A DNA stretch of 64,000 bases from Agromyces badenianii (lineage in GTDB: Bacteria; Actinomycetota; Actinomycetes; Actinomycetales; Microbacteriaceae), in contig NZ_CP028913.1 in NCBI RefSeq assembly GCF_003070885.1, forward strand, positions 1,922,001 through 1,986,000, read 5' to 3'. The position numbers were made by a program, and so were the translations under genes. The stretch's first letter is position 1. Each line of letters opens with the position of its first letter. This document shows positions 1-64,000 of the stretch, one piece after another. The notes under the pieces are model-generated. The model saw only the letters and a program-made list of their open reading frames with translations, searched no databases and had not been told where the DNA came from.

Positions 1-160
1 CGAAGATGAGCGCGAGCACGACGTAGAAGACGACCCAGAGCGTCGATTCCTTGATCGACGGCACGTGAGGCCGCTTCAATACGAGCAGGAGATCGGCGAC
101 GAGGATCAAGGTCAGGATGACGAGGGATCCGACTTCGAACCAGACGGGGAGATCGAGCAC
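1..160 (-). CDS. TerC-family integral membrane protein, N-terminal part only
   Basis: The gene runs off the left edge, so only about 53 N-terminal residues are visible. They give one hydrophobic helix (about residues 8-26), a short loop with KRPH, and the start of a second helix, as in the amino end of TerC-family (tellurium resistance/Alx-like) proteins. TerC proteins are polytopic and some members export manganese. GTG at 160 is chosen because GAAAGG lies 6 bases upstream. The leader carries a probable yybP-ykoY element, which often precedes terC/alx genes and supports the call. The family is fairly sure from the fragment; the exact substrate is not shown. Confidence 0.72.
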   Translation of the reverse strand, partial: MLDLPVWFEVGSLVILTLILVADLLLVLKRPHVPSIKESTLWVVFYVVLALIF

Positions 161-166
161 GTTGTG

Positions 167-202
167 CCTTTCGGAGTATGCGGGGACGACGGAATCCGAA
201 AG
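167..202 (-). promoter_or_regulatory. RBS-masking hairpin (riboswitch expression platform)
   Basis: CTTTCGGA (202-195), the 3' strand of the riboswitch P1 helix, is perfectly complementary over 8 bases to TCCGAAAG (175-168). The latter contains the GAAAGG ribosome binding site of the terC GTG start at 160. P1 formation and RBS masking are therefore mutually exclusive, which predicts translational ON control by ligand. The pairing is seen directly; the switching is inferred. Confidence 0.55.
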
Positions 203-311
203 TCTCTCCCCCTGCGTGCACAGGTCCCACGCCCGGAGCGGCGACGACGGCGCTCGTACTGACGATCGTGGGTCGAGGCCGGGCCTCGCGGGATACTCCC
301 CTTCGCTTCCG
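190..311 (-). promoter_or_regulatory. Probable yybP-ykoY (manganese) riboswitch ahead of terC
   Basis: On the minus strand this leader has the hallmark GGGGAGTA (301-294) near the 5' end and GAGACTTTCGGA (206-195) near the 3' end, which frame the yybP-ykoY aptamer. The outer helix can form between CGGAA-GCGAAG (311-301) and CTTTCGGATTCCG (202-190), with a small internal loop and bulge. The class senses Mn2+ and is known to control terC/alx and mntP genes. Consensus elements, pairing and the TerC gene downstream agree, but no covariance model was run. Confidence 0.68.
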
Positions 312-411
312 AGAGTCTAGTCGAAACGGCCGTGCGACCGGGCGCACCCGGGCGCAGGCTTCTGTTCCGTTCGCGCCCGTAGAATCGTGGTCCGCACGAG
401 AAGGAGCGCCA

Positions 412-1107
412 GTGAGCCCCACACCACCCGTCCGCCAGTACCGTCCCTCCCCGGGTTCCGCCCTCGTCGGGTATGCGATCTTCGCGAGCCGCTGGCTGCA
501 GGCACCGCTCTACCTCGGCCTGATCGTCGCGCAGGCGATCTACGTCGTCGTCTTCATGGTCGAGTTGTGGCACCTCGGCGAGGGGGTGATCGCGCATCCC
601 GAGAAGATCGAGGAGGCCGACATCATGCTCGCCGTGCTCGGGCTCATCGATGTCGTGATGATCGCGAACCTGCTCATCATGGTGATCATCGGCGGCTACG
701 AGACCTTCGTCTCGCGCATCAACGTCGACGGCCACCCCGACCAGCCGGAGTGGCTCTCGCACGTGAACGCCAACGTGCTGAAGGTCAAGCTTGCGATGGC
801 CATCATCGGCATCTCGTCGATCCACCTGTTGAAGACCTTCATCGAGGTCGGCGACATGACCGACGGCGTCGCGAAGGGCACGGAGACCGGCCAGGACTAC
901 AGCTCGGAGGGTGTCATGTGGCAGGTCATCATCCACACCGTCTTCATCCTCTCGGCGCTCGCGCTCGCATGGATCGACCGGATGTCGTACCACAAGGTCG
1001 CGCCGCACGAGGTGCACGACGGCGTCGCCGTCGCCTATCCCGACGCCCGCTCGGGCCTCGGCGGCACCGAGGCGCCGGAATTCGCCGACACCGACGCGCG
1101 CCACTGA
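412..1107 (+). CDS. YqhA-family (UPF0114-like) membrane protein
   Basis: A 231-residue protein with four predicted membrane helices (about 31-50, 71-93, 123-141 and 179-197) and short polar ends, matching the layout of YqhA/UPF0114 proteins. The FVSRINVDGHPDQPEW loop after helix 2 is typical of the family. The role of the family is not established. The start is GTG at 412, with AAGGAG at 401-406; longer in-frame starts from 178 overlap the riboswitch region on the other strand and lack an RBS. It is divergent from terC, and a strong bidirectional terminator follows at 1219-1246. The C-terminal 30 residues are soluble and Asp/Ala rich. Confidence 0.8.
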   Translation: MSPTPPVRQYRPSPGSALVGYAIFASRWLQAPLYLGLIVAQAIYVVVFMVELWHLGEGVIAHPEKIEEADIMLAVLGLIDVVMIANLLIMVIIGGYETFVSRINVDGHPDQPEWLSHVNANVLKVKLAMAIIGISSIHLLKTFIEVGDMTDGVAKGTETGQDYSSEGVMWQVIIHTVFILSALALAWIDRMSYHKVAPHEVHDGVAVAYPDARSGLGGTEAPEFADTDARH

Positions 1108-1218
1108 CGGCAGCGCGGTGCGGCATCGATCGGGATGCCGCACCGCGCCGCAGACCTGGCGCGCTCCAACGCAGAAGGGCGCACCGCGCCAGATGCACCG
1201 ATCGACGCCGGAAACGCC

Positions 1219-1246
1219 GAAAGCCCTCGCAGAAGCGAGGGCTTTC
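1219..1246. terminator. Bidirectional terminator hairpin
   Basis: A perfect 12-bp stem, GAAAGCCCTCGC (1219-1230) with GCGAGGGCTTTC (1235-1246), closed by an AGAA loop, lies between the YqhA-like gene and the oppositely oriented tRNA-Glu. The A and T ends of the stem give a short T run in either direction. Confidence 0.75.
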
Positions 1247-1271
1247 AGGTGGTTGTCGCATGTCACATGCG

Positions 1272-1344
1272 TGACCCCAGCGGGATTTGAACCCGCGCTG
1301 CCGCCGTGAGAGGGCGGTGTCCTAGGCCGCTAAACGATGGGGCC
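1272..1344 (-). tRNA. tRNA-Glu (CTC)
   Basis: A 73-nt cloverleaf on the minus strand. Acceptor GGCCCCA pairs with TGGGGTC, the anticodon loop CTCTCAC has CTC at its centre, and the T arm carries GGTTCAAATCC. The CCA end is not encoded (CGC follows). It reads GAG codons, dominant in high-GC genes. The lipid kinase gene lies upstream on the same strand. Confidence 0.95.
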
Positions 1345-1443
1345 GAATCGACAACTTGAAGAGTATGACACAGCTTCGGGGCCGCTGCAAAATCGAGGCC
1401 GACGCCGCATCCACCGCCTGAAGCCACTCGCCGATCGACCCGT

Positions 1444-2346
1444 TCAGACGAACACGGAAAGCGCCCCGGGCACGATCTCGACGTCGATCGGCAGCGACCC
1501 GATGCGCTCACCGTCGGCGTACGCGATGATGTCGTCGGCCTCGATGCGCACCTCGCGTGCGGTGAGGAACTCGACGGCCGGATGGTCGGAGTGCCGGCCC
1601 GCGAACACCTTCGGGAACACCGCGACGAGCCGCGCCCGCGAGAGCGGATGCACGATGAACACGTCGAGCAGGCCATCGCCGAGGTCGGCGTGCGGCACGA
1701 TGCGCATGCCGCCGCCGAGCGAGGAGTTGTTGGCCACGGAGACGAGCATCGCCCGTTGCTCGCGGCGCACCCCGTCGACGGTGATGGTGTAGCGGCGCGG
1801 GCGGAAGGTGATGAGCTCGCGCACCATGGCGAGCGTGTATCGGCTCGGCCCTCTCGGACGCGTCATCCGGTTCGCCCGTTCGTTGACGACGGCGTCGAAG
1901 CCGGTCGAGACGACCGACGCGAACCAGGTGCGCAAGGCCCCGTGCCGGATGAGTCCGGCATCGATACGTCGAGGCTCACGACCGAGCGCCTCCACGAGCG
2001 CGTCGGTCGCCGCTGCCGGGTCGTCGTGCGGCAGTCCGAGGCCGCGCGCGAGGTCGTTGCCCGTGCCGGCGGCCACGATGCCGAGCGGCACGCCGGTGCC
2101 CGCGAGCAGGTTCACGCCGAGCGACACCATGCCGTCGCCGCCGACCACGACCAGCCCATCGGTGCCGAGTTCGAACGCCGACTCGGCTTCGCGGCGGAGC
2201 AGTTCGAAGTTCGCCTCGCGTAGCACCGACACCTCGTACCCCTCGCGCATCAACCGCTCGGTCACGGCCGGGCCGACCGCGCGGTTGCGCCCGAACGACG
2301 CCGCGGGATTGATCGCGACGAGGAGCCGCCTTGGAGCGCTGGGCAT
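1444..2346 (-). CDS. Diacylglycerol kinase / lipid kinase family protein
   Basis: A 300-residue member of the DAGK catalytic-domain family (YegS/DgkB/LCB5 type), which uses ATP to phosphorylate a lipid such as diacylglycerol at the inner membrane face. Visible marks are NPAA at 13-16, the nucleotide-binding GGDG at 69-72 (followed by M where many members have T) and GTGNDLA at 94-100. The length is usual for the bacterial soluble enzymes. ATG at 2346 is preferred because the domain begins right after it; the 25 extra upstream codons would run into the divergent gene's promoter region. The SD is weak. The lipid substrate cannot be told from sequence. Confidence 0.85.
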   Translation of the reverse strand: MPSAPRRLLVAINPAASFGRNRAVGPAVTERLMREGYEVSVLREANFELLRREAESAFELGTDGLVVVGGDGMVSLGVNLLAGTGVPLGIVAAGTGNDLARGLGLPHDDPAAATDALVEALGREPRRIDAGLIRHGALRTWFASVVSTGFDAVVNERANRMTRPRGPSRYTLAMVRELITFRPRRYTITVDGVRREQRAMLVSVANNSSLGGGMRIVPHADLGDGLLDVFIVHPLSRARLVAVFPKVFAGRHSDHPAVEFLTAREVRIEADDIIAYADGERIGSLPIDVEIVPGALSVFV

Positions 2347-2407
2347 GCAGCGATTCTGGCAGGCCCGCCGCTTGCGCACCGACCACGCGCGGGTGTTGGC
2401 TCGGAGC

Positions 2408-3043
2408 ATGCGCCTCACCAAGCTCGAACACGCCGCGCTCGTCGTCGATGACTCCGGCGACAGGCTCTACGTCGATCCCGGCAAGTTCACGACGCCGATC
2501 ACCGAGTCGGGGGGCGCGATCGCCGTCGTCATCACCCACCAGCACGATGATCACTGGACGCCGGAGCAGCTCGCCCGCATCGTCGAGGCCAACCCCGAGG
2601 TGCGCATCTTCGGACCGGCAGGCGTCGCCTTGGCGGCCGCCGATTTCCCCGTCGAAACCGTCTCGGCCGGGGACACGGTCGAAGTCGGGCCGTTCCGGCT
2701 GCGATTCTTCGGCGGGCGACACGCGGTGATCCACGCGTCGATCCCCGTGATCGACAACCTCGGCGTGCTCGTGAACGACGCCCTCTACTACGGCGGCGAT
2801 TCGCTCATCCTCCCCGACGTGACCGTCGACGTGCTCGCGGCCCCGGTCGGCGCACCGTGGATGAAGACGAGCGAGGCGATGGACTACGTCATCGGCGTCG
2901 CCCCGCGGCGCGCCTTCCCGACCCACGAGATGCTGCTCTCGCGTGCCGGAAAGGATCTCTTCAACACCCGGCTGAAGTGGGCGACGGAACAGGGCGGTGG
3001 CGAGTACCTCCCGCTCGAGCCGGGCGACACGCTCGACTTCTGA
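2408..3043 (+). CDS. Metallo-beta-lactamase-fold hydrolase
   Basis: A 211-residue MBL-fold protein. The metal-binding HQHDDH occupies residues 44-49, after a strand ending in VVIT, and a second conserved His follows in the GGRHAVIH stretch. This is the compact UlaG/YtnP-like form of the fold, acting on an ester, lactone or nucleotide substrate that cannot be deduced. The start is ATG at 2408, 61 bases from the divergent lipid kinase start, so the two may share a control region. It converges with the serine hydrolase gene and abuts its stop directly. Confidence 0.82.
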   Translation: MRLTKLEHAALVVDDSGDRLYVDPGKFTTPITESGGAIAVVITHQHDDHWTPEQLARIVEANPEVRIFGPAGVALAAADFPVETVSAGDTVEVGPFRLRFFGGRHAVIHASIPVIDNLGVLVNDALYYGGDSLILPDVTVDVLAAPVGAPWMKTSEAMDYVIGVAPRRAFPTHEMLLSRAGKDLFNTRLKWATEQGGGEYLPLEPGDTLDF

Positions 3044-4534
3044 TCAGGCTCCGGATGCCGCTGAACCCTCGACCTTCACGGTGAAGGCCTGCGCCCGCGG
3101 GGCCGCGAGCGGAGTCATCCGCACTTCGACGCGGAGTCGCCCCGATGCGCCGGCGAGGAACCACACAAGGTGGTCCGGGGAGTCGCACCTCGCGTCGACT
3201 GGGGTCGCGCTCTCCGCCGTGCGCCCGCCGACGGCGAGCCACGCAGCCTCGATGGCTGTGCGGCGCTCCTCGAACGGAACATCGAGCGGCACGTTCGTCG
3301 CGAGCACCGCCGACGCAGTGGCATCCGACCAGTCGACGACGAGCCTGCTGAGAGCGACGGATGCCTCCACCGTCTCGGGCCACGGCACCGGCGCGGGTGT
3401 GACGGGGCTTCGCCGCTCGGCCGCCGCCAGCACGAGTCGGAGCGCCTGCTCCGCCCCTTGCGAGACCTTCGCGTACGTCGCGTTCTCGAGTGCGACGACG
3501 CCGAGCCCCGACGCCGTGTGCCAGCGCATGTGCGCGCTGAACCCGGGATAGCCGCCCGAGTGCGATGCGATGGGGCCGAACCGCTCGTCGTGCTCGACGA
3601 ACAGGCCGAAGCCGTACCCGGAGACGAGCGGAAGCACTGCTGCCGGTTCGACGGGCGGCGCCGGAGTGCCGTTCGCCGGCGCAGCGCTCGGCCGCTTGGC
3701 GGCGACCCGCATGAGCTGCTGCATCTCGCGCCGGCTCGCGGAACCGAGCGGGCCGCGCTCATCACCCGCCCAGGCCGCGGCGAGCCATCCCGCCCACTCG
3801 GCCAAGCTCCTCGCCGAGGCGAAGAGCCCGCCGATGGCGGAGAACACGCCAGGTCCGGTGAACGGAAGCGCGCGCCATCCCTCGCCATCGGCCCGCCGAT
3901 AGCCCGTCGCCACCGCCGCCCCCTCGTCGCCGGGTCGCTCGAAGTGCATGTCGAGGCCGAGCGGTTCGATGAATTCGCGCGAGACGAATTCCGTGAACGC
4001 CATGCCCGCCACGCGCTCGACGACCTGACCGAGCACGGCGTAGCCGAGGTTCGAGTACTCGAACGCGGTGCCGGGCACGGAGGTGCAACGGACGCCCGCG
4101 GTGAGCAGCGCGCGGAACGCCTCACGCGTCATCGACTCCTCGCGATCGGCCCACGGGTCGTCGGTGGGCAGCCCGCCCGACATCGTCATGAGCATGCGCA
4201 AGGTCGGCGCGACGTCGAAGCCGCCGGGCACCTCGGGCGAGAACTCGGGCACGAACGAGCGCGCGGGGCGGTCGAGATCGAGGAGCCCTCGATCGCGGAG
4301 CAGGATCAGCGCCGCGGCGGTGAAGCTCTTCGTGCAACTCGCGATGCGGAAGAGCGTCTCGGGGCCGGCGGATGATCCGCCCACTCCCCCGAGTTCGGCA
4401 TCACCCGAGCAGCCTGCGGCCACCACACCGCCGCGGTCGAACACCGCCCAACTCGAGCCGGGCGCGGTGCCCGCGGCGAGGCGCCCGGTGAAGACCGCCT
4501 CCACGGCCTGGATGGTGTCCGCGGCGACGGTCAT
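3044..4534 (-). CDS. Serine beta-lactamase / penicillin-binding-like hydrolase
   Basis: A 496-residue protein of the class C beta-lactamase/esterase superfamily. The nucleophile motif SCTK is at 66-69, the YSN triad at 160-162 and the third box HSGG at 325-328, all correctly spaced. About 100 further C-terminal residues form an extra domain seen in many actinobacterial members. No signal peptide is seen, so a cytoplasmic esterase or peptidase is as likely as a beta-lactamase. ATG at 4534 is chosen for the GGGAGG six bases upstream. It is divergent from the heptad-repeat gene across a 372-base gap. Confidence 0.82.
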   Translation of the reverse strand: MTVAADTIQAVEAVFTGRLAAGTAPGSSWAVFDRGGVVAAGCSGDAELGGVGGSSAGPETLFRIASCTKSFTAAALILLRDRGLLDLDRPARSFVPEFSPEVPGGFDVAPTLRMLMTMSGGLPTDDPWADREESMTREAFRALLTAGVRCTSVPGTAFEYSNLGYAVLGQVVERVAGMAFTEFVSREFIEPLGLDMHFERPGDEGAAVATGYRRADGEGWRALPFTGPGVFSAIGGLFASARSLAEWAGWLAAAWAGDERGPLGSASRREMQQLMRVAAKRPSAAPANGTPAPPVEPAAVLPLVSGYGFGLFVEHDERFGPIASHSGGYPGFSAHMRWHTASGLGVVALENATYAKVSQGAEQALRLVLAAAERRSPVTPAPVPWPETVEASVALSRLVVDWSDATASAVLATNVPLDVPFEERRTAIEAAWLAVGGRTAESATPVDARCDSPDHLVWFLAGASGRLRVEVRMTPLAAPRAQAFTVKVEGSAASGA

Positions 4535-4906
4535 GTGCCTCCCTCGTGATCCACCCGCCGGCGCGGGCCGCAACCAGCGTACAAGTCGGAGGTTTGATAC
4601 GAGGATGCCCCGTGCGCCTGTAGCTCGCCCACAAGGAACGCCGGCGGCGATCTGATTCTGTTGGCGGTTTGCACACATCTTCTGCGGCATCCATTGACGA
4701 AATCTCGACCGCTGGTACGTTCATGACACTTCGCGGATGTTCTGCTCATCCGATCATGCCAACGCCGGCATTCTCGGGTGCGCGAACTTCCTCGCCGTAT
4801 GCGCCGGCTCACCCGCACCGACGCTCGGCGGACGACCATCGCACCGGTCGTGAACCCACCCCCACCCCGGCACGCACTGTCGCGCGCCCGCACCTCTGGA
4901 GTCTCA
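4535..4906. other. 372-base intergenic region between divergent genes
   Basis: The stretch holds no convincing gene; ORFs in it are short and lack codon bias. It is less GC-rich than its neighbours around 4590-4740, consistent with two divergent promoters, of which only the rightward one (4694-4721) is recognisable. The upstream extension of the 4907 reading frame, rich in Pro and Arg, is judged untranslated. Confidence 0.5.
4694..4721 (+). promoter_or_regulatory. Possible vegetative promoter for the heptad-repeat gene
   Basis: TTGACG (4694-4699) and TACGTT (4716-4721), separated by 16 bases, resemble a housekeeping -35/-10 pair. They lie in the A/T-richer part of the gap, about 185 bases before the ATG at 4907, leaving a long leader. 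Based on hexamer match only. Confidence 0.35.
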
Positions 4907-6592
4907 ATGTCGAGAATCGAACCCGAATCAGAGCACCGCCACGGCGTCGGGCTCAAGATCACCGTCGTCGTGCTCGCCCTCGCACTCGCGACGATGACCA
5001 CGCTCTTCCTGCTCACGACCGGGAAACTGGCCGGCGGTGCGGATCAGCTCTCATCGGGTGCTTCACGCGCAGACGATGGCTCGTCCCGACTCTCCGTCGG
5101 CGCGACCACCCTCGCCGACGGCGCAGCCGACCTCACCGACGGCGCAACCCGTGCCGCCGGTGGCGCCGAGAAGGTCTCGGCGGGTGCCGGTTCGGCGGCC
5201 GAGGGTGCGGAGCGGCTCCGACTCGGCGCGGCGAAGGCCGCGACCGGCGCAGCGACCGTGGCCGATGGAGCGGCATTGAGCGCGAACGGCGCCGCCGAGC
5301 TCGCCGCGGGTGCCGACAAGGCCGCAACGGGATCGGTCGGCATCTCCGACGGCATCACCCGCGCGGCGGCCGGCGCCGCTGAGGTGCAGAGCGGTGCATC
5401 GCAGATCTCCGCCGCGAACGGCGAGATCGCCGGCAAGTCGTCCCTGCTCAGCGCCGGTGCGCGCGCGGTGGCAGTCGGAGCCGCGACGGTCCGCGACGGG
5501 GTGCGTGCAGCCGACGACGGCGCAGCGGCAGTGGCCGCCGGTGCGGTCGATGTGCAAGCGGGCGCCGACCAGGTCGAGGCAGGCCTCAATACCCTCAAGC
5601 CCGGGTTGGACGCCATGAACGCGGGGGCATCGGGACTCGCTGCCGGTACGGCGTCGCTGCAGGGCGGCGCCGCCGACCTCGCCTCCGCGAACACCGCCCT
5701 CGCCGCCGGGCTCACGACTCTGCGGGCCCAGCTCGCCGCAGGCGGGGCGTCGGCCGAGCTGCTCGGCGCTGTCGACCAGCTGCTCGGCGGTGCGTCCGCT
5801 GCCGCGTCAGGGGCGGGCGGCCTCTCGGCAGGCGCGAAGAGCGCGGCCGAAGGAGCCGCGACGCTCGAACGGGGTGTGAAGGCGGCGCACGGCGGGGTGT
5901 TCGCGCTCGCCGCAGGCGCCTCGGAGCTCTCAGCTGGCGCGGATGAGCTCGCCGCGGGCACCGCGGAGCTCAGCACGGGGATCGGGCCGCTCACCGCCGG
6001 TGCCACGACCCTCGCCGACAAGACCGTCACCCTCGCGGCCGGCAACAGCCTGCTCGCGGGCGGAGCCGCGACGCTGTTCTCGAAGACCGGTGAGCTCGTG
6101 GTCGGCACCGCCCGACTGGGCGACGGCACCGCGACGCTCGACCAGCGTGTCGACGAATTGGTCGCCGGCACACAGAAGGTCGCCGTCGGTGCCACGAGCC
6201 TGTCCTCGGGAGCCGATCGTCTCTCGGTGGGAGCGAGCGAGCTTTCTGCCGGCACCAACGAGTTGGGTGTCGGCGCGGCGAACCTCGCGGCGGGCACCGG
6301 GACCCTTCAGCGCGGTGCATCCGAACTCGCCACCGGCACCACCGACCTCGCCGACGGGTCGAAGCAACTCGCCGGTGGTGCATCCGAGCTCGCCGACGGC
6401 GCGGGCGAACTGAACGACGGAACGGCTCAGCTCGCCGACGGGAGCGCAACGCTCGCCACCGGCGCCGCGGGCGTCTCCCCTGCGACCCTGCTGCCGTGGC
6501 TGTTCGTCGTGCTCGGACTCGGCGCCGCAGCGATCGCCGGTTGGGTCACGCACCGCGTGCGGTTCGCACGACGGGAGATGGTCGCCGCCTGA
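4907..6592 (+). CDS. Membrane-anchored heptad-repeat protein (YhgE-type stalk without transporter domain)
   Basis: A 561-residue protein. After a short charged N-tail comes a membrane helix (about 15-37), then close to 490 residues of 7-residue repeats of the form L-x-x-G-A-x-x, then a second membrane helix (about 528-549) and a basic tail. The repeat is the X-X-X-Leu-X-X-Gly heptad found as a stalk in YhgE/Pip-type proteins, and a true YhgE protein with the same repeat is encoded at 32824-34767. Here the ABC-2-like membrane domain is absent, leaving a bare stalk fixed to the membrane at both ends. Both tails should be cytoplasmic and the stalk outside. ATG at 4907 has TGGAG six bases upstream. 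Function unknown. Confidence 0.8.
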   Translation: MSRIEPESEHRHGVGLKITVVVLALALATMTTLFLLTTGKLAGGADQLSSGASRADDGSSRLSVGATTLADGAADLTDGATRAAGGAEKVSAGAGSAAEGAERLRLGAAKAATGAATVADGAALSANGAAELAAGADKAATGSVGISDGITRAAAGAAEVQSGASQISAANGEIAGKSSLLSAGARAVAVGAATVRDGVRAADDGAAAVAAGAVDVQAGADQVEAGLNTLKPGLDAMNAGASGLAAGTASLQGGAADLASANTALAAGLTTLRAQLAAGGASAELLGAVDQLLGGASAAASGAGGLSAGAKSAAEGAATLERGVKAAHGGVFALAAGASELSAGADELAAGTAELSTGIGPLTAGATTLADKTVTLAAGNSLLAGGAATLFSKTGELVVGTARLGDGTATLDQRVDELVAGTQKVAVGATSLSSGADRLSVGASELSAGTNELGVGAANLAAGTGTLQRGASELATGTTDLADGSKQLAGGASELADGAGELNDGTAQLADGSATLATGAAGVSPATLLPWLFVVLGLGAAAIAGWVTHRVRFARREMVAA

Positions 6593-6634
6593 CGGGTGCG
6601 GCGAGTGCCGCTGGGCGGCGGCCCTGGTCGCCGC

Positions 6635-9064
6635 TCAGCGGCGGCCGCGGTCGCCGCCGTCGCGGTCGCCGCCGCGACCGTCATCCTGACCGTCGTCACG
6701 GCGGCCCGGGCCTCCGTCGCCCGGCGACTGTCCGCCGTCGAACCCGGTGGCCTCGGCCTGCGGAGCGATCGGCGCGTCAACGGGCTCCTCGTACGTCGCG
6801 GGTGCCGCGGTCCGCGGCGCGACCGGTCCGGGACCGGCCACCGTGAACGGGTCGCCGCCGTACTTCGCCGCCGCGACCGACATGACCATCGGCCACATTC
6901 GGTGGCGGGCCGTCGCCGCCTGGCCGCTGCCGAACGAGATGCCGCGCTGGTTGGCATCGCCGGTCAGGCTCACGACGCCCGCAACGGTCGCGACCTTCGA
7001 GCTGGCACCCGCCATCCACGTGTCCTTGTTGCCGTCCGTCGTGCCGGTCTTGCCGATGAGCGGCACTCGAGGCTGCACCCCGCTGTTCGACGCGGTCGCC
7101 GTGCCGCTCGTCATCACGAGTTGCATCGCATAGTGCATGGCCGCGGCCACCTCGGGTGAGACCGCCGGGGTGCATGATGACGCCGGCACCGCGACGTCGT
7201 TGCCGGTGCGGTCGACGATGCGGTCGATCGCGATCGGCGTGCATGTGACGCCGTTGTTCGCGATGCCGGCGAATGCGACGGCGAGGCTGAGCGGGGCCAC
7301 CTCGTTGGTGCCGATCACCGTCGCCGGGCTCTGCAGCAACTCCGTGCCATCCGCTCGATGCATGCCGAACGCCTCTGCGGTCTTGCGGATGCCGCAGAGG
7401 TCGAGCTTCTTCGCCATGCCGATGAAGCCGGTGTTGATCGAACCGATGGTCGACTCGAGCGCCGTGTAGTTGGCGCCCGCCTCGTTGGCGTCGTTCTTCG
7501 GGCTCCACTTCTCGGCGTTCGTGTTCACGGGCCCGTTGCAGCTGTCTTGGAATGTTCCCCAGTTCGCCTTCGGCTTGGAGTCGACCCGTTCCGTCAGCGC
7601 GTGACCCTCATTCAGCCACTGCGCGAGGGTGAACACCTTGTAGGTCGACCCGGGCTGGAAGCCGCTCGAACCGCCATGCGTGTAATCGGTGTTGTAGTTG
7701 ATGCTCGTGAACTGCGGCCCGGTCTCGAGCACCTTGGGGTCCTGGCTGTACTGCTTGTTCTGTGCCATCGCGAGGACGCGACCGGTGCCCACCTGCACGC
7801 TCGAGATCACGCTGCCCACATCCCAGCCGGGGTAGGTCTGCGGCACGTTCTGGCCGATCGCATTCTCTGCAGTGATCTGCAGGTCGAGGTCGAGGGTCGT
7901 ATAGACGTCGTAGCCGCCGCGCCGGAAGTTCTGCATGCGCGTCTCCTCGTCTTCGCCGAACGTCGGGTCGGTCTGCAGGATGTTCTTGACGTAGTCGCAG
8001 AAGTACGCCGACCCGCCGGCGGTCTGGCATCCGGTGCTCGGTTCGGTGATGACCGGTTGCACGGGCGTCGCCATCGCCGCGTCGTACTCCTCCTGCGTGA
8101 TCTTCTTCTCCCCGAGCATGTGGCCGAGGATGTAGTTGCGGCGGTCCAGGTTTCTCGCATACCCGTTCGCCGCGCCGTTCGTCTCACTCTCGGGCTTGTC
8201 GAGCTGGAACTCCACCGGGTTGTTGACGATCGCCATGAGCGACGCCGCTTGAGCGAGCGTGAGATTCGCCGCCGACGTCGTGAAGTAGTAGTTGGCCGCC
8301 GCCTCGATGCCGTAGACCGTGCCGCCGAACCCGGCGATGTTCAGGTATCCGAGAAGGATGTCGCTCTTGGAATACCGCTTCTCGATGCCGATCGCGAGTC
8401 GCATCTCCTTCAGCTTCCGTTCGATCCCTGCGCTGCCGTCGGATTCGGTGGCCGATTCGTAGCACTTCACCTTCTCGGCCTCGACGAGGGCGCTGCGGTC
8501 GTCGAAGCTGAGCGCGGCCTTCTCATCGTCCGTGAGCCCTTCGAGGGCGGTCACACTCGCTTCGGCCTCGCACTCCTGCACGCGCACGTTCTTCACGTAC
8601 TGCTGCGCGATCGACGATCCGCCCTGCGTTTCGCCACCGGTCGCCGTCGTCACGGCCGCCCGAAGGGTGCCCTGCAGATCGACGCCGCCATGATCGTAGA
8701 ATCGCGGGTCTTCGCCGGCGATCGCGGCGTCTTTGACGTACTGGCTGATTGCATCCCAACCGACCTCGACCCGGTTCTGGTCGTAGAAGGAGGCGAGCAG
8801 CACCGGCGCACCGTCGCTGCCCGTCGCGTAGATGTTGCTCTTCTCGGAGAGCTCGTCGATCTCGAGATAGCCGGGGAGTTTCTCGAACATGCCGATGGTT
8901 CCGGATGCCGCGATGCCGACGGTCGCGAGTGCGGGTGTGACTCCTGCGACGACGAGCAGCGCCACGCCGACGCTTGCCGCGACGAGCCCGACGAAGCCGG
9001 CGACGACGCCGAGTGGCGTGCGCGTCTCCTGGAAGTCACGATTCCGCATGTTGCCAGGACCCAT
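6635..9064 (-). CDS. Class A penicillin-binding protein (transglycosylase/transpeptidase)
   Basis: An 809-residue bifunctional peptidoglycan synthase. A membrane anchor at about 18-50 is followed by the GT51 glycosyltransferase, with EDPRFYDHGG from residue 118 and SIAQQYVKN at 151-159. The transpeptidase follows, with the active-site STYK at 473-476, SIN at 542-544 and KTGT from 672. It polymerises lipid II and cross-links stem peptides on the outer membrane face. The C-terminus is a Pro/Ala linker ending in an Asp/Gly/Arg-rich tail of about 35 residues. ATG at 9064 is used; ATG at 9049 is an alternative. It is convergent with the heptad-repeat gene, with 42 bases between their stops. Confidence 0.92.
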   Translation of the reverse strand: MGPGNMRNRDFQETRTPLGVVAGFVGLVAASVGVALLVVAGVTPALATVGIAASGTIGMFEKLPGYLEIDELSEKSNIYATGSDGAPVLLASFYDQNRVEVGWDAISQYVKDAAIAGEDPRFYDHGGVDLQGTLRAAVTTATGGETQGGSSIAQQYVKNVRVQECEAEASVTALEGLTDDEKAALSFDDRSALVEAEKVKCYESATESDGSAGIERKLKEMRLAIGIEKRYSKSDILLGYLNIAGFGGTVYGIEAAANYYFTTSAANLTLAQAASLMAIVNNPVEFQLDKPESETNGAANGYARNLDRRNYILGHMLGEKKITQEEYDAAMATPVQPVITEPSTGCQTAGGSAYFCDYVKNILQTDPTFGEDEETRMQNFRRGGYDVYTTLDLDLQITAENAIGQNVPQTYPGWDVGSVISSVQVGTGRVLAMAQNKQYSQDPKVLETGPQFTSINYNTDYTHGGSSGFQPGSTYKVFTLAQWLNEGHALTERVDSKPKANWGTFQDSCNGPVNTNAEKWSPKNDANEAGANYTALESTIGSINTGFIGMAKKLDLCGIRKTAEAFGMHRADGTELLQSPATVIGTNEVAPLSLAVAFAGIANNGVTCTPIAIDRIVDRTGNDVAVPASSCTPAVSPEVAAAMHYAMQLVMTSGTATASNSGVQPRVPLIGKTGTTDGNKDTWMAGASSKVATVAGVVSLTGDANQRGISFGSGQAATARHRMWPMVMSVAAAKYGGDPFTVAGPGPVAPRTAAPATYEEPVDAPIAPQAEATGFDGGQSPGDGGPGRRDDGQDDGRGGDRDGGDRGRR

Positions 9065-9210
9065 GGCTCACCCAATTCCCTGTCGGCGTCTCGCGATGAC
9101 CAGACGAGCCCGTAGGGAGGCCCGAAAGGGGCCGACACTCAATGCAAGCGCAGCGCACGCCGGATGTCCAGTCGCACTCCCCCGCATCAGTGCGGGCGAG
9201 CAGAAACAAA

Positions 9211-9236
9211 AAGGCCAGGATGACCTGGCCTTTCTT
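9211..9236 (-). terminator. Terminator after the DUF2019 gene array
   Basis: A 9-bp stem, AAGGCCAGG (9211-9219) with CCTGGCCTT (9224-9232), closes a 4-base loop. Read leftwards it is followed by a T-rich stretch (TTTTTGTTT), so it should stop the leftward DUF2019 transcript. A second small hairpin, CCCGCA/TGCGGG at 9181-9196, sits just beyond. The rest of 9065-9302 holds nothing recognisable. Confidence 0.7.
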
Positions 9237-9302
9237 CACAAGAACCGGCTGAAGGGCGAAGCCTCGATCTGGAGCCGATCATGATCATCGCGAGACTCTG
9301 GT

Positions 9303-9650
9303 TCAATCGACGTCGAATTCGCCGTCTCTGAACAACTGCAACGTGACCTCCGCGGTGAGAGCGAGCCTCCCGCCCGTCGCGATCTCCTCGAGCACAGGTT
9401 CAGCGGCCACCGGATCCCACTCCAGCACATCGGTCGCGGCGGCAAGTCGTACCGCTTCCACGTCATCTCTCATGAGTGCGCCGATCGCTCGGCGACCCTC
9501 CTCGCTCTGGCGCAGGACGTCCCGGATGTCGTAGCTGCGGTGAAGGAGGATACCGGCGACCTCGGGGCGCGCAGCTCCTAGTCCCTCTTCAGGCCACCGC
9601 ACAAGAAGGTCGCGGTACCGCCGGACGAGCCTCGCCACATCCTCAGGCAT
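9303..9650 (-). CDS. DUF2019-like protein, diverged fourth copy
   Basis: A 115-residue protein homologous along its length to the three genes to its right (shared features: RYRDLLV, EEGRRAI, DDVEAVRLAAA, EWDPVAAEPVLEEIA), but with many substitutions, so it is the older member of the array. The fold is expected to be helical, HEAT-like. The three other copies have AAAAGGGGAGAG before the ATG; here that stretch is lost and the ATG at 9650 has no SD, so translation is probably coupled to the gene upstream. ATG at 9680 or 9677 would add about 10 residues. Function unknown; small tandem proteins of this kind are often immunity proteins, which is inference only. Confidence 0.68.
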   Translation of the reverse strand: MPEDVARLVRRYRDLLVRWPEEGLGAARPEVAGILLHRSYDIRDVLRQSEEGRRAIGALMRDDVEAVRLAAATDVLEWDPVAAEPVLEEIATGGRLALTAEVTLQLFRDGEFDVD

Positions 9651-9687
9651 CGGAACGTCGTCTTGGTTCGTGTGCATCATCCGTTGA

Positions 9688-10032
9688 CTACCAATCGAGG
9701 TTGAGATTTCCGTCCCTGTACTCGCGCAACGTCCACTTCGCGTCAAAGGCGACAAGTCCCGGGCCCGTCTCGATGTCCTCGAGCACGCGTTCAGCGGCCA
9801 CCGGATCCCACTGAAGGGTGTGGACCGCGGCTGCGAGTCGAACGGCGTCCACGTCATCGTCCATCAGTCCCGAGATGGCGCGGCGACCCTCATCGCTCTC
9901 ACGCAGAATCTTGTGGATGGCGTGATTCCGGTCGAACAGTTTGTTGGCCACGCTCGGCCGGGCAGACTCCATGCTGCGTTGCACAAGCAGGTCACGGTAC
10001 TGCGCGACCAACTCTTCAACATCCTGAGCCAT
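9688..10032 (-). CDS. DUF2019-like protein, tandem copy 3
   Basis: A 114-residue protein with the pattern of DUF2019: a helical N-terminus with QYRDLLVQ, then KLFDRNHAIHKILRE, DDDVDAVRLAAA and a C-terminal FDAKWTLREYRDG. It is nearly identical to the next two copies. An SD, AAAAGGGGAGAG, precedes the ATG at 10032. No signal peptide or membrane helix is present, so it is cytoplasmic. It is third in a leftward array of four, with 64-base spacers. Family assignment rests on motif recall. Confidence 0.75.
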   Translation of the reverse strand: MAQDVEELVAQYRDLLVQRSMESARPSVANKLFDRNHAIHKILRESDEGRRAISGLMDDDVDAVRLAAAVHTLQWDPVAAERVLEDIETGPGLVAFDAKWTLREYRDGNLNLDW

Positions 10033-10096
10033 CGAGCTCTCCCCTTTTCAACCTGATCATGACTGCGGAAGTTGGTTCGTGTGCATCATCCGTTGA

Positions 10097-10441
10097 CTAC
10101 CAATCGAGGTTGAGCTTTCCGGCCCGATACCGGCGCAACGCCCACTTCGCGTTGAAGCCGACAATCCCTGGGCCCGCTTCGATGTCCTCGAGCACGTGCT
10201 CAGCGGCCACCGGATCCCACTGAAGCGTGTGGACCGCTGCTGTGAGTCGAACGGCGTCCACGTCATCGTCCATCAGTCCCGAGATGGCGCGGCGACCCTC
10301 ATCGCTCTCACGCAGAATCTTGTGGATGGCGTGATTCCGGTCGAACAGTTTGTTGGCCACGCTCGGCCGGGCAGACTCCATGCTGCGTTGCACAAGCAGG
10401 TCACGGTACTGCGCGACCAACTCTTCAACATCCTGAGCCAT
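10097..10441 (-). CDS. DUF2019-like protein, tandem copy 2
   Basis: A 114-residue near-duplicate of the flanking copies. It differs mainly at the C-terminus, where FNAKWALRRYRAGKLNLDW replaces the FDAKWTLREYRDG form, and where T replaces A in VRLTAAVHTL. The same SD and the same 64-base spacer are present, so the whole 409-bp unit was copied, not just the gene. Codon choice is slightly less GC-biased than in the core genes. Confidence 0.75.
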   Translation of the reverse strand: MAQDVEELVAQYRDLLVQRSMESARPSVANKLFDRNHAIHKILRESDEGRRAISGLMDDDVDAVRLTAAVHTLQWDPVAAEHVLEDIEAGPGIVGFNAKWALRRYRAGKLNLDW

Positions 10442-10505
10442 CGAGCTCTCCCCTTTTCAACCTGATCATGACTGCGGAAGTTGGTTCGTGTGCATCATCC
10501 GTTGA

Positions 10506-10850
10506 CTACCAATCGAGGTCGAGCTTTCCGTCCCTGTACTCGCGCAACGTCCACTTCGCGTTGAAGCCGACAATCCCCGGGCCCGCTTCGATGTCCTCGA
10601 GCACGTGTTCAGCGGCCACCGGATCCCACTGAAGCGTGTGGACCGCGGCTGTGAGTCGAACGGCGTCCACGTCATCGTTCATCAGTCCCGAGATGGCGCG
10701 GCGACCCTCGTCGCTCTCACGCAGAATCTTGTGGATGGCGTGATTCCGGTCGAACAGTTTGTTGGCCACGCTCGGCCGGGCGAACTCCATACTGCGTTGC
10801 ACAAGTAGGTCACGGTACTGTGCGATCAACTCTTCGACATTCTCAGCCAT
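10506..10850 (-). CDS. DUF2019-like protein, tandem copy 1 (first in operon)
   Basis: A 114-residue member and the first to be transcribed. It begins MAENVEELIAQ where the others have MAQDVEELVAQ, and has FARPSV for SARPSV. The ATG at 10850 follows GGGGAGAG at close spacing; the longer in-frame ORF to 11012 has no SD and poor codon bias, so it is rejected. The upstream gap (10851-11078) should hold the array promoter but no clear hexamers were found. Role unknown; an antitoxin or immunity role would explain repeated duplication but no partner is proven. Confidence 0.75.
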   Translation of the reverse strand: MAENVEELIAQYRDLLVQRSMEFARPSVANKLFDRNHAIHKILRESDEGRRAISGLMNDDVDAVRLTAAVHTLQWDPVAAEHVLEDIEAGPGIVGFNAKWTLREYRDGKLDLDW

Positions 10851-11078
10851 CTCTCCCCTTTTCAACCTGATCATGGCTGCGGTAGTCCGTTCTGCGAGCG
10901 ATACACGATATCGAGACCGAGCCTTCGCTGGAACTCGAAGACCTTGCGTGAAGCCAATCCCGCATCCCTGCGATCGCAGTCCCCGCGAGGGAACGTCGCA
11001 AGACACCCGCACAGCGGGAACCTATTCAGGTTCGCCCTCGGAACTCATTACGCAGACATTGAAAACTTGCGAGAGTTC

Positions 11079-11150
11079 ATGAACGCGCCGGAGAGGTCGA
11101 TCGAAGACCTGCGCCGACTGCTCGAGAGGGACCTCCGAGGTGGATGCTGA
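11079..11150 (+). CDS. Tiny ORF overlapping the start of the next gene
   Basis: A 23-codon reading frame with a charged helix-like peptide (SIEDLRRLLERDLRG). Its stop overlaps the GTG start at 11140, an arrangement typical of translational coupling. Its SD (GAGAG) is poor. It could be a leader peptide, or the N-terminal end of a longer gene broken by a frameshift into the 11140 frame. Low confidence that it is a gene. Confidence 0.2.
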   Translation: MNAPERSIEDLRRLLERDLRGGC

Positions 11151-11403
11151 TTTCGGTGCAGAAGACTTCATCGACGTCGTCTACTCCGACGTATGCGAGG
11201 CGGCCGTTGCCGGCGTCGTCGAGACGATGCTCGATCCCCCAGGACGTGCCCCAGCTTCGTCGACCGTCCAACTCCATCGGTGGTTCACCGAGTTACCCGA
11301 AACCGATCGTGCAATGGTCGTGCGGGCACTGCGAGAAGCGGCGGATAGTGCCGTGTTTCGTGAAGTCCACGGTCAGCTCTCGCTCGGACACAGCATGTTC
11401 TGA
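11140..11403 (+). CDS. Hypothetical 87-residue protein
   Basis: An acidic 87-residue protein starting at GTG 11140, with CGAGG just upstream. It has an N-terminal helix with DFIDVVYSDVCEAAVAG and a C-terminal block RWFTELPETDRAMVVRALREAADSAVF (quoted in part: ELPETDRAMVVRAL). The latter recalls a family of small proteins often found with toxin-immunity or defence cassettes, but I cannot name it. It is possibly a truncated member, since relatives continue beyond this point. It runs opposite to the DUF2019 array and ends just before a strong hairpin. Confidence 0.5.
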   Translation: MDADFGAEDFIDVVYSDVCEAAVAGVVETMLDPPGRAPASSTVQLHRWFTELPETDRAMVVRALREAADSAVFREVHGQLSLGHSMF

Positions 11404-11414
11404 GCGAGAACAAA

Positions 11415-11440
11415 AACTCCCCGCACAAGGGCGGGGAGTT
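11415..11440 (-). terminator. Terminator downstream of tRNA-Gln (bidirectional)
   Basis: A 10-bp stem, AACTCCCCGC (11415-11424) with GCGGGGAGTT (11431-11440), has a 6-base loop. Leftward it continues GGGGAGTTTTTG, a good intrinsic terminator for the gltX/tRNA-Gln side. Rightward it can also end the 11140 gene. Confidence 0.8.
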
Positions 11441-11460
11441 CAGTTTGACTGACGTCGATG

Positions 11461-11535
11461 TGGCTGGGGTACCTGGACTCGAACCAAGAACAACGGTACC
11501 AGAAACCGCCGTGTTGCCAATTACACCATACCCCA
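11461..11535 (-). tRNA. tRNA-Gln (CTG), CCA encoded
   Basis: A minus-strand cloverleaf. Acceptor TGGGGTA pairs with TACCCCA, the discriminator is G and CCA is encoded (11463-11461). The anticodon stem is GCGGT/ACCGT around the loop TTCTGGT, giving anticodon CTG. It lies 98 bases after the gltX stop on the same strand. Its 3' end faces the accessory patch at 9.3-11.4 kb. Confidence 0.95.
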
Positions 11536-11633
11536 ATGGCCGAAACCGAAGTCCCCGGCCGACATGTAACTCTAGCCTACGAGCAGGCGCCAGCCAAACT
11601 GAGCAGCGCTCAGGCGACCGGCGCCCGAACGCG

Positions 11634-13148
11634 TCAGGCGATGAGCGCCGAGAGCCGGTCGATGCGCTCGATCGAGTCGACTTTGCCGAGGATCTGCATC
11701 GATTCGAACAACGGCGGTGAGACGCGCCGGCCCGAGATCGCCGTACGCACCGCACCGAACGCGACGCGAGGCTTCAGGGCCAGCCCGTCGACGAGGGCTG
11801 CGCGCAGGGCCTCTTCGATCTGCTCGTGCGTCCACTCGGCGGCAGGCAATCGGTCGAGCGCCTCACGGGCTGCCGCGAGCACGACGGCGGCGTCGGCGGT
11901 GAGCGCGGCGACCGCCGATTCGTCGAACTCGAGCCCGGCGGCATCCGTGAAGAGGAATCCCAGCATGCCGGGAGCCTCGCCCAGCAGCGAGATGCGCTCC
12001 TGTACGAGCGGAGCGCCCTCGGCCAGCACAGCCTCTTCACCCGGCGTGATGGGGTCGGAGACGGCGCCGGCGGCCTGCAGGTAGGGCACCGTGCGAGCCG
12101 AAAAATCGGCGACCTCGAGCTGGCGGATGTGGTCGCCGTTGATCGCCTCGGCCTTCTTCAGGTCGAAGCGCGCCGGATTCGGATTCACGTTCGCGACGTC
12201 GAACGCGGCGATGAGCTCATCGCGGCTGAACACGTCGCGATCGGCGGAGAAGCCCCAGCCGAGCAGCGCGAGGTAGTTGATGAGCCCCTCGGGGATGAAC
12301 CCGCGGTCGCGGTGGTGGAAGAGGTTCGACTCGGGGTCGCGCTTGGAGAGCTTCTTGTTGCCCTCGCCCATGACGTACGGCAGGTGGCCGAAGCGCGGCA
12401 CGAACGTCGTCGCGCCGATGTCGATGAGCGCATGATAGAGCGCGATCTGCCGGGGCGTCGACGAGAGCAGGTCTTCGCCGCGGAGCACGTGCGTGATGCC
12501 CATGAGGGCGTCGTCGACGGGGTTCACGAAGGTGTAGAGGGGCGCGCCGTTCGGACGCACCACGACGAAGTCGATCGTCGATCCGATCGGGAAGTCGATG
12601 CGGCCGCGCACGAGGTCGTCGAAGCCGAGGTCGGCCTCGGGCACGCGCAGGCGCAGCGCGGGCTCGCGGCCATCGGCGCGGAACGCCGCCCTCTGCTCGT
12701 CGGTGAGGTCGCGGTCGAAGTTGTCGTAGCCCAGCTGCTTCGGCCGGCCGTTCGCCTCGTTGCGGGCATCGATCTCTTCGGCCGTCGAGTACGACTCGTA
12801 GAGGTGGCCCGAGGCCTTCAGCCGCTCGATGATCTCGTGGTAGATCTCACCGCGCTGCGACTGCCGATACGGGGCGTGCGGCCCGCCGACGTCGATGCCC
12901 TCGTCCCACGTCAGGCCGAGCCAGGTCAGCGCGTCGAGGATCTGCGCGTAGCTCTCCTCGCTGTCGCGTGCCGCATCGGTGTCTTCGATGCGGAACACGA
13001 AGGTGCCGCCGGTGTGCCGCGCATACGCCCAGTTGAACAGGGCGGTGCGCACGAGGCCGACGTGCGGCGTACCGGTCGGCGAAGGGCAGAAGCGCACGCG
13101 GATGTCGCTGCCGGTGGCCTGGGTCGTGGGGTGAGCTGTCTCAGACAT
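11634..13148 (-). CDS. gltX: Glutamyl-tRNA synthetase
   Basis: A 504-residue class I aminoacyl-tRNA synthetase. The HIGH-type box is PTGTPHVGL near residue 28 (HVGL), with [12 protein letters not shown] after it and RIEDTD about 20 residues on. The KMSKS-type box appears as KKLSKRD, and an anticodon-binding helical domain follows. It charges tRNA-Glu. Actinobacteria usually lack glutaminyl-tRNA synthetase, so this enzyme probably also mischarges tRNA-Gln for correction by GatCAB. ATG at 13148 gives the usual length; upstream in-frame sequence is a shadow of the LysR gene. The LysR gene ends 11 bases upstream on the same strand. Confidence 0.95.
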
Positions 13149-13159
13149 ACCCGTCAATG

Positions 13160-14101
13160 CTATCGAGCGGCGAGCCTTTCGAGTGCGGCCAATGCCGCCG
13201 CCACTGCCGGAACACGATCGGCGCCGCGCGCCGTGACGAGATGCAGCGAGCGCACATCGGCCCGAGCAGTGGGCCGGGCGACGACATCGGTGTGCCGGGG
13301 CGAGGCGGCGAGCGCGAGCGCCGGGAGCAGCGCCACGCCGAGCCCCTGGGCGACCATGCCCTCGACGGCGATGAAGTTGTCGGTCTCGAACGCGATGCGC
13401 GGCACGAAGCCGGCGGCACCTGCGAGCTCGAGCAGGTGCCCGCGACAGCGCGGACACCCGGCGATCCAGGCTTCGTCGCGCAGCATCCCGAGATCGACGA
13501 AGTCGGATGCCGCGGCGGCATGCCCTGCGGGCAGCACGAGCTGCATCGGCTCGTCGCCGTAGCCCCGCACGTCGAGCCCCCGCGCGCTCGCCCGGTGCGG
13601 GTCGTCGCGGTCGCCCGGGTAGCTGAAGGTGATGGCGAGATCGGCCCGGTCGGCTCGCACCGCGCGCACCGCCTCGGGCGGCTCCGCTTCGACGTAGGTG
13701 ACCTCGATGCCGGGATGCGCCGCGGCGAGGGCTGCGATGAGTCGCGGCACGAGGGTGGCCGATGCCGATGGGAAGGCCACGAGCCGAATCCGGCCGGCCC
13801 GGAGGCCGCGGATGTCGGCGAGTTCACCCGCTGCGGCCTCGAGCGAGGTGGCTACGGCGTGCGCGTGCCTCGCGAGCACGCGACCCGATTCGGTGAGGCG
13901 GATGCCCCGGCCCACCCGCTCCACGAGGGCGATGCCGGTGCGCTCTTCGAATCGGCGCAGTTGCTGGCTCACTGCCGGCTGGCTGTAGCCGAGCGCCTCG
14001 GCGGCGGCGGTGACGGATCCGCGCTCGGCGATCTGCCGCACGACCCGCACCGTCTGCAGGTCGAGTGCGGCGGCGAGCGCTTCGAGCGAGGCATCCGTCA
14101 T
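13160..14101 (-). CDS. LysR-family transcriptional regulator
   Basis: A 313-residue regulator. The N-terminal winged helix-turn-helix has [20 protein letters not shown] followed by the recognition-helix stretch [11 protein letters not shown], then the two-lobed effector domain. A Cys-x-x-Cys (GCPRCRG) in the second lobe is unusual for this family and could sense metal or redox state. ATG at 14101 places the helix-turn-helix at the expected distance; an in-frame ATG further upstream is possible. It is divergent from the aminotransferase at 14183 across 81 bases, the classic LysR arrangement, so that gene is its likely target. Confidence 0.88.
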
Positions 14102-14182
14102 GCTCGAATCATAAGTCTGCCGCATGTCTTTCATCGAAATCTGGCCCTTGTCGAATGAATTTCCCGGATCGACACTGGACCC

Positions 14183-15217
14183 ATGCACCGCCACAGTCGC
14201 GAGCGATTCGCCGCCGGACGCGGCTACCTCGCCGCCTGCACCCTCGGCCTCCCCGCCGACGTCACCCTCGACGCCGTGCGACGCGACCTCGAATCGTGGT
14301 CGGCCGGCACTGCGAGCACCGGCGAGTACGCGGCGCTGCATGAACGCGCCCGCGCCCACGCGGCCACCCTGCTCGGCCGGGCGACGACCGAGGTCGCCAC
14401 CGGATCGCAGGTCTCGGTCTTCGCCGGAACCGTCGCGGCGTCGGCGCCGCCCGGTGCCGAAGTGCTCTGCGTCGACGGCGACTTCTCGTCGATCGTCGGG
14501 CCGTTCCTCGCCCGCGGAGACCTTCGGGTGCGGCACGTGCCGCTCGCCGATCTCGCGGATGCCGTGACCCCGGCGACCTGGCTCGTCTCGTACTCGCTCG
14601 TGCAGTCGGCGACGGGCGAGGTCGCCGACGCGGCATCCGTCACCGCCGCGACGCGTGCCGCGGGCGCACTCAGCCTCGTCGACACGACGCAGGCCACCGG
14701 CTGGATGCCGACGGACCGGCTCGATGCAGACGTCGTCGTCTGCCACGCCTACAAGTGGCTCTCGGCGCCACGCGGCGCCGCATTCGCGGCCTTCTCGCCG
14801 CGAGCGGTCGACGAACTGACGCCGCACGCGGCCGGCTGGTACTCGGGAGCCGACCCCTGGGCCTCCTGCTACGGGCCTGCCTTGCACCTCGCCGACGACG
14901 CGCGACGCTTCGACGTCTCCCCCGCCTGGCACGCGTGGGCGGGCGCGGAGGCGGCACTCGGCTTCGCCGCCTCGCTCGACATGGAGGGCGTGCGGCAGCA
15001 TGACGTCGCGCTCGCGAATGCGTTCCGCGAGCGTCTCGGATTCGCGGCCTCGGACAGCGCGATCGTCGCATGGCCCGACCTCGACGGCGTGGCGCTCGCA
15101 GCGCTCGGAGCGGCCGGCATCACGGCATCCGGACGAGCGGGCCGGGCTCGCGTGGCGTTCCACATCTGGAACGACGACGACGACGTCGAGATGGCGGCCG
15201 CCGCGCTCGGGCGCTGA
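14183..15217 (+). CDS. Class V aminotransferase-family PLP enzyme
   Basis: A 344-residue PLP enzyme of the class V fold (NifS/kynureninase/isopenicillin-epimerase-like). The cofactor lysine lies in HAYKWLSAPRG, preceded by the Asp-containing SLVDTTQATG strand that holds the pyridine nitrogen; SGA and WASC follow. It is shorter than most members, with a reduced C-terminal domain. The substrate cannot be deduced; amino acid lyase or aminotransferase activity is equally possible. The divergent LysR gene is its probable regulator. It is convergent with the fumarylacetoacetase-family gene. Confidence 0.82.
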   Translation: MHRHSRERFAAGRGYLAACTLGLPADVTLDAVRRDLESWSAGTASTGEYAALHERARAHAATLLGRATTEVATGSQVSVFAGTVAASAPPGAEVLCVDGDFSSIVGPFLARGDLRVRHVPLADLADAVTPATWLVSYSLVQSATGEVADAASVTAATRAAGALSLVDTTQATGWMPTDRLDADVVVCHAYKWLSAPRGAAFAAFSPRAVDELTPHAAGWYSGADPWASCYGPALHLADDARRFDVSPAWHAWAGAEAALGFAASLDMEGVRQHDVALANAFRERLGFAASDSAIVAWPDLDGVALAALGAAGITASGRAGRARVAFHIWNDDDDVEMAAAALGR

Positions 15218-15252
15218 CGGTCATCGGGTCGCGTCGACGCGCGAGTCACCGG

Positions 15253-16026
15253 TCAGCTTGCGGAGCGCACCGGGTTCGACAGCGTTCCGAGGCCCGTCAC
15301 GCTGACCTCGACCGTGTCGCCGTCGACGATCGGGCCGACGCCCGCCGGCGTGCCCGTGAGGATGACGTCGCCGGGCAGCAGGGTGAAGACGCTCGAGGCG
15401 TACGCCACGATGGCCGCGACCGAGTGCACCAGGTCGGCGAGACTCCCCTGCTGCCTGAGCTCGCCGTTCACGCTCGTCTCGATCGTGCCCGCCTCGAAGT
15501 CGACGTCGGTGTCGATCACCGGGCCGAGCGGGCAGAACGAGTCGAAGCCCTTGGCACGGGTCCACTGCCCATCGCGCTGCTGCAGGTCGCGCGCGGTGAC
15601 ATCGTTGGCGATCGTGTAGCCGAAGATGTAGTCAGCGGCATCCGTCTCGGCGACGTTCTTCGCGATGCGTCCGATGATCACCGCGAGCTCCCCCTCGTGC
15701 ACGACGCGCTCGCTCTGGCGCGGCAGCACGATCGCATCGCCGGGGCCGACGACCGAGGTGTTCGGCTTGAGGAACAACAGCGGCTCGGCCGGCGCCTCGC
15801 CGCCCATCTCGGCCGCGTGCTCACGATAGTTCTTGCCGACCGCGACCACCTTCGACCGCGGAATCACGGGTGCGAGCAGCTTCGCCTCGGCGAGCTTCAC
15901 CCGCTCGCCGGTGGGCTCGTAGCCCGCGAACATGGGGTCGGCCTTCAGCACGACGAGCTCGTGCTCCTCTTCGTCGACGATGCCGAATGCGATGGTGTCG
16001 TCGTGGCTGAAACGCGCGATCTTCAT
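15253..16026 (-). CDS. Fumarylacetoacetate hydrolase family protein
   Basis: A 257-residue FAH-superfamily enzyme. It has the small N-terminal domain (MKIARFSHDD), the metal-ligand region HEGELAVIIG, IANDVTARDLQ, and the active-site loop LTGTPAGVG. Members hydrolyse or decarboxylate beta-keto acids such as acylpyruvates or homoprotocatechuate products, using Mg2+ or Mn2+. It lies 77 bases after ilvE on the same strand, so it may be co-transcribed with leuB-ilvE. The exact reaction is not settled by sequence. Confidence 0.88.
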   Translation of the reverse strand: MKIARFSHDDTIAFGIVDEEEHELVVLKADPMFAGYEPTGERVKLAEAKLLAPVIPRSKVVAVGKNYREHAAEMGGEAPAEPLLFLKPNTSVVGPGDAIVLPRQSERVVHEGELAVIIGRIAKNVAETDAADYIFGYTIANDVTARDLQQRDGQWTRAKGFDSFCPLGPVIDTDVDFEAGTIETSVNGELRQQGSLADLVHSVAAIVAYASSVFTLLPGDVILTGTPAGVGPIVDGDTVEVSVTGLGTLSNPVRSAS

Positions 16027-16103
16027 GCCTTCACACTACCGGCGGGGCGTGCGGGCTCAGCCGCGTCGCCGCCGGCAGCGGTGCCCGTCAGGAGCGGCGC
16101 CCG

Positions 16104-17219
16104 TCAGGCGTCGAGTCGCGTCAGCCAGCCGTGTCGGTCTTCGATGCGGCCGTACTGGATGTCGGTGAGCTCCTGACGCAGCGCGAGCGCGAGCGCGGAT
16201 GCCTCGGTGCCCGCGTGCACGATCTCGAAATCGGTGCCGAGCAGACGCCCGATGGGCACGACGACCGCGGCGGTTCCGCAGGCGAACGCCCCGACGATCT
16301 CGCCCGAAGCGGCGCCGCTGCGCCACTCGTCGAGCGGCACGGCCCGGCGCTCCACCACGTGCCCGCGGTCGGTCGCGAGCTGCAGGATCGAATCGCGCGT
16401 GATGCCCTCAAGGATCGAGTCCGATTCGGGCGTCACGAGGGTGCCGTCGCGCTTGACCAGCACGATGTTCATGCCGCCGAGCTCCTCGAGGTTGCCCTCG
16501 TCGTCGAGGAACGCCACCTGCTGGCATCCCTTCTCGTAGGCCTCGGCCTGCGGCAGCAGGCTCGACGCGTAGTTGCCGCCGGTCTTCGCGGCCCCGGTGC
16601 CGCCCTTGCCCGCGCGCGCGTACTGCGTCGAGAGCCAGATGTTCACGGGCTCGACACCGCCCGCGAAGTAGGCGCCGGCGGGGCTCGCGATCACGTAGTA
16701 GTTGACCTTCTTCGCGGGGCGCACGCCGAGGAACGCCTCTTTCGCGAACATGAACGGCCGAAGGTAGAGGCTCGTCTCGGGTGCGCTCGGCACCCAGTCG
16801 GCGTCGACGGCGATGATCCGCTGCAACGACTCGATGAAGATCTCGCTCGGCAGCTCGGGCAGCGCCATGCGCCGGGCGGAGCGCTGCATGCGCGCCGCGT
16901 TCTCGTAGGGCCGGAACGTGTGGATCGACCCGTCGGCATGCCGGTAGGCCTTCATGCCCTCGAAGATCTCCTGCGCGTAGTGCAGCACCGCGGCAGCGGG
17001 ATCGAGCGAGATCGGGCCGTACGGCGAGACGCGCGGGCGATGCCAGCCGCCCTTCTCCGACCAGCAGATGTCGACCATGTGGTCGGTGAAGTGGTTGCCG
17101 AAGCCGGGGTCGGCGAGGATCGCTTCGCGCTCGGCGGGCGTCTTCGCCTGCTCGTTGCGGGTGACCTGCCAGATGAGTCCGGCGGCGGACGGGGCTTGGA
17201 GCGGGAGGTTGATCGTCAT
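16104..17219 (-). CDS. ilvE: Branched-chain amino acid aminotransferase
   Basis: A 371-residue class IV aminotransferase that makes valine, leucine and isoleucine from their keto acids with glutamate. The PLP lysine is in TGAAKTGGNYA, with GTAAVVVPIG near the C-terminus. Length and the extended N-terminus match the long actinobacterial BCAT subgroup. ATG at 17219 has AAGGAC upstream. It follows leuB by 23 bases on the same strand. This agrees with the BCAA genes at 25-30 kb, although the two clusters are separate. Confidence 0.95.
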   Translation of the reverse strand: MTINLPLQAPSAAGLIWQVTRNEQAKTPAEREAILADPGFGNHFTDHMVDICWSEKGGWHRPRVSPYGPISLDPAAAVLHYAQEIFEGMKAYRHADGSIHTFRPYENAARMQRSARRMALPELPSEIFIESLQRIIAVDADWVPSAPETSLYLRPFMFAKEAFLGVRPAKKVNYYVIASPAGAYFAGGVEPVNIWLSTQYARAGKGGTGAAKTGGNYASSLLPQAEAYEKGCQQVAFLDDEGNLEELGGMNIVLVKRDGTLVTPESDSILEGITRDSILQLATDRGHVVERRAVPLDEWRSGAASGEIVGAFACGTAAVVVPIGRLLGTDFEIVHAGTEASALALALRQELTDIQYGRIEDRHGWLTRLDA

Positions 17220-17242
17220 GATGTGTCCTTCGGTGCGCGGGT

Positions 17243-18304
17243 TCAGTCGAGTGCGCTGATGCGGGCGGCGATGGCGTCGCCGACCTCGGAAGTCGTTCGG
17301 CGGGCGGTGCCGCGGTCGGCGATGTCGGCGACGACGGCTCGCTGCACCCTCCGCGCGGCATCAGCCCGGCCGAGGTGGTCGAGCAGGAGCGCGACGGAGA
17401 GGATCGCCGCGGTGGGGTCGGCGATGCCCTTGCCGGCGATGTCGGGGGCCGAGCCGTGCACGGGTTCGAACATGCTCGGGAACCGGCCGTCGGGGTTGAT
17501 GTTGCCCGAGGCCGCCAGGCCGATGCCGCCGCTGATCGCGCCGGCCAGGTCGGTGAGGATGTCGCCGAAGAGGTTGTCGGTGACGATGACGTCGAACCTC
17601 GCCGGGTCGGTCACGAGGAAGATCGTCGCGGCGTCGACGTGCAGGTAGTCGACGGCGACCTCGGGGAACTCGGCGGCGACGGCGTCGACCGTGCGCTTCC
17701 AGAGGGAGCCCGCGAAGACGAGCACGTTCGTCTTGTGCACGAGCGTGAGCTTCTTGCGAGGCCGGGCGGATGCCGCCGCGAACGCGTAGCGCACGACCCG
17801 CTCGACGCCGTAGGCGGTGTTCACCGAGACCTCGTTGGCGACCTCGGCCGGGGTGCCGACGCGGATCGCGCCGCCGTTGCCGACGTAGGGCCCCTCGGTG
17901 CCCTCGCGCACGACGACGAAGTCGACGTCGCCCGGTGCCGCCAGGGGGCTCGCGACGCCGGGGTACAGCACCGACGGCCGCAGGTTCACGTAGTGGTCGA
18001 GCTCGAAGCGGAGTCGCAGCAGCAGCCCGCGCTCGATGTTGGCACCCGCGAGCCGCGGGTCGCCGGGAACGCCGCCGACAGCGCCGAGGAGGATCGCGTC
18101 GTGGCCCTTGATCGACTCGAGGTCGTCGTCGGTCAGCACGTCGCCGGTCTCGAGGTAGCGGGCGGCGCCCAAGGAGAACGCGGTCTGCTCGAACACGACC
18201 TCTGCACCCTCGGTCGCTGCCGTGAGCGCCTTCAGCGCCTCGGTGACGACTTCGGGCCCGATGCCATCACCGGGAATGACCGCGAGCTTGACCGTGTCGA
18301 CCAT
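17243..18304 (-). CDS. leuB: 3-isopropylmalate dehydrogenase
   Basis: A 353-residue NAD-dependent decarboxylating dehydrogenase of leucine synthesis. Visible features are the N-terminal [11 protein letters not shown], the substrate loop with RxxxLxxR-like arginines ([13 protein letters not shown]), the metal-binding [13 protein letters not shown] and the NAD loop [19 protein letters not shown] at 18304 has a strong AAGGAG. First gene of the likely leuB-ilvE(-FAH) unit. No leader peptide or attenuator was seen upstream. Confidence 0.95.
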
Positions 18305-18388
18305 GGATTCTCCTTCGTGCGCCTGCCCTCCCAGCGTACTGGCCGCACACCCGCGTGACACCAGCGATGCCATCGACCTCGACTCGGC

Positions 18389-20017
18389 TCAGTCGTGAAC
18401 GGCCGAAGACTTCGGGTTCCGCAGGGCGATAGCCGCCACGATCGCGGCGGCGACCATGAGCGCGACCCCGATGAGCGAGGTGATCACGACGCCCTCATCG
18501 AAGGCGAGGGCCGCGGATGCCGCGAGCTGCTCGCCGATCGCCCCTGGCAGTCGTTCGGCGACCGTGGCGGCGCCGGCGAGCGTCTCGCTCGCCGCCGACG
18601 CCTGTGCTGCGCTCAAGGCGGCGGGCAACTCGATCGCGGCGCGGTAGTGCGCCGCGAGGATCGACCCGAGCACCGCGGTGCCGAGGACCGCGCCGAGCTC
18701 GTACGCCGTCTCGGAGACGGCCGAGGCCGCACCGGCCTTCTCGGGCGCAGCACTCGAGAGGATGAGCTCGTTGGAGACCGTCTCGGCTGCGCCGATGCCG
18801 ACGCCGAGCAGCACGAAGGCGACGACCACGGGAGCGATCGAGTCGGGCGTCGCGAAGAACGCGATGATCGCGTAGCCGCCTGCCGAGAGCAGGAGCGCCA
18901 CCGGCACGAGCACACGCGGTCGCACCCGCCTGGCGATCGGCACCACCGCCAGGCCCGCGATGATCATGGCGACGAGCCCGGGCAGCAGGGCGAGGCCCGC
19001 GGCGACGGGCGTCAGGCCGGCGATGAGCTGCAGGTGCTGCGACACGAAGTAGAGGAACCCCACGAGTGCGATGACGCTGAAGAGGTTCACGAGCACCGCA
19101 CCACCGAACGACCCCTGCTGGAACAGCCGCACGTCGAGCATCGGCGAGCGGCTCTTCAGCTGCCGCCGGACGAACCAGACCCCGCAGAAGAGACCCACCA
19201 CGATCGCCGGGATGCCGAAACCCGAGATGCCGTCGGTGGCGAGCGACTTGATGCCGAAGACCACGGGAACCATCGTGGCGAGCGAGAGGAGGGTGCTCGG
19301 CACGTCGATGCGGCCGGGCGCCGGGTCGCGACTCTCGGGGATGAGCAGCGGCACGAGCACCAGCATCGGCACGAGCACCGGCACCGCGAGCAGGAACACC
19401 GAACCCCAGTGGAAGTGCTCGAGCAACAGGCCGCCCACCAGCGGGCCGAGTGCGCTGCCGGCGGCGAAGCCGGACGCCCAGATCGCGATCGCCAGGCGCC
19501 GCTGCTCGCGTTCGACGAACACGGTGCGCAGCAGCGACAGGGTCGAGGGCATGAGCATGGCGCCGAAGAAGCCGAGGGCGGCCCGCGAGGCGATGAGCGC
19601 TTCGGCGGTGGGCGCGAACGCGGCGACGATCGAGAGCAGGGCGAAGCCGACCGAGCCGATCAGGAGCATGCGGCGACGGCCGAAGCGGTCGCCGGCACTG
19701 CCCATCGCGACGAGGAGACCGGCGAGCACGAGCGGGTAGGCGTCGATGATCCAGAGCTGCTGGGCGGCGCTCGGCGCGAGATCGCGGGAGATCGCGGGCA
19801 GGGCGAAGCTCAGCACCGTGTTGTCGACCGAGACGAGCAGCACGGGCAGCATGAGCACGGCGAGCGCGACCCAGGCTCGGCGGGGCGCACGGGGCGCACG
19901 GGGCGCACGCGGCGCGCCGGCCGAGAGGGTCGTGTGCGCCGCTGCTGCCGCAAGCGCCGAGGCATCCGTCGATCGCAGTGCACCGCTTGCGCCGGCCTGT
20001 TTGGTGTCGTTCGTCAT
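18389..20017 (-). CDS. MFS drug/solute exporter, DHA2-like (14 helices)
   Basis: A 542-residue major facilitator protein with about 14 predicted membrane helices, as in the DHA2 (EmrB/QacA-like) branch. Family marks are ISRDLAPSAAQQLWIIDAYPL in helix 2 (DAYPLVLAG), GSAGDRFGRRRML between helices 2 and 3, and RAALGFFGAMLMPSTLS. A soluble N-tail of about 45 residues contains a repeated Ala-Pro-Arg encoded by a 9-bp microsatellite (19882-19909). ATG at 20017 is chosen for GGAAG at 20025-20021. Probably a proton-driven efflux pump repressed by the divergent TetR gene through the operator at 20029-20056. Confidence 0.88.
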   Translation of the reverse strand: MTNDTKQAGASGALRSTDASALAAAAAHTTLSAGAPRAPRAPRAPRRAWVALAVLMLPVLLVSVDNTVLSFALPAISRDLAPSAAQQLWIIDAYPLVLAGLLVAMGSAGDRFGRRRMLLIGSVGFALLSIVAAFAPTAEALIASRAALGFFGAMLMPSTLSLLRTVFVEREQRRLAIAIWASGFAAGSALGPLVGGLLLEHFHWGSVFLLAVPVLVPMLVLVPLLIPESRDPAPGRIDVPSTLLSLATMVPVVFGIKSLATDGISGFGIPAIVVGLFCGVWFVRRQLKSRSPMLDVRLFQQGSFGGAVLVNLFSVIALVGFLYFVSQHLQLIAGLTPVAAGLALLPGLVAMIIAGLAVVPIARRVRPRVLVPVALLLSAGGYAIIAFFATPDSIAPVVVAFVLLGVGIGAAETVSNELILSSAAPEKAGAASAVSETAYELGAVLGTAVLGSILAAHYRAAIELPAALSAAQASAASETLAGAATVAERLPGAIGEQLAASAALAFDEGVVITSLIGVALMVAAAIVAAIALRNPKSSAVHD

Positions 20018-20028
20018 GTCGCTTCCCA

Positions 20029-20056
20029 TTACTATACCGTCCAGCCGGTATAGTAA
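20029..20056. promoter_or_regulatory. TetR operator overlapping divergent promoters
   Basis: A perfect inverted repeat: TTACTATACCG (20029-20039), spacer TCCAGC, CGGTATAGTAA (20046-20056). It lies 12 bases before the MFS start and 38 bases before the TetR start. Each arm contains TATAGT reading outward, a good -10 hexamer for each gene, so a bound dimer would block both promoters. Confidence 0.75.
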
Positions 20057-20094
20057 CAGATGATGACCGCCTTCCACGAAGTAGCATCAGGCTC

Positions 20095-20652
20095 ATGAGC
20101 CGACCACCCGCCGCCCGCGACGCCGTGCTCGACGCCTTCGAGCGCTTGATCATCCGCGACGGCGAACGCGCGGCGACGCTCGAGGCGACCGCCCGGGAGG
20201 CCGGGGTCTCCAAGGGCGGCCTGCTCTACCACTTCGCCTCGCGCGACGCCCTCATCGGCGGCCTGGCCGAACGCCTGCGACTGCTCGTCGACGACGACGT
20301 GGAACGCATCGCCACCGCCCCCGAGGGCGCGATCTCCTACTTCGTTCGCTCCTCGATCGCACTCGAGACGCCCCTCGATCGTGCCTTCGTCGCGACCGTG
20401 CGGCTCGCCCAGGGCGGCAACCGAGACGCCGCCCGAGCCATCGACGAGGTGCGCGACCGATGGCTCGAAGAGATCGGGCGGCACACCGGCGACCCCACGC
20501 TCGCGCTCGCGATCGCGCTCATCGGCGATGGCCTCTACTACCACTCGGCGCTCCGAAACGACGACGAGCCCAGTGCGGGCGACCCGGTGGATCCCGCCGC
20601 AATGGACTCGCTCGTCGCGCTCCTCGAGCGCTTGGCTTCGGAGAAGCCGTGA
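20095..20652 (+). CDS. TetR-family repressor of the MFS exporter
   Basis: A 185-residue TetR regulator. The helix-turn-helix lies at about 23-45 (TLEATAREAGVSKGGLLYHF), with the typical LLYHFASRDALIGGL run into helix 4, and a variable ligand domain follows. ATG at 20095 puts the HTH at the usual place. The palindrome in the shared gap strongly suggests it represses both itself and the MFS pump. The inducer is unknown. Convergent with serA, whose stop is 9 bases away. Confidence 0.9.
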   Translation: MSRPPAARDAVLDAFERLIIRDGERAATLEATAREAGVSKGGLLYHFASRDALIGGLAERLRLLVDDDVERIATAPEGAISYFVRSSIALETPLDRAFVATVRLAQGGNRDAARAIDEVRDRWLEEIGRHTGDPTLALAIALIGDGLYYHSALRNDDEPSAGDPVDPAAMDSLVALLERLASEKP

Positions 20653-20661
20653 ATCGACGGG

Positions 20662-22251
20662 TTACTCCGTGATGTCGACCTCGACGAAGAGGCTCGCCTC
20701 GATCGCCTCACGCACGCGTTCGAGCACCTCGGCGGGCACCGGCGAGTCGACCGTCAGCACGCTGAGCGCCTGGCCGCCCGCTTCACGCCGCGCGATCTGC
20801 ATGCCGGCGATGTTGATGCCGGCTTCGCCGAACTCCCGGCCGTAGACCGCGACGATGCCGGGCCGGTCGGTGTACTCCATGATGATGTGGGTGGTCGCGA
20901 TCGGCACCTCGAGTTCGTAGCCGTCGACCCCGACGAGCTTCTCGATCTGCTTCGGCCCGGTGAGCGTGCCGGCGACGGAGACCTGACGCCCATCGGCCAG
21001 CGCGCCGGTGAGCGTGATGACGTTGCGGTACTCGAGCGACTCGGGTGCCGTGATCAGGCGCACGTCGACGCCGCGCTGCTCGGCGAGGAGCGGCGCATTG
21101 ACGTACGACACCGTCTCGCTCACGACGTTGGTGAAGACGCCCTTCAGGGCGGCAAGCTTCAGGGCGCTGACGTCGTAGTCGACGAGCTCGCCGCGCACCT
21201 CGACGTCGAGGCTCGTCAGCGGACCGTTCGCGATGCCGGCGAAGAGCTGGCCGAGCTTCTCGACGAGCGGGATGCCGGGGCGCACGTAGGGGTCGATGAC
21301 GCCGCCGGCGACGTTGACGGCGTCGGGCACGAGTTCGCCGGCGAGCGCGAGCCGCACCGACTTCGCGACCGAGATGCCCGCCTTCTCTTGCGCCTCATCG
21401 GTCGAGGCGCCGAGGTGCGGGGTCACGACGATGTTCGGCAGCCCGAGCAGCGGCGAGTCGCGCGGCGGCTCCGAGACGAACACGTCGACGGCGGCACCCG
21501 CGATCGTGCGGTTCACGAGCGCGTCGTGCAGCGCGTCTTCGTCGATGAGGCCGCCCCGCGCGACGTTCACCACGAACGCGGTGGGCTTCATGCGCGCGAG
21601 CTGCTCGGTGCCGATCATGCCCGTGGTCTCGGGCGTCTTCGGCATGTGGATCGTGATGAAGTCGCTCTGCTCGAGCAGCTCGTCGAGACTCACCGTCTGC
21701 ACACCCAGCTGCTGGGCGCGCGCCGCAGTGATGTAGGGGTCGTAGGCGATGACGTTCGTGCCGAATGCCTGCAGACGTGTCGCGATGAGCGCGCCGATGC
21801 GCCCGAGGCCGATGATGCCGACGGTCTTCTCGTAGAGTTCGACGCCGGTGTACGCCGACCGCTTCCACTCCCCCTGTGCGAGCGCGGCGTGCGCCGCAGG
21901 GATGTGTCGGGCGAGGCTCAGGATGTGGCCGACCGTGAGTTCGGCCGCCGAGATGATGTTCGACGTGGGCGCGTTGACGACCATGACGCCGGCGGCCGTC
22001 GCGGCCTTGATGTCGACGTTGTCGAGGCCGACACCGGCGCGGGCGACGACCTTGAGCTTCGGTGCCGCGGCGATCGCCTCGGCGTCGACCTTGGTCGCCG
22101 AGCGCACGAGGATCGCGTCGGCGTCGGCCAGCGCCGCGAGCAGCGCGGGCCGATCGGTACCGTCGACCGACCTGACGTCGAAGTCGGGGCCGAGCGCCTC
22201 GACAGTGGCGGGCGAGAGTTCTTCAGCGATCAGCACGACCGGCTTTGACAC
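20662..22251 (-). CDS. serA: D-3-phosphoglycerate dehydrogenase
   Basis: A 529-residue NAD-dependent first enzyme of serine synthesis. The Rossmann motif is GIIGLGRIGALIA, the arginine motif VNVARGGLIDEDAL, and the catalytic region VTPHLGASTDEAQ. An intervening (ASB) domain and a C-terminal ACT domain (IIMEYTDRPGIVAVYG) mark the long actinobacterial form that serine can inhibit. GTG at 22251 is chosen because GAAGGA lies 7 bases upstream; the ATG at 22278 has no SD. Its 130-base leader shows no recognisable riboswitch. Confidence 0.95.
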   Translation of the reverse strand: MSKPVVLIAEELSPATVEALGPDFDVRSVDGTDRPALLAALADADAILVRSATKVDAEAIAAAPKLKVVARAGVGLDNVDIKAATAAGVMVVNAPTSNIISAAELTVGHILSLARHIPAAHAALAQGEWKRSAYTGVELYEKTVGIIGLGRIGALIATRLQAFGTNVIAYDPYITAARAQQLGVQTVSLDELLEQSDFITIHMPKTPETTGMIGTEQLARMKPTAFVVNVARGGLIDEDALHDALVNRTIAGAAVDVFVSEPPRDSPLLGLPNIVVTPHLGASTDEAQEKAGISVAKSVRLALAGELVPDAVNVAGGVIDPYVRPGIPLVEKLGQLFAGIANGPLTSLDVEVRGELVDYDVSALKLAALKGVFTNVVSETVSYVNAPLLAEQRGVDVRLITAPESLEYRNVITLTGALADGRQVSVAGTLTGPKQIEKLVGVDGYELEVPIATTHIIMEYTDRPGIVAVYGREFGEAGINIAGMQIARREAGGQALSVLTVDSPVPAEVLERVREAIEASLFVEVDITE

Positions 22252-22386
22252 GAACGATTCCTTCGGGGAGATGCGCACGCACGACGCTGCGACTTTGCGG
22301 TGGGATGCGCCACACGCCGTCGGGGCGCCTATCCGATCACTCTACTGGAGCCGCCATGCGGCGTCCGTTGTGTGACGCCCGGCGCA

Positions 22387-22776
22387 TCATGAGAAGTCGA
22401 GGCCGCCGAGATCGAAGAGCGCGGAGAGGTCGGCGGAGAGCACCTGCACGAGCGCGTACCCCGCGAGGAAGAGCACGACCTGGGCGAGCGGACCGCGGTG
22501 CCGGGCCAGGCCGAACGCCGCTCCGAAGACGAGGAACGGCACGGCGATGCCGATCACGAGGAGCGTCACTCCGTAGCCAGTCAAGGCCACGCCGAGTTCG
22601 CCGGCGTAGAGGTTCAGGCCGACGAGGTTGCCGACCGCCTCCCACACGTCGTAGGCGTAGACCACGCCGAACACGACGGCGATCGTGATCGCGAGCCAGA
22701 GCGGCGTCACGGCTCGCGCGCGCGTCTCGGCGACGGCCTGGGTGCTCGAACCGCTGGGTGCGGATGCCTCGGTCAT
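22387..22776 (-). CDS. Hypothetical three-helix membrane protein
   Basis: A 129-residue protein with a 22-residue polar N-tail and three or four hydrophobic helices (about 26-46, 62-82, 96-113). No family was recognised. It is the last gene of a leftward unit (cutC, 24339, 23266, this), starting 1 base after the preceding stop, so it is surely co-translated with it. Likely a small actinobacterial membrane protein; role unknown. Confidence 0.7.
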   Translation of the reverse strand: MTEASAPSGSSTQAVAETRARAVTPLWLAITIAVVFGVVYAYDVWEAVGNLVGLNLYAGELGVALTGYGVTLLVIGIAVPFLVFGAAFGLARHRGPLAQVVLFLAGYALVQVLSADLSALFDLGGLDFS

Positions 22777-22777
22777 C

Positions 22778-23266
22778 TCAACCTCGCAACAGGAACGGGA
22801 CGGGAACGAGGAGCACCGCGCCCGCGATCAGCCAGATGAGTCGCGCGCGCCGGTGGTCGGAGCCGAGCCAGAGCACCGCGCCGAACCACAGCGGAGCAGC
22901 GAGCACGGCGCACCACGCGCCGAGCGTGTACATGAACTGCGCGACGGGATCCGCGAGGACGGGCGACGGCGCGAGCGCCGTGATCAACCAGCCGATGGCG
23001 TACAACAGATAGACGCCGCCCAGCACTCCGAGCGCGACGAGCTCGGCCGAGCCCGTCTGCGGCGAGGCATCCACTGCGCCTGAGGGATCTGCGGCCGAAC
23101 CGGCAGCATCGTCGCGGTCGGCGGGCTCGCGGTCGCGGTCGCCGGGCGATCCGGCGTCGGGGTGATCGATGCTCGCGGGGGTGCCGACGGCCTTCCAGCC
23201 GGGCGCCAGGGTCGGATCGTCGTCGCCCTCCCAGCGCAGCGCATCGTCGTCGGGATCACGGGTCAT
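22778..23266 (-). CDS. Hypothetical membrane protein with acidic N-terminal tail
   Basis: A 162-residue protein. The first 75 residues are soluble and very acidic (DPDDDALRWEGDDDPTLAPGW, then Asp/Pro/Ala linker) and are followed by three membrane helices. The WKAVGTP region recalls short tails seen in actinobacterial DUF proteins but no family can be named. ATG at 23266 starts at the beginning of the conserved-looking part; the upstream extension is arginine-rich shadow sequence. It sits 26 bases after the 24339 gene. Confidence 0.7.
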   Translation of the reverse strand: MTRDPDDDALRWEGDDDPTLAPGWKAVGTPASIDHPDAGSPGDRDREPADRDDAAGSAADPSGAVDASPQTGSAELVALGVLGGVYLLYAIGWLITALAPSPVLADPVAQFMYTLGAWCAVLAAPLWFGAVLWLGSDHRRARLIWLIAGAVLLVPVPFLLRG

Positions 23267-23292
23267 GCTCACCACCCTAGCGACCGAGCGGC

Positions 23293-24339
23293 TCACGGCA
23301 CGGGCAGGCATCGCCCGTCGACCCGCGGTTGCACGACGCCGAACGCGAAGTCGATCTTCGCCGACTGCACGCCGCTCAGCTCGCCGCCGCCCAGCAACGG
23401 TTCGCCGTGCAGCGGCTCGACGGTTCCGAGTCCAGCACCCTGCCACGCGGCCACGATCCGATCGGCGGCGGCGAGGTTGCGCTCGGTGACCTCGCGATCG
23501 TGCTCGTCGCTCGTCGTGTCGGTGATGACCCCCGTCGTGAACTCACCGGCCAGCGTCAGCATGACGCCCTGCTCGCACGCGACCTCCACGACCGTGAACG
23601 GCTGGGTCGCCGACCAGCTCGCGGACGCACCGGCCGCACCGACGGCGACCTCGGCGAGCGACTCGAACTGACTGCGCGCCTCATCGAGCGTCGGGAGCGG
23701 ACGGTCGGGCGGCACCGACTCCCCGAAGTCGGGGCCCTCGGCCGGCGCCTCGGTACCGGGTATCGGTCCGGCGTCGAACCCGGTCGACGACGGGACGGGC
23801 CGAACCACGGGCACCGCGGACGCCGTGCACACCACGCCGATCGAGCACACGACGGCGAGCAGCAGCCGCACGAGCACCGGTCGCCACTGCCCGACCGGGC
23901 GCGCCAGTTCCCGCCGGTGGGCGATCAACGGCACGATGGCCGCCGTCGGGAGCCAGACCCACGCCGAGACGGGGGTGACCAGGCCCGTGACGACCCCGAA
24001 CGCGAGCAGCGAGGGAGTCGAGAGCACGAGCCCGCCGGTCGGCACCAGGATGTTCTCGACGCCCTGACGCCATCCCAGTGCGCGACAGACCGCGAGCGAG
24101 GCGGCAGCGCCCACGCCGCCGGCTGCTGCGGCCGCCGCGATGGTCGCCGGCCACTCCACCGGCGCACGACCGATTCCGGCGAGCGCCGGAACGCACAGGC
24201 CGAGCACGACGACGACCGCGGCGACCGCGGCACCGAGCAGGATGCTGCGGCCCGCGACCTGCGCGGCGGCGAGCAGGATGCCGTCGGCATCGTGGTCGGG
24301 AGGCAGCCGCACCGGAATCGGCGGCGGCCCCACGGTCAT
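23293..24339 (-). CDS. Hypothetical polytopic membrane protein with extracytoplasmic domain
   Basis: A 348-residue protein. Four to five membrane helices occupy about 20-190, followed by a Pro-rich linker (about 195-230) and a soluble C-terminal domain of about 120 residues, presumably outside the cell. That domain has conserved-looking SWSATQPFTVVEVACEQG and a Cys pair (C of VACEQG and of GRCLPVP) that could form a disulfide. No family was recognised. Its ATG overlaps the cutC stop by 4 bases, so it is translationally coupled to cutC. This link hints at metal handling but nothing in the protein shows it. Confidence 0.68.
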   Translation of the reverse strand: MTVGPPPIPVRLPPDHDADGILLAAAQVAGRSILLGAAVAAVVVVLGLCVPALAGIGRAPVEWPATIAAAAAAGGVGAAASLAVCRALGWRQGVENILVPTGGLVLSTPSLLAFGVVTGLVTPVSAWVWLPTAAIVPLIAHRRELARPVGQWRPVLVRLLLAVVCSIGVVCTASAVPVVRPVPSSTGFDAGPIPGTEAPAEGPDFGESVPPDRPLPTLDEARSQFESLAEVAVGAAGASASWSATQPFTVVEVACEQGVMLTLAGEFTTGVITDTTSDEHDREVTERNLAAADRIVAAWQGAGLGTVEPLHGEPLLGGGELSGVQSAKIDFAFGVVQPRVDGRCLPVP

Positions 24340-25076
24340 CGTGCGACCACTCCAGCGGCGGCCACCGCGGCACGCACGAGACCTGGGTCGGTGATGTCGA
24401 ATCCCGCGACCCCGCCGCCGGGGCCGCTCGTTCCGCCTCGGGTCGTGGTGCCGCGGGCCGAGAGGTGCACGGCATCGACACCCGCGCCGGCGAGCAGCGC
24501 GATGTCGGCGATCCGCACACCGCCGCCTGCCATGATCTCGACCGGACCGGAGGCTTCGGCCATCGCCCGGAGCGTGCCGAGTCCCGCGCGACAGTCGACC
24601 GCGCCACCCGAGGTGAGCACCCGGCGGACGCCGAGCGCGGCGAGCGCCGCCACCGCGGCGAGTTGATCGTCGGCGGCGTCGACCGCGCGGTGCACCGTCA
24701 CGTCGAGCTCACCGGCCGCGTCGACGAACCGGGCGAGCGCTTCGAGGTCGAGCTCGCCCTGCGCCGTGAGCGCACCCACGACGACTCCGTCGACCGCGAA
24801 CGACGCCGAGCGACGGATGTCGCGCACGATGGTGTCGATCTCGTCGGCGTCGTACACGAATCCGCCTCCGCGAGGCCGCACGAGCACGTGCACGAATCCC
24901 GGCACCGACGCGTCGCGCGCTGCGGCGACCGCCGCTTCGATGAGCCCCGCCGACGGGGTCAGCCCGCCGAGTCCGAGCGCCTGGCACAGTTCGATGTGCG
25001 AGGCTCCCGCCGTGAGCGCGATGCGCACTCCCGCGGCATCCTGAACGGCGATTTCGACGCGGAGAGTTCCTGGCAT
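24336..25076 (-). CDS. cutC: CutC family protein
   Basis: A 246-residue TIM-barrel protein of the CutC family. It has the N-terminal VEIAVQDAAGVRIAL, HIELCQALGLGGLTPS, the VHVLVRPRGGGF strand, DVTVHRAVD and the TSGG loop near the C-terminus. CutC was named for copper homeostasis in E. coli, though that role is disputed. First gene of a leftward four-gene unit. ATG at 25076. Confidence 0.88.
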   Translation of the reverse strand: MPGTLRVEIAVQDAAGVRIALTAGASHIELCQALGLGGLTPSAGLIEAAVAAARDASVPGFVHVLVRPRGGGFVYDADEIDTIVRDIRRSASFAVDGVVVGALTAQGELDLEALARFVDAAGELDVTVHRAVDAADDQLAAVAALAALGVRRVLTSGGAVDCRAGLGTLRAMAEASGPVEIMAGGGVRIADIALLAGAGVDAVHLSARGTTTRGGTSGPGGGVAGFDITDPGLVRAAVAAAGVVAR

Positions 25077-25177
25077 CCCGACACGCTATCGGTTCACTGG
25101 GTCACCCGGGTCGCCGTGGCTCTCCGCTCCCCTGTGCGCCCTGGCGAGCTCGGCGCCCCAGCGCGTCTCCGCGCACG

Positions 25178-25216
25178 CGAACGGCCCGCCCCGGAAGCTC
25201 CGGAGCGGGCCGTTCG
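25178..25216. terminator. Strong hairpin between ilvC and cutC
   Basis: Near-perfect inverted repeat CGAACGGCCCGC...GCGGGCCGTTCG with an inner CCGGA/TCCGG helix, total 39 bases. It lies 117 bases after the ilvC stop and 101 bases before cutC, in the position of an ilv operon terminator. It lacks a clear T tract. Confidence 0.5.
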
Positions 25217-25232
25217 AGTGTGCTGAGGGTGA

Positions 25233-28729
<3,497 letters not shown>

Positions 28730-28770
28730 TCGGTTCCTGTTCTGGTGGACGGTGTGCGGGAAGCGCAGCC

Positions 28771-30465
28771 TCAGCCCGTCGTGGCGCCTTCGGCGGCGGA
28801 ACGCACGAGCTTCGAGTACTTCGCGAGGACGCCACGGGTATAGCGCGGGGGAAGCGGAGCCCAGCCTTCACGGCGGGCAGCCAGCTCGGCATCGTCGACC
28901 AGTAGGTCGATGGAACGAGCTGCGATATCGACCCGTATGAGATCACCATCGCGCACGAAGGCGATGGGACCTGCGTCCACCGCTTCGGGTGCCAGATGGC
29001 CGATGCAGAGGCCGGTTGTGCCGCCTGAGAATCGACCGTCCGTCAAGAGTAGTACATCTTTTCCGAGGCCTGCGCCCTTGATGGCCGCGGTGATGGCGAG
29101 CATCTCGCGCATGCCGGGGCCGCCCTTCGGCCCTTCGTAGCGGATGACGACCACGTCGCCGTGCTTGATCGAGCCCTCGGTGAGCGCGTCCATGGCGGCG
29201 CGTTCGCGCTCGAACACGCGCGCCGGCCCTTCGAAGGTGGCCGCGTCGAACCCCGCGGTCTTGACGACCGCGCCCTCGGGTGCGAGCGAGCCGTGCAGGA
29301 TGGTCAGGCCGCCGGTCTCGTGGATGGGGTTGTCGAGCGTGCGCAGCACCTCGCCGTCGAGCGGAGCGATCTCCATCTCGGCGAGATTCTCGGCGAGCGT
29401 CTTGCCGGTCACGGTGAGCGCGTCGCCGTGCATGAGCCCGGCGTCGAGCAGGGCCTTCATGAGCACCGGCAGGCCGCCGCGGCGGTCGACGTCGTTCATG
29501 ACGTACTTGCCGAAGGGCTTGAGGTCGCCGATGTGCGGCACCTTCGAGCCGATGCGGTTGAAGTCGTCGAGCGTGAGGTCGACCTCGGCCTCGTGCGCGA
29601 TCGCGAGGAGGTGCAGCACGATGTTGGTCGAGCCGCCGAGGGCCATGCCGACGGCGATGGCGTTCTCGAAGGCCTTCTTGGTGAGGATCTGACGTGCCGT
29701 GATGCCGTGCTTCAGCAGGTTCACGACGGCCTCGCCCGAGCGGTGCGCGTAGTAGTCGCGGCGGCGGTCTGCTGACGCCGGCGAGGCCGAGCCCGGAAGA
29801 GATAGCCCGAGCGCCTCGGCGACCGAGGCCATGGTGTTCGCCGTGTACATGCCGCCGCAGGCGCCCTCGCCCGGGGCGAATGCGCACTCGATGCGCTTCG
29901 CGTCGGCCTCGCTCATCGTGCCGGCCTTGACGGCGCCGACCGCTTCGAACGAGTCGATGATCGTGATGTCTTTCTCGGTGCCGTCGGACAGCCGCACCCA
30001 GCCCGGCGCGATGGAGCCGGCGTAGAGGAAGACCGAGGCGAGGTCGAGCCGGGCCGCGGCCATGAGCATGCCGGGGATCGACTTGTCGCAGCCCGCGAGC
30101 AGCACCGATCCATCGAGACGCTCGGCCTGCATGACGACCTCGACCGAGTCTGCGATGACCTCGCGTGAGACGAGGGAGAAGTGCATGCCCTCGTGCCCCA
30201 TCGAGATGCCGTCGGAGACGGAGACCGTGCCGAACTGCAGCGGGTACCCGCCGCCGCCGTGCACGCCCTCTTTCGCGGCCTGCGCGAGCCGGCCGAGCGA
30301 GAGGTTGCAGGGGGTGATCTCGTTCCACGACGAAGCGATGCCGATCTGCGGCTTGTCCCAGTCCGCATCTCCCATGCCGACGGCGCGGAGCATGCCGCGG
30401 CTGGTCATGGCTTCGATGCCGTCGGTGACGGTGCGGCTACGAGGTTTGGGATCGAACTCCGACAT
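28771..30465 (-). CDS. ilvD: Dihydroxy-acid dehydratase
   Basis: A 564-residue iron-sulfur dehydratase of BCAA synthesis. Three Cys ligands sit in the usual places: [18 protein letters not shown] and [14 protein letters not shown], and the C-terminal catalytic region has [10 protein letters not shown]. Metal-binding [10 protein letters not shown] is also present as [13 protein letters not shown] at 30465 lies only 9 bases downstream of the trehalose gene stop, so the ilv operon either has a promoter inside that gene or is co-transcribed with it. Confidence 0.95.
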
Positions 30466-30474
30466 GCATCGAGT

Positions 30475-32721
30475 CTATGGCCAGCGCGAGGGACCCCCGC
30501 GCGTCACTTCACGGGCGTCGGCGAGCCGCTCGAGCAGGTCGGCGACGTCGTCTGGACTGCGCACGCGGTTGGCCGCGAGCGACCGCCCCTGGCCGACCTT
30601 CACGCCGAGATCTTCGTTCTCGAGCGCTGCGAACGCGTCTTCGTCGGTGACGTCGTCGCCGACGTAGACCACGGCACTGGCACCTGCATGCTGGCGGAGC
30701 CGGGTGAGCGCCTCGCCCTTGTCGCTCGGACGCACCGAGAACTCGAGCACGCCCTTGCCGGTGCGCACGGTGAGCTCGGGGATCTCGGACTCGACTCGCT
30801 CGCGGGCGACGCGCTGGAGCTCGGCGGCGGTCTCGGCGACGACCTTCCGGGTGTGCAGCGCGAGTCCGGCGGGCTTCCACTCCACCCATGCGCCCTCGGC
30901 ACCCGAGGCGACCTCCTCGAGGATGGCGGTGAGATGCTCGAGGGCCGCGAGCTCTGCGTCGCGCAGGTCGATCGTGACCCCGCCGGCGTCGAGCTGCAGC
31001 TCCACGCCGTGGGATCCGCTGAGCAGCGCGCCCTGCGGGGGGTCGGCGACCTCGCGGAGACTCTCGAGGGCACGCCCGGAGACGATCGCGACGCGGGTGT
31101 CGTCGAGCGCCGCGAGTCGCTCGATCGCGGCGCGTGCGCGCTTCGTCGCCCGCGCGTCCTGGGGCCGGTCGACGAGCGGAGCGAGGGTGCCGTCGAAGTC
31201 GAGGGCGACGAGCAGCCGATCGGTGTCGGCGATGCGGAGGATCGCCGTTTCGAGCCCCTCGGGAACCCCGGAGGCGATGATGCCGGCGCCGGTCAGCGTC
31301 TTCAGGAACGTCGCAGACCACTTCGCCACGTCGTTCTCGCGCACGCGCTTGCGCAGGGCCCGCATGCGTCGGGCCCGCTCCTTGCGCGGCATCCGTGCGG
31401 CCTCGACCATCGCGTCCTTCAAGCCGTCGATGTCGTGCGGGTTCACGAGGATGGCCTGCCGGAGCTCGTCGGATGCCCCGGTGAACTCGCTGAGCACGAG
31501 CACGCCGTCGTCGTCGAAGCTGCACGCGACGAACTCCTTAGCGACGAGGTTCATGCCGTCGCGGAGCGCCGTCACGAGCATGACGTCGGCGGCGAGGTAG
31601 AGCGCGACCATCTCCTCCCGCGGGTAACCGTGGTGGAGGTAGGCGATCGCCTGGTGGCCGAGGGTGGAGTGGTCGCCGTTCAGGCGCCCCACCATGAGCT
31701 CGATCTCGTCGCGAAGCTGCCGGTACGTCTCCACGCGTTCGCGCGACGGGCTCGCGACCTGCACGAGGGTGACGTCTTCGACCGAGAGCCGGCCGTCGCG
31801 CAGCAGCTCGCCGAAGGCCTTCAGCCGGTGCCGGATGCCCTTCGTGTAGTCGAGCCGGTCGACGCCGAGCATGATCGTCTTCGGGTTGCCGAGGCTCTCG
31901 CGGATCTCGTGTGCGCGGGCCTGCACCTCGGGCCGCCGTGCGATCTCCTCGAACCCGGCCGCGTCGATCGAGATGGGGAACTGGCGGGCGACGACGTGCC
32001 GCACATTGCCGTCGGGGCCTGGCACGTCGATGACGCTGCCTCGGGTGGCGTACCCGAAGAGGCGGCGCACGGCGCGCGTGAAGTTGCCGGCGTCGGCGGC
32101 GCGCTGGAAGCCGATGACATCGGCGCCGAGCAGTCCGTCGATGACCTGGCGCCGCCACGGCAGTTGCGAGTAGATGCCGTATGCCGGGAACGGGATGTGG
32201 TTGAAGAACCCGATCACGAGGTCGGGGCGCTTCTCGCGCAGCATCCGGGGCACCAACTGCAGCTGGTAGTCCTGCACCCAGACGACCGCGCCGTCGGAGG
32301 CCGCACGCGCGGCGGCCTCGGCGAAGCGCCGGTTGACCCGCACGTACGCGTCCCACCATTCGCGGTGGAACGACGGCGGGGCGATGACGTCGTGGTACAG
32401 CGGCCAGAGGGTGTCGTTCGAGAAGCCCTCGTAGTAGTCCTCGAGCTCCGTTGCCGACAGCGGCACCGGGATGATGTTGATGCCGTCGTACTCGAACGGG
32501 TCGAACTCGCGGTCGGCGACGCCGGCCCAGCCGATCCAGGCGCCGTCGGCGGCGCGCATGACCGGTTCGAGCGCGGTGACGAGGCCGCCCGGCGAGCTCT
32601 TCCAACCGGTTTCGCCGTCGGGGCCCTGCTCGTAGTCGACCGGCAGGCGGTTGGAGACCACGATCATGTCGTAGGCGGCGTCGATGTAGAGATCGTCGCG
32701 TTTCGGTTCATGGGCGTTCAT
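30475..32721 (-). CDS. Fused trehalose-6-phosphate synthase / phosphatase
   Basis: A 748-residue fusion. Residues about 18-480 form a GT20 glycosyltransferase (OtsA) with SNRLP at 23-27, HIPFP at 175-179, DRLDYTKG at 288-295 and RDGMNLVAKE at 387-396. Residues about 500-740 form a HAD phosphatase (OtsB) with DFDGT at 508-512 and a C-terminal GDDVTDED. It should make trehalose-6-phosphate from UDP-glucose and glucose-6-phosphate and dephosphorylate it in one chain. ATG at 32721 follows GAGGAGGG at long spacing. The fused layout is known in some actinobacteria and yeasts. Confidence 0.93.
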   Translation of the reverse strand: MNAHEPKRDDLYIDAAYDMIVVSNRLPVDYEQGPDGETGWKSSPGGLVTALEPVMRAADGAWIGWAGVADREFDPFEYDGINIIPVPLSATELEDYYEGFSNDTLWPLYHDVIAPPSFHREWWDAYVRVNRRFAEAAARAASDGAVVWVQDYQLQLVPRMLREKRPDLVIGFFNHIPFPAYGIYSQLPWRRQVIDGLLGADVIGFQRAADAGNFTRAVRRLFGYATRGSVIDVPGPDGNVRHVVARQFPISIDAAGFEEIARRPEVQARAHEIRESLGNPKTIMLGVDRLDYTKGIRHRLKAFGELLRDGRLSVEDVTLVQVASPSRERVETYRQLRDEIELMVGRLNGDHSTLGHQAIAYLHHGYPREEMVALYLAADVMLVTALRDGMNLVAKEFVACSFDDDGVLVLSEFTGASDELRQAILVNPHDIDGLKDAMVEAARMPRKERARRMRALRKRVRENDVAKWSATFLKTLTGAGIIASGVPEGLETAILRIADTDRLLVALDFDGTLAPLVDRPQDARATKRARAAIERLAALDDTRVAIVSGRALESLREVADPPQGALLSGSHGVELQLDAGGVTIDLRDAELAALEHLTAILEEVASGAEGAWVEWKPAGLALHTRKVVAETAAELQRVARERVESEIPELTVRTGKGVLEFSVRPSDKGEALTRLRQHAGASAVVYVGDDVTDEDAFAALENEDLGVKVGQGRSLAANRVRSPDDVADLLERLADAREVTRGGPSRWP

Positions 32722-32823
32722 ATCGGCGGATGTCCCTCCTCGCGCTTTCTTCAGGCTAACAGTCGCTTCGCGGGGCCGGCCCGAGACGGTCGGCGCGCGG
32801 CGATCGGCGGTGCGCGACACCGG

Positions 32824-34767
32824 TCAGCCGAGCGCTGCCGCCGCGAACCCGATCGAGCGCACGCCGCGGCGCCGGCCGATCACGAGGCCCGTGCCGAGCA
32901 CGCCGGCGAGGCCGAACACGGCGAGTGCCCCGGCCGCCAACGCCACAGCTCCCCCGGAGGCGCCCGCGACGATGAGCTGCATGCCCTGCACGGCCCAGGT
33001 GAGCGGCAGGAACGGACTGATGGCCTGGAACGGACCGCTCAGCACCTCGATCGGGTAGAGCCCGCCCGACGCGGTGAGCTGCAGTGCGACGAGCACGAGC
33101 GAGACGAGGAGTCCCGCCCGCCCGAGCCACACGGTGAGGAAGGCGTGCAGCGCGGTGAAGACGAGGGCGAGCAGCGCCGCGAACGCGAGGGTCTGCGGCA
33201 GCAGCGTCCAGGCGACGCCCATGGCGCCGTGCAGGAGCAGCACCACCGCGACGGCCTGGGCGAGGGCGAGGAGGCCGGCGCGAGCGAGCGTGCGCCACAC
33301 GAGACCGCCGGTCGAGGCGGTGCTGCGAAGGGCCTCCCGGCCGAACGGACGGAACACGAGGAAGAGCGCCATCGCGCCGAGCCAGAGCCCGATCGGCAGG
33401 AACAGCATGCCGATGACCTCGCCGGTTCCGGCGATCTCGTGATCGCGGGTGGCCTGGACCGTCACCGGTTCGGCGACGACCTCTGCGGTCGCCGCCCCGT
33501 CGATGTCGGTGAGCGCCTTCGCGCTCTCCGCCCCGGAGGCGAGCCCGCTTGCGAGGGTGTTCGCGCCGCCGGCGAGCTGCGTGGCGCCGGCCGCGGCATC
33601 CGATGCCCCGCCCTGGAGCGCGCCGAGCCCGCCCGCGAGCTCGTCGAGCCCGGAGGCGAGGCCGTTCGCGCCGTCGCGGATGCCGCCGGAGCCGGCCGCC
33701 ACCTGCGCGGCGCCGCCCGAGAGCTGCGAGATGCCGGCCTGGATGCCGTCGATGCCGCCGCGGGTCTCCGCCGCGAGCTTCGTCCCTCCGGCGGCGAACT
33801 GCGACACGCCCTGCTCGACCTGGCCGACGTAGCCGAGGTATTCGGCCAGCTCGGGGAACTGTTCGAGCAGGCCCGGATTCTGCTCGACGTAGCCGTTCAA
33901 CGCGTCGACGCTGTTCGTGAGTTCGCCCGATGCCCCGGCGATCATGCCGACGTACTGGTCCCAGCCGACAGACAGCCCGTCGAGCCCGGCGGCACCCTGG
34001 TCGAGGCCCGCGAGCCCGCTCGCGATGCCGTCGACGCCGTGCGTGTACTGCGTGACGCCGGCGGCGTACGCGTGCGCGCCGCTCGCGGCGTCCGTCGCCC
34101 CCGACGCCGCCCCGGCGACGCCGTTCGACAGCGTGCCGAGACCGCCCGCGAGCGAACCGACTCCGGTCGAGAGCTGGGTCGCACCGCCGGCAGCCTCGCC
34201 GAGCGCGCCGCCCATCGTCGCGAGGTTCGTGTAGAAGCCCTCGAGGTACTGTGCGGTCAGCTCACGGCCGAAGGTCGCCGACATGGCGTCGCCGACCGAT
34301 TGGGCCACCGAGCCCGCGAGGTATCCGTGCGCGTCGTCGGTGCGGATGTCGAGGTTCGCCTGCTGAGGGCTCCGGCCCGAGAGCGAGGTCACCGACTCCG
34401 AGAAGTCCTCGGGGATGGTGAGCACCGCGTAGGCGTCGCCCGAGGCGAGGAGCCCGGCCGCCTCCTCGTCGTTGGAGATCTTCCATTGGAAGCCGGCCGT
34501 GTCGGGGTCGGTCAGCTCGGTCACGAGCTGGCGACCGGCGAGCACCGGCTGATCGGTGCCGTCGGGCAGTGTCATGGTGACCATCTCGTCGTTGTTGACG
34601 ACGACGGCCGGGATCTGCTCGAGGTTGTCGCCGGCACCGCCGAGGGCGCCGGAGACGAGTCCGGAGACGGCGAGCGGCACGGCGATGACGGCGGCGACCA
34701 GCACGCCGTAGCGCACGCGGCGCTGGGCGGGGGTCGAGCCGAAGAGCCGGGAGAGTCGAGTGCTCAT
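32824..34767 (-). CDS. YhgE/Pip-family membrane protein
   Basis: A 647-residue protein. An N-terminal membrane helix (about 20-42) is followed by an extracytoplasmic domain, a long stretch of L-x-x-G heptads (about 185-420), then about six membrane helices resembling an ABC-2 permease. YhgE/Pip proteins are known as a phage infection protein in lactococci and as ESX-associated or export-linked proteins; the transport role is not proven. Its ATG overlaps the MMPL stop by 4 bases (ATGA), so the two are coupled. YhgE genes in actinobacteria often sit beside a separate ABC ATPase gene; here that partner seems to survive only as the MMPL C-terminal domain. Confidence 0.88.
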   Translation of the reverse strand: MSTRLSRLFGSTPAQRRVRYGVLVAAVIAVPLAVSGLVSGALGGAGDNLEQIPAVVVNNDEMVTMTLPDGTDQPVLAGRQLVTELTDPDTAGFQWKISNDEEAAGLLASGDAYAVLTIPEDFSESVTSLSGRSPQQANLDIRTDDAHGYLAGSVAQSVGDAMSATFGRELTAQYLEGFYTNLATMGGALGEAAGGATQLSTGVGSLAGGLGTLSNGVAGAASGATDAASGAHAYAAGVTQYTHGVDGIASGLAGLDQGAAGLDGLSVGWDQYVGMIAGASGELTNSVDALNGYVEQNPGLLEQFPELAEYLGYVGQVEQGVSQFAAGGTKLAAETRGGIDGIQAGISQLSGGAAQVAAGSGGIRDGANGLASGLDELAGGLGALQGGASDAAAGATQLAGGANTLASGLASGAESAKALTDIDGAATAEVVAEPVTVQATRDHEIAGTGEVIGMLFLPIGLWLGAMALFLVFRPFGREALRSTASTGGLVWRTLARAGLLALAQAVAVVLLLHGAMGVAWTLLPQTLAFAALLALVFTALHAFLTVWLGRAGLLVSLVLVALQLTASGGLYPIEVLSGPFQAISPFLPLTWAVQGMQLIVAGASGGAVALAAGALAVFGLAGVLGTGLVIGRRRGVRSIGFAAAALG

Positions 34768-37649
34768 CGGTGGGCCTCCTGGAGGTGCGAGACGGGTTCG
34801 AGGGTACGGATGCCGCGTGCGGCGAGTTCGGGCGCCGACGCGGGTGACACGGCCGAGCGGCCGAGCCCGACGATGAGCGTCACCTGTGCGGGCACGAGCA
34901 CGGCGAGCGCACGCCACAGTGCGCCGCTGGCCGAGCCGGGATCGTCGTCGAGGTCGATCACGAGGGCCTTGGGACGCTCGGCGAGCGCCGCGGCGACCGC
35001 CACGAGCGTGCGGGCCTCGACGCCGAGCGCGGCGAGCGGGGTGTCGGCGGTGAAGCGCGGCCCGTCGGGGCCGTGGCCCGCGGCATCCGCCGCTCGCGAC
35101 GCCCACGTGCGAACGAGCGTGTTCGACGGCGAGAGCCGGTACCACGGGCGGATGGCGTCGAGCCGGCCCGCGATGAGCTCGCCGACGGTGCCGCCCGGCC
35201 CGGCAGCGGCATGGACGTCGGCGATCGCGACGCCGCGCATGACCGCACCGGCTCCCGTGGGCAGCGGCGAGCCGAGCACGGCGAGCCGGCCGTCGACCGG
35301 GTCGAGACGTCCCGCGAGGGTCGCGGCGACGACGCGCCGATCGACGGGATCGCCCTGCACGACGAGCACGCCGCCCGTCGGCACCTCGACCGAGAGCGGG
35401 CCGATCGGGCGTTCGGGCAGGCCGAACACCGCGGCGTCGGCGTTCACTGCTGCGGGGCGTGAAGCGGCCCAGGCCTGCTGGTCGAGGTGGGCGCGCAACC
35501 CCTCTCCCTCGATGTCGACGTTCGGCAGCGCCTTCGCGAGCCACTTCGGCAGCCACCAGGCCGCATTTCCGGCGAGCGCCATCGCGGCGGGCACGAGCGT
35601 CATGCGCACGAGGAACGCGTCGAAGGCGACGCCCACGGCGAGCGCGAACGCGATGCCCTTGATCACCCCGGCGCCCTCGGGCACGAAGGCGAAGAAGACG
35701 AAGAACATGATGAGTGCGGCGGCGGTGACGACGCGGGCGGCGTGCTGGAACCCGTGCACGACGGCCTTGCGCGGCTCCTTCGTCTTGACGAACTCCTCGC
35801 GCATGCCCGAGACGAGGAACACCTCGTAGTCCATGGCGAGGCCGAACAGCACGGCCATGAGCAGGATGGGCAGGAAGCTCAGGATCGGTCCGGGCTCGAC
35901 GTGCAGCAGATCGGCGAACCAGCCCCACTGGAAGATCGCGACGGTGACGCCGATGGCGCCGAAGGCCGAGAGCAGGAACCCGAGGGCGGCCTTGATCGGC
36001 ACGAACACCGATCGGAACACCATGAGCAGGAGCACGATCGAGAGGCCGACGACGATGAGCGCGAACGGGATGAGCGCGTCGGCGAGACGGTTCGAGATGT
36101 CGATCGCCACGGCCGTGTAGCCGGTCACCGCGATCGGCGTGCCGAGCTCGGCGCTGATCGAGGGTTCGAGCTCGCGGATGTTCTCGACGAGCACCTTGGT
36201 CTCTGGGGCATCCGGTGCGCTGTCGGGGATCACCTGGATGATCGCCGTGTCGGCCGTCTCGTTGGGCAGGCCGTCGCCGACGAAGGCGACGTCGTCGAGG
36301 TCGCCGATGCGGTCGCCGATGGCGTCGAGGTCGTCGAAGATGTCGGTGGTCTGGGTGATGTCGACGGTGACGATCAGCGGCCCGTTGTAGCCGGGGCCGA
36401 AGCCGTTCTCGATCATCTCGTACGCCTCGCGCTGGCTGGATCCCTCGGATCCCGACCCGTTCGGCAGGTTGAGGTCGAGGCTCGCGGCCGGCACCGCGGC
36501 GGCTCCGAGGAGCCCCACCACGAGGACGACGAACACGACGGGCGCCTTCAGCACCAGGTCGACCCAGCGCCGGCCCATGGTGCGCTTGCCGCCGTCGTCG
36601 GCGGCGTTGGCTCGGCGGTGCGCGCGGCTGCCGGGCTTCGGGATGAGCCGGCGCCCGAAGACGCCGAGCAGTGCGGGCAGCAGGGTGACGGCCCCCGCCA
36701 CCGCGATGAACACGGCGAACGCGGCGCCCACGCCCATGACGCTGAGGAACGGGATGCCGACGACCAGCAGGCCGAGGAGCGCGATGATCACGGTCAGCCC
36801 GGCGAACACCACGGCGCCGCCGGCGGTCGCGACGGCCTCTGCGGCCGACTCCTCGGGATCCTGCCCGCGGGCCAGCTGCGTCCGGTGCCGCGACAGGATG
36901 AAGAGCGCGTAGTCGATGCCGACCGCGAGCCCGATCATGACCGCGAGCATCGGGGCCGTCGACGACACCGTGGTGAACGCCGCGACGATCGAGATGCCGC
37001 CGAACGCCGCACCGACGCCGACGAGCGCGGTGAGCAACGGCATGCCCGCCGAGAGCAGCGAGCCGAACGTGATGATGAGCACGACGGCGGCGAACAGCAC
37101 GCCGAATACCTCGGTGATCGTCAGGCCGAAGCTCGTCTCCTGGAAGACGTCGCCGCCGAACGCCACGACGAGGCCTGCATCACCTGCGAGCTCGCCCGTC
37201 GCGGTCACGGCGTCGAGGGATTCCGCGGTGACGTCGGTGACCGGGCCGTCGAACTGCACCTGCACGTAGGCGGTTCGGCCGTCGCCCGAGATCTGGTCGC
37301 CGGCGTACTCGTCGAAGGGCCCGAGCACGCTCGCGACACCGTCGACCTGCTCGATCTCGGCCTCCATCGCCTCGATCGCCGCGCGGAAGGATTCGGACTC
37401 GACGGATGCCCCGTCGGGGGCCTCGACGACGGCCTTCGCCGAAGCGCCCGCCGTCTGCGGGAACACCGCGGCGAGCTGGTCGATCGCGGTCTGCGACTCG
37501 GTGCCGGGGATCGCGAAGGAATCCTGCAGCTGGCCGCCGAGGCCGAGGCCGGCGCCGAGCAGCGCGCCGAGGGCGAGCGCCCACGCGACGATGACGTACC
37601 AGGCGCGGCGGAAGGCGAAACGACCGATGCGGTGAAGGAGGAGTGCCAT
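34764..37649 (-). CDS. MMPL-family RND transporter with C-terminal degenerate ABC-ATPase-like domain
   Basis: A 961-residue protein. Residues 1 to about 717 form a typical MMPL/RND unit: an N-terminal helix, a porter domain, five helices, a second porter domain and six more helices, with GIDYALFILSRHR and GLAMDYEVFLVSGMREE as family hallmarks (the Asp in the latter serves proton coupling in relatives). The last 244 residues, from about 718, resemble an ABC ATPase: ...LAGRLDPVDGRLAVLG after the P-loop position, and VAAALAERPKALVIDLDD at the Walker B position. The Walker A position reads QGDPVDRRVV (765-774), without the lysine, so it should not hydrolyse ATP. ATG at 37649, 8 bases after the TetR stop. 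Confidence 0.88.
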   Translation of the reverse strand: MALLLHRIGRFAFRRAWYVIVAWALALGALLGAGLGLGGQLQDSFAIPGTESQTAIDQLAAVFPQTAGASAKAVVEAPDGASVESESFRAAIEAMEAEIEQVDGVASVLGPFDEYAGDQISGDGRTAYVQVQFDGPVTDVTAESLDAVTATGELAGDAGLVVAFGGDVFQETSFGLTITEVFGVLFAAVVLIITFGSLLSAGMPLLTALVGVGAAFGGISIVAAFTTVSSTAPMLAVMIGLAVGIDYALFILSRHRTQLARGQDPEESAAEAVATAGGAVVFAGLTVIIALLGLLVVGIPFLSVMGVGAAFAVFIAVAGAVTLLPALLGVFGRRLIPKPGSRAHRRANAADDGGKRTMGRRWVDLVLKAPVVFVVLVVGLLGAAAVPAASLDLNLPNGSGSEGSSQREAYEMIENGFGPGYNGPLIVTVDITQTTDIFDDLDAIGDRIGDLDDVAFVGDGLPNETADTAIIQVIPDSAPDAPETKVLVENIRELEPSISAELGTPIAVTGYTAVAIDISNRLADALIPFALIVVGLSIVLLLMVFRSVFVPIKAALGFLLSAFGAIGVTVAIFQWGWFADLLHVEPGPILSFLPILLMAVLFGLAMDYEVFLVSGMREEFVKTKEPRKAVVHGFQHAARVVTAAALIMFFVFFAFVPEGAGVIKGIAFALAVGVAFDAFLVRMTLVPAAMALAGNAAWWLPKWLAKALPNVDIEGEGLRAHLDQQAWAASRPAAVNADAAVFGLPERPIGPLSVEVPTGGVLVVQGDPVDRRVVAATLAGRLDPVDGRLAVLGSPLPTGAGAVMRGVAIADVHAAAGPGGTVGELIAGRLDAIRPWYRLSPSNTLVRTWASRAADAAGHGPDGPRFTADTPLAALGVEARTLVAVAAALAERPKALVIDLDDDPGSASGALWRALAVLVPAQVTLIVGLGRSAVSPASAPELAARGIRTLEPVSHLQEAHR

Positions 37650-37657
37650 GTTCGGAC

Positions 37658-38257
37658 CTATCGGGTGGGGCGGCTGTCGGCCGTCAGCAGGAGTTCGGAG
37701 AGCACGGAGATGAGGGCCTCGCGCACGTCGCCGTCGGCGACCTTCTGCTCGTCGTCGAGGAAGGTGGCACCGGCGACGAGCGTGTACGTCGCGCCGGCGA
37801 GCGCGACGCCGAAGCGCATCTGCTCGGCGAGCGGGGCGTCGTCGTCGCAGATCGAGTCGGCGAGTCCCCGGATGGCGGTGTTGGCGCGCTCGATCACCGG
37901 CAGCCCGCGCAGCGACTGGCCCTGGTTCACGAAGGTGTGCACCGCGAGCCGGTTGCCGAGCAGGAAGTCGACGAAGCTCTCGATGAAGGTCGCGCGCGCG
38001 GCCCCGGTGCGGCCGCCCGCCACGAAGTCGCCGAGCAGCGTCTCGAGCAGGTCGATGGCGGGGCCGATGGCGGCCTCGAGCAGCGCCTCCTTGGAGGCGT
38101 AGTGGTAGAGCACGCTCGACTTCGAGTAGCCGGCGTGGTCGGCGATCTGCTGCAGTGAACTCGCGGCGAAGCCGACGGTCGCGAACTGCTCGAGGGCGGC
38201 CTGGCGCAGTTCGTCGCTGGCGCGCACGCGGGACGGCATGGATGCTTCGGTGGGCAT
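37658..38257 (-). CDS. TetR-family regulator of the MMPL-YhgE operon
   Basis: A 199-residue TetR regulator. The HTH is SLQQIADHAGYSKSSVLYHY at about 39-58 in a standard N-terminal domain. It is the first gene of the unit with MMPL and YhgE. Two operator-like sequences lie right upstream (38272-38304), so it should repress its own operon. ATG at 38257 starts close to a GGAAGC with very short spacing; ATG at 38239 would lose 6 residues and is a fair alternative. Confidence 0.9.
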   Translation of the reverse strand: MPTEASMPSRVRASDELRQAALEQFATVGFAASSLQQIADHAGYSKSSVLYHYASKEALLEAAIGPAIDLLETLLGDFVAGGRTGAARATFIESFVDFLLGNRLAVHTFVNQGQSLRGLPVIERANTAIRGLADSICDDDAPLAEQMRFGVALAGATYTLVAGATFLDDEQKVADGDVREALISVLSELLLTADSRPTR

Positions 38258-38271
38258 GCTTCCACGGTAAT

Positions 38272-38304
38272 TGACCGATCGGTCAGCTTCTGCACGATCG
38301 GTCA
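38272..38304. promoter_or_regulatory. Twin TetR operators
   Basis: A perfect 14-bp palindrome TGACCGATCGGTCA (38272-38285) is followed 19 bases on by an imperfect second copy, TGCACGATCGGTCA (38291-38304). They lie just upstream of the TetR start. The sequence is of the TGACCGNNCGGTCA type often bound by TetR dimers. The start is 14 bases away, so the sites probably overlap the promoter. Confidence 0.65.
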
Positions 38305-38354
38305 GATTCACGGATGTCTCACAGGCCGGCGAAGCCAGAGGGTAGCGTTGCGAC

Positions 38355-38543
38355 ATGCGCAAGTACCTCTTCAGCGGAGCCGTGATCAGCGCCGTCATCA
38401 GCGGCATCGGCGTGGCGAGGGCCACGGCAGCCGGACCTCGAGATTGGCGCCTGCTGCTCATGTGGGTGTCGTGGGCGGCGAGCCTCGCAATCGCGATCGG
38501 CACGGTCGCCGAACAGACCAGGAACCCCGAACTCGGCGAATAA
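38355..38543 (+). CDS. Small hypothetical membrane protein
   Basis: A 62-residue protein with two hydrophobic segments (about 5-23 and 33-50) joined by a GPRDWR loop. The GPRDWRLLLMWVSWA pattern is one I recall from small uncharacterised Microbacteriaceae proteins. The ATG at 38355 has only a weak SD. It is divergent from the TetR gene across about 97 bases and may share its operator region. Confidence 0.62.
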   Translation: MRKYLFSGAVISAVISGIGVARATAAGPRDWRLLLMWVSWAASLAIAIGTVAEQTRNPELGE

Positions 38544-38643
38544 CGAGGCCGCGCCGCTGTTGCGCGGCGTGTCATTCGCAATCCGCTGCGTGGTGCCCGA
38601 AACTGGACGAACACCCGAGACGACCTCACGAGAGGGGCCACCG

Positions 38644-39105
38644 ATGTTCCGCCGCTGGCGCCGTGCACGGCTTGCCGCCCAGGCCTCCGCCCATGCTGCC
38701 GCCCCGACGCCGCGTCCTTCGGCGGCCGATCTCCGCGGCGAGCACATCTTCGAGCTGCTGAACGCGAGGCTGTCGGAGTTCATCGGCCCCGGTGGCGGCT
38801 GGTCGCTCGTGCGCAAGTCCGACGGTGACACCGACCGCATCTTCCACGCGATGCTCACCCACCAGATCGCGTCGGAACTCACCCGGGCCATCCTCGACGA
38901 ACGCGATTCCGTCGCCGTCGTGGTGCCCGCCGGTGAAGAGACCCTCGCCCTCGGTTGGGAGCCCGCGCCCCTCATCGTCTGGGCCGACCCCGTCGAGGCA
39001 GCCGCCCCGGTCGATGAGCCCGTGGCCGAGGCATCCTCCGAGGTCGAGGCCGCCGATCTGCCCACGATCGGCGCCGCCACCGCGCTCGAGGCCCGCGCAG
39101 CCTGA
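38644..39105 (+). CDS. Hypothetical soluble protein
   Basis: A 153-residue protein. A basic N-tail (MFRRWRRARLAAQ) leads to a region with IFELLNARLSEFIGPGGGWSLVRKSDGDTD and a C-terminal acidic Ala/Glu/Pro tail. ATG at 38644 has GAGAGGGG nearby. No membrane helix or signal peptide is seen and no family could be named. Codon bias is normal for the genome, so it is likely real. It sits in the same direction as its small neighbour and bioY. Confidence 0.65.
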   Translation: MFRRWRRARLAAQASAHAAAPTPRPSAADLRGEHIFELLNARLSEFIGPGGGWSLVRKSDGDTDRIFHAMLTHQIASELTRAILDERDSVAVVVPAGEETLALGWEPAPLIVWADPVEAAAPVDEPVAEASSEVEAADLPTIGAATALEARAA

Positions 39106-39162
39106 GCCGCCTTCGGTGCCGACCGGTCGGCACCGACGCCGCCGCTCCAAAATCGGCCGGTG

Positions 39163-39186
39163 ATTCTTGTACGGCCATTCGAGAAT
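39163..39186. promoter_or_regulatory. Imperfect inverted repeat upstream of bioY
   Basis: ATTCTTG (39163-39169) and CGAGAAT (39180-39186) form a 7-base imperfect palindrome (one mismatch) with a 10-base spacer, 67 bases before the bioY ATG. It could be a regulator site for the bio operon, but I see no match to a known BioR, BioQ or BirA site. Confidence 0.3.
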
Positions 39187-39253
39187 GCACTCCCCCGCTC
39201 CTCGTAGCGTGATTCCCGGGCAACCGCCCGCACGTCACGATGAGGGGAATCCG

Positions 39254-39928
39254 ATGAGCTCCGCCCGCAGCACCAGCCCGAGCGACACCGACGCGAACAC
39301 GCCGCTGCCCGCAGCGCGCCCGCGCCGCAACACCGCACGCGACCTCGCGCAGATCGCCGTCTTCGCGGCGCTCATCGCGGCGCTGGGCCTTCCGGGCGCG
39401 CTCAACATCGGCGGCGCCGCGGTGCCGATCACGTTCCAGACCCTCGGCGTGATGCTCGCGGGCGCCATCCTCGGGGCACGCAAGGGCGTGCTCTCCGTTA
39501 CGCTCTTCCTCACGCTCGTCGCGGTGGGCCTCCCGTTGCTCTCGGGCGGGCGCGGGGGCCTCGGCGTCTTCGTCGGCCCGTCCGTCGGGTACCTCATCGG
39601 TTGGCTGCTCGGCGCCGCCGTCATCGGCTGGGCGACGGCTCGGCTGCTTCCGCGGTACGCGATCGCGCCCGCGCTCGGATGGACCGCGCTCGGCGGCATC
39701 GTCGCGATCTACCTGATCGGAGTGCCCGTGTTCGCCGCGATCACCGGCACGCCCCTCGGCGCCGCACTGCTCGGCTCCACGGTGTTCCTGCCGGGCGACA
39801 TCCTCAAGGTCGTCGTGACCGTGCTCGTCGCGAAGGGCGTGCACCGGGCGTGGCCCGGGCTGATCGAGTCGCGGCAGTGGCCGTGGGCGCGCCGTGCCGG
39901 CCAGACCGGTTCCGGCGAGACCGAGTGA
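39254..39928 (+). CDS. bioY: Biotin transporter substrate-binding protein BioY
   Basis: A 224-residue S-component of an ECF transporter with about six helices. It has the conserved N-terminal pattern GALNIGGAAVPITFQTLGVMLAGAILG (shortened: AVPITFQTLGVMLAG) and the loop GRGGLGVFVGPSVGYLIG. It binds biotin in the membrane and delivers it through the EcfA/EcfT motor encoded at the end of the operon. ATG at 39254 has GAGGGGAAT upstream. A 30-residue polar N-tail is longer than usual. First gene of a five-gene overlapping unit. Confidence 0.94.
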   Translation: MSSARSTSPSDTDANTPLPAARPRRNTARDLAQIAVFAALIAALGLPGALNIGGAAVPITFQTLGVMLAGAILGARKGVLSVTLFLTLVAVGLPLLSGGRGGLGVFVGPSVGYLIGWLLGAAVIGWATARLLPRYAIAPALGWTALGGIVAIYLIGVPVFAAITGTPLGAALLGSTVFLPGDILKVVVTVLVAKGVHRAWPGLIESRQWPWARRAGQTGSGETE

Positions 39929-41151
39929 GCGACTGGTTGCGGGGACGACGCGGCGCCCTCGCCCTCGCGTTCGGCGGCAGCGCCGTGCGCTACGGCGAGC
40001 TCGCCGACGCGGTCGCCGCGGCCGCGCTGCCGGGCGGCGACGGACTCGTCGCCTGCCCGGTCGGCACCGACCCCGTTCGACTCATCGCCGTCGTGCTCGC
40101 GTGCCTCGAACGCGGCCGCCCCGTGCTCGTCGGCGGTGACGCGGCCGATGCCGCCCGCATCTCGCCCGACCTGCCGGCCGGCACCGAGCTCACGATGCTC
40201 ACCTCCGGCTCGTCCGATCCGGCCGCCGCCCCTCGAGCGGTCGCCCGGACCAACGAGTCCTGGCTCGCCTCGGCGGCTCCGCTCGCCGACGTCGCCGGGC
40301 TCGTGGCGGACGACCGCGTCGCGGTGACCGGCCCGCTGCACGTCTCCATGCACCTGTACGCGGCGCTGCACGCGCTCTGGCTCGGCGCCGCGGTCGGCGA
40401 CGACGTGACCCGGGCGAGCGTCGTGCACGCGACCCCCACACGCTTCACCCGGATCGTCGAGGGGCGGCAGGTGCCGCCGTCGGCGATCGTCGCGGGGGCG
40501 GCGATGAGCGATGCCCTTCGTGCGCAGGCGGCTCGGCGCGGCATCCGGGTGACCGAGTACTACGGCGCTGCAGAGCTCTCGTTCGTGGCCGCCGGGCGCG
40601 GCCCCTCGCTCTCGCCCTTCCCGGGCGTCGAGGTCGAGCTGCGCCCCGTCGCATCGGGCCGGGAGCTCTGGGCGCGCTCCCCCTACCTCGCGCTCGGCGT
40701 CATCGGCGGCGGGATGCTTCGGCGCGACGACGACGGCTTCGCCACCGTCGGCGATCTCGCCGAGCCCGTCGGCACCGACGCCTTCCGCATCGCCGGGCGC
40801 GGCGACGCCGCCATCACCACCGCCGGCGCGACGGTGCTCGCCGAGGCCGTCGAGTCGCGTCTCGTCGGGCTGCCGGGGGTGGCTGCGGCCGCCGTGATCG
40901 GCGAACCGCACGAACTGCTCGGCGAGCGGGTCGTCGCGGTCGTCGAACTCGACGGCACCGCGGATGCCTCCACTGTCGTCGCGGCCGCACGGGCGAGTCT
41001 TCCCGCGGCCGAACTGCCGCGCCGTTGGTTCGTGCAAGCCGTGCCGAGAACCGTCTCGGGCAAGCCCGCGCGCGGACTGCTCCGCGCTGCGCTCGCGTCG
41101 GGCACGCTCGGGCCGGAGCATCCTTCCGTCTCCGATCGGGGCGTGTCGTGA
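39925..41151 (+). CDS. AMP-binding (acyl-CoA synthetase-like) enzyme of the biotin operon
   Basis: A 408-residue adenylate-forming enzyme, shorter than the usual 500. The ATP loop appears as TSGSSDPAAAPRAV (93-106) where family members have TSGTTGxPKxV, so the lysine is arginine. The acyl/ATP site has EYYGAAELSF, the hinge has TVGDLAEP and the catalytic-lysine region is RTVSGKPARG. It should make an acyl-CoA through an acyl-AMP. GTG at 39925 overlaps the bioY stop. With the thiolase after it, it probably handles a biotin precursor such as a pimelate derivative, but the substrate is unknown. Confidence 0.8.
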   Translation: MSDWLRGRRGALALAFGGSAVRYGELADAVAAAALPGGDGLVACPVGTDPVRLIAVVLACLERGRPVLVGGDAADAARISPDLPAGTELTMLTSGSSDPAAAPRAVARTNESWLASAAPLADVAGLVADDRVAVTGPLHVSMHLYAALHALWLGAAVGDDVTRASVVHATPTRFTRIVEGRQVPPSAIVAGAAMSDALRAQAARRGIRVTEYYGAAELSFVAAGRGPSLSPFPGVEVELRPVASGRELWARSPYLALGVIGGGMLRRDDDGFATVGDLAEPVGTDAFRIAGRGDAAITTAGATVLAEAVESRLVGLPGVAAAAVIGEPHELLGERVVAVVELDGTADASTVVAAARASLPAAELPRRWFVQAVPRTVSGKPARGLLRAALASGTLGPEHPSVSDRGVS

Positions 41152-42365
41152 CGGCCGCCCTCGACACCCGCTCGGCACCCGTCATCGTCGCACCGCGGCG
41201 CACCGCGATCGGCACGGCCGGGCGCGGCTTCGCCGCGCACACGGTCGACGCCCTCGCCGCCCCCGTGCTCGCCGAGGTGGCACGCACCGTCGCCGCGAGC
41301 GGGCTGGCGATCGACGACGTCGTGCTCGGCAACTGCATGGGGCCGGGCGGCGATGTCGCCCGCATCGCGGCGCTACGGGCCGGACTCGGAGCGTCGGTAC
41401 CCGGCGTCACCGTCGACCGGCAGTGCGGTTCTGGTCTCGACGCCGTCATGCAGGCCGCCGCTCGTGTGAAGGCCGGCGACGGCGAACTGCTCATCGCCGG
41501 CGGAGCCGAGTCCGCCTCGACGGCCCCGCACCGCTCGTGGCCGCTCTCGGGTGAGCGGTATTCGCGAGCCCCCTTCGCACCGGCCGGGTTCTCCGACCCC
41601 GAGATGGGTCCCGCGGCAGACCGGCTCGCCGCGGTCCTCGGCATCTCCCGCGAGCGGCAGGATGGCTGGGCGGCCCGCTCGCATGCGCGCGCGGCCGCGG
41701 CGCAATCGAGCGGGGTCTTCGATGGCGAGATCGTCGACGTCGACGGCATCTCGCGAGACGATCGACCGCGCGCCTCGATGGATCTCGCCCGGCTCGCGCG
41801 GTTCGCGCCGGCGTTCCCGCTCGTCGGCGAGCCTGCCGAAGGTGACCCCACCGGCTCCCGCGGCGCGGCCGGCACGGCCGGCTCCCGCGGCGCGGCCGGC
41901 ACGGTCACCGCGGGCAACTCCTGCGGCTTCTCCGACGGCGCTGCGGCGATGGCCGTGACGACGGCGCGAGTGGCGCGCGAGCTCGCGCTGCCGTCGCTCC
42001 GGGTGCTGACCACCGCGGTCGCGGGGAGCGACCCGGCACTGCCCGGTCTCGGCGCTGCGCCCGCCGCGCGCCTCGCCCTCGCCCGCGCGGGCCTCGCGCC
42101 GAGCGAGCTCGGGTTCGTCGAGATCACCGAGGCATTCGCCGCGCAGCTCCTCGCCGTGAGCGACGAGCTCGGACTCGACGAGTCGGTGATCTCGGCCGAC
42201 GGCGGCGCCATCGCGCTCGGGCATCCGTGGGGCGCATCGGGCGCCGTACTGCTCGTGCGGCTCGCCGCGCGCATGTTCGCAGCCGATGACGATCGACCCG
42301 GCCTCGCCGCGTGCTCGATCGGCGGCGGCCAGGGCATCGCCATGATCGTGGAGCGCGCCTCATGA
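41148..42365 (+). CDS. Thiolase-family acyltransferase of the biotin operon
   Basis: A 405-residue thiolase. The acylated Cys lies in VDRQCGSGLDAV (C93), the His in GGAIALGHPWGASGA and the second Cys in CSIGGGQGIA, so the catalytic set is complete. Just before the conserved TVTAGN there is an insertion of 9-residue repeats GSRGAAGTA/GSRGAAGTV from a 27-bp tandem repeat (41853-41906). Thiolases condense or cleave acyl-CoA chains, which would fit a role in making a pimeloyl-type chain. GTG at 41148 overlaps the ligase stop, and its own stop overlaps the next ATG. Confidence 0.85.
   Translation: MTAALDTRSAPVIVAPRRTAIGTAGRGFAAHTVDALAAPVLAEVARTVAASGLAIDDVVLGNCMGPGGDVARIAALRAGLGASVPGVTVDRQCGSGLDAVMQAAARVKAGDGELLIAGGAESASTAPHRSWPLSGERYSRAPFAPAGFSDPEMGPAADRLAAVLGISRERQDGWAARSHARAAAAQSSGVFDGEIVDVDGISRDDRPRASMDLARLARFAPAFPLVGEPAEGDPTGSRGAAGTAGSRGAAGTVTAGNSCGFSDGAAAMAVTTARVARELALPSLRVLTTAVAGSDPALPGLGAAPAARLALARAGLAPSELGFVEITEAFAAQLLAVSDELGLDESVISADGGAIALGHPWGASGAVLLVRLAARMFAADDDRPGLAACSIGGGQGIAMIVERAS
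41853..41906 (+). repeat. 27-bp in-frame tandem repeat in the thiolase gene
   Basis: Two copies of a 27-base unit starting GGCTCCCGCGGCGCGGCCGG lie head to tail and code for 9 residues each. It adds a flexible Gly/Ala/Ser loop to an otherwise standard enzyme. Confidence 0.8.
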
Positions 42366-43051
42366 CCGACATCGTGTTCGACCACGTCAGCCACGACTTC
42401 GGCGCCGAACGGGTCGTCGACGACGTCTCGCTCGTGCTCGGGGAGCATCGCATCGGCATCGTCGGTGCGAACGGTTCGGGCAAGTCGACGCTCGCCCGCA
42501 TGATCAACGGCCTCGTGACGCCGACGGCCGGCCGGGTCTCGGTCGGCGGTCTCGACCTCGCCCGCCACGCGCGCGAGGTGCGCCGCACCGTCGGCTTCGT
42601 GTTCACGAACGCCGACAATCAGATCGTCATGCCCACGGTGCGCGAGGACGTCGCGTTCACCCTGCGCCGGCACAAGCTCGATCGAGCGGATGCCGCGGCG
42701 CGCGTCGATGCGGCGCTGCACCGTTTCGGGCTCGTCGAGCTGGCCGATCGGCCGGCGCATCGCCTCTCGGGCGGCCAGAAGCAGCTGCTGGCCCTCGCCT
42801 CGGTGCTCGTCGCCGAGCCGGCGGTCATCGTGGCCGACGAACCGACGACACTGCTCGACGCACGGAACGCCAGGCTCGTCGGCGAGCACTTCGCCGAATT
42901 GCCTCAGCAGCTCATCGTCGTGAGCCATCAGCTCGAACTGCTCGACGGGTTCGACCGTGTCATCGTCATGGAGGCGGGCCAGGTCGTCGCCGACGACCGG
43001 CCCGAGCCCGCGCTCGACGCCTATCGCGCGCTCATCGGAAGCCCGCGATGA
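42362..43051 (+). CDS. bioM: ECF transporter ATPase BioM
   Basis: A 229-residue ABC ATPase of the EcfA type. Walker A GANGSGKST is at 35-43, the Q-loop region is FVFTNADNQIV (typical of Ecf ATPases), the signature LSGGQKQL and Walker B VIVADEPTT. It powers biotin uptake through BioY and BioN. The ATG overlaps the thiolase stop, and the bioN start overlaps its own stop by 4 bases. Confidence 0.94.
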   Translation: MTDIVFDHVSHDFGAERVVDDVSLVLGEHRIGIVGANGSGKSTLARMINGLVTPTAGRVSVGGLDLARHAREVRRTVGFVFTNADNQIVMPTVREDVAFTLRRHKLDRADAAARVDAALHRFGLVELADRPAHRLSGGQKQLLALASVLVAEPAVIVADEPTTLLDARNARLVGEHFAELPQQLIVVSHQLELLDGFDRVIVMEAGQVVADDRPEPALDAYRALIGSPR

Positions 43052-43641
43052 TCGGCGTCTTCCATCCGGGCCACTCGCTCGTGCACCGCGCACCGGCGCT
43101 TCCGAAGCTCGGTCTCCTCGCCGTGCTCGTCACCGCCATCGCCGTGCAGAGTTCACTCGTGGCGCTCTCCGTGGCCACCGGGCTCGTGGCCATCCTGTTC
43201 CTCGTCGCCTGGCTGCCGTTCGCGCTCGTCTGGCGCCAGATCGTGCCGATCCTCTGGCTGCTCGCCTTCGCGGTGCCCGTGCAGGTGCTCTTCGGCGGGT
43301 GGGAGGCCGCGGCGACGATGGCGGTGCGCCTCGTGCTCGCCGTGGCCCTCGCCGCGCTCTACACGCTGACGACGCCCGTCTCGGCGACCCTCGATGCGAT
43401 GCAGACGTTGCTGCGGCCGTTCCACCGCTGGATCGACGCCGATCGCGTGGGTCTCACGCTCGCGCTCACGATCCGCTGCGTGCCGCTCCTCGCCGAGATC
43501 GTGCGCGAGGTGCTCGAGGCCAGGAAGGCCCGCGGCGCGGAGGGCTCGCTGGTCGCGCTCGCCGTGCCGGTCATCGTGCGCGCGCTGCAGACCGCCGAGC
43601 ACCTCGGCGATGCGCTGACCGCCCGCGGCTTCGACGACTGA
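43048..43641 (+). CDS. bioN: ECF transporter transmembrane protein BioN
   Basis: A 197-residue EcfT-family protein with four to five membrane helices. Two coupling motifs that contact the ATPases are present: EARKARG and ALTARGFDD. It starts HPGHSLVHRAPALPKL, typical of the T-component N-terminus. The smaller size matches BioN. Last gene of the bioY-ligase-thiolase-bioM-bioN operon. Confidence 0.92.
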   Translation: MIGVFHPGHSLVHRAPALPKLGLLAVLVTAIAVQSSLVALSVATGLVAILFLVAWLPFALVWRQIVPILWLLAFAVPVQVLFGGWEAAATMAVRLVLAVALAALYTLTTPVSATLDAMQTLLRPFHRWIDADRVGLTLALTIRCVPLLAEIVREVLEARKARGAEGSLVALAVPVIVRALQTAEHLGDALTARGFDD

Positions 43642-43700
43642 GCGAGCCGCGCCGCCGCTCGAGCCGGGATGCCGGCCGGAGTGACCGCGGCCGGGCAATG

Positions 43701-43735
43701 AAAAAGCCCCGAACCCGGCGAGAGGTTCGAGGCTT
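43701..43735 (-). terminator. Terminator of tRNA-Lys
   Basis: Stem of AAGCC(C)CGAACC (43704-43715) with GGTTCG(A)GGCTT (43724-43735), with one G-T pair. Leftward it runs into GGGGCTTTTTCATT, a clean T tract, so it ends the tRNA-Lys transcript. Confidence 0.72.
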
Positions 43736-43740
43736 GATCG

Positions 43741-43813
43741 TGCACCCCCTCGGACTTGAACCGAGAACCCACTGATTAAGAGTCAGTTGCTCTGCCGATT
43801 GAGCTAGAGGTGC
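43741..43813 (-). tRNA. tRNA-Lys (CTT)
   Basis: A 73-nt cloverleaf on the minus strand. Acceptor GCACCTC pairs with GGGGTGC (with one G-T pair), the anticodon stem CTGAC/ATCAG encloses a loop with CTT, and the T arm has GGTTCAAGTCC. The CCA end is not encoded. Confidence 0.95.
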
Positions 43814-44019
43814 GTGTGTTCACACGTTTCGGCCCGGATTTCTGACGACCCGAACCGAGGAACCACACTATCAGGAGAACCCGCTGTTGCACCAATCGAG
43901 GGGCGATCGGCGCGTCATCCGACCGATGCGACCCGGGTCGGCCGGTTCGCCTCCCGCCATGCGGCGCCGTGCGTCGGCCAGCCTTCGGCGGCCGAGTCGC
44001 CCGCGATAGCCTGAACGAC

Positions 44020-44904
44020 GTGACCGCCGACTCCGTCAACGACCTCGCCTCCGACCTCGGGCTCGCGCTCGAACTCGCCGAACTGGCCGACGCCGTCTCG
44101 CTCGCCCGCTTCCGGGCGGTCGACCTCGACGTGCAGACGAAGCCCGACCGCTCCCCCGTGACCGAGGCCGATCTCGCCGTCGAACGGGCCATTCGCGAGC
44201 GCATCGCCGCCGCTCGCCCTGGCGACGGCATCTACGGCGAGGAGTTCGGCGTCGAGGGCGACTCGGCACGGCAGTGGATCATCGACCCGATCGACGGCAC
44301 GGCCAACTTCCTGCGCGGCGTCCCCGTGTGGGGCACCCTCATCGCGCTCGCCGTCGACGGTGAGCCGGTCGTGGGCGTGGCTTCGTCTCCGGCGATGGGG
44401 CGCCGCTGGTGGGGAGCGAAGGGCTCGGGCGCATGGACGACCGCCTCGGCCGCCGAGGCCGGCGCGAGCGAGGCCGGCGCGAGCGAGGCCGGCACCACCG
44501 GCGGCGCGGATGCCCCGGCCGGCTCCGTTACGGGTGCGAGACGACTGCAGGTCTCCGGTGTCCGATCGCTCGCCGACGCATCCCTCAGCTTCCAGAGCCT
44601 CGCCCAGTGGCGCGATGCCGGTTACCTCGACCGTCTCCTCTCCCTCTCCGAGCTCGTCTGGCGCGAGCGGGCCTATGGCGACCTGTGGTCGTACATGCTG
44701 CTCGCCGAAGGACTCATCGACATCACGGGCGAGTTCGACGTGAAGCCCTACGACCTCGCGGCGCTCATCCCGATCGTGCAGGAGGCGGGCGGCCGGTTCA
44801 CCTCGATCACGGGCGAGCCGGGCCCGTGGCACGGCAGCGCGCTCGCGACGAACGGTCTCATCCACGACGAGGTGCTCGCGGCGGTCCGCGACGCATCGGC
44901 GTAG
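44020..44904 (+). CDS. Inositol monophosphatase-family phosphatase (possibly HisN)
   Basis: A 294-residue Mg2+-dependent phosphatase. Metal-binding boxes are GEEFG and WIIDPIDGTANF, then AYGDLWSYMLLAEG and the C-terminal EFDVKPYDLAALIPIVQEAGG. Substrates in this family include inositol phosphates and histidinol phosphate; the HisN form is common in actinobacteria. A low-complexity insertion of EAGAS repeats (44455-44495, 15-bp units) lies between boxes and is absent from most relatives. GTG at 44020 is preferred to ATG at 43969 because the domain starts right after it. The LLM gene follows by 8 bases. Confidence 0.87.
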   Translation: MTADSVNDLASDLGLALELAELADAVSLARFRAVDLDVQTKPDRSPVTEADLAVERAIRERIAAARPGDGIYGEEFGVEGDSARQWIIDPIDGTANFLRGVPVWGTLIALAVDGEPVVGVASSPAMGRRWWGAKGSGAWTTASAAEAGASEAGASEAGTTGGADAPAGSVTGARRLQVSGVRSLADASLSFQSLAQWRDAGYLDRLLSLSELVWRERAYGDLWSYMLLAEGLIDITGEFDVKPYDLAALIPIVQEAGGRFTSITGEPGPWHGSALATNGLIHDEVLAAVRDASA

Positions 44905-44912
44905 GCGCGGCC

Positions 44913-45845
44913 GTGGAACTCTGCATCTTCACCGAACCGCAGCAGGGCGCGAGCTACGACGACCAGCTCGCGCAGGCGCGCGCGACCGAACGCCTCGGGT
45001 TCGACGGGTGGTTCCGCTCCGACCACTACCTCGCGATGGGCGATGGCGACCCACTGCCGGGCCCCACCGACGCCTGGACCACCCTCGCCGGCCTGGCCCG
45101 CGAGACCCGAGGCATCCGGCTCGGCACCCTCGTCTCCTCGGCGACCTTCCGGCACCCGTCGGTGCTCGCGATCCAGGTCGCCCAGGTCGACGCGATGTCG
45201 GGCGGTCGGGTCGAGCTCGGCCTCGGCACCGGATGGTTCGCCGAGGAGCACGAGGCGTACGGCATCCCGTTCCCCGTTCAGCGGTTCGGCATGCTCGAGG
45301 AGCAGCTCGAGGTCGTGACGGGCCTCTGGACGACGCCGCTCGGCCGGCACTACGACTTCACCGGCGAGCACTACCGACTCGTGCAGTCGCCGGCCCTGCC
45401 GAAGCCCGTTCAGGCCCCGCTGCCGATCATCGTCGGCGGTGCCGGCCCGCGACGCACACCCGCCATCGCCGCGCGGTTCGCGAGCGAGTACAACATCGGC
45501 TTCCGCGACGAGTCGATCATCGCGGCATCCTTCGACCGGGTTCGGCGAGCGTGCGACGAGATCGGGCGCGACCCGGGCTCCCTGCGCACGAGCGTCGCAC
45601 TGCCCACGGTCGTCGCGACCTCCGACGCCGACTACCTGCGCCGCCTCGACGCCATCGGCGCCGACCCCGACACGTTCGCCGAGATCAACATCGCCGGCTC
45701 ACCGGCCGCGGCAGTCGACAAGCTCCTGCGCCTGCGCGAACTCGGCGCCGATCGCGTCTACCTGCAACTCGTGGACCTGCGTGACCTCGATCACCTCGAG
45801 CTGATCGCCGCCGAGGTGCTGCCGCACCTGCCGCACCTGCCGTAA
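44913..45845 (+). CDS. LLM-class flavin/F420-dependent oxidoreductase
   Basis: A 310-residue luciferase-like TIM-barrel enzyme. It opens ELCIFTEPQQG and continues with ERLGFDGWFRSDHYL, TRGIRLGTLVSSATFRHP and GRVELGLGTGWFAEEHEAYGIPF, hallmarks of the F420-binding LLM group. Actinobacteria make F420, so that cofactor is probable. GTG at 44913 follows the phosphatase by 8 bases. Substrate unknown. Confidence 0.88.
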   Translation: MELCIFTEPQQGASYDDQLAQARATERLGFDGWFRSDHYLAMGDGDPLPGPTDAWTTLAGLARETRGIRLGTLVSSATFRHPSVLAIQVAQVDAMSGGRVELGLGTGWFAEEHEAYGIPFPVQRFGMLEEQLEVVTGLWTTPLGRHYDFTGEHYRLVQSPALPKPVQAPLPIIVGGAGPRRTPAIAARFASEYNIGFRDESIIAASFDRVRRACDEIGRDPGSLRTSVALPTVVATSDADYLRRLDAIGADPDTFAEINIAGSPAAAVDKLLRLRELGADRVYLQLVDLRDLDHLELIAAEVLPHLPHLP

Positions 45846-45960
45846 CGGCCGAGCGGTGCGTTCGCCGGCCCCGCTATGCTGACACCGAATCCGGGTGCGG
45901 CTGGGCGCCGGCGCATGGCGCGCGGCTCGTGAGCTTCGATCCCGAACCGAGAGGCCCCCA

Positions 45961-46485
45961 GTGAACTCCGCCACGCGACGCATCCTGACGCGAGCCCTCG
46001 TCTCCCTCGCCGCCGTCGCGGTGGCGATTCCGCTCTCCGGATGCAGCATCGTCCGCGACCTCGTCGGCGGGTCGGCACCGCAGCCCGAGCGAGACGAGAC
46101 CACGCAGGAGATCGTCGAAGAGGGCGACGCCGACGTCTTCGCCCTCATCGTCGGCGACTGCATGTACGAGGTCACCGAAGAGCTCGTCTCCGAGGTGCCG
46201 GTCGTGCCCTGCGACCAGCCGCACGACGACGAGGTCTACTTCGACCTCACCATCGACGGTGACGAGTACCCCGGCGACGACGTCATCCAGACGCAGGCCG
46301 AAGAGGCCTGCCTTGCGGAGTTCGAGCCGTTCGTCGGACTCGCGTACGACTCGTCGACACTCGACTTCTCCACCTACCGCCCCTCGCACGAGAGCTGGGA
46401 GACCCGTGACGACCGAGTGGTCTCCTGCGTCATCTACGACCCGGCCGGTCAGGTCACCGGCACGCTGGCCGGCGCCGCGCGCTGA
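45961..46485 (+). CDS. Septum formation-family lipoprotein
   Basis: A 174-residue lipoprotein. The signal peptide has a basic start, a hydrophobic core (about 12-24) and the lipobox LSGC near residue 26, so it is lipidated and surface-exposed on the outer membrane face. The mature part matches the actinobacterial septum formation-related domain: DCMYEV, VPVVPCDQPHDDEVYF, EACLAEFEPFVG and the last VVSCVIYD. Two pairs of Cys are likely disulfides. GTG at 45961 has GAGAGG at a short distance. Role unproven. Confidence 0.85.
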   Translation: MNSATRRILTRALVSLAAVAVAIPLSGCSIVRDLVGGSAPQPERDETTQEIVEEGDADVFALIVGDCMYEVTEELVSEVPVVPCDQPHDDEVYFDLTIDGDEYPGDDVIQTQAEEACLAEFEPFVGLAYDSSTLDFSTYRPSHESWETRDDRVVSCVIYDPAGQVTGTLAGAAR

Positions 46486-46499
46486 GCACCTGAGCGATG

Positions 46500-46539
46500 G
46501 ATGCCGCGTGGCGGGCCTTCGGGCACGCCACGCGGCATC
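46500..46539. terminator. Bidirectional terminator between convergent genes
   Basis: A perfect 14-bp stem, GATGCCGCGTGGCG (46500-46513) with CGCCACGCGGCATC (46526-46539), and a 12-base loop separate the lipoprotein gene and the leftward EamA gene. No long T run. Confidence 0.7.
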
Positions 46540-46541
46540 GT

Positions 46542-47495
46542 TCATGACCGCCGCGGCGCTCTACGGCTCCACGCGACGCCGGCCAGGCACAGCGCGCCGC
46601 CGATCATGCCGAAGACGGTCGGCAGCTCCCCGAGCAGGAGCCACGAGAGCACCACGACGATCGCCGGCACCGCGAGCGTCGCCGAGGCCGTCGCACCGGC
46701 AGGGCTGCGCTTGAGCACGTACGCCCAGAGCAGGAACGCGATGGCGGTGGGGAACACGCCGAGGTAGACGACTGCGAGCACCGCCGGAACCGGCGCATCC
46801 GACAGCTCGACGACGGTCTGCGGCAGGAACGGCAGCAGCACGGCCGCCCCGATGACGCAGCCGATCCAGGTGGCGCTCAGCGCATCCGCCTCGCGGAGTG
46901 CGACCTTCTGCACGAGCACTCCGGCCGCGTAGAGCACCGCGGCGAGGATGCCCAGTGCGATTCCGATCGGCTCGCTGTGCGCGCCGATCCCTCCGGTCGC
47001 GATGATCACGACCCCGGCGAACGCGATGCCGATGCCGACCATGAGCGGGCGGGGGAATCCTTCTTTCAACAGCACTCCGGCCGCGAGCGCCACGAGGAGC
47101 GGGGCGATGTTGACGAGCATCGCGACGGTGCCCGCGTCGAGATGGCGTTCGGCGAGGTTGAGCACGAACGTGTAGCCCGCGAACCAGAGCACGCCGTAGA
47201 CCGCGATGAGCGCGAGCGCACGCGGACGAGGCAGCGGGGGCCGGCGCCAGATGGCGATGGCCACGAGCACCGTGGCGCCGACGAGTTGCCGGCCGAGGGC
47301 GAGGGGGCCCGGTGAGATGTCGTCGCCGATCGCCCGGATGGCGATGAACGCCGACGCCCAGAGCACCAGCACGATGGCCATCGCGGTCAGCACCTTCCAC
47401 CCGATCGCGGTGGTCGGCGCCGGTGTCGGCAGTACGGGCGGTGTCGGCGGTGTCGGCGGTGTCGATCCAGGGGCGGTGCTCGCGGAAGGTCGCAT
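46542..47495 (-). CDS. EamA/DMT-family exporter
   Basis: A 317-residue drug/metabolite transporter with ten predicted helices in two EamA repeats. The EamA features are LWASAFIAIRAIG in helix 1 and, in the second repeat, VFPTAIAFLLWAYVLKRSPAG. Such proteins export amino acids or other small metabolites. The N-tail has a Pro/Thr stretch from 9-bp repeats (47438-47464). ATG at 47495 is taken; an upstream ATG at 47552 is possible but lies in the A/T-rich promoter gap. Divergent LysR gene (47577) is its likely regulator. Confidence 0.82.
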   Translation of the reverse strand: MRPSASTAPGSTPPTPPTPPVLPTPAPTTAIGWKVLTAMAIVLVLWASAFIAIRAIGDDISPGPLALGRQLVGATVLVAIAIWRRPPLPRPRALALIAVYGVLWFAGYTFVLNLAERHLDAGTVAMLVNIAPLLVALAAGVLLKEGFPRPLMVGIGIAFAGVVIIATGGIGAHSEPIGIALGILAAVLYAAGVLVQKVALREADALSATWIGCVIGAAVLLPFLPQTVVELSDAPVPAVLAVVYLGVFPTAIAFLLWAYVLKRSPAGATASATLAVPAIVVVLSWLLLGELPTVFGMIGGALCLAGVAWSRRAPRRS

Positions 47496-47576
47496 TCGTT
47501 CAGCGTGGCGGCTCAATTGCGTCAGTACAAGCGAATCTTTCTTTCCATTCATTCAGTCGCACTGTACGATCGTCGC

Positions 47577-48488
47577 ATGGTGGATCCGCATCGACTTCGC
47601 GTCTTCCGGGCGGTCGTGCAGACCGGCTCGATCAACCGAGCCGCCACGAGGCTCGGCTACACCCCGTCGGCCGTCAGCCAGCACGTGAGTGCGCTGCAGC
47701 GCGAGACCGGCCTCGCCCTCATCGAGAAACGCGGGCGCGGCATCGCGCCGACATCCGCGGGCATCGCGGTCGCCGACCGCGCCGCGCGAGTGCTCGACCA
47801 GCTCGCCGACTTCGATTCTCTGGCCGACGACCTCCGCTCGGGGCGCAGCGGCACACTGCGCATCACGTGCTTCTCCTCATCGAACCGCGCATGGATGCCC
47901 GCCATCGCCGCCACGCTCGTGCGCGAGTTCCCCGACCTCAGGCTCGAGCTCGCCCTCACCGAACTCGGCGGGCCGCACGCCGGCGAGCCCGACGTCGAGC
48001 TCTATGTCGCCGAGTCGGTACGCGGAGACCGGGATCCCTCCGTTGCCGACGGCACGGCCGACGGGTACGACATCGAGCACCTCCGAACCGAGGGGTATGT
48101 CGTCGTCGTACCTGCCGCGCACGCCCTGGCGATGCGTGGTTCGGTGTCGCTCGCAGAGCTCGCCGACGAGCCGTGGATCGACAACGACCACGCGCGCGGT
48201 CCGTGCCGCGAGATCGTCCTGTCGGCCTGCGCCGAACAGGGCTTCGCGCCGCGATTCCGCATCCAGGCCCCCGACTACACGACCGCCATCGACTACGTCG
48301 CCGCCGGGGTCGGCGTCACGGTGCTGCCGAAGCTCGGCGCACTCGGCATGCCCGACGGCGTCGTCGTGATCCCGGTCGACGACGCCGCCGCTCGACGACG
48401 CATCATGATGCGGGTGAAGCGCTCGATGCGGATGCATCCGGCGGTGCAGCGCTTGACCGAACTGCTGCGCACCGCGGCGCTCGCCTGA
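47577..48488 (+). CDS. LysR-family transcriptional regulator
   Basis: A 303-residue LysR regulator. The HTH is AVVQTGSINRAATRLGYTPSAVSQHVSALQ, in the N-terminal 60 residues. The effector domain (from about 95) has LRITCFSSSNRAW and ends with helix-rich RMHPAVQRL. ATG at 47577 is 81 bases from the EamA start; the spacer is A/T-rich, fitting shared promoter and operator. Exporters of amino acids next to LysR genes (LysE/LysG-like) suggest sensing of the exported compound, which is inference. Confidence 0.88.
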   Translation: MVDPHRLRVFRAVVQTGSINRAATRLGYTPSAVSQHVSALQRETGLALIEKRGRGIAPTSAGIAVADRAARVLDQLADFDSLADDLRSGRSGTLRITCFSSSNRAWMPAIAATLVREFPDLRLELALTELGGPHAGEPDVELYVAESVRGDRDPSVADGTADGYDIEHLRTEGYVVVVPAAHALAMRGSVSLAELADEPWIDNDHARGPCREIVLSACAEQGFAPRFRIQAPDYTTAIDYVAAGVGVTVLPKLGALGMPDGVVVIPVDDAAARRRIMMRVKRSMRMHPAVQRLTELLRTAALA

Positions 48489-48544
48489 GCGAGGCGACGA
48501 GTGCGCCGGACGGCGCTGCTCCGACAGTGTGCGACAACGGCCGA

Positions 48545-48916
48545 TGGTGGAGATGGGGGGAATTGAACCCCCGTCCATCGCTGTGATTCCACGCCTTCTC
48601 CGGGCGCAGCCTGTGCAAGCGTTCTGCTCGGCCCCGACCTTTGCCACAGGCGCCTAGGTCGACGAGCCCAGCCTGAATGAAGTCCCGCGTGTCGCTCAGG
48701 CGACTACACGCAGCAAGTTCCCTAGATGACGCCAGCTACCGGGGCGGGAACGGACCCGCGGGCTGACGGACTATCGGGCTCGCTTATGCAGCGAGGGCGA
48801 AGTCAGTGCGCTTTGAATTGGCACTTATGGTTTTCCAGAGATCGTTTACGAGATAACCCTGGATCCTCGGCCCGCTTCTCGTGGGTTCGCAGACGATGTC
48901 GAAACCGATCATCCCC
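48545..48916 (-). ncRNA. ssrA: Transfer-messenger RNA (tmRNA), one-piece
   Basis: A 372-nt tmRNA. The 5' GGGGATG pairs with CATCTCC near the 3' end, CCA is encoded (48547-48545) and the T arm has GGTTCAATTCC. The tag reading frame starts at GCC and encodes A-N-S-K-R-T-D-F-A-L-A-A before TAA, ending in the ALAA degradation signal. It frees stalled ribosomes with SmpB, encoded about 1.6 kb away. The promoter should lie in 48917-49078 on the minus strand; a TTGAAA at 48979-48974 is the best -35 candidate. Confidence 0.95.
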
Positions 48917-49078
48917 ATGTTTCGCCGTGGCTGATCGCTCAGTTGGGCGGGCCGTTATCGCACACTGTGGAGTTTTCAACCCGGGCGCCCGCCGTTGAAA
49001 CGGCGACGACCCGGCCTTACAGTCTAGAACAGGCGCGGCCGCTCCGCCATTCCCGAGCGGATGTATCTGGAGGTCCAT

Positions 49079-49747
49079 GTGCCGACCGTCATCGCCGTGC
49101 GCGGCATCGCCGAAGAGCGCATCGCACCCGAGCTCGGCGCCGTGTCGCTGACCGTGAGCGCGTCGGGGGCCGAACGCGACTCGACCTTCGCGCGCACCTC
49201 GCTCGCCCACGAACAGCTGCTCGCCGAGGTACGCGAGCTCGAGTCATCCGGCGCCCTCGACAGCTGGTCGGCCGGGCAGGTGCGGGTCTCGTCGCACCGC
49301 CCTTGGAACAACGAGGGCAGGCAGCTGCCCGTCGTGCACCAGGCGAGCGCCGACGTCGAGGTGGTCTTCACCGACCTCGAGCGGCTCGCCGAATGGGTCG
49401 GCGCGGTCTCGCTCGGCGAATCGATCGGCGTCGGCGGCATCGACTGGCGACTGACGGATGCCACGCGGCGGCGCACGCAGGAGGCCGCGCAGCGCGGCGC
49501 CGTCGCCGACGCGGTCGCGAAGGCCGCCGTCTACGCGTCAGCGCTCGGGCTCGGGGCTCCAACCCCGGCCGAGCTCGCCGACACCGGCCTGCTCACGGCC
49601 CACCCGGTGCCGCAGGGCGGCGGCGAGCGGCTGTACGCGATGCGCGTGTCGGCAGACTCGACCGGCAGCGGCGGCCCATCGCTCGTTCCGGCGCCGCTCG
49701 TGATCGAGGCAGCGGTCGAGGCGAGGTTCACCGCCGACCCCGCCTGA
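49079..49747 (+). CDS. SIMPL (DUF541)-domain protein
   Basis: A 222-residue protein of the SIMPL domain (DUF541). The family pattern VIAVRGIAEERIAPELGAVSLTVSASG appears at the start (quoted in part: GIAEERIAPELGAVSL), with a second half around ADAVAKAAVYASALGL. GTG at 49079 has GGAGG at 49069-49073, a better SD than ATG at 49061. No signal peptide, so it is probably cytoplasmic. Role of the domain is unknown. Divergent from ssrA. Confidence 0.8.
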   Translation: MPTVIAVRGIAEERIAPELGAVSLTVSASGAERDSTFARTSLAHEQLLAEVRELESSGALDSWSAGQVRVSSHRPWNNEGRQLPVVHQASADVEVVFTDLERLAEWVGAVSLGESIGVGGIDWRLTDATRRRTQEAAQRGAVADAVAKAAVYASALGLGAPTPAELADTGLLTAHPVPQGGGERLYAMRVSADSTGSGGPSLVPAPLVIEAAVEARFTADPA

Positions 49748-50485
49748 TCAGCTCGGGTCGATGAGCAACGTCTCGAGCGCGGCGAGTTCGCCGAGCCCGA
49801 GCCCGGCGGCGAGCAGGTACTCGCGCGCCGAACCGTGATCGCGTTCGACGATCTCGATGACGTATTCGACGGCTTCACGGGGACTGCCGCCCATGAGCGT
49901 GCGCAGCGCCGGAGTGTCGGGCACGCCGTAGCGCTCGACGAGCGCCACCATCTCGTCGAGCCACTCCCCCGCGAGATTCGCCTCGGTCGACTCGTAGTCG
50001 ACGATGACGGATTCCCGATCGACCCCGACGGCGAGAAGCGCGAGGGCCACCACGACCCCGGTGCGATCTTTGCCGGCCGTGCAGTGCACGACGACGGCGC
50101 GATCACCGGCGCTGGAGATCTCGCGCAGGGCCGCGACCACGACCGACGCGTGCTGGGTGACGATGCGCTCGTAGAGCGCTTCGAGCGAGATGCCCGCCGC
50201 GCCCTGCGACGCCCCCGAGCCCTCGAAGACGGGCAGCCGCAGCACTTCGACGTCGAGATCGCCCAGGTCGTCGGGCATCACCTGCGCCTCGTTCTCGTCG
50301 CGCAGGTCGATGACGACGCCGACGCCGAGTTCGCGGAGCTTCGCCCGGCCCGGCTCGCCCAGCCGGCTCAGGCCGTCGGAGCGGTAGAGCACTCCGTCGC
50401 GCACCGTGCCGGTCAGGGCCGGCAGCCCGCCGACATCGCGGAAATTGTACGTGCCTGGCACCGGAATGCGAGTCGAGGTCTCCAT
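49748..50485 (-). CDS. Tyrosine-protein phosphatase
   Basis: A 245-residue dual-specificity-like phosphatase of the PTPLP/YopH-like bacterial class. The catalytic loop is HCTAGKDRTGVV (C then R in CxxxxxR), and FRDVGGLPALTG at the N-terminus and LYRSDGLSRL are typical of this group, some of which act on lipid phosphates. It is a cytoplasmic enzyme. Its stop abuts the SIMPL stop with no gap. Confidence 0.88.
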   Translation of the reverse strand: METSTRIPVPGTYNFRDVGGLPALTGTVRDGVLYRSDGLSRLGEPGRAKLRELGVGVVIDLRDENEAQVMPDDLGDLDVEVLRLPVFEGSGASQGAAGISLEALYERIVTQHASVVVAALREISSAGDRAVVVHCTAGKDRTGVVVALALLAVGVDRESVIVDYESTEANLAGEWLDEMVALVERYGVPDTPALRTLMGGSPREAVEYVIEIVERDHGSAREYLLAAGLGLGELAALETLLIDPS

Positions 50486-50528
50486 CGTGCCGAGCCTACT
50501 CCCGCCCGCCGACGCGCCCGGGAACCGC

Positions 50529-51005
50529 TCAGTCGCCGAGGTTTCGCCGACTCGCGATGGCGCGGTCGGCCTCGCGCTTGTCTTGACGCGCGCGCAGCGT
50601 CTGTCGCTTGTCGTACTCGCGCTTGCCCTTCGCGACTGCGATCTCGACCTTCGCGCGCCCGTCGCGGAAGTAGATCTGCAGCGGCACGAGGGTGTAGCCG
50701 CCCTGGCTCGTGCGGTGGCTGATCTTCACGATCTCGTGCTTGTGCAGGAGGAGCTTGCGCTTGCGTCGCGGCGCGTGGTTGTTCCAGGTGCCCTCGGTGT
50801 ACTCGGGGATGTGCACGGCATCGAGCCACATCTCGCCGCCCTCGATGAACGCATAGCCGTCGACGAGCGACGCCCGACCCTCGCGGAGCGACTTCACCTC
50901 GGTGCCGGTGAGCACGATGCCGGCCTCGTAGGTGTCCTCGATCGTGTAGTCGTGGCGCGCCTTGCGGTTGGTCGCCACGACCTTCTGACCGGTCTCCCTG
51001 GGCAC
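50529..51005 (-). CDS. smpB: SsrA-binding protein SmpB
   Basis: A 158-residue oligonucleotide-binding-fold protein. Family features are the N-terminal [34 protein letters not shown] region (shortened here: [14 protein letters not shown]) and [13 protein letters not shown], with a Lys/Arg-rich C-terminal tail that enters the mRNA channel. It delivers tmRNA to stalled ribosomes. GTG at 51005 is chosen for AAGGAG six bases upstream and for the usual length; the ATG at 51044 has no SD. ssrA lies nearby on the same strand. Confidence 0.95.
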
Positions 51006-51130
51006 GAGCGGCTCCTTGCTTCGATTGCGAACGCCCCGGGGCATCCGGAGCAGCCGTTCAGTCTAGCCGCTGCCGGTCGGGCGTGTCGAAACCCGGTCGA
51101 GACCCGGTCGATCAGACCGCAAGCCGCCGA

Positions 51131-52038
51131 TCAGACCTTGAGGTATCTCGTGATCGCGATGCCAGCCGACACCGCCGCGAGCAGCACCCCGACGATGATG
51201 AGCAACGGCACGACGATGAGCGCGTCGGTGAGATCGACGAACGTGAACGAGAGGTTCTCGGCGAGGTAGCCCTGCACGAAGAAGTACACGATCGCCACCA
51301 CCGCGCCGCCGGCGAGAAGCGAACCGATGAGACCCGCGAAGACGCCCTCGAGCACGAATGGCGTCTGGATGAACCGGTTCGAGGCGCCGACGAGCCGCAT
51401 GATGCCGAGTTCTCGCCGACGCGAGAACGCCGAGAGGCGGATGGTGGTGGCTATCAGCAGCGCCGCAGCGACGAGCATGATCGCCGCGATGGCGATCGCC
51501 GTATAGCTCGCCGCGTTCAAGACGTCGAAGATCTGGTCGAGGTAACGCCGTTGGTCGACCACGCCCTCGACGCCGGCCATGCCCGCGAAGCTCTCGACGA
51601 GCACCGCCGCCTGCGACGGATCGACGAGATTCACCCAGAACGTCTCGTTCAGCACCTCGGGCGTCACGTAGTCGGCCGCCGGGGTGCCCTCGAACTGCTC
51701 CTGGAAGTTCTCGAAGGCCTGCTCGTGGTCTTCGAAGTAGAACTCGTCGATGTACTTCGCGAGCGTCTCGGAGCCGAGCTGCTCCTCGATCGCGCCCTTC
51801 TGCTCCTCGGTCGCCTCACCGTCGGTGCAGCCCGCGGTGGTCGACACACCCGTGCAGAGGTACACCGCGACCTGGGCCCGGTCGTACCAGTAGTTCTTCA
51901 TCTGGCCGATCTGCAGCTGCAGCAGGGCCGCGGTGCCGACGAAGGTCAGCGAGATGAACGTCACGAGCACGACGGAGACCACCATCGAGGCGTTCCGGCG
52001 AAGGCCGTTCGCCGCCTCGGAGAGCACGAGACCGATCC

Positions 52039-52042
<4 letters not shown>
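51131..52042 (-). CDS. ftsX: Cell division protein FtsX
   Basis: A 303-residue permease-like protein. An N-terminal helix (about 20-42), an extracellular loop of about 130 residues that in relatives contacts a peptidoglycan hydrolase, and three C-terminal helices with [17 protein letters not shown] between them. It overlaps ftsE by 4 bases. The pair controls cell-wall hydrolysis at the septum and transports nothing in known systems. The extracellular loop has a Cys pair (C of VYLCTG and of TAGCTDG) likely to form a disulfide. Confidence 0.93.
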
Positions 52043-53049
<1,007 letters not shown>

Positions 53050-53111
53050 CGCATTCGAGCCTAGGCAGGGTCGACGCGAATCGGGGCAACGACGCGCACG
53101 TCAGCCGGTGT

Positions 53112-54218
53112 TTACTCGGTCGGACGCTTGCGCCACTTGATGCCGGCGGCGATGAAGCCGTCGATGTCGCCGTCGAAGACGTGGCTCGGGTTGCCGACCT
53201 CGTACTCGGTGCGCAGGTCTTTGACCATCTGGTACGGCGCGAGCACGTAGGAGCGCATCTGGTCGCCCCAGCTCGCGGTGATGTTTCCCGCGAGTTCTTT
53301 CTTCTGGGCCGCTTCCTGCTCCTTCTGCAGCAGCAGCAGTCGCGACTGCAGCACGCGCATCGCCGCGGCCCGGTTCTGGATCTGCGACTTCTCGTTCTGC
53401 ATCGAGACGACCGTGCCGGTCGGCAGGTGGGTGATGCGCACGGCGGAGTCGGTCGTGTTGACCGACTGGCCGCCCGGCCCACTCGACCGGAAGACGTCGA
53501 CGCGGATGTCGTTCTCGGGGATCTCGACCTCCTGCGCCTCCTCCATGAGCGGAATGACCTCGACGGCGGCAAAGCTCGTCTGGCGCTTGCCGGCCGCGCC
53601 GAAGGGGCTCATGCGCACGAGGCGGTGCGTGCCCGCCTCGACGCTCAGGGTGCCGAAGGCGTAGGGCGCGTCGATCTCGAAGGTCGCCGACTTGATGCCG
53701 GCCTCTTCTGCGTAGCTCGTGTCCATCACGGTGGCCTTGTAGCCGTGCTTCTCGGCCCAGCGCAGGTACATGCGCATGAGCATCTCGGCGAAGTCGGCGG
53801 CATCCACCCCGCCGGCGCCGGCACGGATCGTGATGACCGCGGGGCGGTCGTCCCACTCGCCGTCGAGCAGGGTCTGCACCTCGAGGTCGCCGATCGCCTT
53901 CTGCAGCGACTCGAGCTCGGTGCGCGCCTCGGCGGCGCTCTCTTCGTCGCCCATCTCGTTGGCGAGCTCGACGAGCACCTCGAGATCGTCGAGTCGCGAG
54001 TCGATGCTCTTCACCCGGGCGAGCTCGGACTGGCGGTGGCTGAGCGCGCTCGTCACCTTCTGGGCGTTCTCGGTGTCGTCCCACAGGTCGGGGGCGCCGG
54101 CGTCTTCGGAGAGGCGCTCGATCTCCGATTCGAGGCCGTCGACATCGACGACGGAACGGATATCGCGGAACGTGGAGCGCAGCGCGGCGATCTCCTGCGT
54201 GAGGTCAAGATCCAACAT
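53112..54218 (-). CDS. prfB: Peptide chain release factor 2
   Basis: A 368-residue class I release factor. The stop-codon recognition tripeptide SPF lies at 204-206 and the GGQ catalytic loop at 249-251 (SGPGGQSVN). It frees peptides at UGA and UAA. The whole ORF is in one frame, so there is no programmed +1 frameshift as in E. coli prfB. ATG at 54218. The gene leads into ftsE 62 bases later. Confidence 0.95.
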
Positions 54219-54316
54219 GGCCTGCCCAGCCTACGCGAGTCGCCCCGCTTCGCGCGGCCCGGCCATCAACCCGGCGGGGCGCGGTCGTGCTCGGCGCGGG
54301 GTGTAGCGTCGGAGCG

Positions 54317-55612
54317 ATGACCGATACCGCGCCCCGATTCTCGTGGCGTTCGATCGTTCTCCCGGTCTACCTGCCAACGCTCGTGTTCTCGCTCGGCGAG
54401 GGTGCGATGATCCCGATCGTCCCGCTCGTGGCGACCGAGCGCGGCGCCTCGCTCGCGCTCGCCGGGCTCATCGCGGCGATGCTCATGGTCGGCGAACTCG
54501 CCGGCGATCTGCCCGCCGGCTGGCTCGTGGCCCGCATCGGCGAGCGCAACGCGATGATCGGCGCGGCTCTGCTCGCCGTCATCGGCGTGCTCGTCGCGAT
54601 CGTCTCGCCCACCCTGCCGGCGCTCGGCATCGGCGTCTTCCTGTTGGGGCTCGCGACGGCCGTGTTCGGGCTCGCGCGGCACGCGTTCCTCACGAGCTAC
54701 GTGCCGGTGCGCACCCGCGCACGGGCACTGTCGACGCTCGGCGGCGTGTTCCGTGCGGGCTGGGCGGTCGGACCGTTCGTCGCGGCCGCCATCATCGCGT
54801 GGACCGGATCGAGCGAGACCGTCTTCTGGGTGCTCGTCGCCGCGTGCTTCGGGGTCGTCGGCGTGCTCGTGCTGCTGCCCGACCCCGAGCGGGTCTTCGG
54901 TGCAGCGAGGCTCGCGCGCGTGGCATCCACCGGCTCTGGCGCATCGGCGACGGATGCCTCGGGCGCACCGCCCACCGCGGGTGCGGCGGACGCCGCGGCC
55001 GGGTCGTCATCGAACGTGTTCCGCGCGATCCGCGAGAACCGCGGCGTGCTCGCCCGCATCGGAACGGGCGTGGGGCTCCTCGCCGCGATCCGCGTGAGCC
55101 GCACGGTGGTGCTGCCGCTGTGGTCGGTCTCGATCGGCATGCCCGCCGAGCAGGCCGCGCTCGTGATCGGCGTCTCGGGCACGATCGACTTCGCCCTGTT
55201 CTACGCGAGCGGCCAGATCATGGACCGGTTCGGGCGGCTGTGGAGCGCGATCCCCGGCCTCCTCGGCATGGCCGTCGGGCACATCGCGCTCGCGTTCACG
55301 CACGACCTGCCGTCGAACGCGCTCTGGTTCACGGGCATCGCCGTGTGGCTCGGCCTCGCGAACGGCGTCACGAGCGGCATCATCATGACCCTCGGCGCAG
55401 ACCTCGCGCCCAAGCAGAACCCCGCGCCGTTCCTCGGGGCGTTCCGCATGATCGGCGACACGGGCGGGGCCGGGGCGCCGCTCATGATCGCCGCGGTGAC
55501 CTCGATCGCGTCGATCATGGCCGCGAACGTCGTGGTCGGCGCACTCGGCCTCCTCGGCGCCGCGATGCTCTGGCGCTGGATTCCCCGGTACGTGCCGCAC
55601 CGGCGGCGGTGA
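54317..55612 (+). CDS. MFS transporter
   Basis: A 431-residue major facilitator protein with 12 predicted helices. Motif A-like residues appear as LVARIGERNAMIG between helices 2 and 3, and RARALSTLGGVFRAGWAVGP in helix 5. A soluble loop of about 50 residues in the centre (205-255) is Ala/Ser/Pro rich. ATG at 54317 has GGAG just upstream. No regulator next to it; substrate unknown. Divergent from prfB. Confidence 0.85.
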   Translation: MTDTAPRFSWRSIVLPVYLPTLVFSLGEGAMIPIVPLVATERGASLALAGLIAAMLMVGELAGDLPAGWLVARIGERNAMIGAALLAVIGVLVAIVSPTLPALGIGVFLLGLATAVFGLARHAFLTSYVPVRTRARALSTLGGVFRAGWAVGPFVAAAIIAWTGSSETVFWVLVAACFGVVGVLVLLPDPERVFGAARLARVASTGSGASATDASGAPPTAGAADAAAGSSSNVFRAIRENRGVLARIGTGVGLLAAIRVSRTVVLPLWSVSIGMPAEQAALVIGVSGTIDFALFYASGQIMDRFGRLWSAIPGLLGMAVGHIALAFTHDLPSNALWFTGIAVWLGLANGVTSGIIMTLGADLAPKQNPAPFLGAFRMIGDTGGAGAPLMIAAVTSIASIMAANVVVGALGLLGAAMLWRWIPRYVPHRRR

Positions 55613-55666
55613 CGCGGCGCTGACGATGGTCGCGGTCGCCCGTCGCGCGTCGCGCCTCGCGCGGCG

Positions 55667-55963
55667 TCAGCCGCCGGTCGTCGCGAACGACAGCACGACG
55701 AGAATCACCTGGAAGAGCAGCACGAAGCCGCCGACGGCCACGGCGCCGATCCAGAGCCATCCGGCGACGAGCGTCGGGTCGTTCTTCATCTCACGCCGCC
55801 CGCGAAGCCCGAGCACGACGGCGAGCGCCGAGAGCGGCAGCGCGGCGATCGCAGGGGCGAAGAGCGCGGCGGCAGCGAGCACGACCGCGATGATCGCGAT
55901 CCATGCGTAGCGGCGCCCGTCGGCCCGACCTGAGGCGCCTCGGCCAGCGCTGCCACTGCTCAT
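55667..55963 (-). CDS. Small hypothetical membrane protein
   Basis: A 98-residue protein with two or three hydrophobic segments (about 20-50 and 68-95), separated by a GLRGRREMKNDPTLVAGW loop. The pattern is close to DUF4190-type small actinobacterial membrane proteins, but I cannot fix it. It follows the F420-type oxidoreductase by 3 bases in the same direction, so probably one unit. Confidence 0.7.
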   Translation of the reverse strand: MSSGSAGRGASGRADGRRYAWIAIIAVVLAAAALFAPAIAALPLSALAVVLGLRGRREMKNDPTLVAGWLWIGAVAVGGFVLLFQVILVVLSFATTGG

Positions 55964-55966
55964 CGC

Positions 55967-56365
55967 TCAGCGCCCGTTGATCTTCTCGACCTGCATCACG
56001 AGGATGACCCGGTCGGCCTTGTCGGCGGGCGCCTGCTCGTGCGGGTTGCCGTAGCGCTGCCCGAGGTGCACGTAGAAGGCGCCCTCGGGGTCGGGGATGA
56101 CCTCGGCGAGCGTGCCGCGCACCTCGACGTACTTGAGCGGGTTCTCGGGGTCGGTCATCTCGAGCGTCATGTGCGGGTTCGCCTGCAGGTTGCGGAACTT
56201 CGCACGCTTCGTCGTGTGCGTGAAGCGGATCGTCTGCGTCTCGGGGTCGAACTCGAACCACATCGGGTTCACCTGCACCTCGCCGTTCGGGCGCACGGTG
56301 CCGAGGTGGGCGAACACGGGCGCGGAGAGGATGCGGGCGAAGTGGTCTGAGATCTCGACGGTCAT
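55967..56365 (-). CDS. PPOX-class (F420-type) split-barrel oxidoreductase
   Basis: A 132-residue split beta-barrel protein of the pyridoxamine-oxidase-like superfamily. It has HLGTVRPNGEVQVNPMWFEFD, RFTHTTKRAKFRNL and PHMTLEMTDPENPLKYVEVRG, which match the F420/flavin-dependent group. Cofactor and substrate cannot be fixed from sequence alone. ATG at 56365 is the domain start; the upstream in-frame extension (to 56698) is shadow sequence. Confidence 0.85.
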   Translation of the reverse strand: MTVEISDHFARILSAPVFAHLGTVRPNGEVQVNPMWFEFDPETQTIRFTHTTKRAKFRNLQANPHMTLEMTDPENPLKYVEVRGTLAEVIPDPEGAFYVHLGQRYGNPHEQAPADKADRVILVMQVEKINGR

Positions 56366-56433
56366 GCCCCAAGTCAATCGCACGCGGCGTCGGCGGCGGA
56401 ACCCGAAGTGCCCCGCCCGGCAGACCCGGCGAG

Positions 56434-56880
56434 TTAGTGGAACACCGATCGCGCCGTCGCGGTCACCTCGAACGGCACCGACAGCGGCAACAACTCGGTG
56501 TGGATGGGCGCGTACCAGACGGCGCGCATCGTGACCGTGGTGCTCTGGCCGTCGTCGGATGCCGCGCGCACGAGTTCGACGTCGTGCAAGCCGTGCACGG
56601 CATCGCCGAGGTACGCGACCGCAGCCCGGCTCACGTCGGCGGAATCGAGCTCGAGCGAGAGGTGGTCGCCGTCGAGTCGCACGGTATCGAGGCTCCACGC
56701 CTCTGCGGCGGCGAGCGCGGCACCGTCGGCGAGCGTGAACAGGCGCTTCCGGTCGAGGTACAGCGAGGTCGCCGAAACGACGACGAGGATGAGCGAGAGT
56801 CCGAGGAAGCAGTAGAAGATCGTGAGGAGCAGCGTCGATCCCGCTTCGTCACGGCCCAGACGGGCGCACAACCGGCGCAT
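56434..56880 (-). CDS. TadE/TadG-like pilus assembly protein
   Basis: A 148-residue protein. The N-terminal segment DEAGSTLLLTIFYCFLGLSLILVV has the pattern of TadG/TadE-like pseudopilins (Glu after Gly, hydrophobic helix), then an extracellular part with VDGAALAAAEAW-like text (ADGAALAAAEAWSL) that is seen in TadG proteins. Its ATG overlaps the previous stop (TGATG). Last gene of the tad operon. Confidence 0.82.
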   Translation of the reverse strand: MRRLCARLGRDEAGSTLLLTIFYCFLGLSLILVVVSATSLYLDRKRLFTLADGAALAAAEAWSLDTVRLDGDHLSLELDSADVSRAAVAYLGDAVHGLHDVELVRAASDDGQSTTVTMRAVWYAPIHTELLPLSVPFEVTATARSVFH

Positions 56881-57440
56881 CACGGACCGCTCCCGCCGCT
56901 GCTCGCGCTGCCGCCGCTGCCTGAGCTGCCGCCGCTGCTCGCGGCGAAACGCGAGACGGTCTGCGTCGCGCTCGCTTCGAGCGGCACGCTCGTCGCCTGA
57001 TCGAGTGAGAGCACCGCGGGCACGAGTGGCAGCTGGACGCTCGCGGTGACCGAGACCCGTACTCGCTCCCCCGCAGCGAGACAGTCTCCTGAGGGCGCGC
57101 ACGACACCGTGACGGATGCCGCGTCGGCATCGACCCCGTAGTCGTCGAGGGTCACCCGCACCGCACGCTCCACGGCGGCATCCGCTGCGCCCGAATCGAT
57201 CGCCTGCACGGCGACCCTTGCGGCCTGTCGGGCCGCTCCTTCAACCGCGAGGGCGCCGCCCTGGATCGCGGCCACCGCCAGCACGAGGTAGACGAGGGGC
57301 ACGAGCAGGATGATGCCCACGGTGAGGAACTCGAGCGAGGCCGAGCCCTCGTCGCTCGAGAACCTCGCGCGATCAGGGAACGACCTCGGGCGGTCAAGGA
57401 TCGACCCCGGGCGATCAGTCGAGCACTTCGAGCGCCGCAT
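56880..57440 (-). CDS. TadE-like pilus assembly protein
   Basis: A 186-residue protein. The pseudopilin-like helix follows SSDEGSASLEFLTVGIILLV (about 28-50) and the extracellular part ends in a Ser/Gly-rich tail. ATG at 57440 is well supported by GGAGGTGA upstream, so the N-terminal repeats DRPGSIL-DRPRSFP-DRARFSS (21-bp imperfect units) are truly translated, which is odd. It overlaps the previous gene by 26 bases. Confidence 0.82.
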   Translation of the reverse strand: MRRSKCSTDRPGSILDRPRSFPDRARFSSDEGSASLEFLTVGIILLVPLVYLVLAVAAIQGGALAVEGAARQAARVAVQAIDSGAADAAVERAVRVTLDDYGVDADAASVTVSCAPSGDCLAAGERVRVSVTASVQLPLVPAVLSLDQATSVPLEASATQTVSRFAASSGGSSGSGGSASSGGSGP

Positions 57441-57831
57441 GCCCGGTCACCTCCAGTGTCCGGTCGACGCCGAGCAGTCCGATCACCGGAAGCGGCGCAC
57501 GCACGGTCACCCACGCGACGGGGATGCCGCCGATGGTGCTGACGCCCGCCTCGATCTCATCGGCGTACTCGGCCGAGACTGCGGCGCTGATCAGCTCGCG
57601 GGTGCGGGTGATGCCGGCTCCCGCGCTCGATCCGGCGAGCGCCGCAGATCGGGCTCCCTCGGCTGCGGCATCGAGCACGGTGTTGCGCACATGCAGTGCC
57701 AGCGCGAGTTGCACCACTGCAAGCGCGAGCACGGTGAGGAGGATGCCGACGAGGGTGAACTCGGCGACGGCCGATCCGCGCTCCTCCCTCGCCAGCGCGC
57801 TGAGCCGTGCGAGCAGCCCGTGCGAGGTCAG
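57415..57831 (-). CDS. TadE-like pilus assembly protein with no standard start codon
   Basis: A 138-residue protein, with EERGSAVAEFTLVGILLTVLALAVV forming the Glu-containing pseudopilin helix (quoted in part: RGSAVAEFTLVGILL), then a soluble part with TRELISAAVSAEYADEIEAGV. The only sensible start in frame is CTG at 57831, overlapping the pilin stop (CTGA); no ATG, GTG or TTG is near. The longer ATG at 58050 would bury the whole pilin gene and give an Arg-rich shadow, so it is rejected. A rare CTG start or an assembly error are both possible. Confidence 0.65.
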   Translation of the reverse strand: MTSHGLLARLSALAREERGSAVAEFTLVGILLTVLALAVVQLALALHVRNTVLDAAAEGARSAALAGSSAGAGITRTRELISAAVSAEYADEIEAGVSTIGGIPVAWVTVRAPLPVIGLLGVDRTLEVTGHAALEVLD

Positions 57832-57995
57832 ATGCCGAGCACGCGGTTGATCGCCTGGTCGAAGACTCCGGACAGCGCGGGGCCCGCCAAGCCCCAGATG
57901 ACGATGACGAGGCCGGCGGTCATGAGCGTGATGAGCACCCAGCCGGGCACGTCGCCGCGTTCGTCGTCGAGCCGGCGCTGAATCCAGTTGCGCAT
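57828..57995 (-). CDS. Flp-type pilin-like small protein
   Basis: A 55-residue protein, too short for common ORF cut-offs. It starts MRNWIQRRLDDERG and has a single helix of about 25 residues (WVLITLMTAGLVIVIWGLAG), then FDQAINRVLGI. This is the layout of the small Flp/Tad pilin subunits in actinobacteria. ATG at 57995 has AAGGAACC upstream, a strong SD. It lies between tadC and the first TadE gene, the usual pilin position. Confidence 0.78.
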   Translation of the reverse strand: MRNWIQRRLDDERGDVPGWVLITLMTAGLVIVIWGLAGPALSGVFDQAINRVLGI

Positions 57996-58049
57996 GCGGG
58001 TTCCTTTCGTCGGTGCACGGGATCGTGCGTTCGGTGGTGTCGCGGAACA

Positions 58050-59000
58050 TCAGAATCCCGCCCGCAGCACGAGGTAGCCCGGGAACAGCGCGAACGCCAC
58101 GGTCACCGGGAGAATCAGGAAGATCAGCGGCACGAGCATCGCGATCTCCTTGCGACCGGCCAGCTCAATGATCGTGCGCTTGGCTTCTTCACGGGCGTCG
58201 CCGGCTTGGGAGCGCAGAACGCCCGCGAGCGGAGTGCCGCGATCGAGGGCGCCGAGCACCTGGTCGAGAGCGCGCGACAGGGCAGGATGGTCGAGATCAT
58301 CGCGAAGCTGTGCGAGCGCCTGCCCCAGGGGGACGCCGGTGCCCACGGATGCGACGACTCCCGCGAACTCACGCGGCAGTTCGCCCGAACCCGCGACGCC
58401 CGCCAGGCGGCGGATGGCATCGAGCATTCCCTCGCCGGCCGTGAGGCTGAGCGTCAGGAACTCGAGCACGGTCGGCAACTCGGCCGAGATGCGCGCGAGT
58501 CGCCGCCGAGCTGCGCGCTGCAGGAGCCAGTCGCGCAGCACGGTGCCGAGCGCGGCAGCGAGGAACGGCACCGCGATGCGCACGACCACGGGCAGGGTGC
58601 CGAACGCCGGCGAGAGCAGCGCAAGGGCCGAAGCTGCGGCGAACGCGCCGGCGCTCCACGCCAACTGCTCGCCGCGGAATCGCTCGACACTCGCTGATGA
58701 GCCCGCCTGACGAAGACGTCGCGCGATCGTGTCGGCGCCGCCCAGCCATTCCGAGACCAGCGTGCGAAGCGCGCGTGTGGCGGGACCGACGAGGAACCCC
58801 AGCACCGGTGTCGGGTCCGACGGCCGCCGGGCGAGCAGCGACCTCGCTTCGGACGAGATATCGGCGACGTAAGGTGCGACACGATCGATGAGGCGGGGCC
58901 GGCCCACCCTCGGCACCGCGGAGACGACGAGCCAGAGCCCGAGACCGAGCACCGCACCGCAGACGAGGCCCAGCGCTGCAGCGCCATTCAGTGGAACCAT
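58050..59000 (-). CDS. tadC: Tad secretion system inner-membrane protein TadC
   Basis: A 316-residue GspF-like membrane platform protein. Membrane helices are near 10-28, 125-160 and 290-310. The core has ELPTVLEFLTLSLTAGEGMLDAI and the LPREFAGVVASVGTGVPLGQAL region, typical of the T2SF domain. ATG at 59000 has GAGGAG upstream. It overlaps tadB by 13 bases. TadB and TadC form the platform on which CpaF acts. Confidence 0.88.
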   Translation of the reverse strand: MVPLNGAAALGLVCGAVLGLGLWLVVSAVPRVGRPRLIDRVAPYVADISSEARSLLARRPSDPTPVLGFLVGPATRALRTLVSEWLGGADTIARRLRQAGSSASVERFRGEQLAWSAGAFAAASALALLSPAFGTLPVVVRIAVPFLAAALGTVLRDWLLQRAARRRLARISAELPTVLEFLTLSLTAGEGMLDAIRRLAGVAGSGELPREFAGVVASVGTGVPLGQALAQLRDDLDHPALSRALDQVLGALDRGTPLAGVLRSQAGDAREEAKRTIIELAGRKEIAMLVPLIFLILPVTVAFALFPGYLVLRAGF

Positions 59001-59848
59001 CGACGCTCCTCGGGAAGGCGGCCGAGGGTGACCATCGCCTGGTAGGCGATGACGGTGACCGCCACGCCGGCGATGATCAACGCGGCACCGGCGGCGGAGT
59101 CGTACGCGAGGATCGTCTCTGGCCGCGAGGCGAGCACGAGCAGCAGCAACCACGGTGCGGCGACGCCCAGGCGAGCGGCGTTGCGGATCCACGACTGCCG
59201 AGCGACGACCTCTGCCCGGAGCGCGGCGTCTTCACGGAGATATCCGGCCAACCCGCGAAGCACCGCGGTGACGTCGCTGCCACCGACCTCGCGTGCCATT
59301 CTCAGGGTTTCGAGGATCCGGTCGGAGACCGGGTCGGCGAGCGCACCCTTCAAGCGGTCGAGACATGCGCCGAAGTTGCCCGTGCGTCGGTACTCGTCGT
59401 CGAAGTCGGCGAATGCGGTCCTCGTCGCTGCGGGGCCGAGATCGGCCAGCGCACCGAGGCTGTCGGGCAGGGACATGCCGGCACGCACCGACGACACCAG
59501 GTGATCGACGACGTCGGGCCACACCGCCCGGTTGGCTGCTCGGCGACGTGTGGCGCGTGCCCGCACGAGGAGCGGGACGAGCGCCGCCCCGAGCAGTGTC
59601 GCGACGACCGTGAGCACCGGCACCCTGAAGACCGCATGCGCGATTGCGCCCGCGACGAGTGCGAGCACCGCCACGACGATCACGACGACCGCGATGGGAA
59701 CCGCGCCGAGCCCGGCCAGTGCCAGTTCGTCGCGAGCACGGGCGCCGACGCCGGTGGCTCCGGGCCACCGAGCTGCGGCGGGCCACATGAGCGGCGACAC
59801 GACGAGTAGCACGCCGAGGCCGAGCAGCGCACCGAGCGCGAGACTCAT
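58988..59848 (-). CDS. tadB: Tad secretion system inner-membrane protein TadB
   Basis: A 286-residue T2SF-domain protein. The conserved region is PDVVDHLVSSVRAGMSLPDSLGALA, then RILETLRMAREVGGSDVTAVLRGLA, with helices at both ends. ATG at 59848 overlaps the cpaF stop by 4 bases. Its C-terminal 13 bases overlap tadC. Confidence 0.88.
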   Translation of the reverse strand: MSLALGALLGLGVLLVVSPLMWPAAARWPGATGVGARARDELALAGLGAVPIAVVVIVVAVLALVAGAIAHAVFRVPVLTVVATLLGAALVPLLVRARATRRRAANRAVWPDVVDHLVSSVRAGMSLPDSLGALADLGPAATRTAFADFDDEYRRTGNFGACLDRLKGALADPVSDRILETLRMAREVGGSDVTAVLRGLAGYLREDAALRAEVVARQSWIRNAARLGVAAPWLLLLVLASRPETILAYDSAAGAALIIAGVAVTVIAYQAMVTLGRLPEERRWFH

Positions 59849-61077
59849 CGCGCCACCTCTGCGAGCACGATGTCGGGATCGAGCCCGACGGCCCGGTACT
59901 TCTCGACTCGGGCGGGAGCCGCGCCCGTGGCGACGAGTTCTCCGGCGCGGGTCACGAAGATCGCCTCGGCGTCGACGGCGGCCCCGGTGCATCCGCCGGT
60001 CGGAGCGATGATCTCGGCGACTCGCCGGTGGCCATCGCGATCGAGCGTGAGGTGCACGACGAGGTCGATGCAGCTCGCCACCGTCGGCACCACGAAGGCG
60101 GAGTCGATGTTGCGGCCGGCCAGGAGCGGCAACGTGCAGAGCTTGGCGAGGGCATCGCGTGCCGAGTTGGCGTGAATGGTGCACATGCCCGGCAGGCCCG
60201 AGTTCAGGGCGATCAGGAGGTCGAGGCTCTCGGCTTCGCGAACCTCGCCGACGATGAGTCGATCGGGGCGCATGCGAAGGGCCTCTTTGATGAGACGACG
60301 CAGCGTGATCTCACCGGTGCCTTCGAGGCTCGGCTGACGGCACTGCAACGCGACGAGATCACGAACGTCGAGGTCGAGCTCGAAGGTCTCCTCGACCGTG
60401 ACGACGCGGTCGCTCGTTCGCGCACCCGACATGAGCGCGTTGAGCATGGTGGTCTTGCCCGTGTGGGTCGCTCCCGAGACGAGGATGTTCGCACCCGCCA
60501 ACATGCTCATGCGCAGAAACTCCGACGCGCGCGGTGTGAGCGAGCCGAGCTCGATGAGCTGGGTCAGCGATCGGATGCGCCGCTGGAACTTGCGGATGTT
60601 GACCGACCAGTGGGACCTCGCGACGTCGGGAATGGCGACGTGCAGTCGCGACCCGTCGGGCAGCGAGGCGTCGACGAACGGCGAGGAGAGGTCGACTCGT
60701 CGCCCCGAGTGCTGCAGCATGCGCTCGACCAGCTCACGCACCTCGCGATCGGAGAGGACGACGGTCGTGAGCTCGGAGACTCCGCTGCGGGCGACGAAGA
60801 CCCGGGTCGGCGCGTTGATCCAGATCTCCTCGACATCGGGGTCGTCGAAGTACGGCTGCAACTGCCCGTAGCCGGTGATCGAGGCGACGACGTCGCGGGC
60901 GGTGCCCGGCTCGTCGCCGAGCTGGGCGTGCGCGCCGGCGAGCGCGCGCTCGCTGTAGCGCCGCACCTCTTCATGGGCGTAACGGGCTGCGGCCGACTCG
61001 TCACGCGAGAGGTCGACTCCGTCGCGCAGCACCCGGGTTCGCACCCGGTCGGCGATGGTGCGCACGGCGTCGGTCAT
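59845..61077 (-). CDS. Tad pilus assembly ATPase CpaF (TadA)
   Basis: A 410-residue secretion ATPase of the CpaF/TadA type. The N-terminal domain has YGQLQPYFDDPDVEEIWINAP, the Walker A loop is GATHTGKTT at 202-210, and the Asp and His boxes are VTVEETFELDL, LRMRPDRLIVGEVREAE and MCTIHANSA. It powers pilus assembly. First gene of the tad operon; no TadZ or TadV gene is adjacent in this window. ATG at 61077. Confidence 0.92.
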   Translation of the reverse strand: MTDAVRTIADRVRTRVLRDGVDLSRDESAAARYAHEEVRRYSERALAGAHAQLGDEPGTARDVVASITGYGQLQPYFDDPDVEEIWINAPTRVFVARSGVSELTTVVLSDREVRELVERMLQHSGRRVDLSSPFVDASLPDGSRLHVAIPDVARSHWSVNIRKFQRRIRSLTQLIELGSLTPRASEFLRMSMLAGANILVSGATHTGKTTMLNALMSGARTSDRVVTVEETFELDLDVRDLVALQCRQPSLEGTGEITLRRLIKEALRMRPDRLIVGEVREAESLDLLIALNSGLPGMCTIHANSARDALAKLCTLPLLAGRNIDSAFVVPTVASCIDLVVHLTLDRDGHRRVAEIIAPTGGCTGAAVDAEAIFVTRAGELVATGAAPARVEKYRAVGLDPDIVLAEVAR

Positions 61078-61202
61078 GGCACCATCATGCGGTGCGCGGG
61101 ATGCCCCGCCTCGAAGTTATCCACAGCTGGGCCGCCATGCCGAACGACGACCTCGCCGCCGGAGAGCGCCGTGCGCGGAACGCCTAGACTGATCGGGCAC
61201 TC

Positions 61203-61284
61203 GCGGGAGTGGTGAAATCGGCAGACACGCAGGATTTAGGTTCCTGTGCCTTCGGGCGTGTGGGTTCAAGTCCCACCTTCCGCA
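61203..61284 (+). tRNA. tRNA-Leu (TAG)
   Basis: An 82-nt class II tRNA. Acceptor GCGGGAG pairs with CTTCCGC, the anticodon loop has TAG (GATTTAGGT), a long variable arm TGCCTTCGGGCG follows, and the T arm has GGTTCAAGTCC. The CCA end is not encoded. It stands alone between the leftward tad operon and the rightward PucR gene. Confidence 0.95.
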
Positions 61285-61368
61285 CGCTGATCGTCGTCGC
61301 CGTTTCCGGTGTGTCGCGGGAAGACGACCGCGCCCGCCGCCGCCTGTGCAGTTCTCTAGAATCGGCAG

Positions 61369-62985
61369 ATGCATTCGGAGCATCCGACGAATTCGGCGGC
61401 CGGCGACTGCCCGAGCGTCGGTGCGCTGCTCGAACGGCTCGGCGGCACGATCCTCACGCTCGCGAATCCCGACGCCGAGCTCGATCCGGCGATCACCGGG
61501 CTCGAGTTCTTCGACCCTGCATCGCTCGAGCGAGTTCCCCGCGGTTCGATCCTCCTCGTGCCGTCATGGTCGACGCTCGACGCCGAGGGTCGCGCCGATC
61601 TGCTCGAGCGGGCCGCTTCCGCCGACGCACCAGCGCTCGTCTTCCAGGGTGGCGACGAACAGCCGGCACCGTTCATCGGAGCGCAGCGACGAACCGCCAT
61701 CCTCCGGCTCTCGCCATACGTGAGCTGGCGACAGCTCGATGCGCTCGTGAGCCGGTTCCTCGGCGAGAACGCACCGGGCATCCCCACGACGGCGACCACC
61801 GGCGACCACCTCTTCGCCCTCGCGAACTCCCTCGCGGCGGTCTTCGGCGGCTCGGTCGCGATCGAGGACCACGGGCGCAACGTGCTCGCCTACTCCTCGC
61901 TCCCCGAGCAACTGATCGACGGGCTCAGGGAACAGGGGATCCTGCAGCGCCGCGTGCCGGATTCGGAGCGGAACCTCGATCAGTACCGCACGCTTCTCGG
62001 CGCGCCCGGCGTCATCCGCTTTCCCAGCTCTCCCGGCGAGGAGCCGCGGGCGGCGATTGCGATCCGCGCCGGGAGCCTCCCGCTCGGCAGCATCTGGGCG
62101 ATCGACCCCGAGGGCGCAGATCTGAACCTGCCCCTCGCCGTGGCCAAGACGGAGGCGCTGGTTCGCGGCGCGAACCTCGCCGCGGCGCACCTCCTCGAGT
62201 CGTGGCGCGCCAGCGAGTCGGCCCAGCGACCGCGTGAAGAGGCGCTCCAACGGCTGCTGCTCGGCATGTCGAGCGGCGAGGAGCTCTCGGTGCTCGGTGC
62301 CTCGCGCGAGCAGCCGATGGCCGTCGTCGGCTTCGCGGCGACGAGTGCCGCCACGAGTCCGCGGCTGCTCCAGCAGCTGCGCTCGATCGTCGACCGGCAT
62401 TCACGGGTGCGGGTGGAGCTGGCCCTGACGACGATCATCGGTGACACGCTCTACGCACTCGTGAGTTCTGAGAGCGGTGAGACGGCGTATGCGCTCGCCT
62501 CGGAGACAGTCGCGCTCGCGCGTCGCACGCTCGAGGCACCGGTGTTCGCCGGCGTCAGCGAGGCCGCGCGACACGCGGGTGCCGTCGCTGCCCTCCGGGT
62601 GGAGGTGGATGCGGTGCTCCGCGCGTGCATCGGAGCGGATCGTGCCGTTGCACGCACCACCGAAGTGCAGCCGCAACTCGTCATCGATGCGGCCGTCGAC
62701 TCGTTCGCCGGGCAGCCGTTCCTCCGTCACGGCGCCCTCGGACGGTCCTTCGCCGCCGGCACCACGCGCGAAGCCGAACTGCGAGCCACGCTGCTCACGT
62801 GGCTCGAACTGGGCAGCATCTCGGCTGCGGCGACGGCCCTGCGAATCCACGACAACTCCGTGCGCTATCGACTCCAGAGCCTCCAGGAGGCGTGGGGCGT
62901 CGACCTCTCCGACGCCGACGAGAGGTTGGCACTGTGGCTCGAACTCCGAGCGCAGGCCTTCGCCGAGTCGCGGGCCAAGTCCTGA
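61369..62985 (+). CDS. PucR-family transcriptional regulator
   Basis: A 538-residue regulator. The C-terminal 50 residues are the PucR helix-turn-helix: WLELGSISAAATALRIHDNSVRYRLQSLQ (quoted in part: ALRIHDNSVRYRL), preceded by TLLTWLE. The central region carries the GGDEF-like activation domain of CdaR/PucR proteins, and the N-terminal part is a ligand-binding region. PucR-type proteins control purine, allantoin or amino-acid catabolism in some bacteria. The amidohydrolase gene convergent to it is a plausible functional neighbour. ATG at 61369. Confidence 0.85.
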   Translation: MHSEHPTNSAAGDCPSVGALLERLGGTILTLANPDAELDPAITGLEFFDPASLERVPRGSILLVPSWSTLDAEGRADLLERAASADAPALVFQGGDEQPAPFIGAQRRTAILRLSPYVSWRQLDALVSRFLGENAPGIPTTATTGDHLFALANSLAAVFGGSVAIEDHGRNVLAYSSLPEQLIDGLREQGILQRRVPDSERNLDQYRTLLGAPGVIRFPSSPGEEPRAAIAIRAGSLPLGSIWAIDPEGADLNLPLAVAKTEALVRGANLAAAHLLESWRASESAQRPREEALQRLLLGMSSGEELSVLGASREQPMAVVGFAATSAATSPRLLQQLRSIVDRHSRVRVELALTTIIGDTLYALVSSESGETAYALASETVALARRTLEAPVFAGVSEAARHAGAVAALRVEVDAVLRACIGADRAVARTTEVQPQLVIDAAVDSFAGQPFLRHGALGRSFAAGTTREAELRATLLTWLELGSISAAATALRIHDNSVRYRLQSLQEAWGVDLSDADERLALWLELRAQAFAESRAKS

Positions 62986-63008
62986 GCGCAGGTCCTGCCC
63001 CGATCGAT

Positions 63009-63044
63009 GACCCGGACACCGCGGTCGAGCGCGGTGTCCGGGTC
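63009..63044. terminator. Bidirectional terminator between convergent genes
   Basis: A 15-bp stem, GACCCGGACACCGCG (63009-63023) with CGCGGTGTCCGGGTC (63030-63044), and a 6-base loop sits between the PucR gene and the leftward amidohydrolase. Confidence 0.75.
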
Positions 63045-63061
63045 GGTTCCCTCTGATCGTG

Positions 63062-64000
63062 CTACTGCGCGTCGGCCCCGTCTGCCTGCTGGAGGACACC
63101 GTACGTGTCGTCCGCCCCGTCGACCTGGATCGTCACCCGCGTCTCGCCGGGCGCTGCGAGCGGATCGTGCTCGTCGACGGTGACCGTGAACGCGTGATCC
63201 GCACCGTCGCCACCCCGCCCGATACCCGAGACGCTGAACCAGCCGGGCGCGGTCTGCAGACGCCCGAGCGACTGCGAACGGATCTCCGAGCCATCGGCGG
63301 CGGTCACGACGACGGTTCCGGTCGCGTTCGGCGCGCCGTCGTCGTGGACGAGATCCACGGCGAGCGCCTGGGACGTCGTCGTGTCGACCGCTGTCACCGT
63401 GCCCGAGATCGCGGCCTCCTTCAGTCCGGCGACAGCCTGGGGGCGGGTCGGCATGCTCGAAGCACGCCGGAGGGCCTCACCCGAGTGCGCACCGGTCGGT
63501 TCGCCGTCGTCGAGCGCGAGAGCCCCGTTGACGAACACCCATCGCACCCCCTCGGAGTACTGCTTCGGCTCGACGAAGGTGGCGCGATCGATGATGGTGT
63601 CGGGATCGAAGACGGTGACATCCGCTGTCATGCCCTCGGCGATGTAGCCGCGATCGGTCATGCCGAGCATCGTCGCCGGCAAGCCGGTGATCTTGCGGAT
63701 CGCCTCCGGCCATTCGAGGACGTGCTGATCCCGGACGTACTGACCGAGCAGCCTGGGGTACGTGCCGTAGTGGCGCGGGTGGGTCTCGGTCTCCTCGGTC
63801 AATCCGCCATCCGACGAGATCGCGACGAACGGATCCTTGAGGAAGTTCTCGAGGTCGTCCTCCGAGCCGATGTGCATCACGGCCGCGATCTCCCCGTCGT
63901 TCTCCTCGAGCACCCGGATGACCGCCTCGCCGATCGTCGCGACCTGGTACTCGGCTATGAGGTCCCCGAGCGTCGCGTTGTCGAGCGTCGGGAACGAGAT
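63062..64000 (-). CDS. D-aminoacylase/amidohydrolase-like protein (5' end outside window)
   Basis: The C-terminal 312 residues of an amidohydrolase of the N-acyl-D-amino-acid deacylase type. The gene enters from the right edge. It has AISSDGGLTEETETHPRHYGTYPRLLGQYV (the Asp and His-containing part of the metal site, quoted in part: SSDGGLTEETETHPRHYG), TGLPATMLGMTDRGYI and ADVTVFDPDTI. After the usual end (VFVNGALAL, near residue 162 of the visible part) there is an extra 130-residue domain rich in Val/Thr/Asp that looks like a beta-sandwich, as in secreted members. Substrate not defined. Confidence 0.8.
   Translation of the reverse strand: MSFPTLDNATLGDLIAEYQVATIGEAVIRVLEENDGEIAAVMHIGSEDDLENFLKDPFVAISSDGGLTEETETHPRHYGTYPRLLGQYVRDQHVLEWPEAIRKITGLPATMLGMTDRGYIAEGMTADVTVFDPDTIIDRATFVEPKQYSEGVRWVFVNGALALDDGEPTGAHSGEALRRASSMPTRPQAVAGLKEAAISGTVTAVDTTTSQALAVDLVHDDGAPNATGTVVVTAADGSEIRSQSLGRLQTAPGWFSVSGIGRGGDGADHAFTVTVDEHDPLAAPGETRVTIQVDGADDTYGVLQQADGADAQ

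Follow-up and report, generated by a model that had tools for sequence, protein, structure and literature searches.

RND pumps and ABC transporters count as two distinct superfamilies, each with its own energy source, and an ABC-2-type membrane domain normally sits on a nucleotide-binding domain (NBD). YhgE/Pip is a widespread family, required by phages infecting some Firmicutes. The excerpted text of PMC4999554 describes the YhgE/PIP domain of Firmicutes as being without known function and mentions no NBD partner there. For the RND-type pump MmpL3, excerpts of PMC10171966 mention Tyr-Asp pairs in the proton relay, and like the protein described here it joins an RND-type pump to a cytoplasmic tail, which is said to take part in protein interactions. 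The excerpted open-licence literature that we covered, including PMC10171966, PMC4999554 and PMC12584985, gives no account of an MMPL-ABC fusion or of a pseudo-NBD that partners YhgE.

The window, a 64,000-nucleotide stretch of the Agromyces badenianii genome (one contig, 3.05 Mb), carries an MMPL/RND transporter with a C-terminal pseudo-NBD. Its tail differs from the ABC NBDs of PF00005 (MlaF, FtsE, ABCA NBDs) in being fused to an RND-type pump and in lacking the Walker A lysine, the signature and the catalytic Glu. Closest in layout are MMPL-ABC_tran proteins of the Aeromicrobium type, represented by database entries, which share its domain order and linker and have YhgE adjacent in the single locus examined (L211), but whose tails nearly all keep PF00005 and, in 82 of 85, an intact Walker A. 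The protein is not MmpL3 as defined by equivalog NF052608, scoring 203 bits where 1400 are required, and its tail has a predicted ABC fold. Each half belongs to a known family; the fusion around a dying NBD is, as far as tested, an undescribed variant.

The fused gene and its neighbors

Fused gene. The 961-aa gene lies where it was originally predicted (34764..37649), on the minus strand, and is defined by its ORF, its translation and relatives with the same fusion. Residues 1-710 (35520..37649, minus) form the MMPL core, matched in two stretches by Pfam PF03176 (3e-88, 296.4 bits, cut-off 20.5). Its Asp-Tyr pairs 246-247 and 607-608, which we take to be the equivalents of the MmpL3 Tyr-Asp pairs, are invariant in a 54-row alignment. 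Further MMPL matches occur elsewhere in the host genome (L002, L003). A conserved linker helix beginning VDIEGEGLR (residues 711-730; 35460..35519, minus) follows, identified by invariant alignment columns and by a helix at 3-19 of the predicted structure model; one of the two locus-search patterns lies in the linker, so its invariance is partly due to selection of the loci. The linker alignment holds 56 of the 61 named loci and the window, those cut or running on having been dropped (L137, L148, L150, L152, L155). Among the matches listed, the closest named proteins to the fused protein are from Agromyces.

Downstream genes. The YhgE/Pip permease gene (32824..34767, minus, 647 aa) overlaps, by its start codon, the stop codon of the preceding fused gene (ATGA). 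Its product belongs to the YhgE/Pip proteins (phage infection protein; EsaA/YueB relatives) by TIGR03062 (146.8 bits, cut-off 102.2) and TIGR03061 (111.6 bits, cut-off 96.15), and has an ABC-2 membrane domain (PF12698 ABC2_membrane_3, 3.8e-13). Downstream of it is a trehalose-6-phosphate synthase/phosphatase fusion (30475-32721, minus), for which no evidence of operon membership was found.

Upstream regulator. A gene for a 199-aa TetR-family regulator (37658..38257, minus; PF00440, 5.8e-13) ends 8 bases ahead of the MMPL start. A TetR homologue stands beside the fused gene in all 39 loci L036-L074 and in 60 of the 61 named loci, the one without it (L156) starting at a contig end; these two sets have at least five loci in common. 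At L075-L086, where the tail is short, anything TetR-like is matched weakly or not at all. The palindrome TGACCGATCGGTCA (38272..38285, minus), conserved before tetR, is likely the TetR operator. With at most one mismatch TGACCNNNNGGTCA precedes tetR in 37 of the 39 loci L036-L074 and in 58 of the 60 named loci with tetR, where chance would place such a site in about three of 100 stretches of equal length, assuming even base use. Many relatives have a second copy of the palindrome about 19 bases away. Of the three-part TetR-MMPL/pseudo-ABC-YhgE machine that had been proposed, the operon is supported.

Identity of the tail

Single-sequence searches missed any ABC likeness: Pfam found no ABC domain in the full fused protein or in the tail searched alone, and a PDB search with the single tail sequence gave no match, so the resemblance lies below single-sequence detection. 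Profiles recovered it. With a profile of 18 fused tails the best 60 of 133 matched chains were all ABC proteins (top E 5e-4), and with one of 41 rows (32 fused tails and nine standalone relatives) so were the best 60 of 453, headed by ABCA3 at 4e-16; the underlying tail alignments, A1 and A2, include 17 and 31 of the fetched fused loci. The predicted structure of the tail is a full ABC NBD fold at high confidence, with a RecA-like core and a helical subdomain, over residues 731-955 (34785..35459, minus); the fold comparison re-aligned Foldseek's top 1000 chains and showed 50, a scope within which other folds may have been missed. Profile homology and the predicted structure together show the tail to be an ABC NBD fold homologous to ABC ATPases. 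The ABC-like tail of the original prediction, for which HHpred or structure prediction had been the proposed check, therefore stands, with its fold beginning near residue 731 and not at 718 as its limits of 718-961 implied.

Spread and age of the fusion

The tail is matched in 162 of 299 Microbacteriaceae genomes and 58 of 85 genera, the matches listed being mostly MMPL-sized frames with some standalone ones, and the weakest perhaps other ABC proteins. Each of the 51 fused loci retrieved from further genomes has the MMPL-tail fusion, and by name its hosts include Agromyces, Cryobacterium, Leifsonia, Glaciibacter, Galbitalea, Clavibacter and Amnibacterium, with Rathayibacter added by protein name; the named-locus set and the set of 51 overlap by at least five loci. 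Of ten further fused loci, nine belong to eight other families and the tenth to Agromyces. Such recurrence means that the fusion is not a sequencing error. The proposed search of relatives for the same fusion was thus productive, and it contradicts the idea that the ATPase was swallowed here, in the window genome: the fusion is ancient and common to many related bacteria.

At greater distance, the fused protein of L211 and its relatives (Aeromicrobium by name among the closest matches listed) have a tail that Pfam recognizes as ABC_tran (PF00005, 4.5e-15 in L211), as it does for nearly all fused proteins of this type. A tail tree, built without six of the 13 chosen Aeromicrobium-type proteins, which the linker pattern overlooked, and without L063 (empty tail) and L089 (a contig-edge piece of a fused gene), needs two changes between fused and standalone, with two decayed standalone rows, L209 and L210, placed among the fused tails with starred support. 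Because of that nesting a single fusion event, read from the tree, is likely but falls short of proof. Some Microbacteriaceae (L075, L077-L086) have a shorter fused tail, without the segment that connects the Walker A region to the Walker B region. A Walker A-like GKS is retained in L078, L081 and L291. Frames that seem to unite MMPL, tail and YhgE in one protein were dropped as fusion evidence, P0111 and P0206 because by eye they look frameshifted, and with them the frame of L150.

YhgE and its partners

In each of the 51 fused loci L036-L086 the fused gene has YhgE as its neighbor, in the same orientation; YhgE is also next door in nine of the 10 further fused loci (the tenth stops at a contig edge) and in 57 of the 61 named ones (the remaining four are incomplete). 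It likewise adjoins standalone partners, in eight of eight loci (L087, L088, L090-L095) and in all 10 further ones. Conversely, a class sample of 60 genomes gave 13 above-cut-off YhgE genes in 12 of them, the window genome's own two included, and each of the 13 has an NBD-like ORF upstream, two fused and 11 standalone. The expectation that actinobacterial YhgE genes usually have a separate ABC ATPase partner held as to an NBD-like partner, but the standalone partners are mostly degenerate, with a Walker A in nine of 29. A second pair in the host genome, a standalone one, lies outside the window on the plus strand, an NBD-like gene (L035, 7337-8446) with YhgE (8419-10617); the NBD-like protein reads GPAGSGRTS at Walker A (Lys to Arg) and matches PF00005 weakly, at 1.2e-8.

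We also searched 60 Microbacteriaceae genomes, finding 74 YhgE places in 44 of them, of which 14 were already in the set, one at a contig edge was left out and 59 were examined. Upstream of 52 of these 59 is an NBD-like ORF of the family: 23 fused, five standalone with a P-loop-like motif and 24 standalone without. The last are a third partner class, standalone pseudo-NBDs with a ETEQRPTVLGLIASGRM-like Walker A site and a SPDRHGGDP-like Walker B site (e.g. L244, L247, L253, L255, L260, L264, L267, L271), which match ABC ATPases by profile at best at 5.4e-6. For the other seven the profile search recognized no partner. They include L276, L280 and L294, whose script label ‘standalone K’ we rejected because the matched ORFs resemble ordinary ABC proteins: L276 and L280 cover two YhgE genes that adjoin each other in a single genome, preceded by an ORF whose P-loop looks intact (for L280 the script picked up the neighboring YhgE), and in L294 a 945-residue ORF precedes YhgE.

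A YhgE tree of 98 rows, made by a quick method with SH-aLRT as sole support measure, sorts the three partner classes in two changes, the minimum, as low as in none of 200 shuffles. YhgE genes with fused partners fall on one side of a branch (SH-aLRT 87), and those with decayed partners on one side of another (100). Its fused rows are the window, 26 of the 51 loci L036-L086, nine of the 10 loci L192-L201, L211 and five of the further 23; 30 standalone and 26 decayed rows complete it, with L184 and L204 left out.

Loss of ATPase motifs

All three motifs named in the original prediction are present: QGDPVDRRVV at 765-774 (35328..35357, minus), a Walker A remnant, LAGRLDPVDGRLAVLG at 778-793 and ALVIDLDD at 895-902 (34944..34967, minus), a Walker B-like strand (185-189 of the model) that has the Asp and no Glu following it. 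Where G-x4-G-K-[ST] would stand the window tail reads GDPVDRRV, a Walker A without lysine as had been claimed. The loop lacks the inner glycines and, counted by eye, falls one residue short of its counterpart in those fused relatives where it is intact. At the Lys-Ser/Thr position Arg771 is conserved in 37 of the 39 long fused tails, Arg772 in 34.

Outside the Aeromicrobium type, two of 61 fused tails retain Walker A, as does one of 23 in a further fused set (L291); among fused Aeromicrobium-type proteins 82 of 85 do. Only the lysine class of the script was used for fused tails, its arginine class being unreliable there. By pattern, GR[ST] replaces GK[ST] in 15 of 29 standalone relatives. A signature followed by a Walker B with catalytic Glu was found in none of 61 fused tails (window included), 29 standalone and 85 Aeromicrobium-type relatives, against 29 of 30 control ABC ATPases of the host genome (the best-scoring 30 of 95 Pfam matches), with whole frames scanned for the controls and tails alone for the YhgE-partner family. 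That Walker A occurs in all 30 controls is by construction, since frames were admitted just when it was present. Alone, a five-letter signature-like pattern occurs in 17 of 61 fused, four of 29 standalone and six of 85 Aeromicrobium-type relatives, and a Walker B with Asp-Glu in one, none and five, respectively. L063 and L089 are absent from these counts as from the tail tree. Given this difference from the controls, the canonical ATPase cycle looks to be gone in the entire YhgE-partner family, and nucleotide binding to have been lost afterwards, in the window's lineage, whose tail presumably no longer binds ATP. Being swallowed by the MMPL protein was not in itself enough to inactivate the domain, as the fused Aeromicrobium-type proteins keep Walker A; the accompanying suggestion that the fold has a structural rather than an energetic use is plausible.

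What survives is under selection. All 11 Agromyces comparisons show purifying selection on the tail (dN/dS 0.18-0.42), which is less constrained than the MMPL part (0.10-0.23); the tail's ratio is higher by a factor of 1.2 to 2.8, so the constraint is moderate.

Possible roles of the tail

On balance we favor the reading that the tail is a former NBD of YhgE which was fused to MMPL, lost nucleotide binding and now docks the two to each other. The tail would originally have been the NBD of the ABC-2-type permease YhgE, joined in an ancestor to the C-terminus of the adjacent MMPL pump; in the window's lineage the fused NBD would later have lost nucleotide binding. It would serve as a cytoplasmic docking module keeping MMPL pump and YhgE in one complex, placed below YhgE in the position of a functional NBD, with MMPL supplying the energy (proton motive force), a part it can play since its Asp-Tyr pairs are kept. 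We infer physical contact between tail and YhgE and a flow of energy from MMPL to YhgE; the transported substrate is possibly a lipid or hydrophobic compound. Supporting docking, the tail has the predicted fold and the profile homology of an ABC NBD, YhgE has an ABC-2 membrane domain, Aeromicrobium-type fused relatives still carry PF00005 and Walker A, YhgE is a constant neighbor whose tree is sorted by partner class, and, by analogy, the MmpL3 C-terminal domain is reported in excerpts of PMC10171966 to act in protein-protein interaction. Against it, genes that share an operon can be inherited together although their products never touch, the tail is under moderate constraint, docking would have to tolerate the loss in the shortened tails (L075, L077-L086), seven of 59 YhgE genes are without a recognized partner, and L209 and L210 keep the fused tails from forming one group in the tail tree. 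A stronger version, to which we give distinctly less credence, has the proton-driven movements of MMPL relayed through the dead NBD to YhgE, a chimeric RND-ABC machine whose motor was exchanged; the Aeromicrobium type would then be an intermediate that may still bind nucleotide.

The conserved arginines bear on an alternative that we consider unlikely though worth weighing, in which the tail still binds a ligand, nucleotide or other, in a modified pocket around Arg771/Arg772 and as a sensor gates MMPL or YhgE. Their conservation indicates that the old P-loop site is maintained and not random, and GR[ST] at Walker A in standalone relatives fits as well; yet the loop is one residue short of the P-loop of fused relatives and misses its inner glycines, no signature plus catalytic Glu is left in the tail, and the arginines may be structural. 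Somewhat less probable still is that the tail is an oligomerization or localization domain of the MMPL pump itself, its link to YhgE merely historical. The MmpL3 C-terminal domain has a role in localization as well as protein interaction according to excerpts of PMC10171966, but YhgE adjoins every fused gene with enough flanking DNA and its tree tracks partner class.

A functionless, decaying passenger is the least probable of these. Walker A, signature and catalytic Glu are all gone, the tail changes more quickly than the MMPL part and some relatives are without part of it, as decay would have it, but its dN/dS is well below 1 in every comparison, a complete fold is predicted with high confidence, and tail matches extend over 58 of 85 genera (some standalone, the weakest maybe other ABC proteins).

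Database names, mostly ‘MMPL family transporter’ or ‘RND superfamily putative drug exporter’ among the matches listed, omit the tail. What they pass over is an RND-ABC hybrid conserved over many genera, with living stages from an intact Walker A to none, through which YhgE/Pip gains a partner resembling an NBD and a transport setting open to testing. The tail probably once served the neighboring YhgE as its motor domain, and it may now couple the MMPL pump with YhgE.
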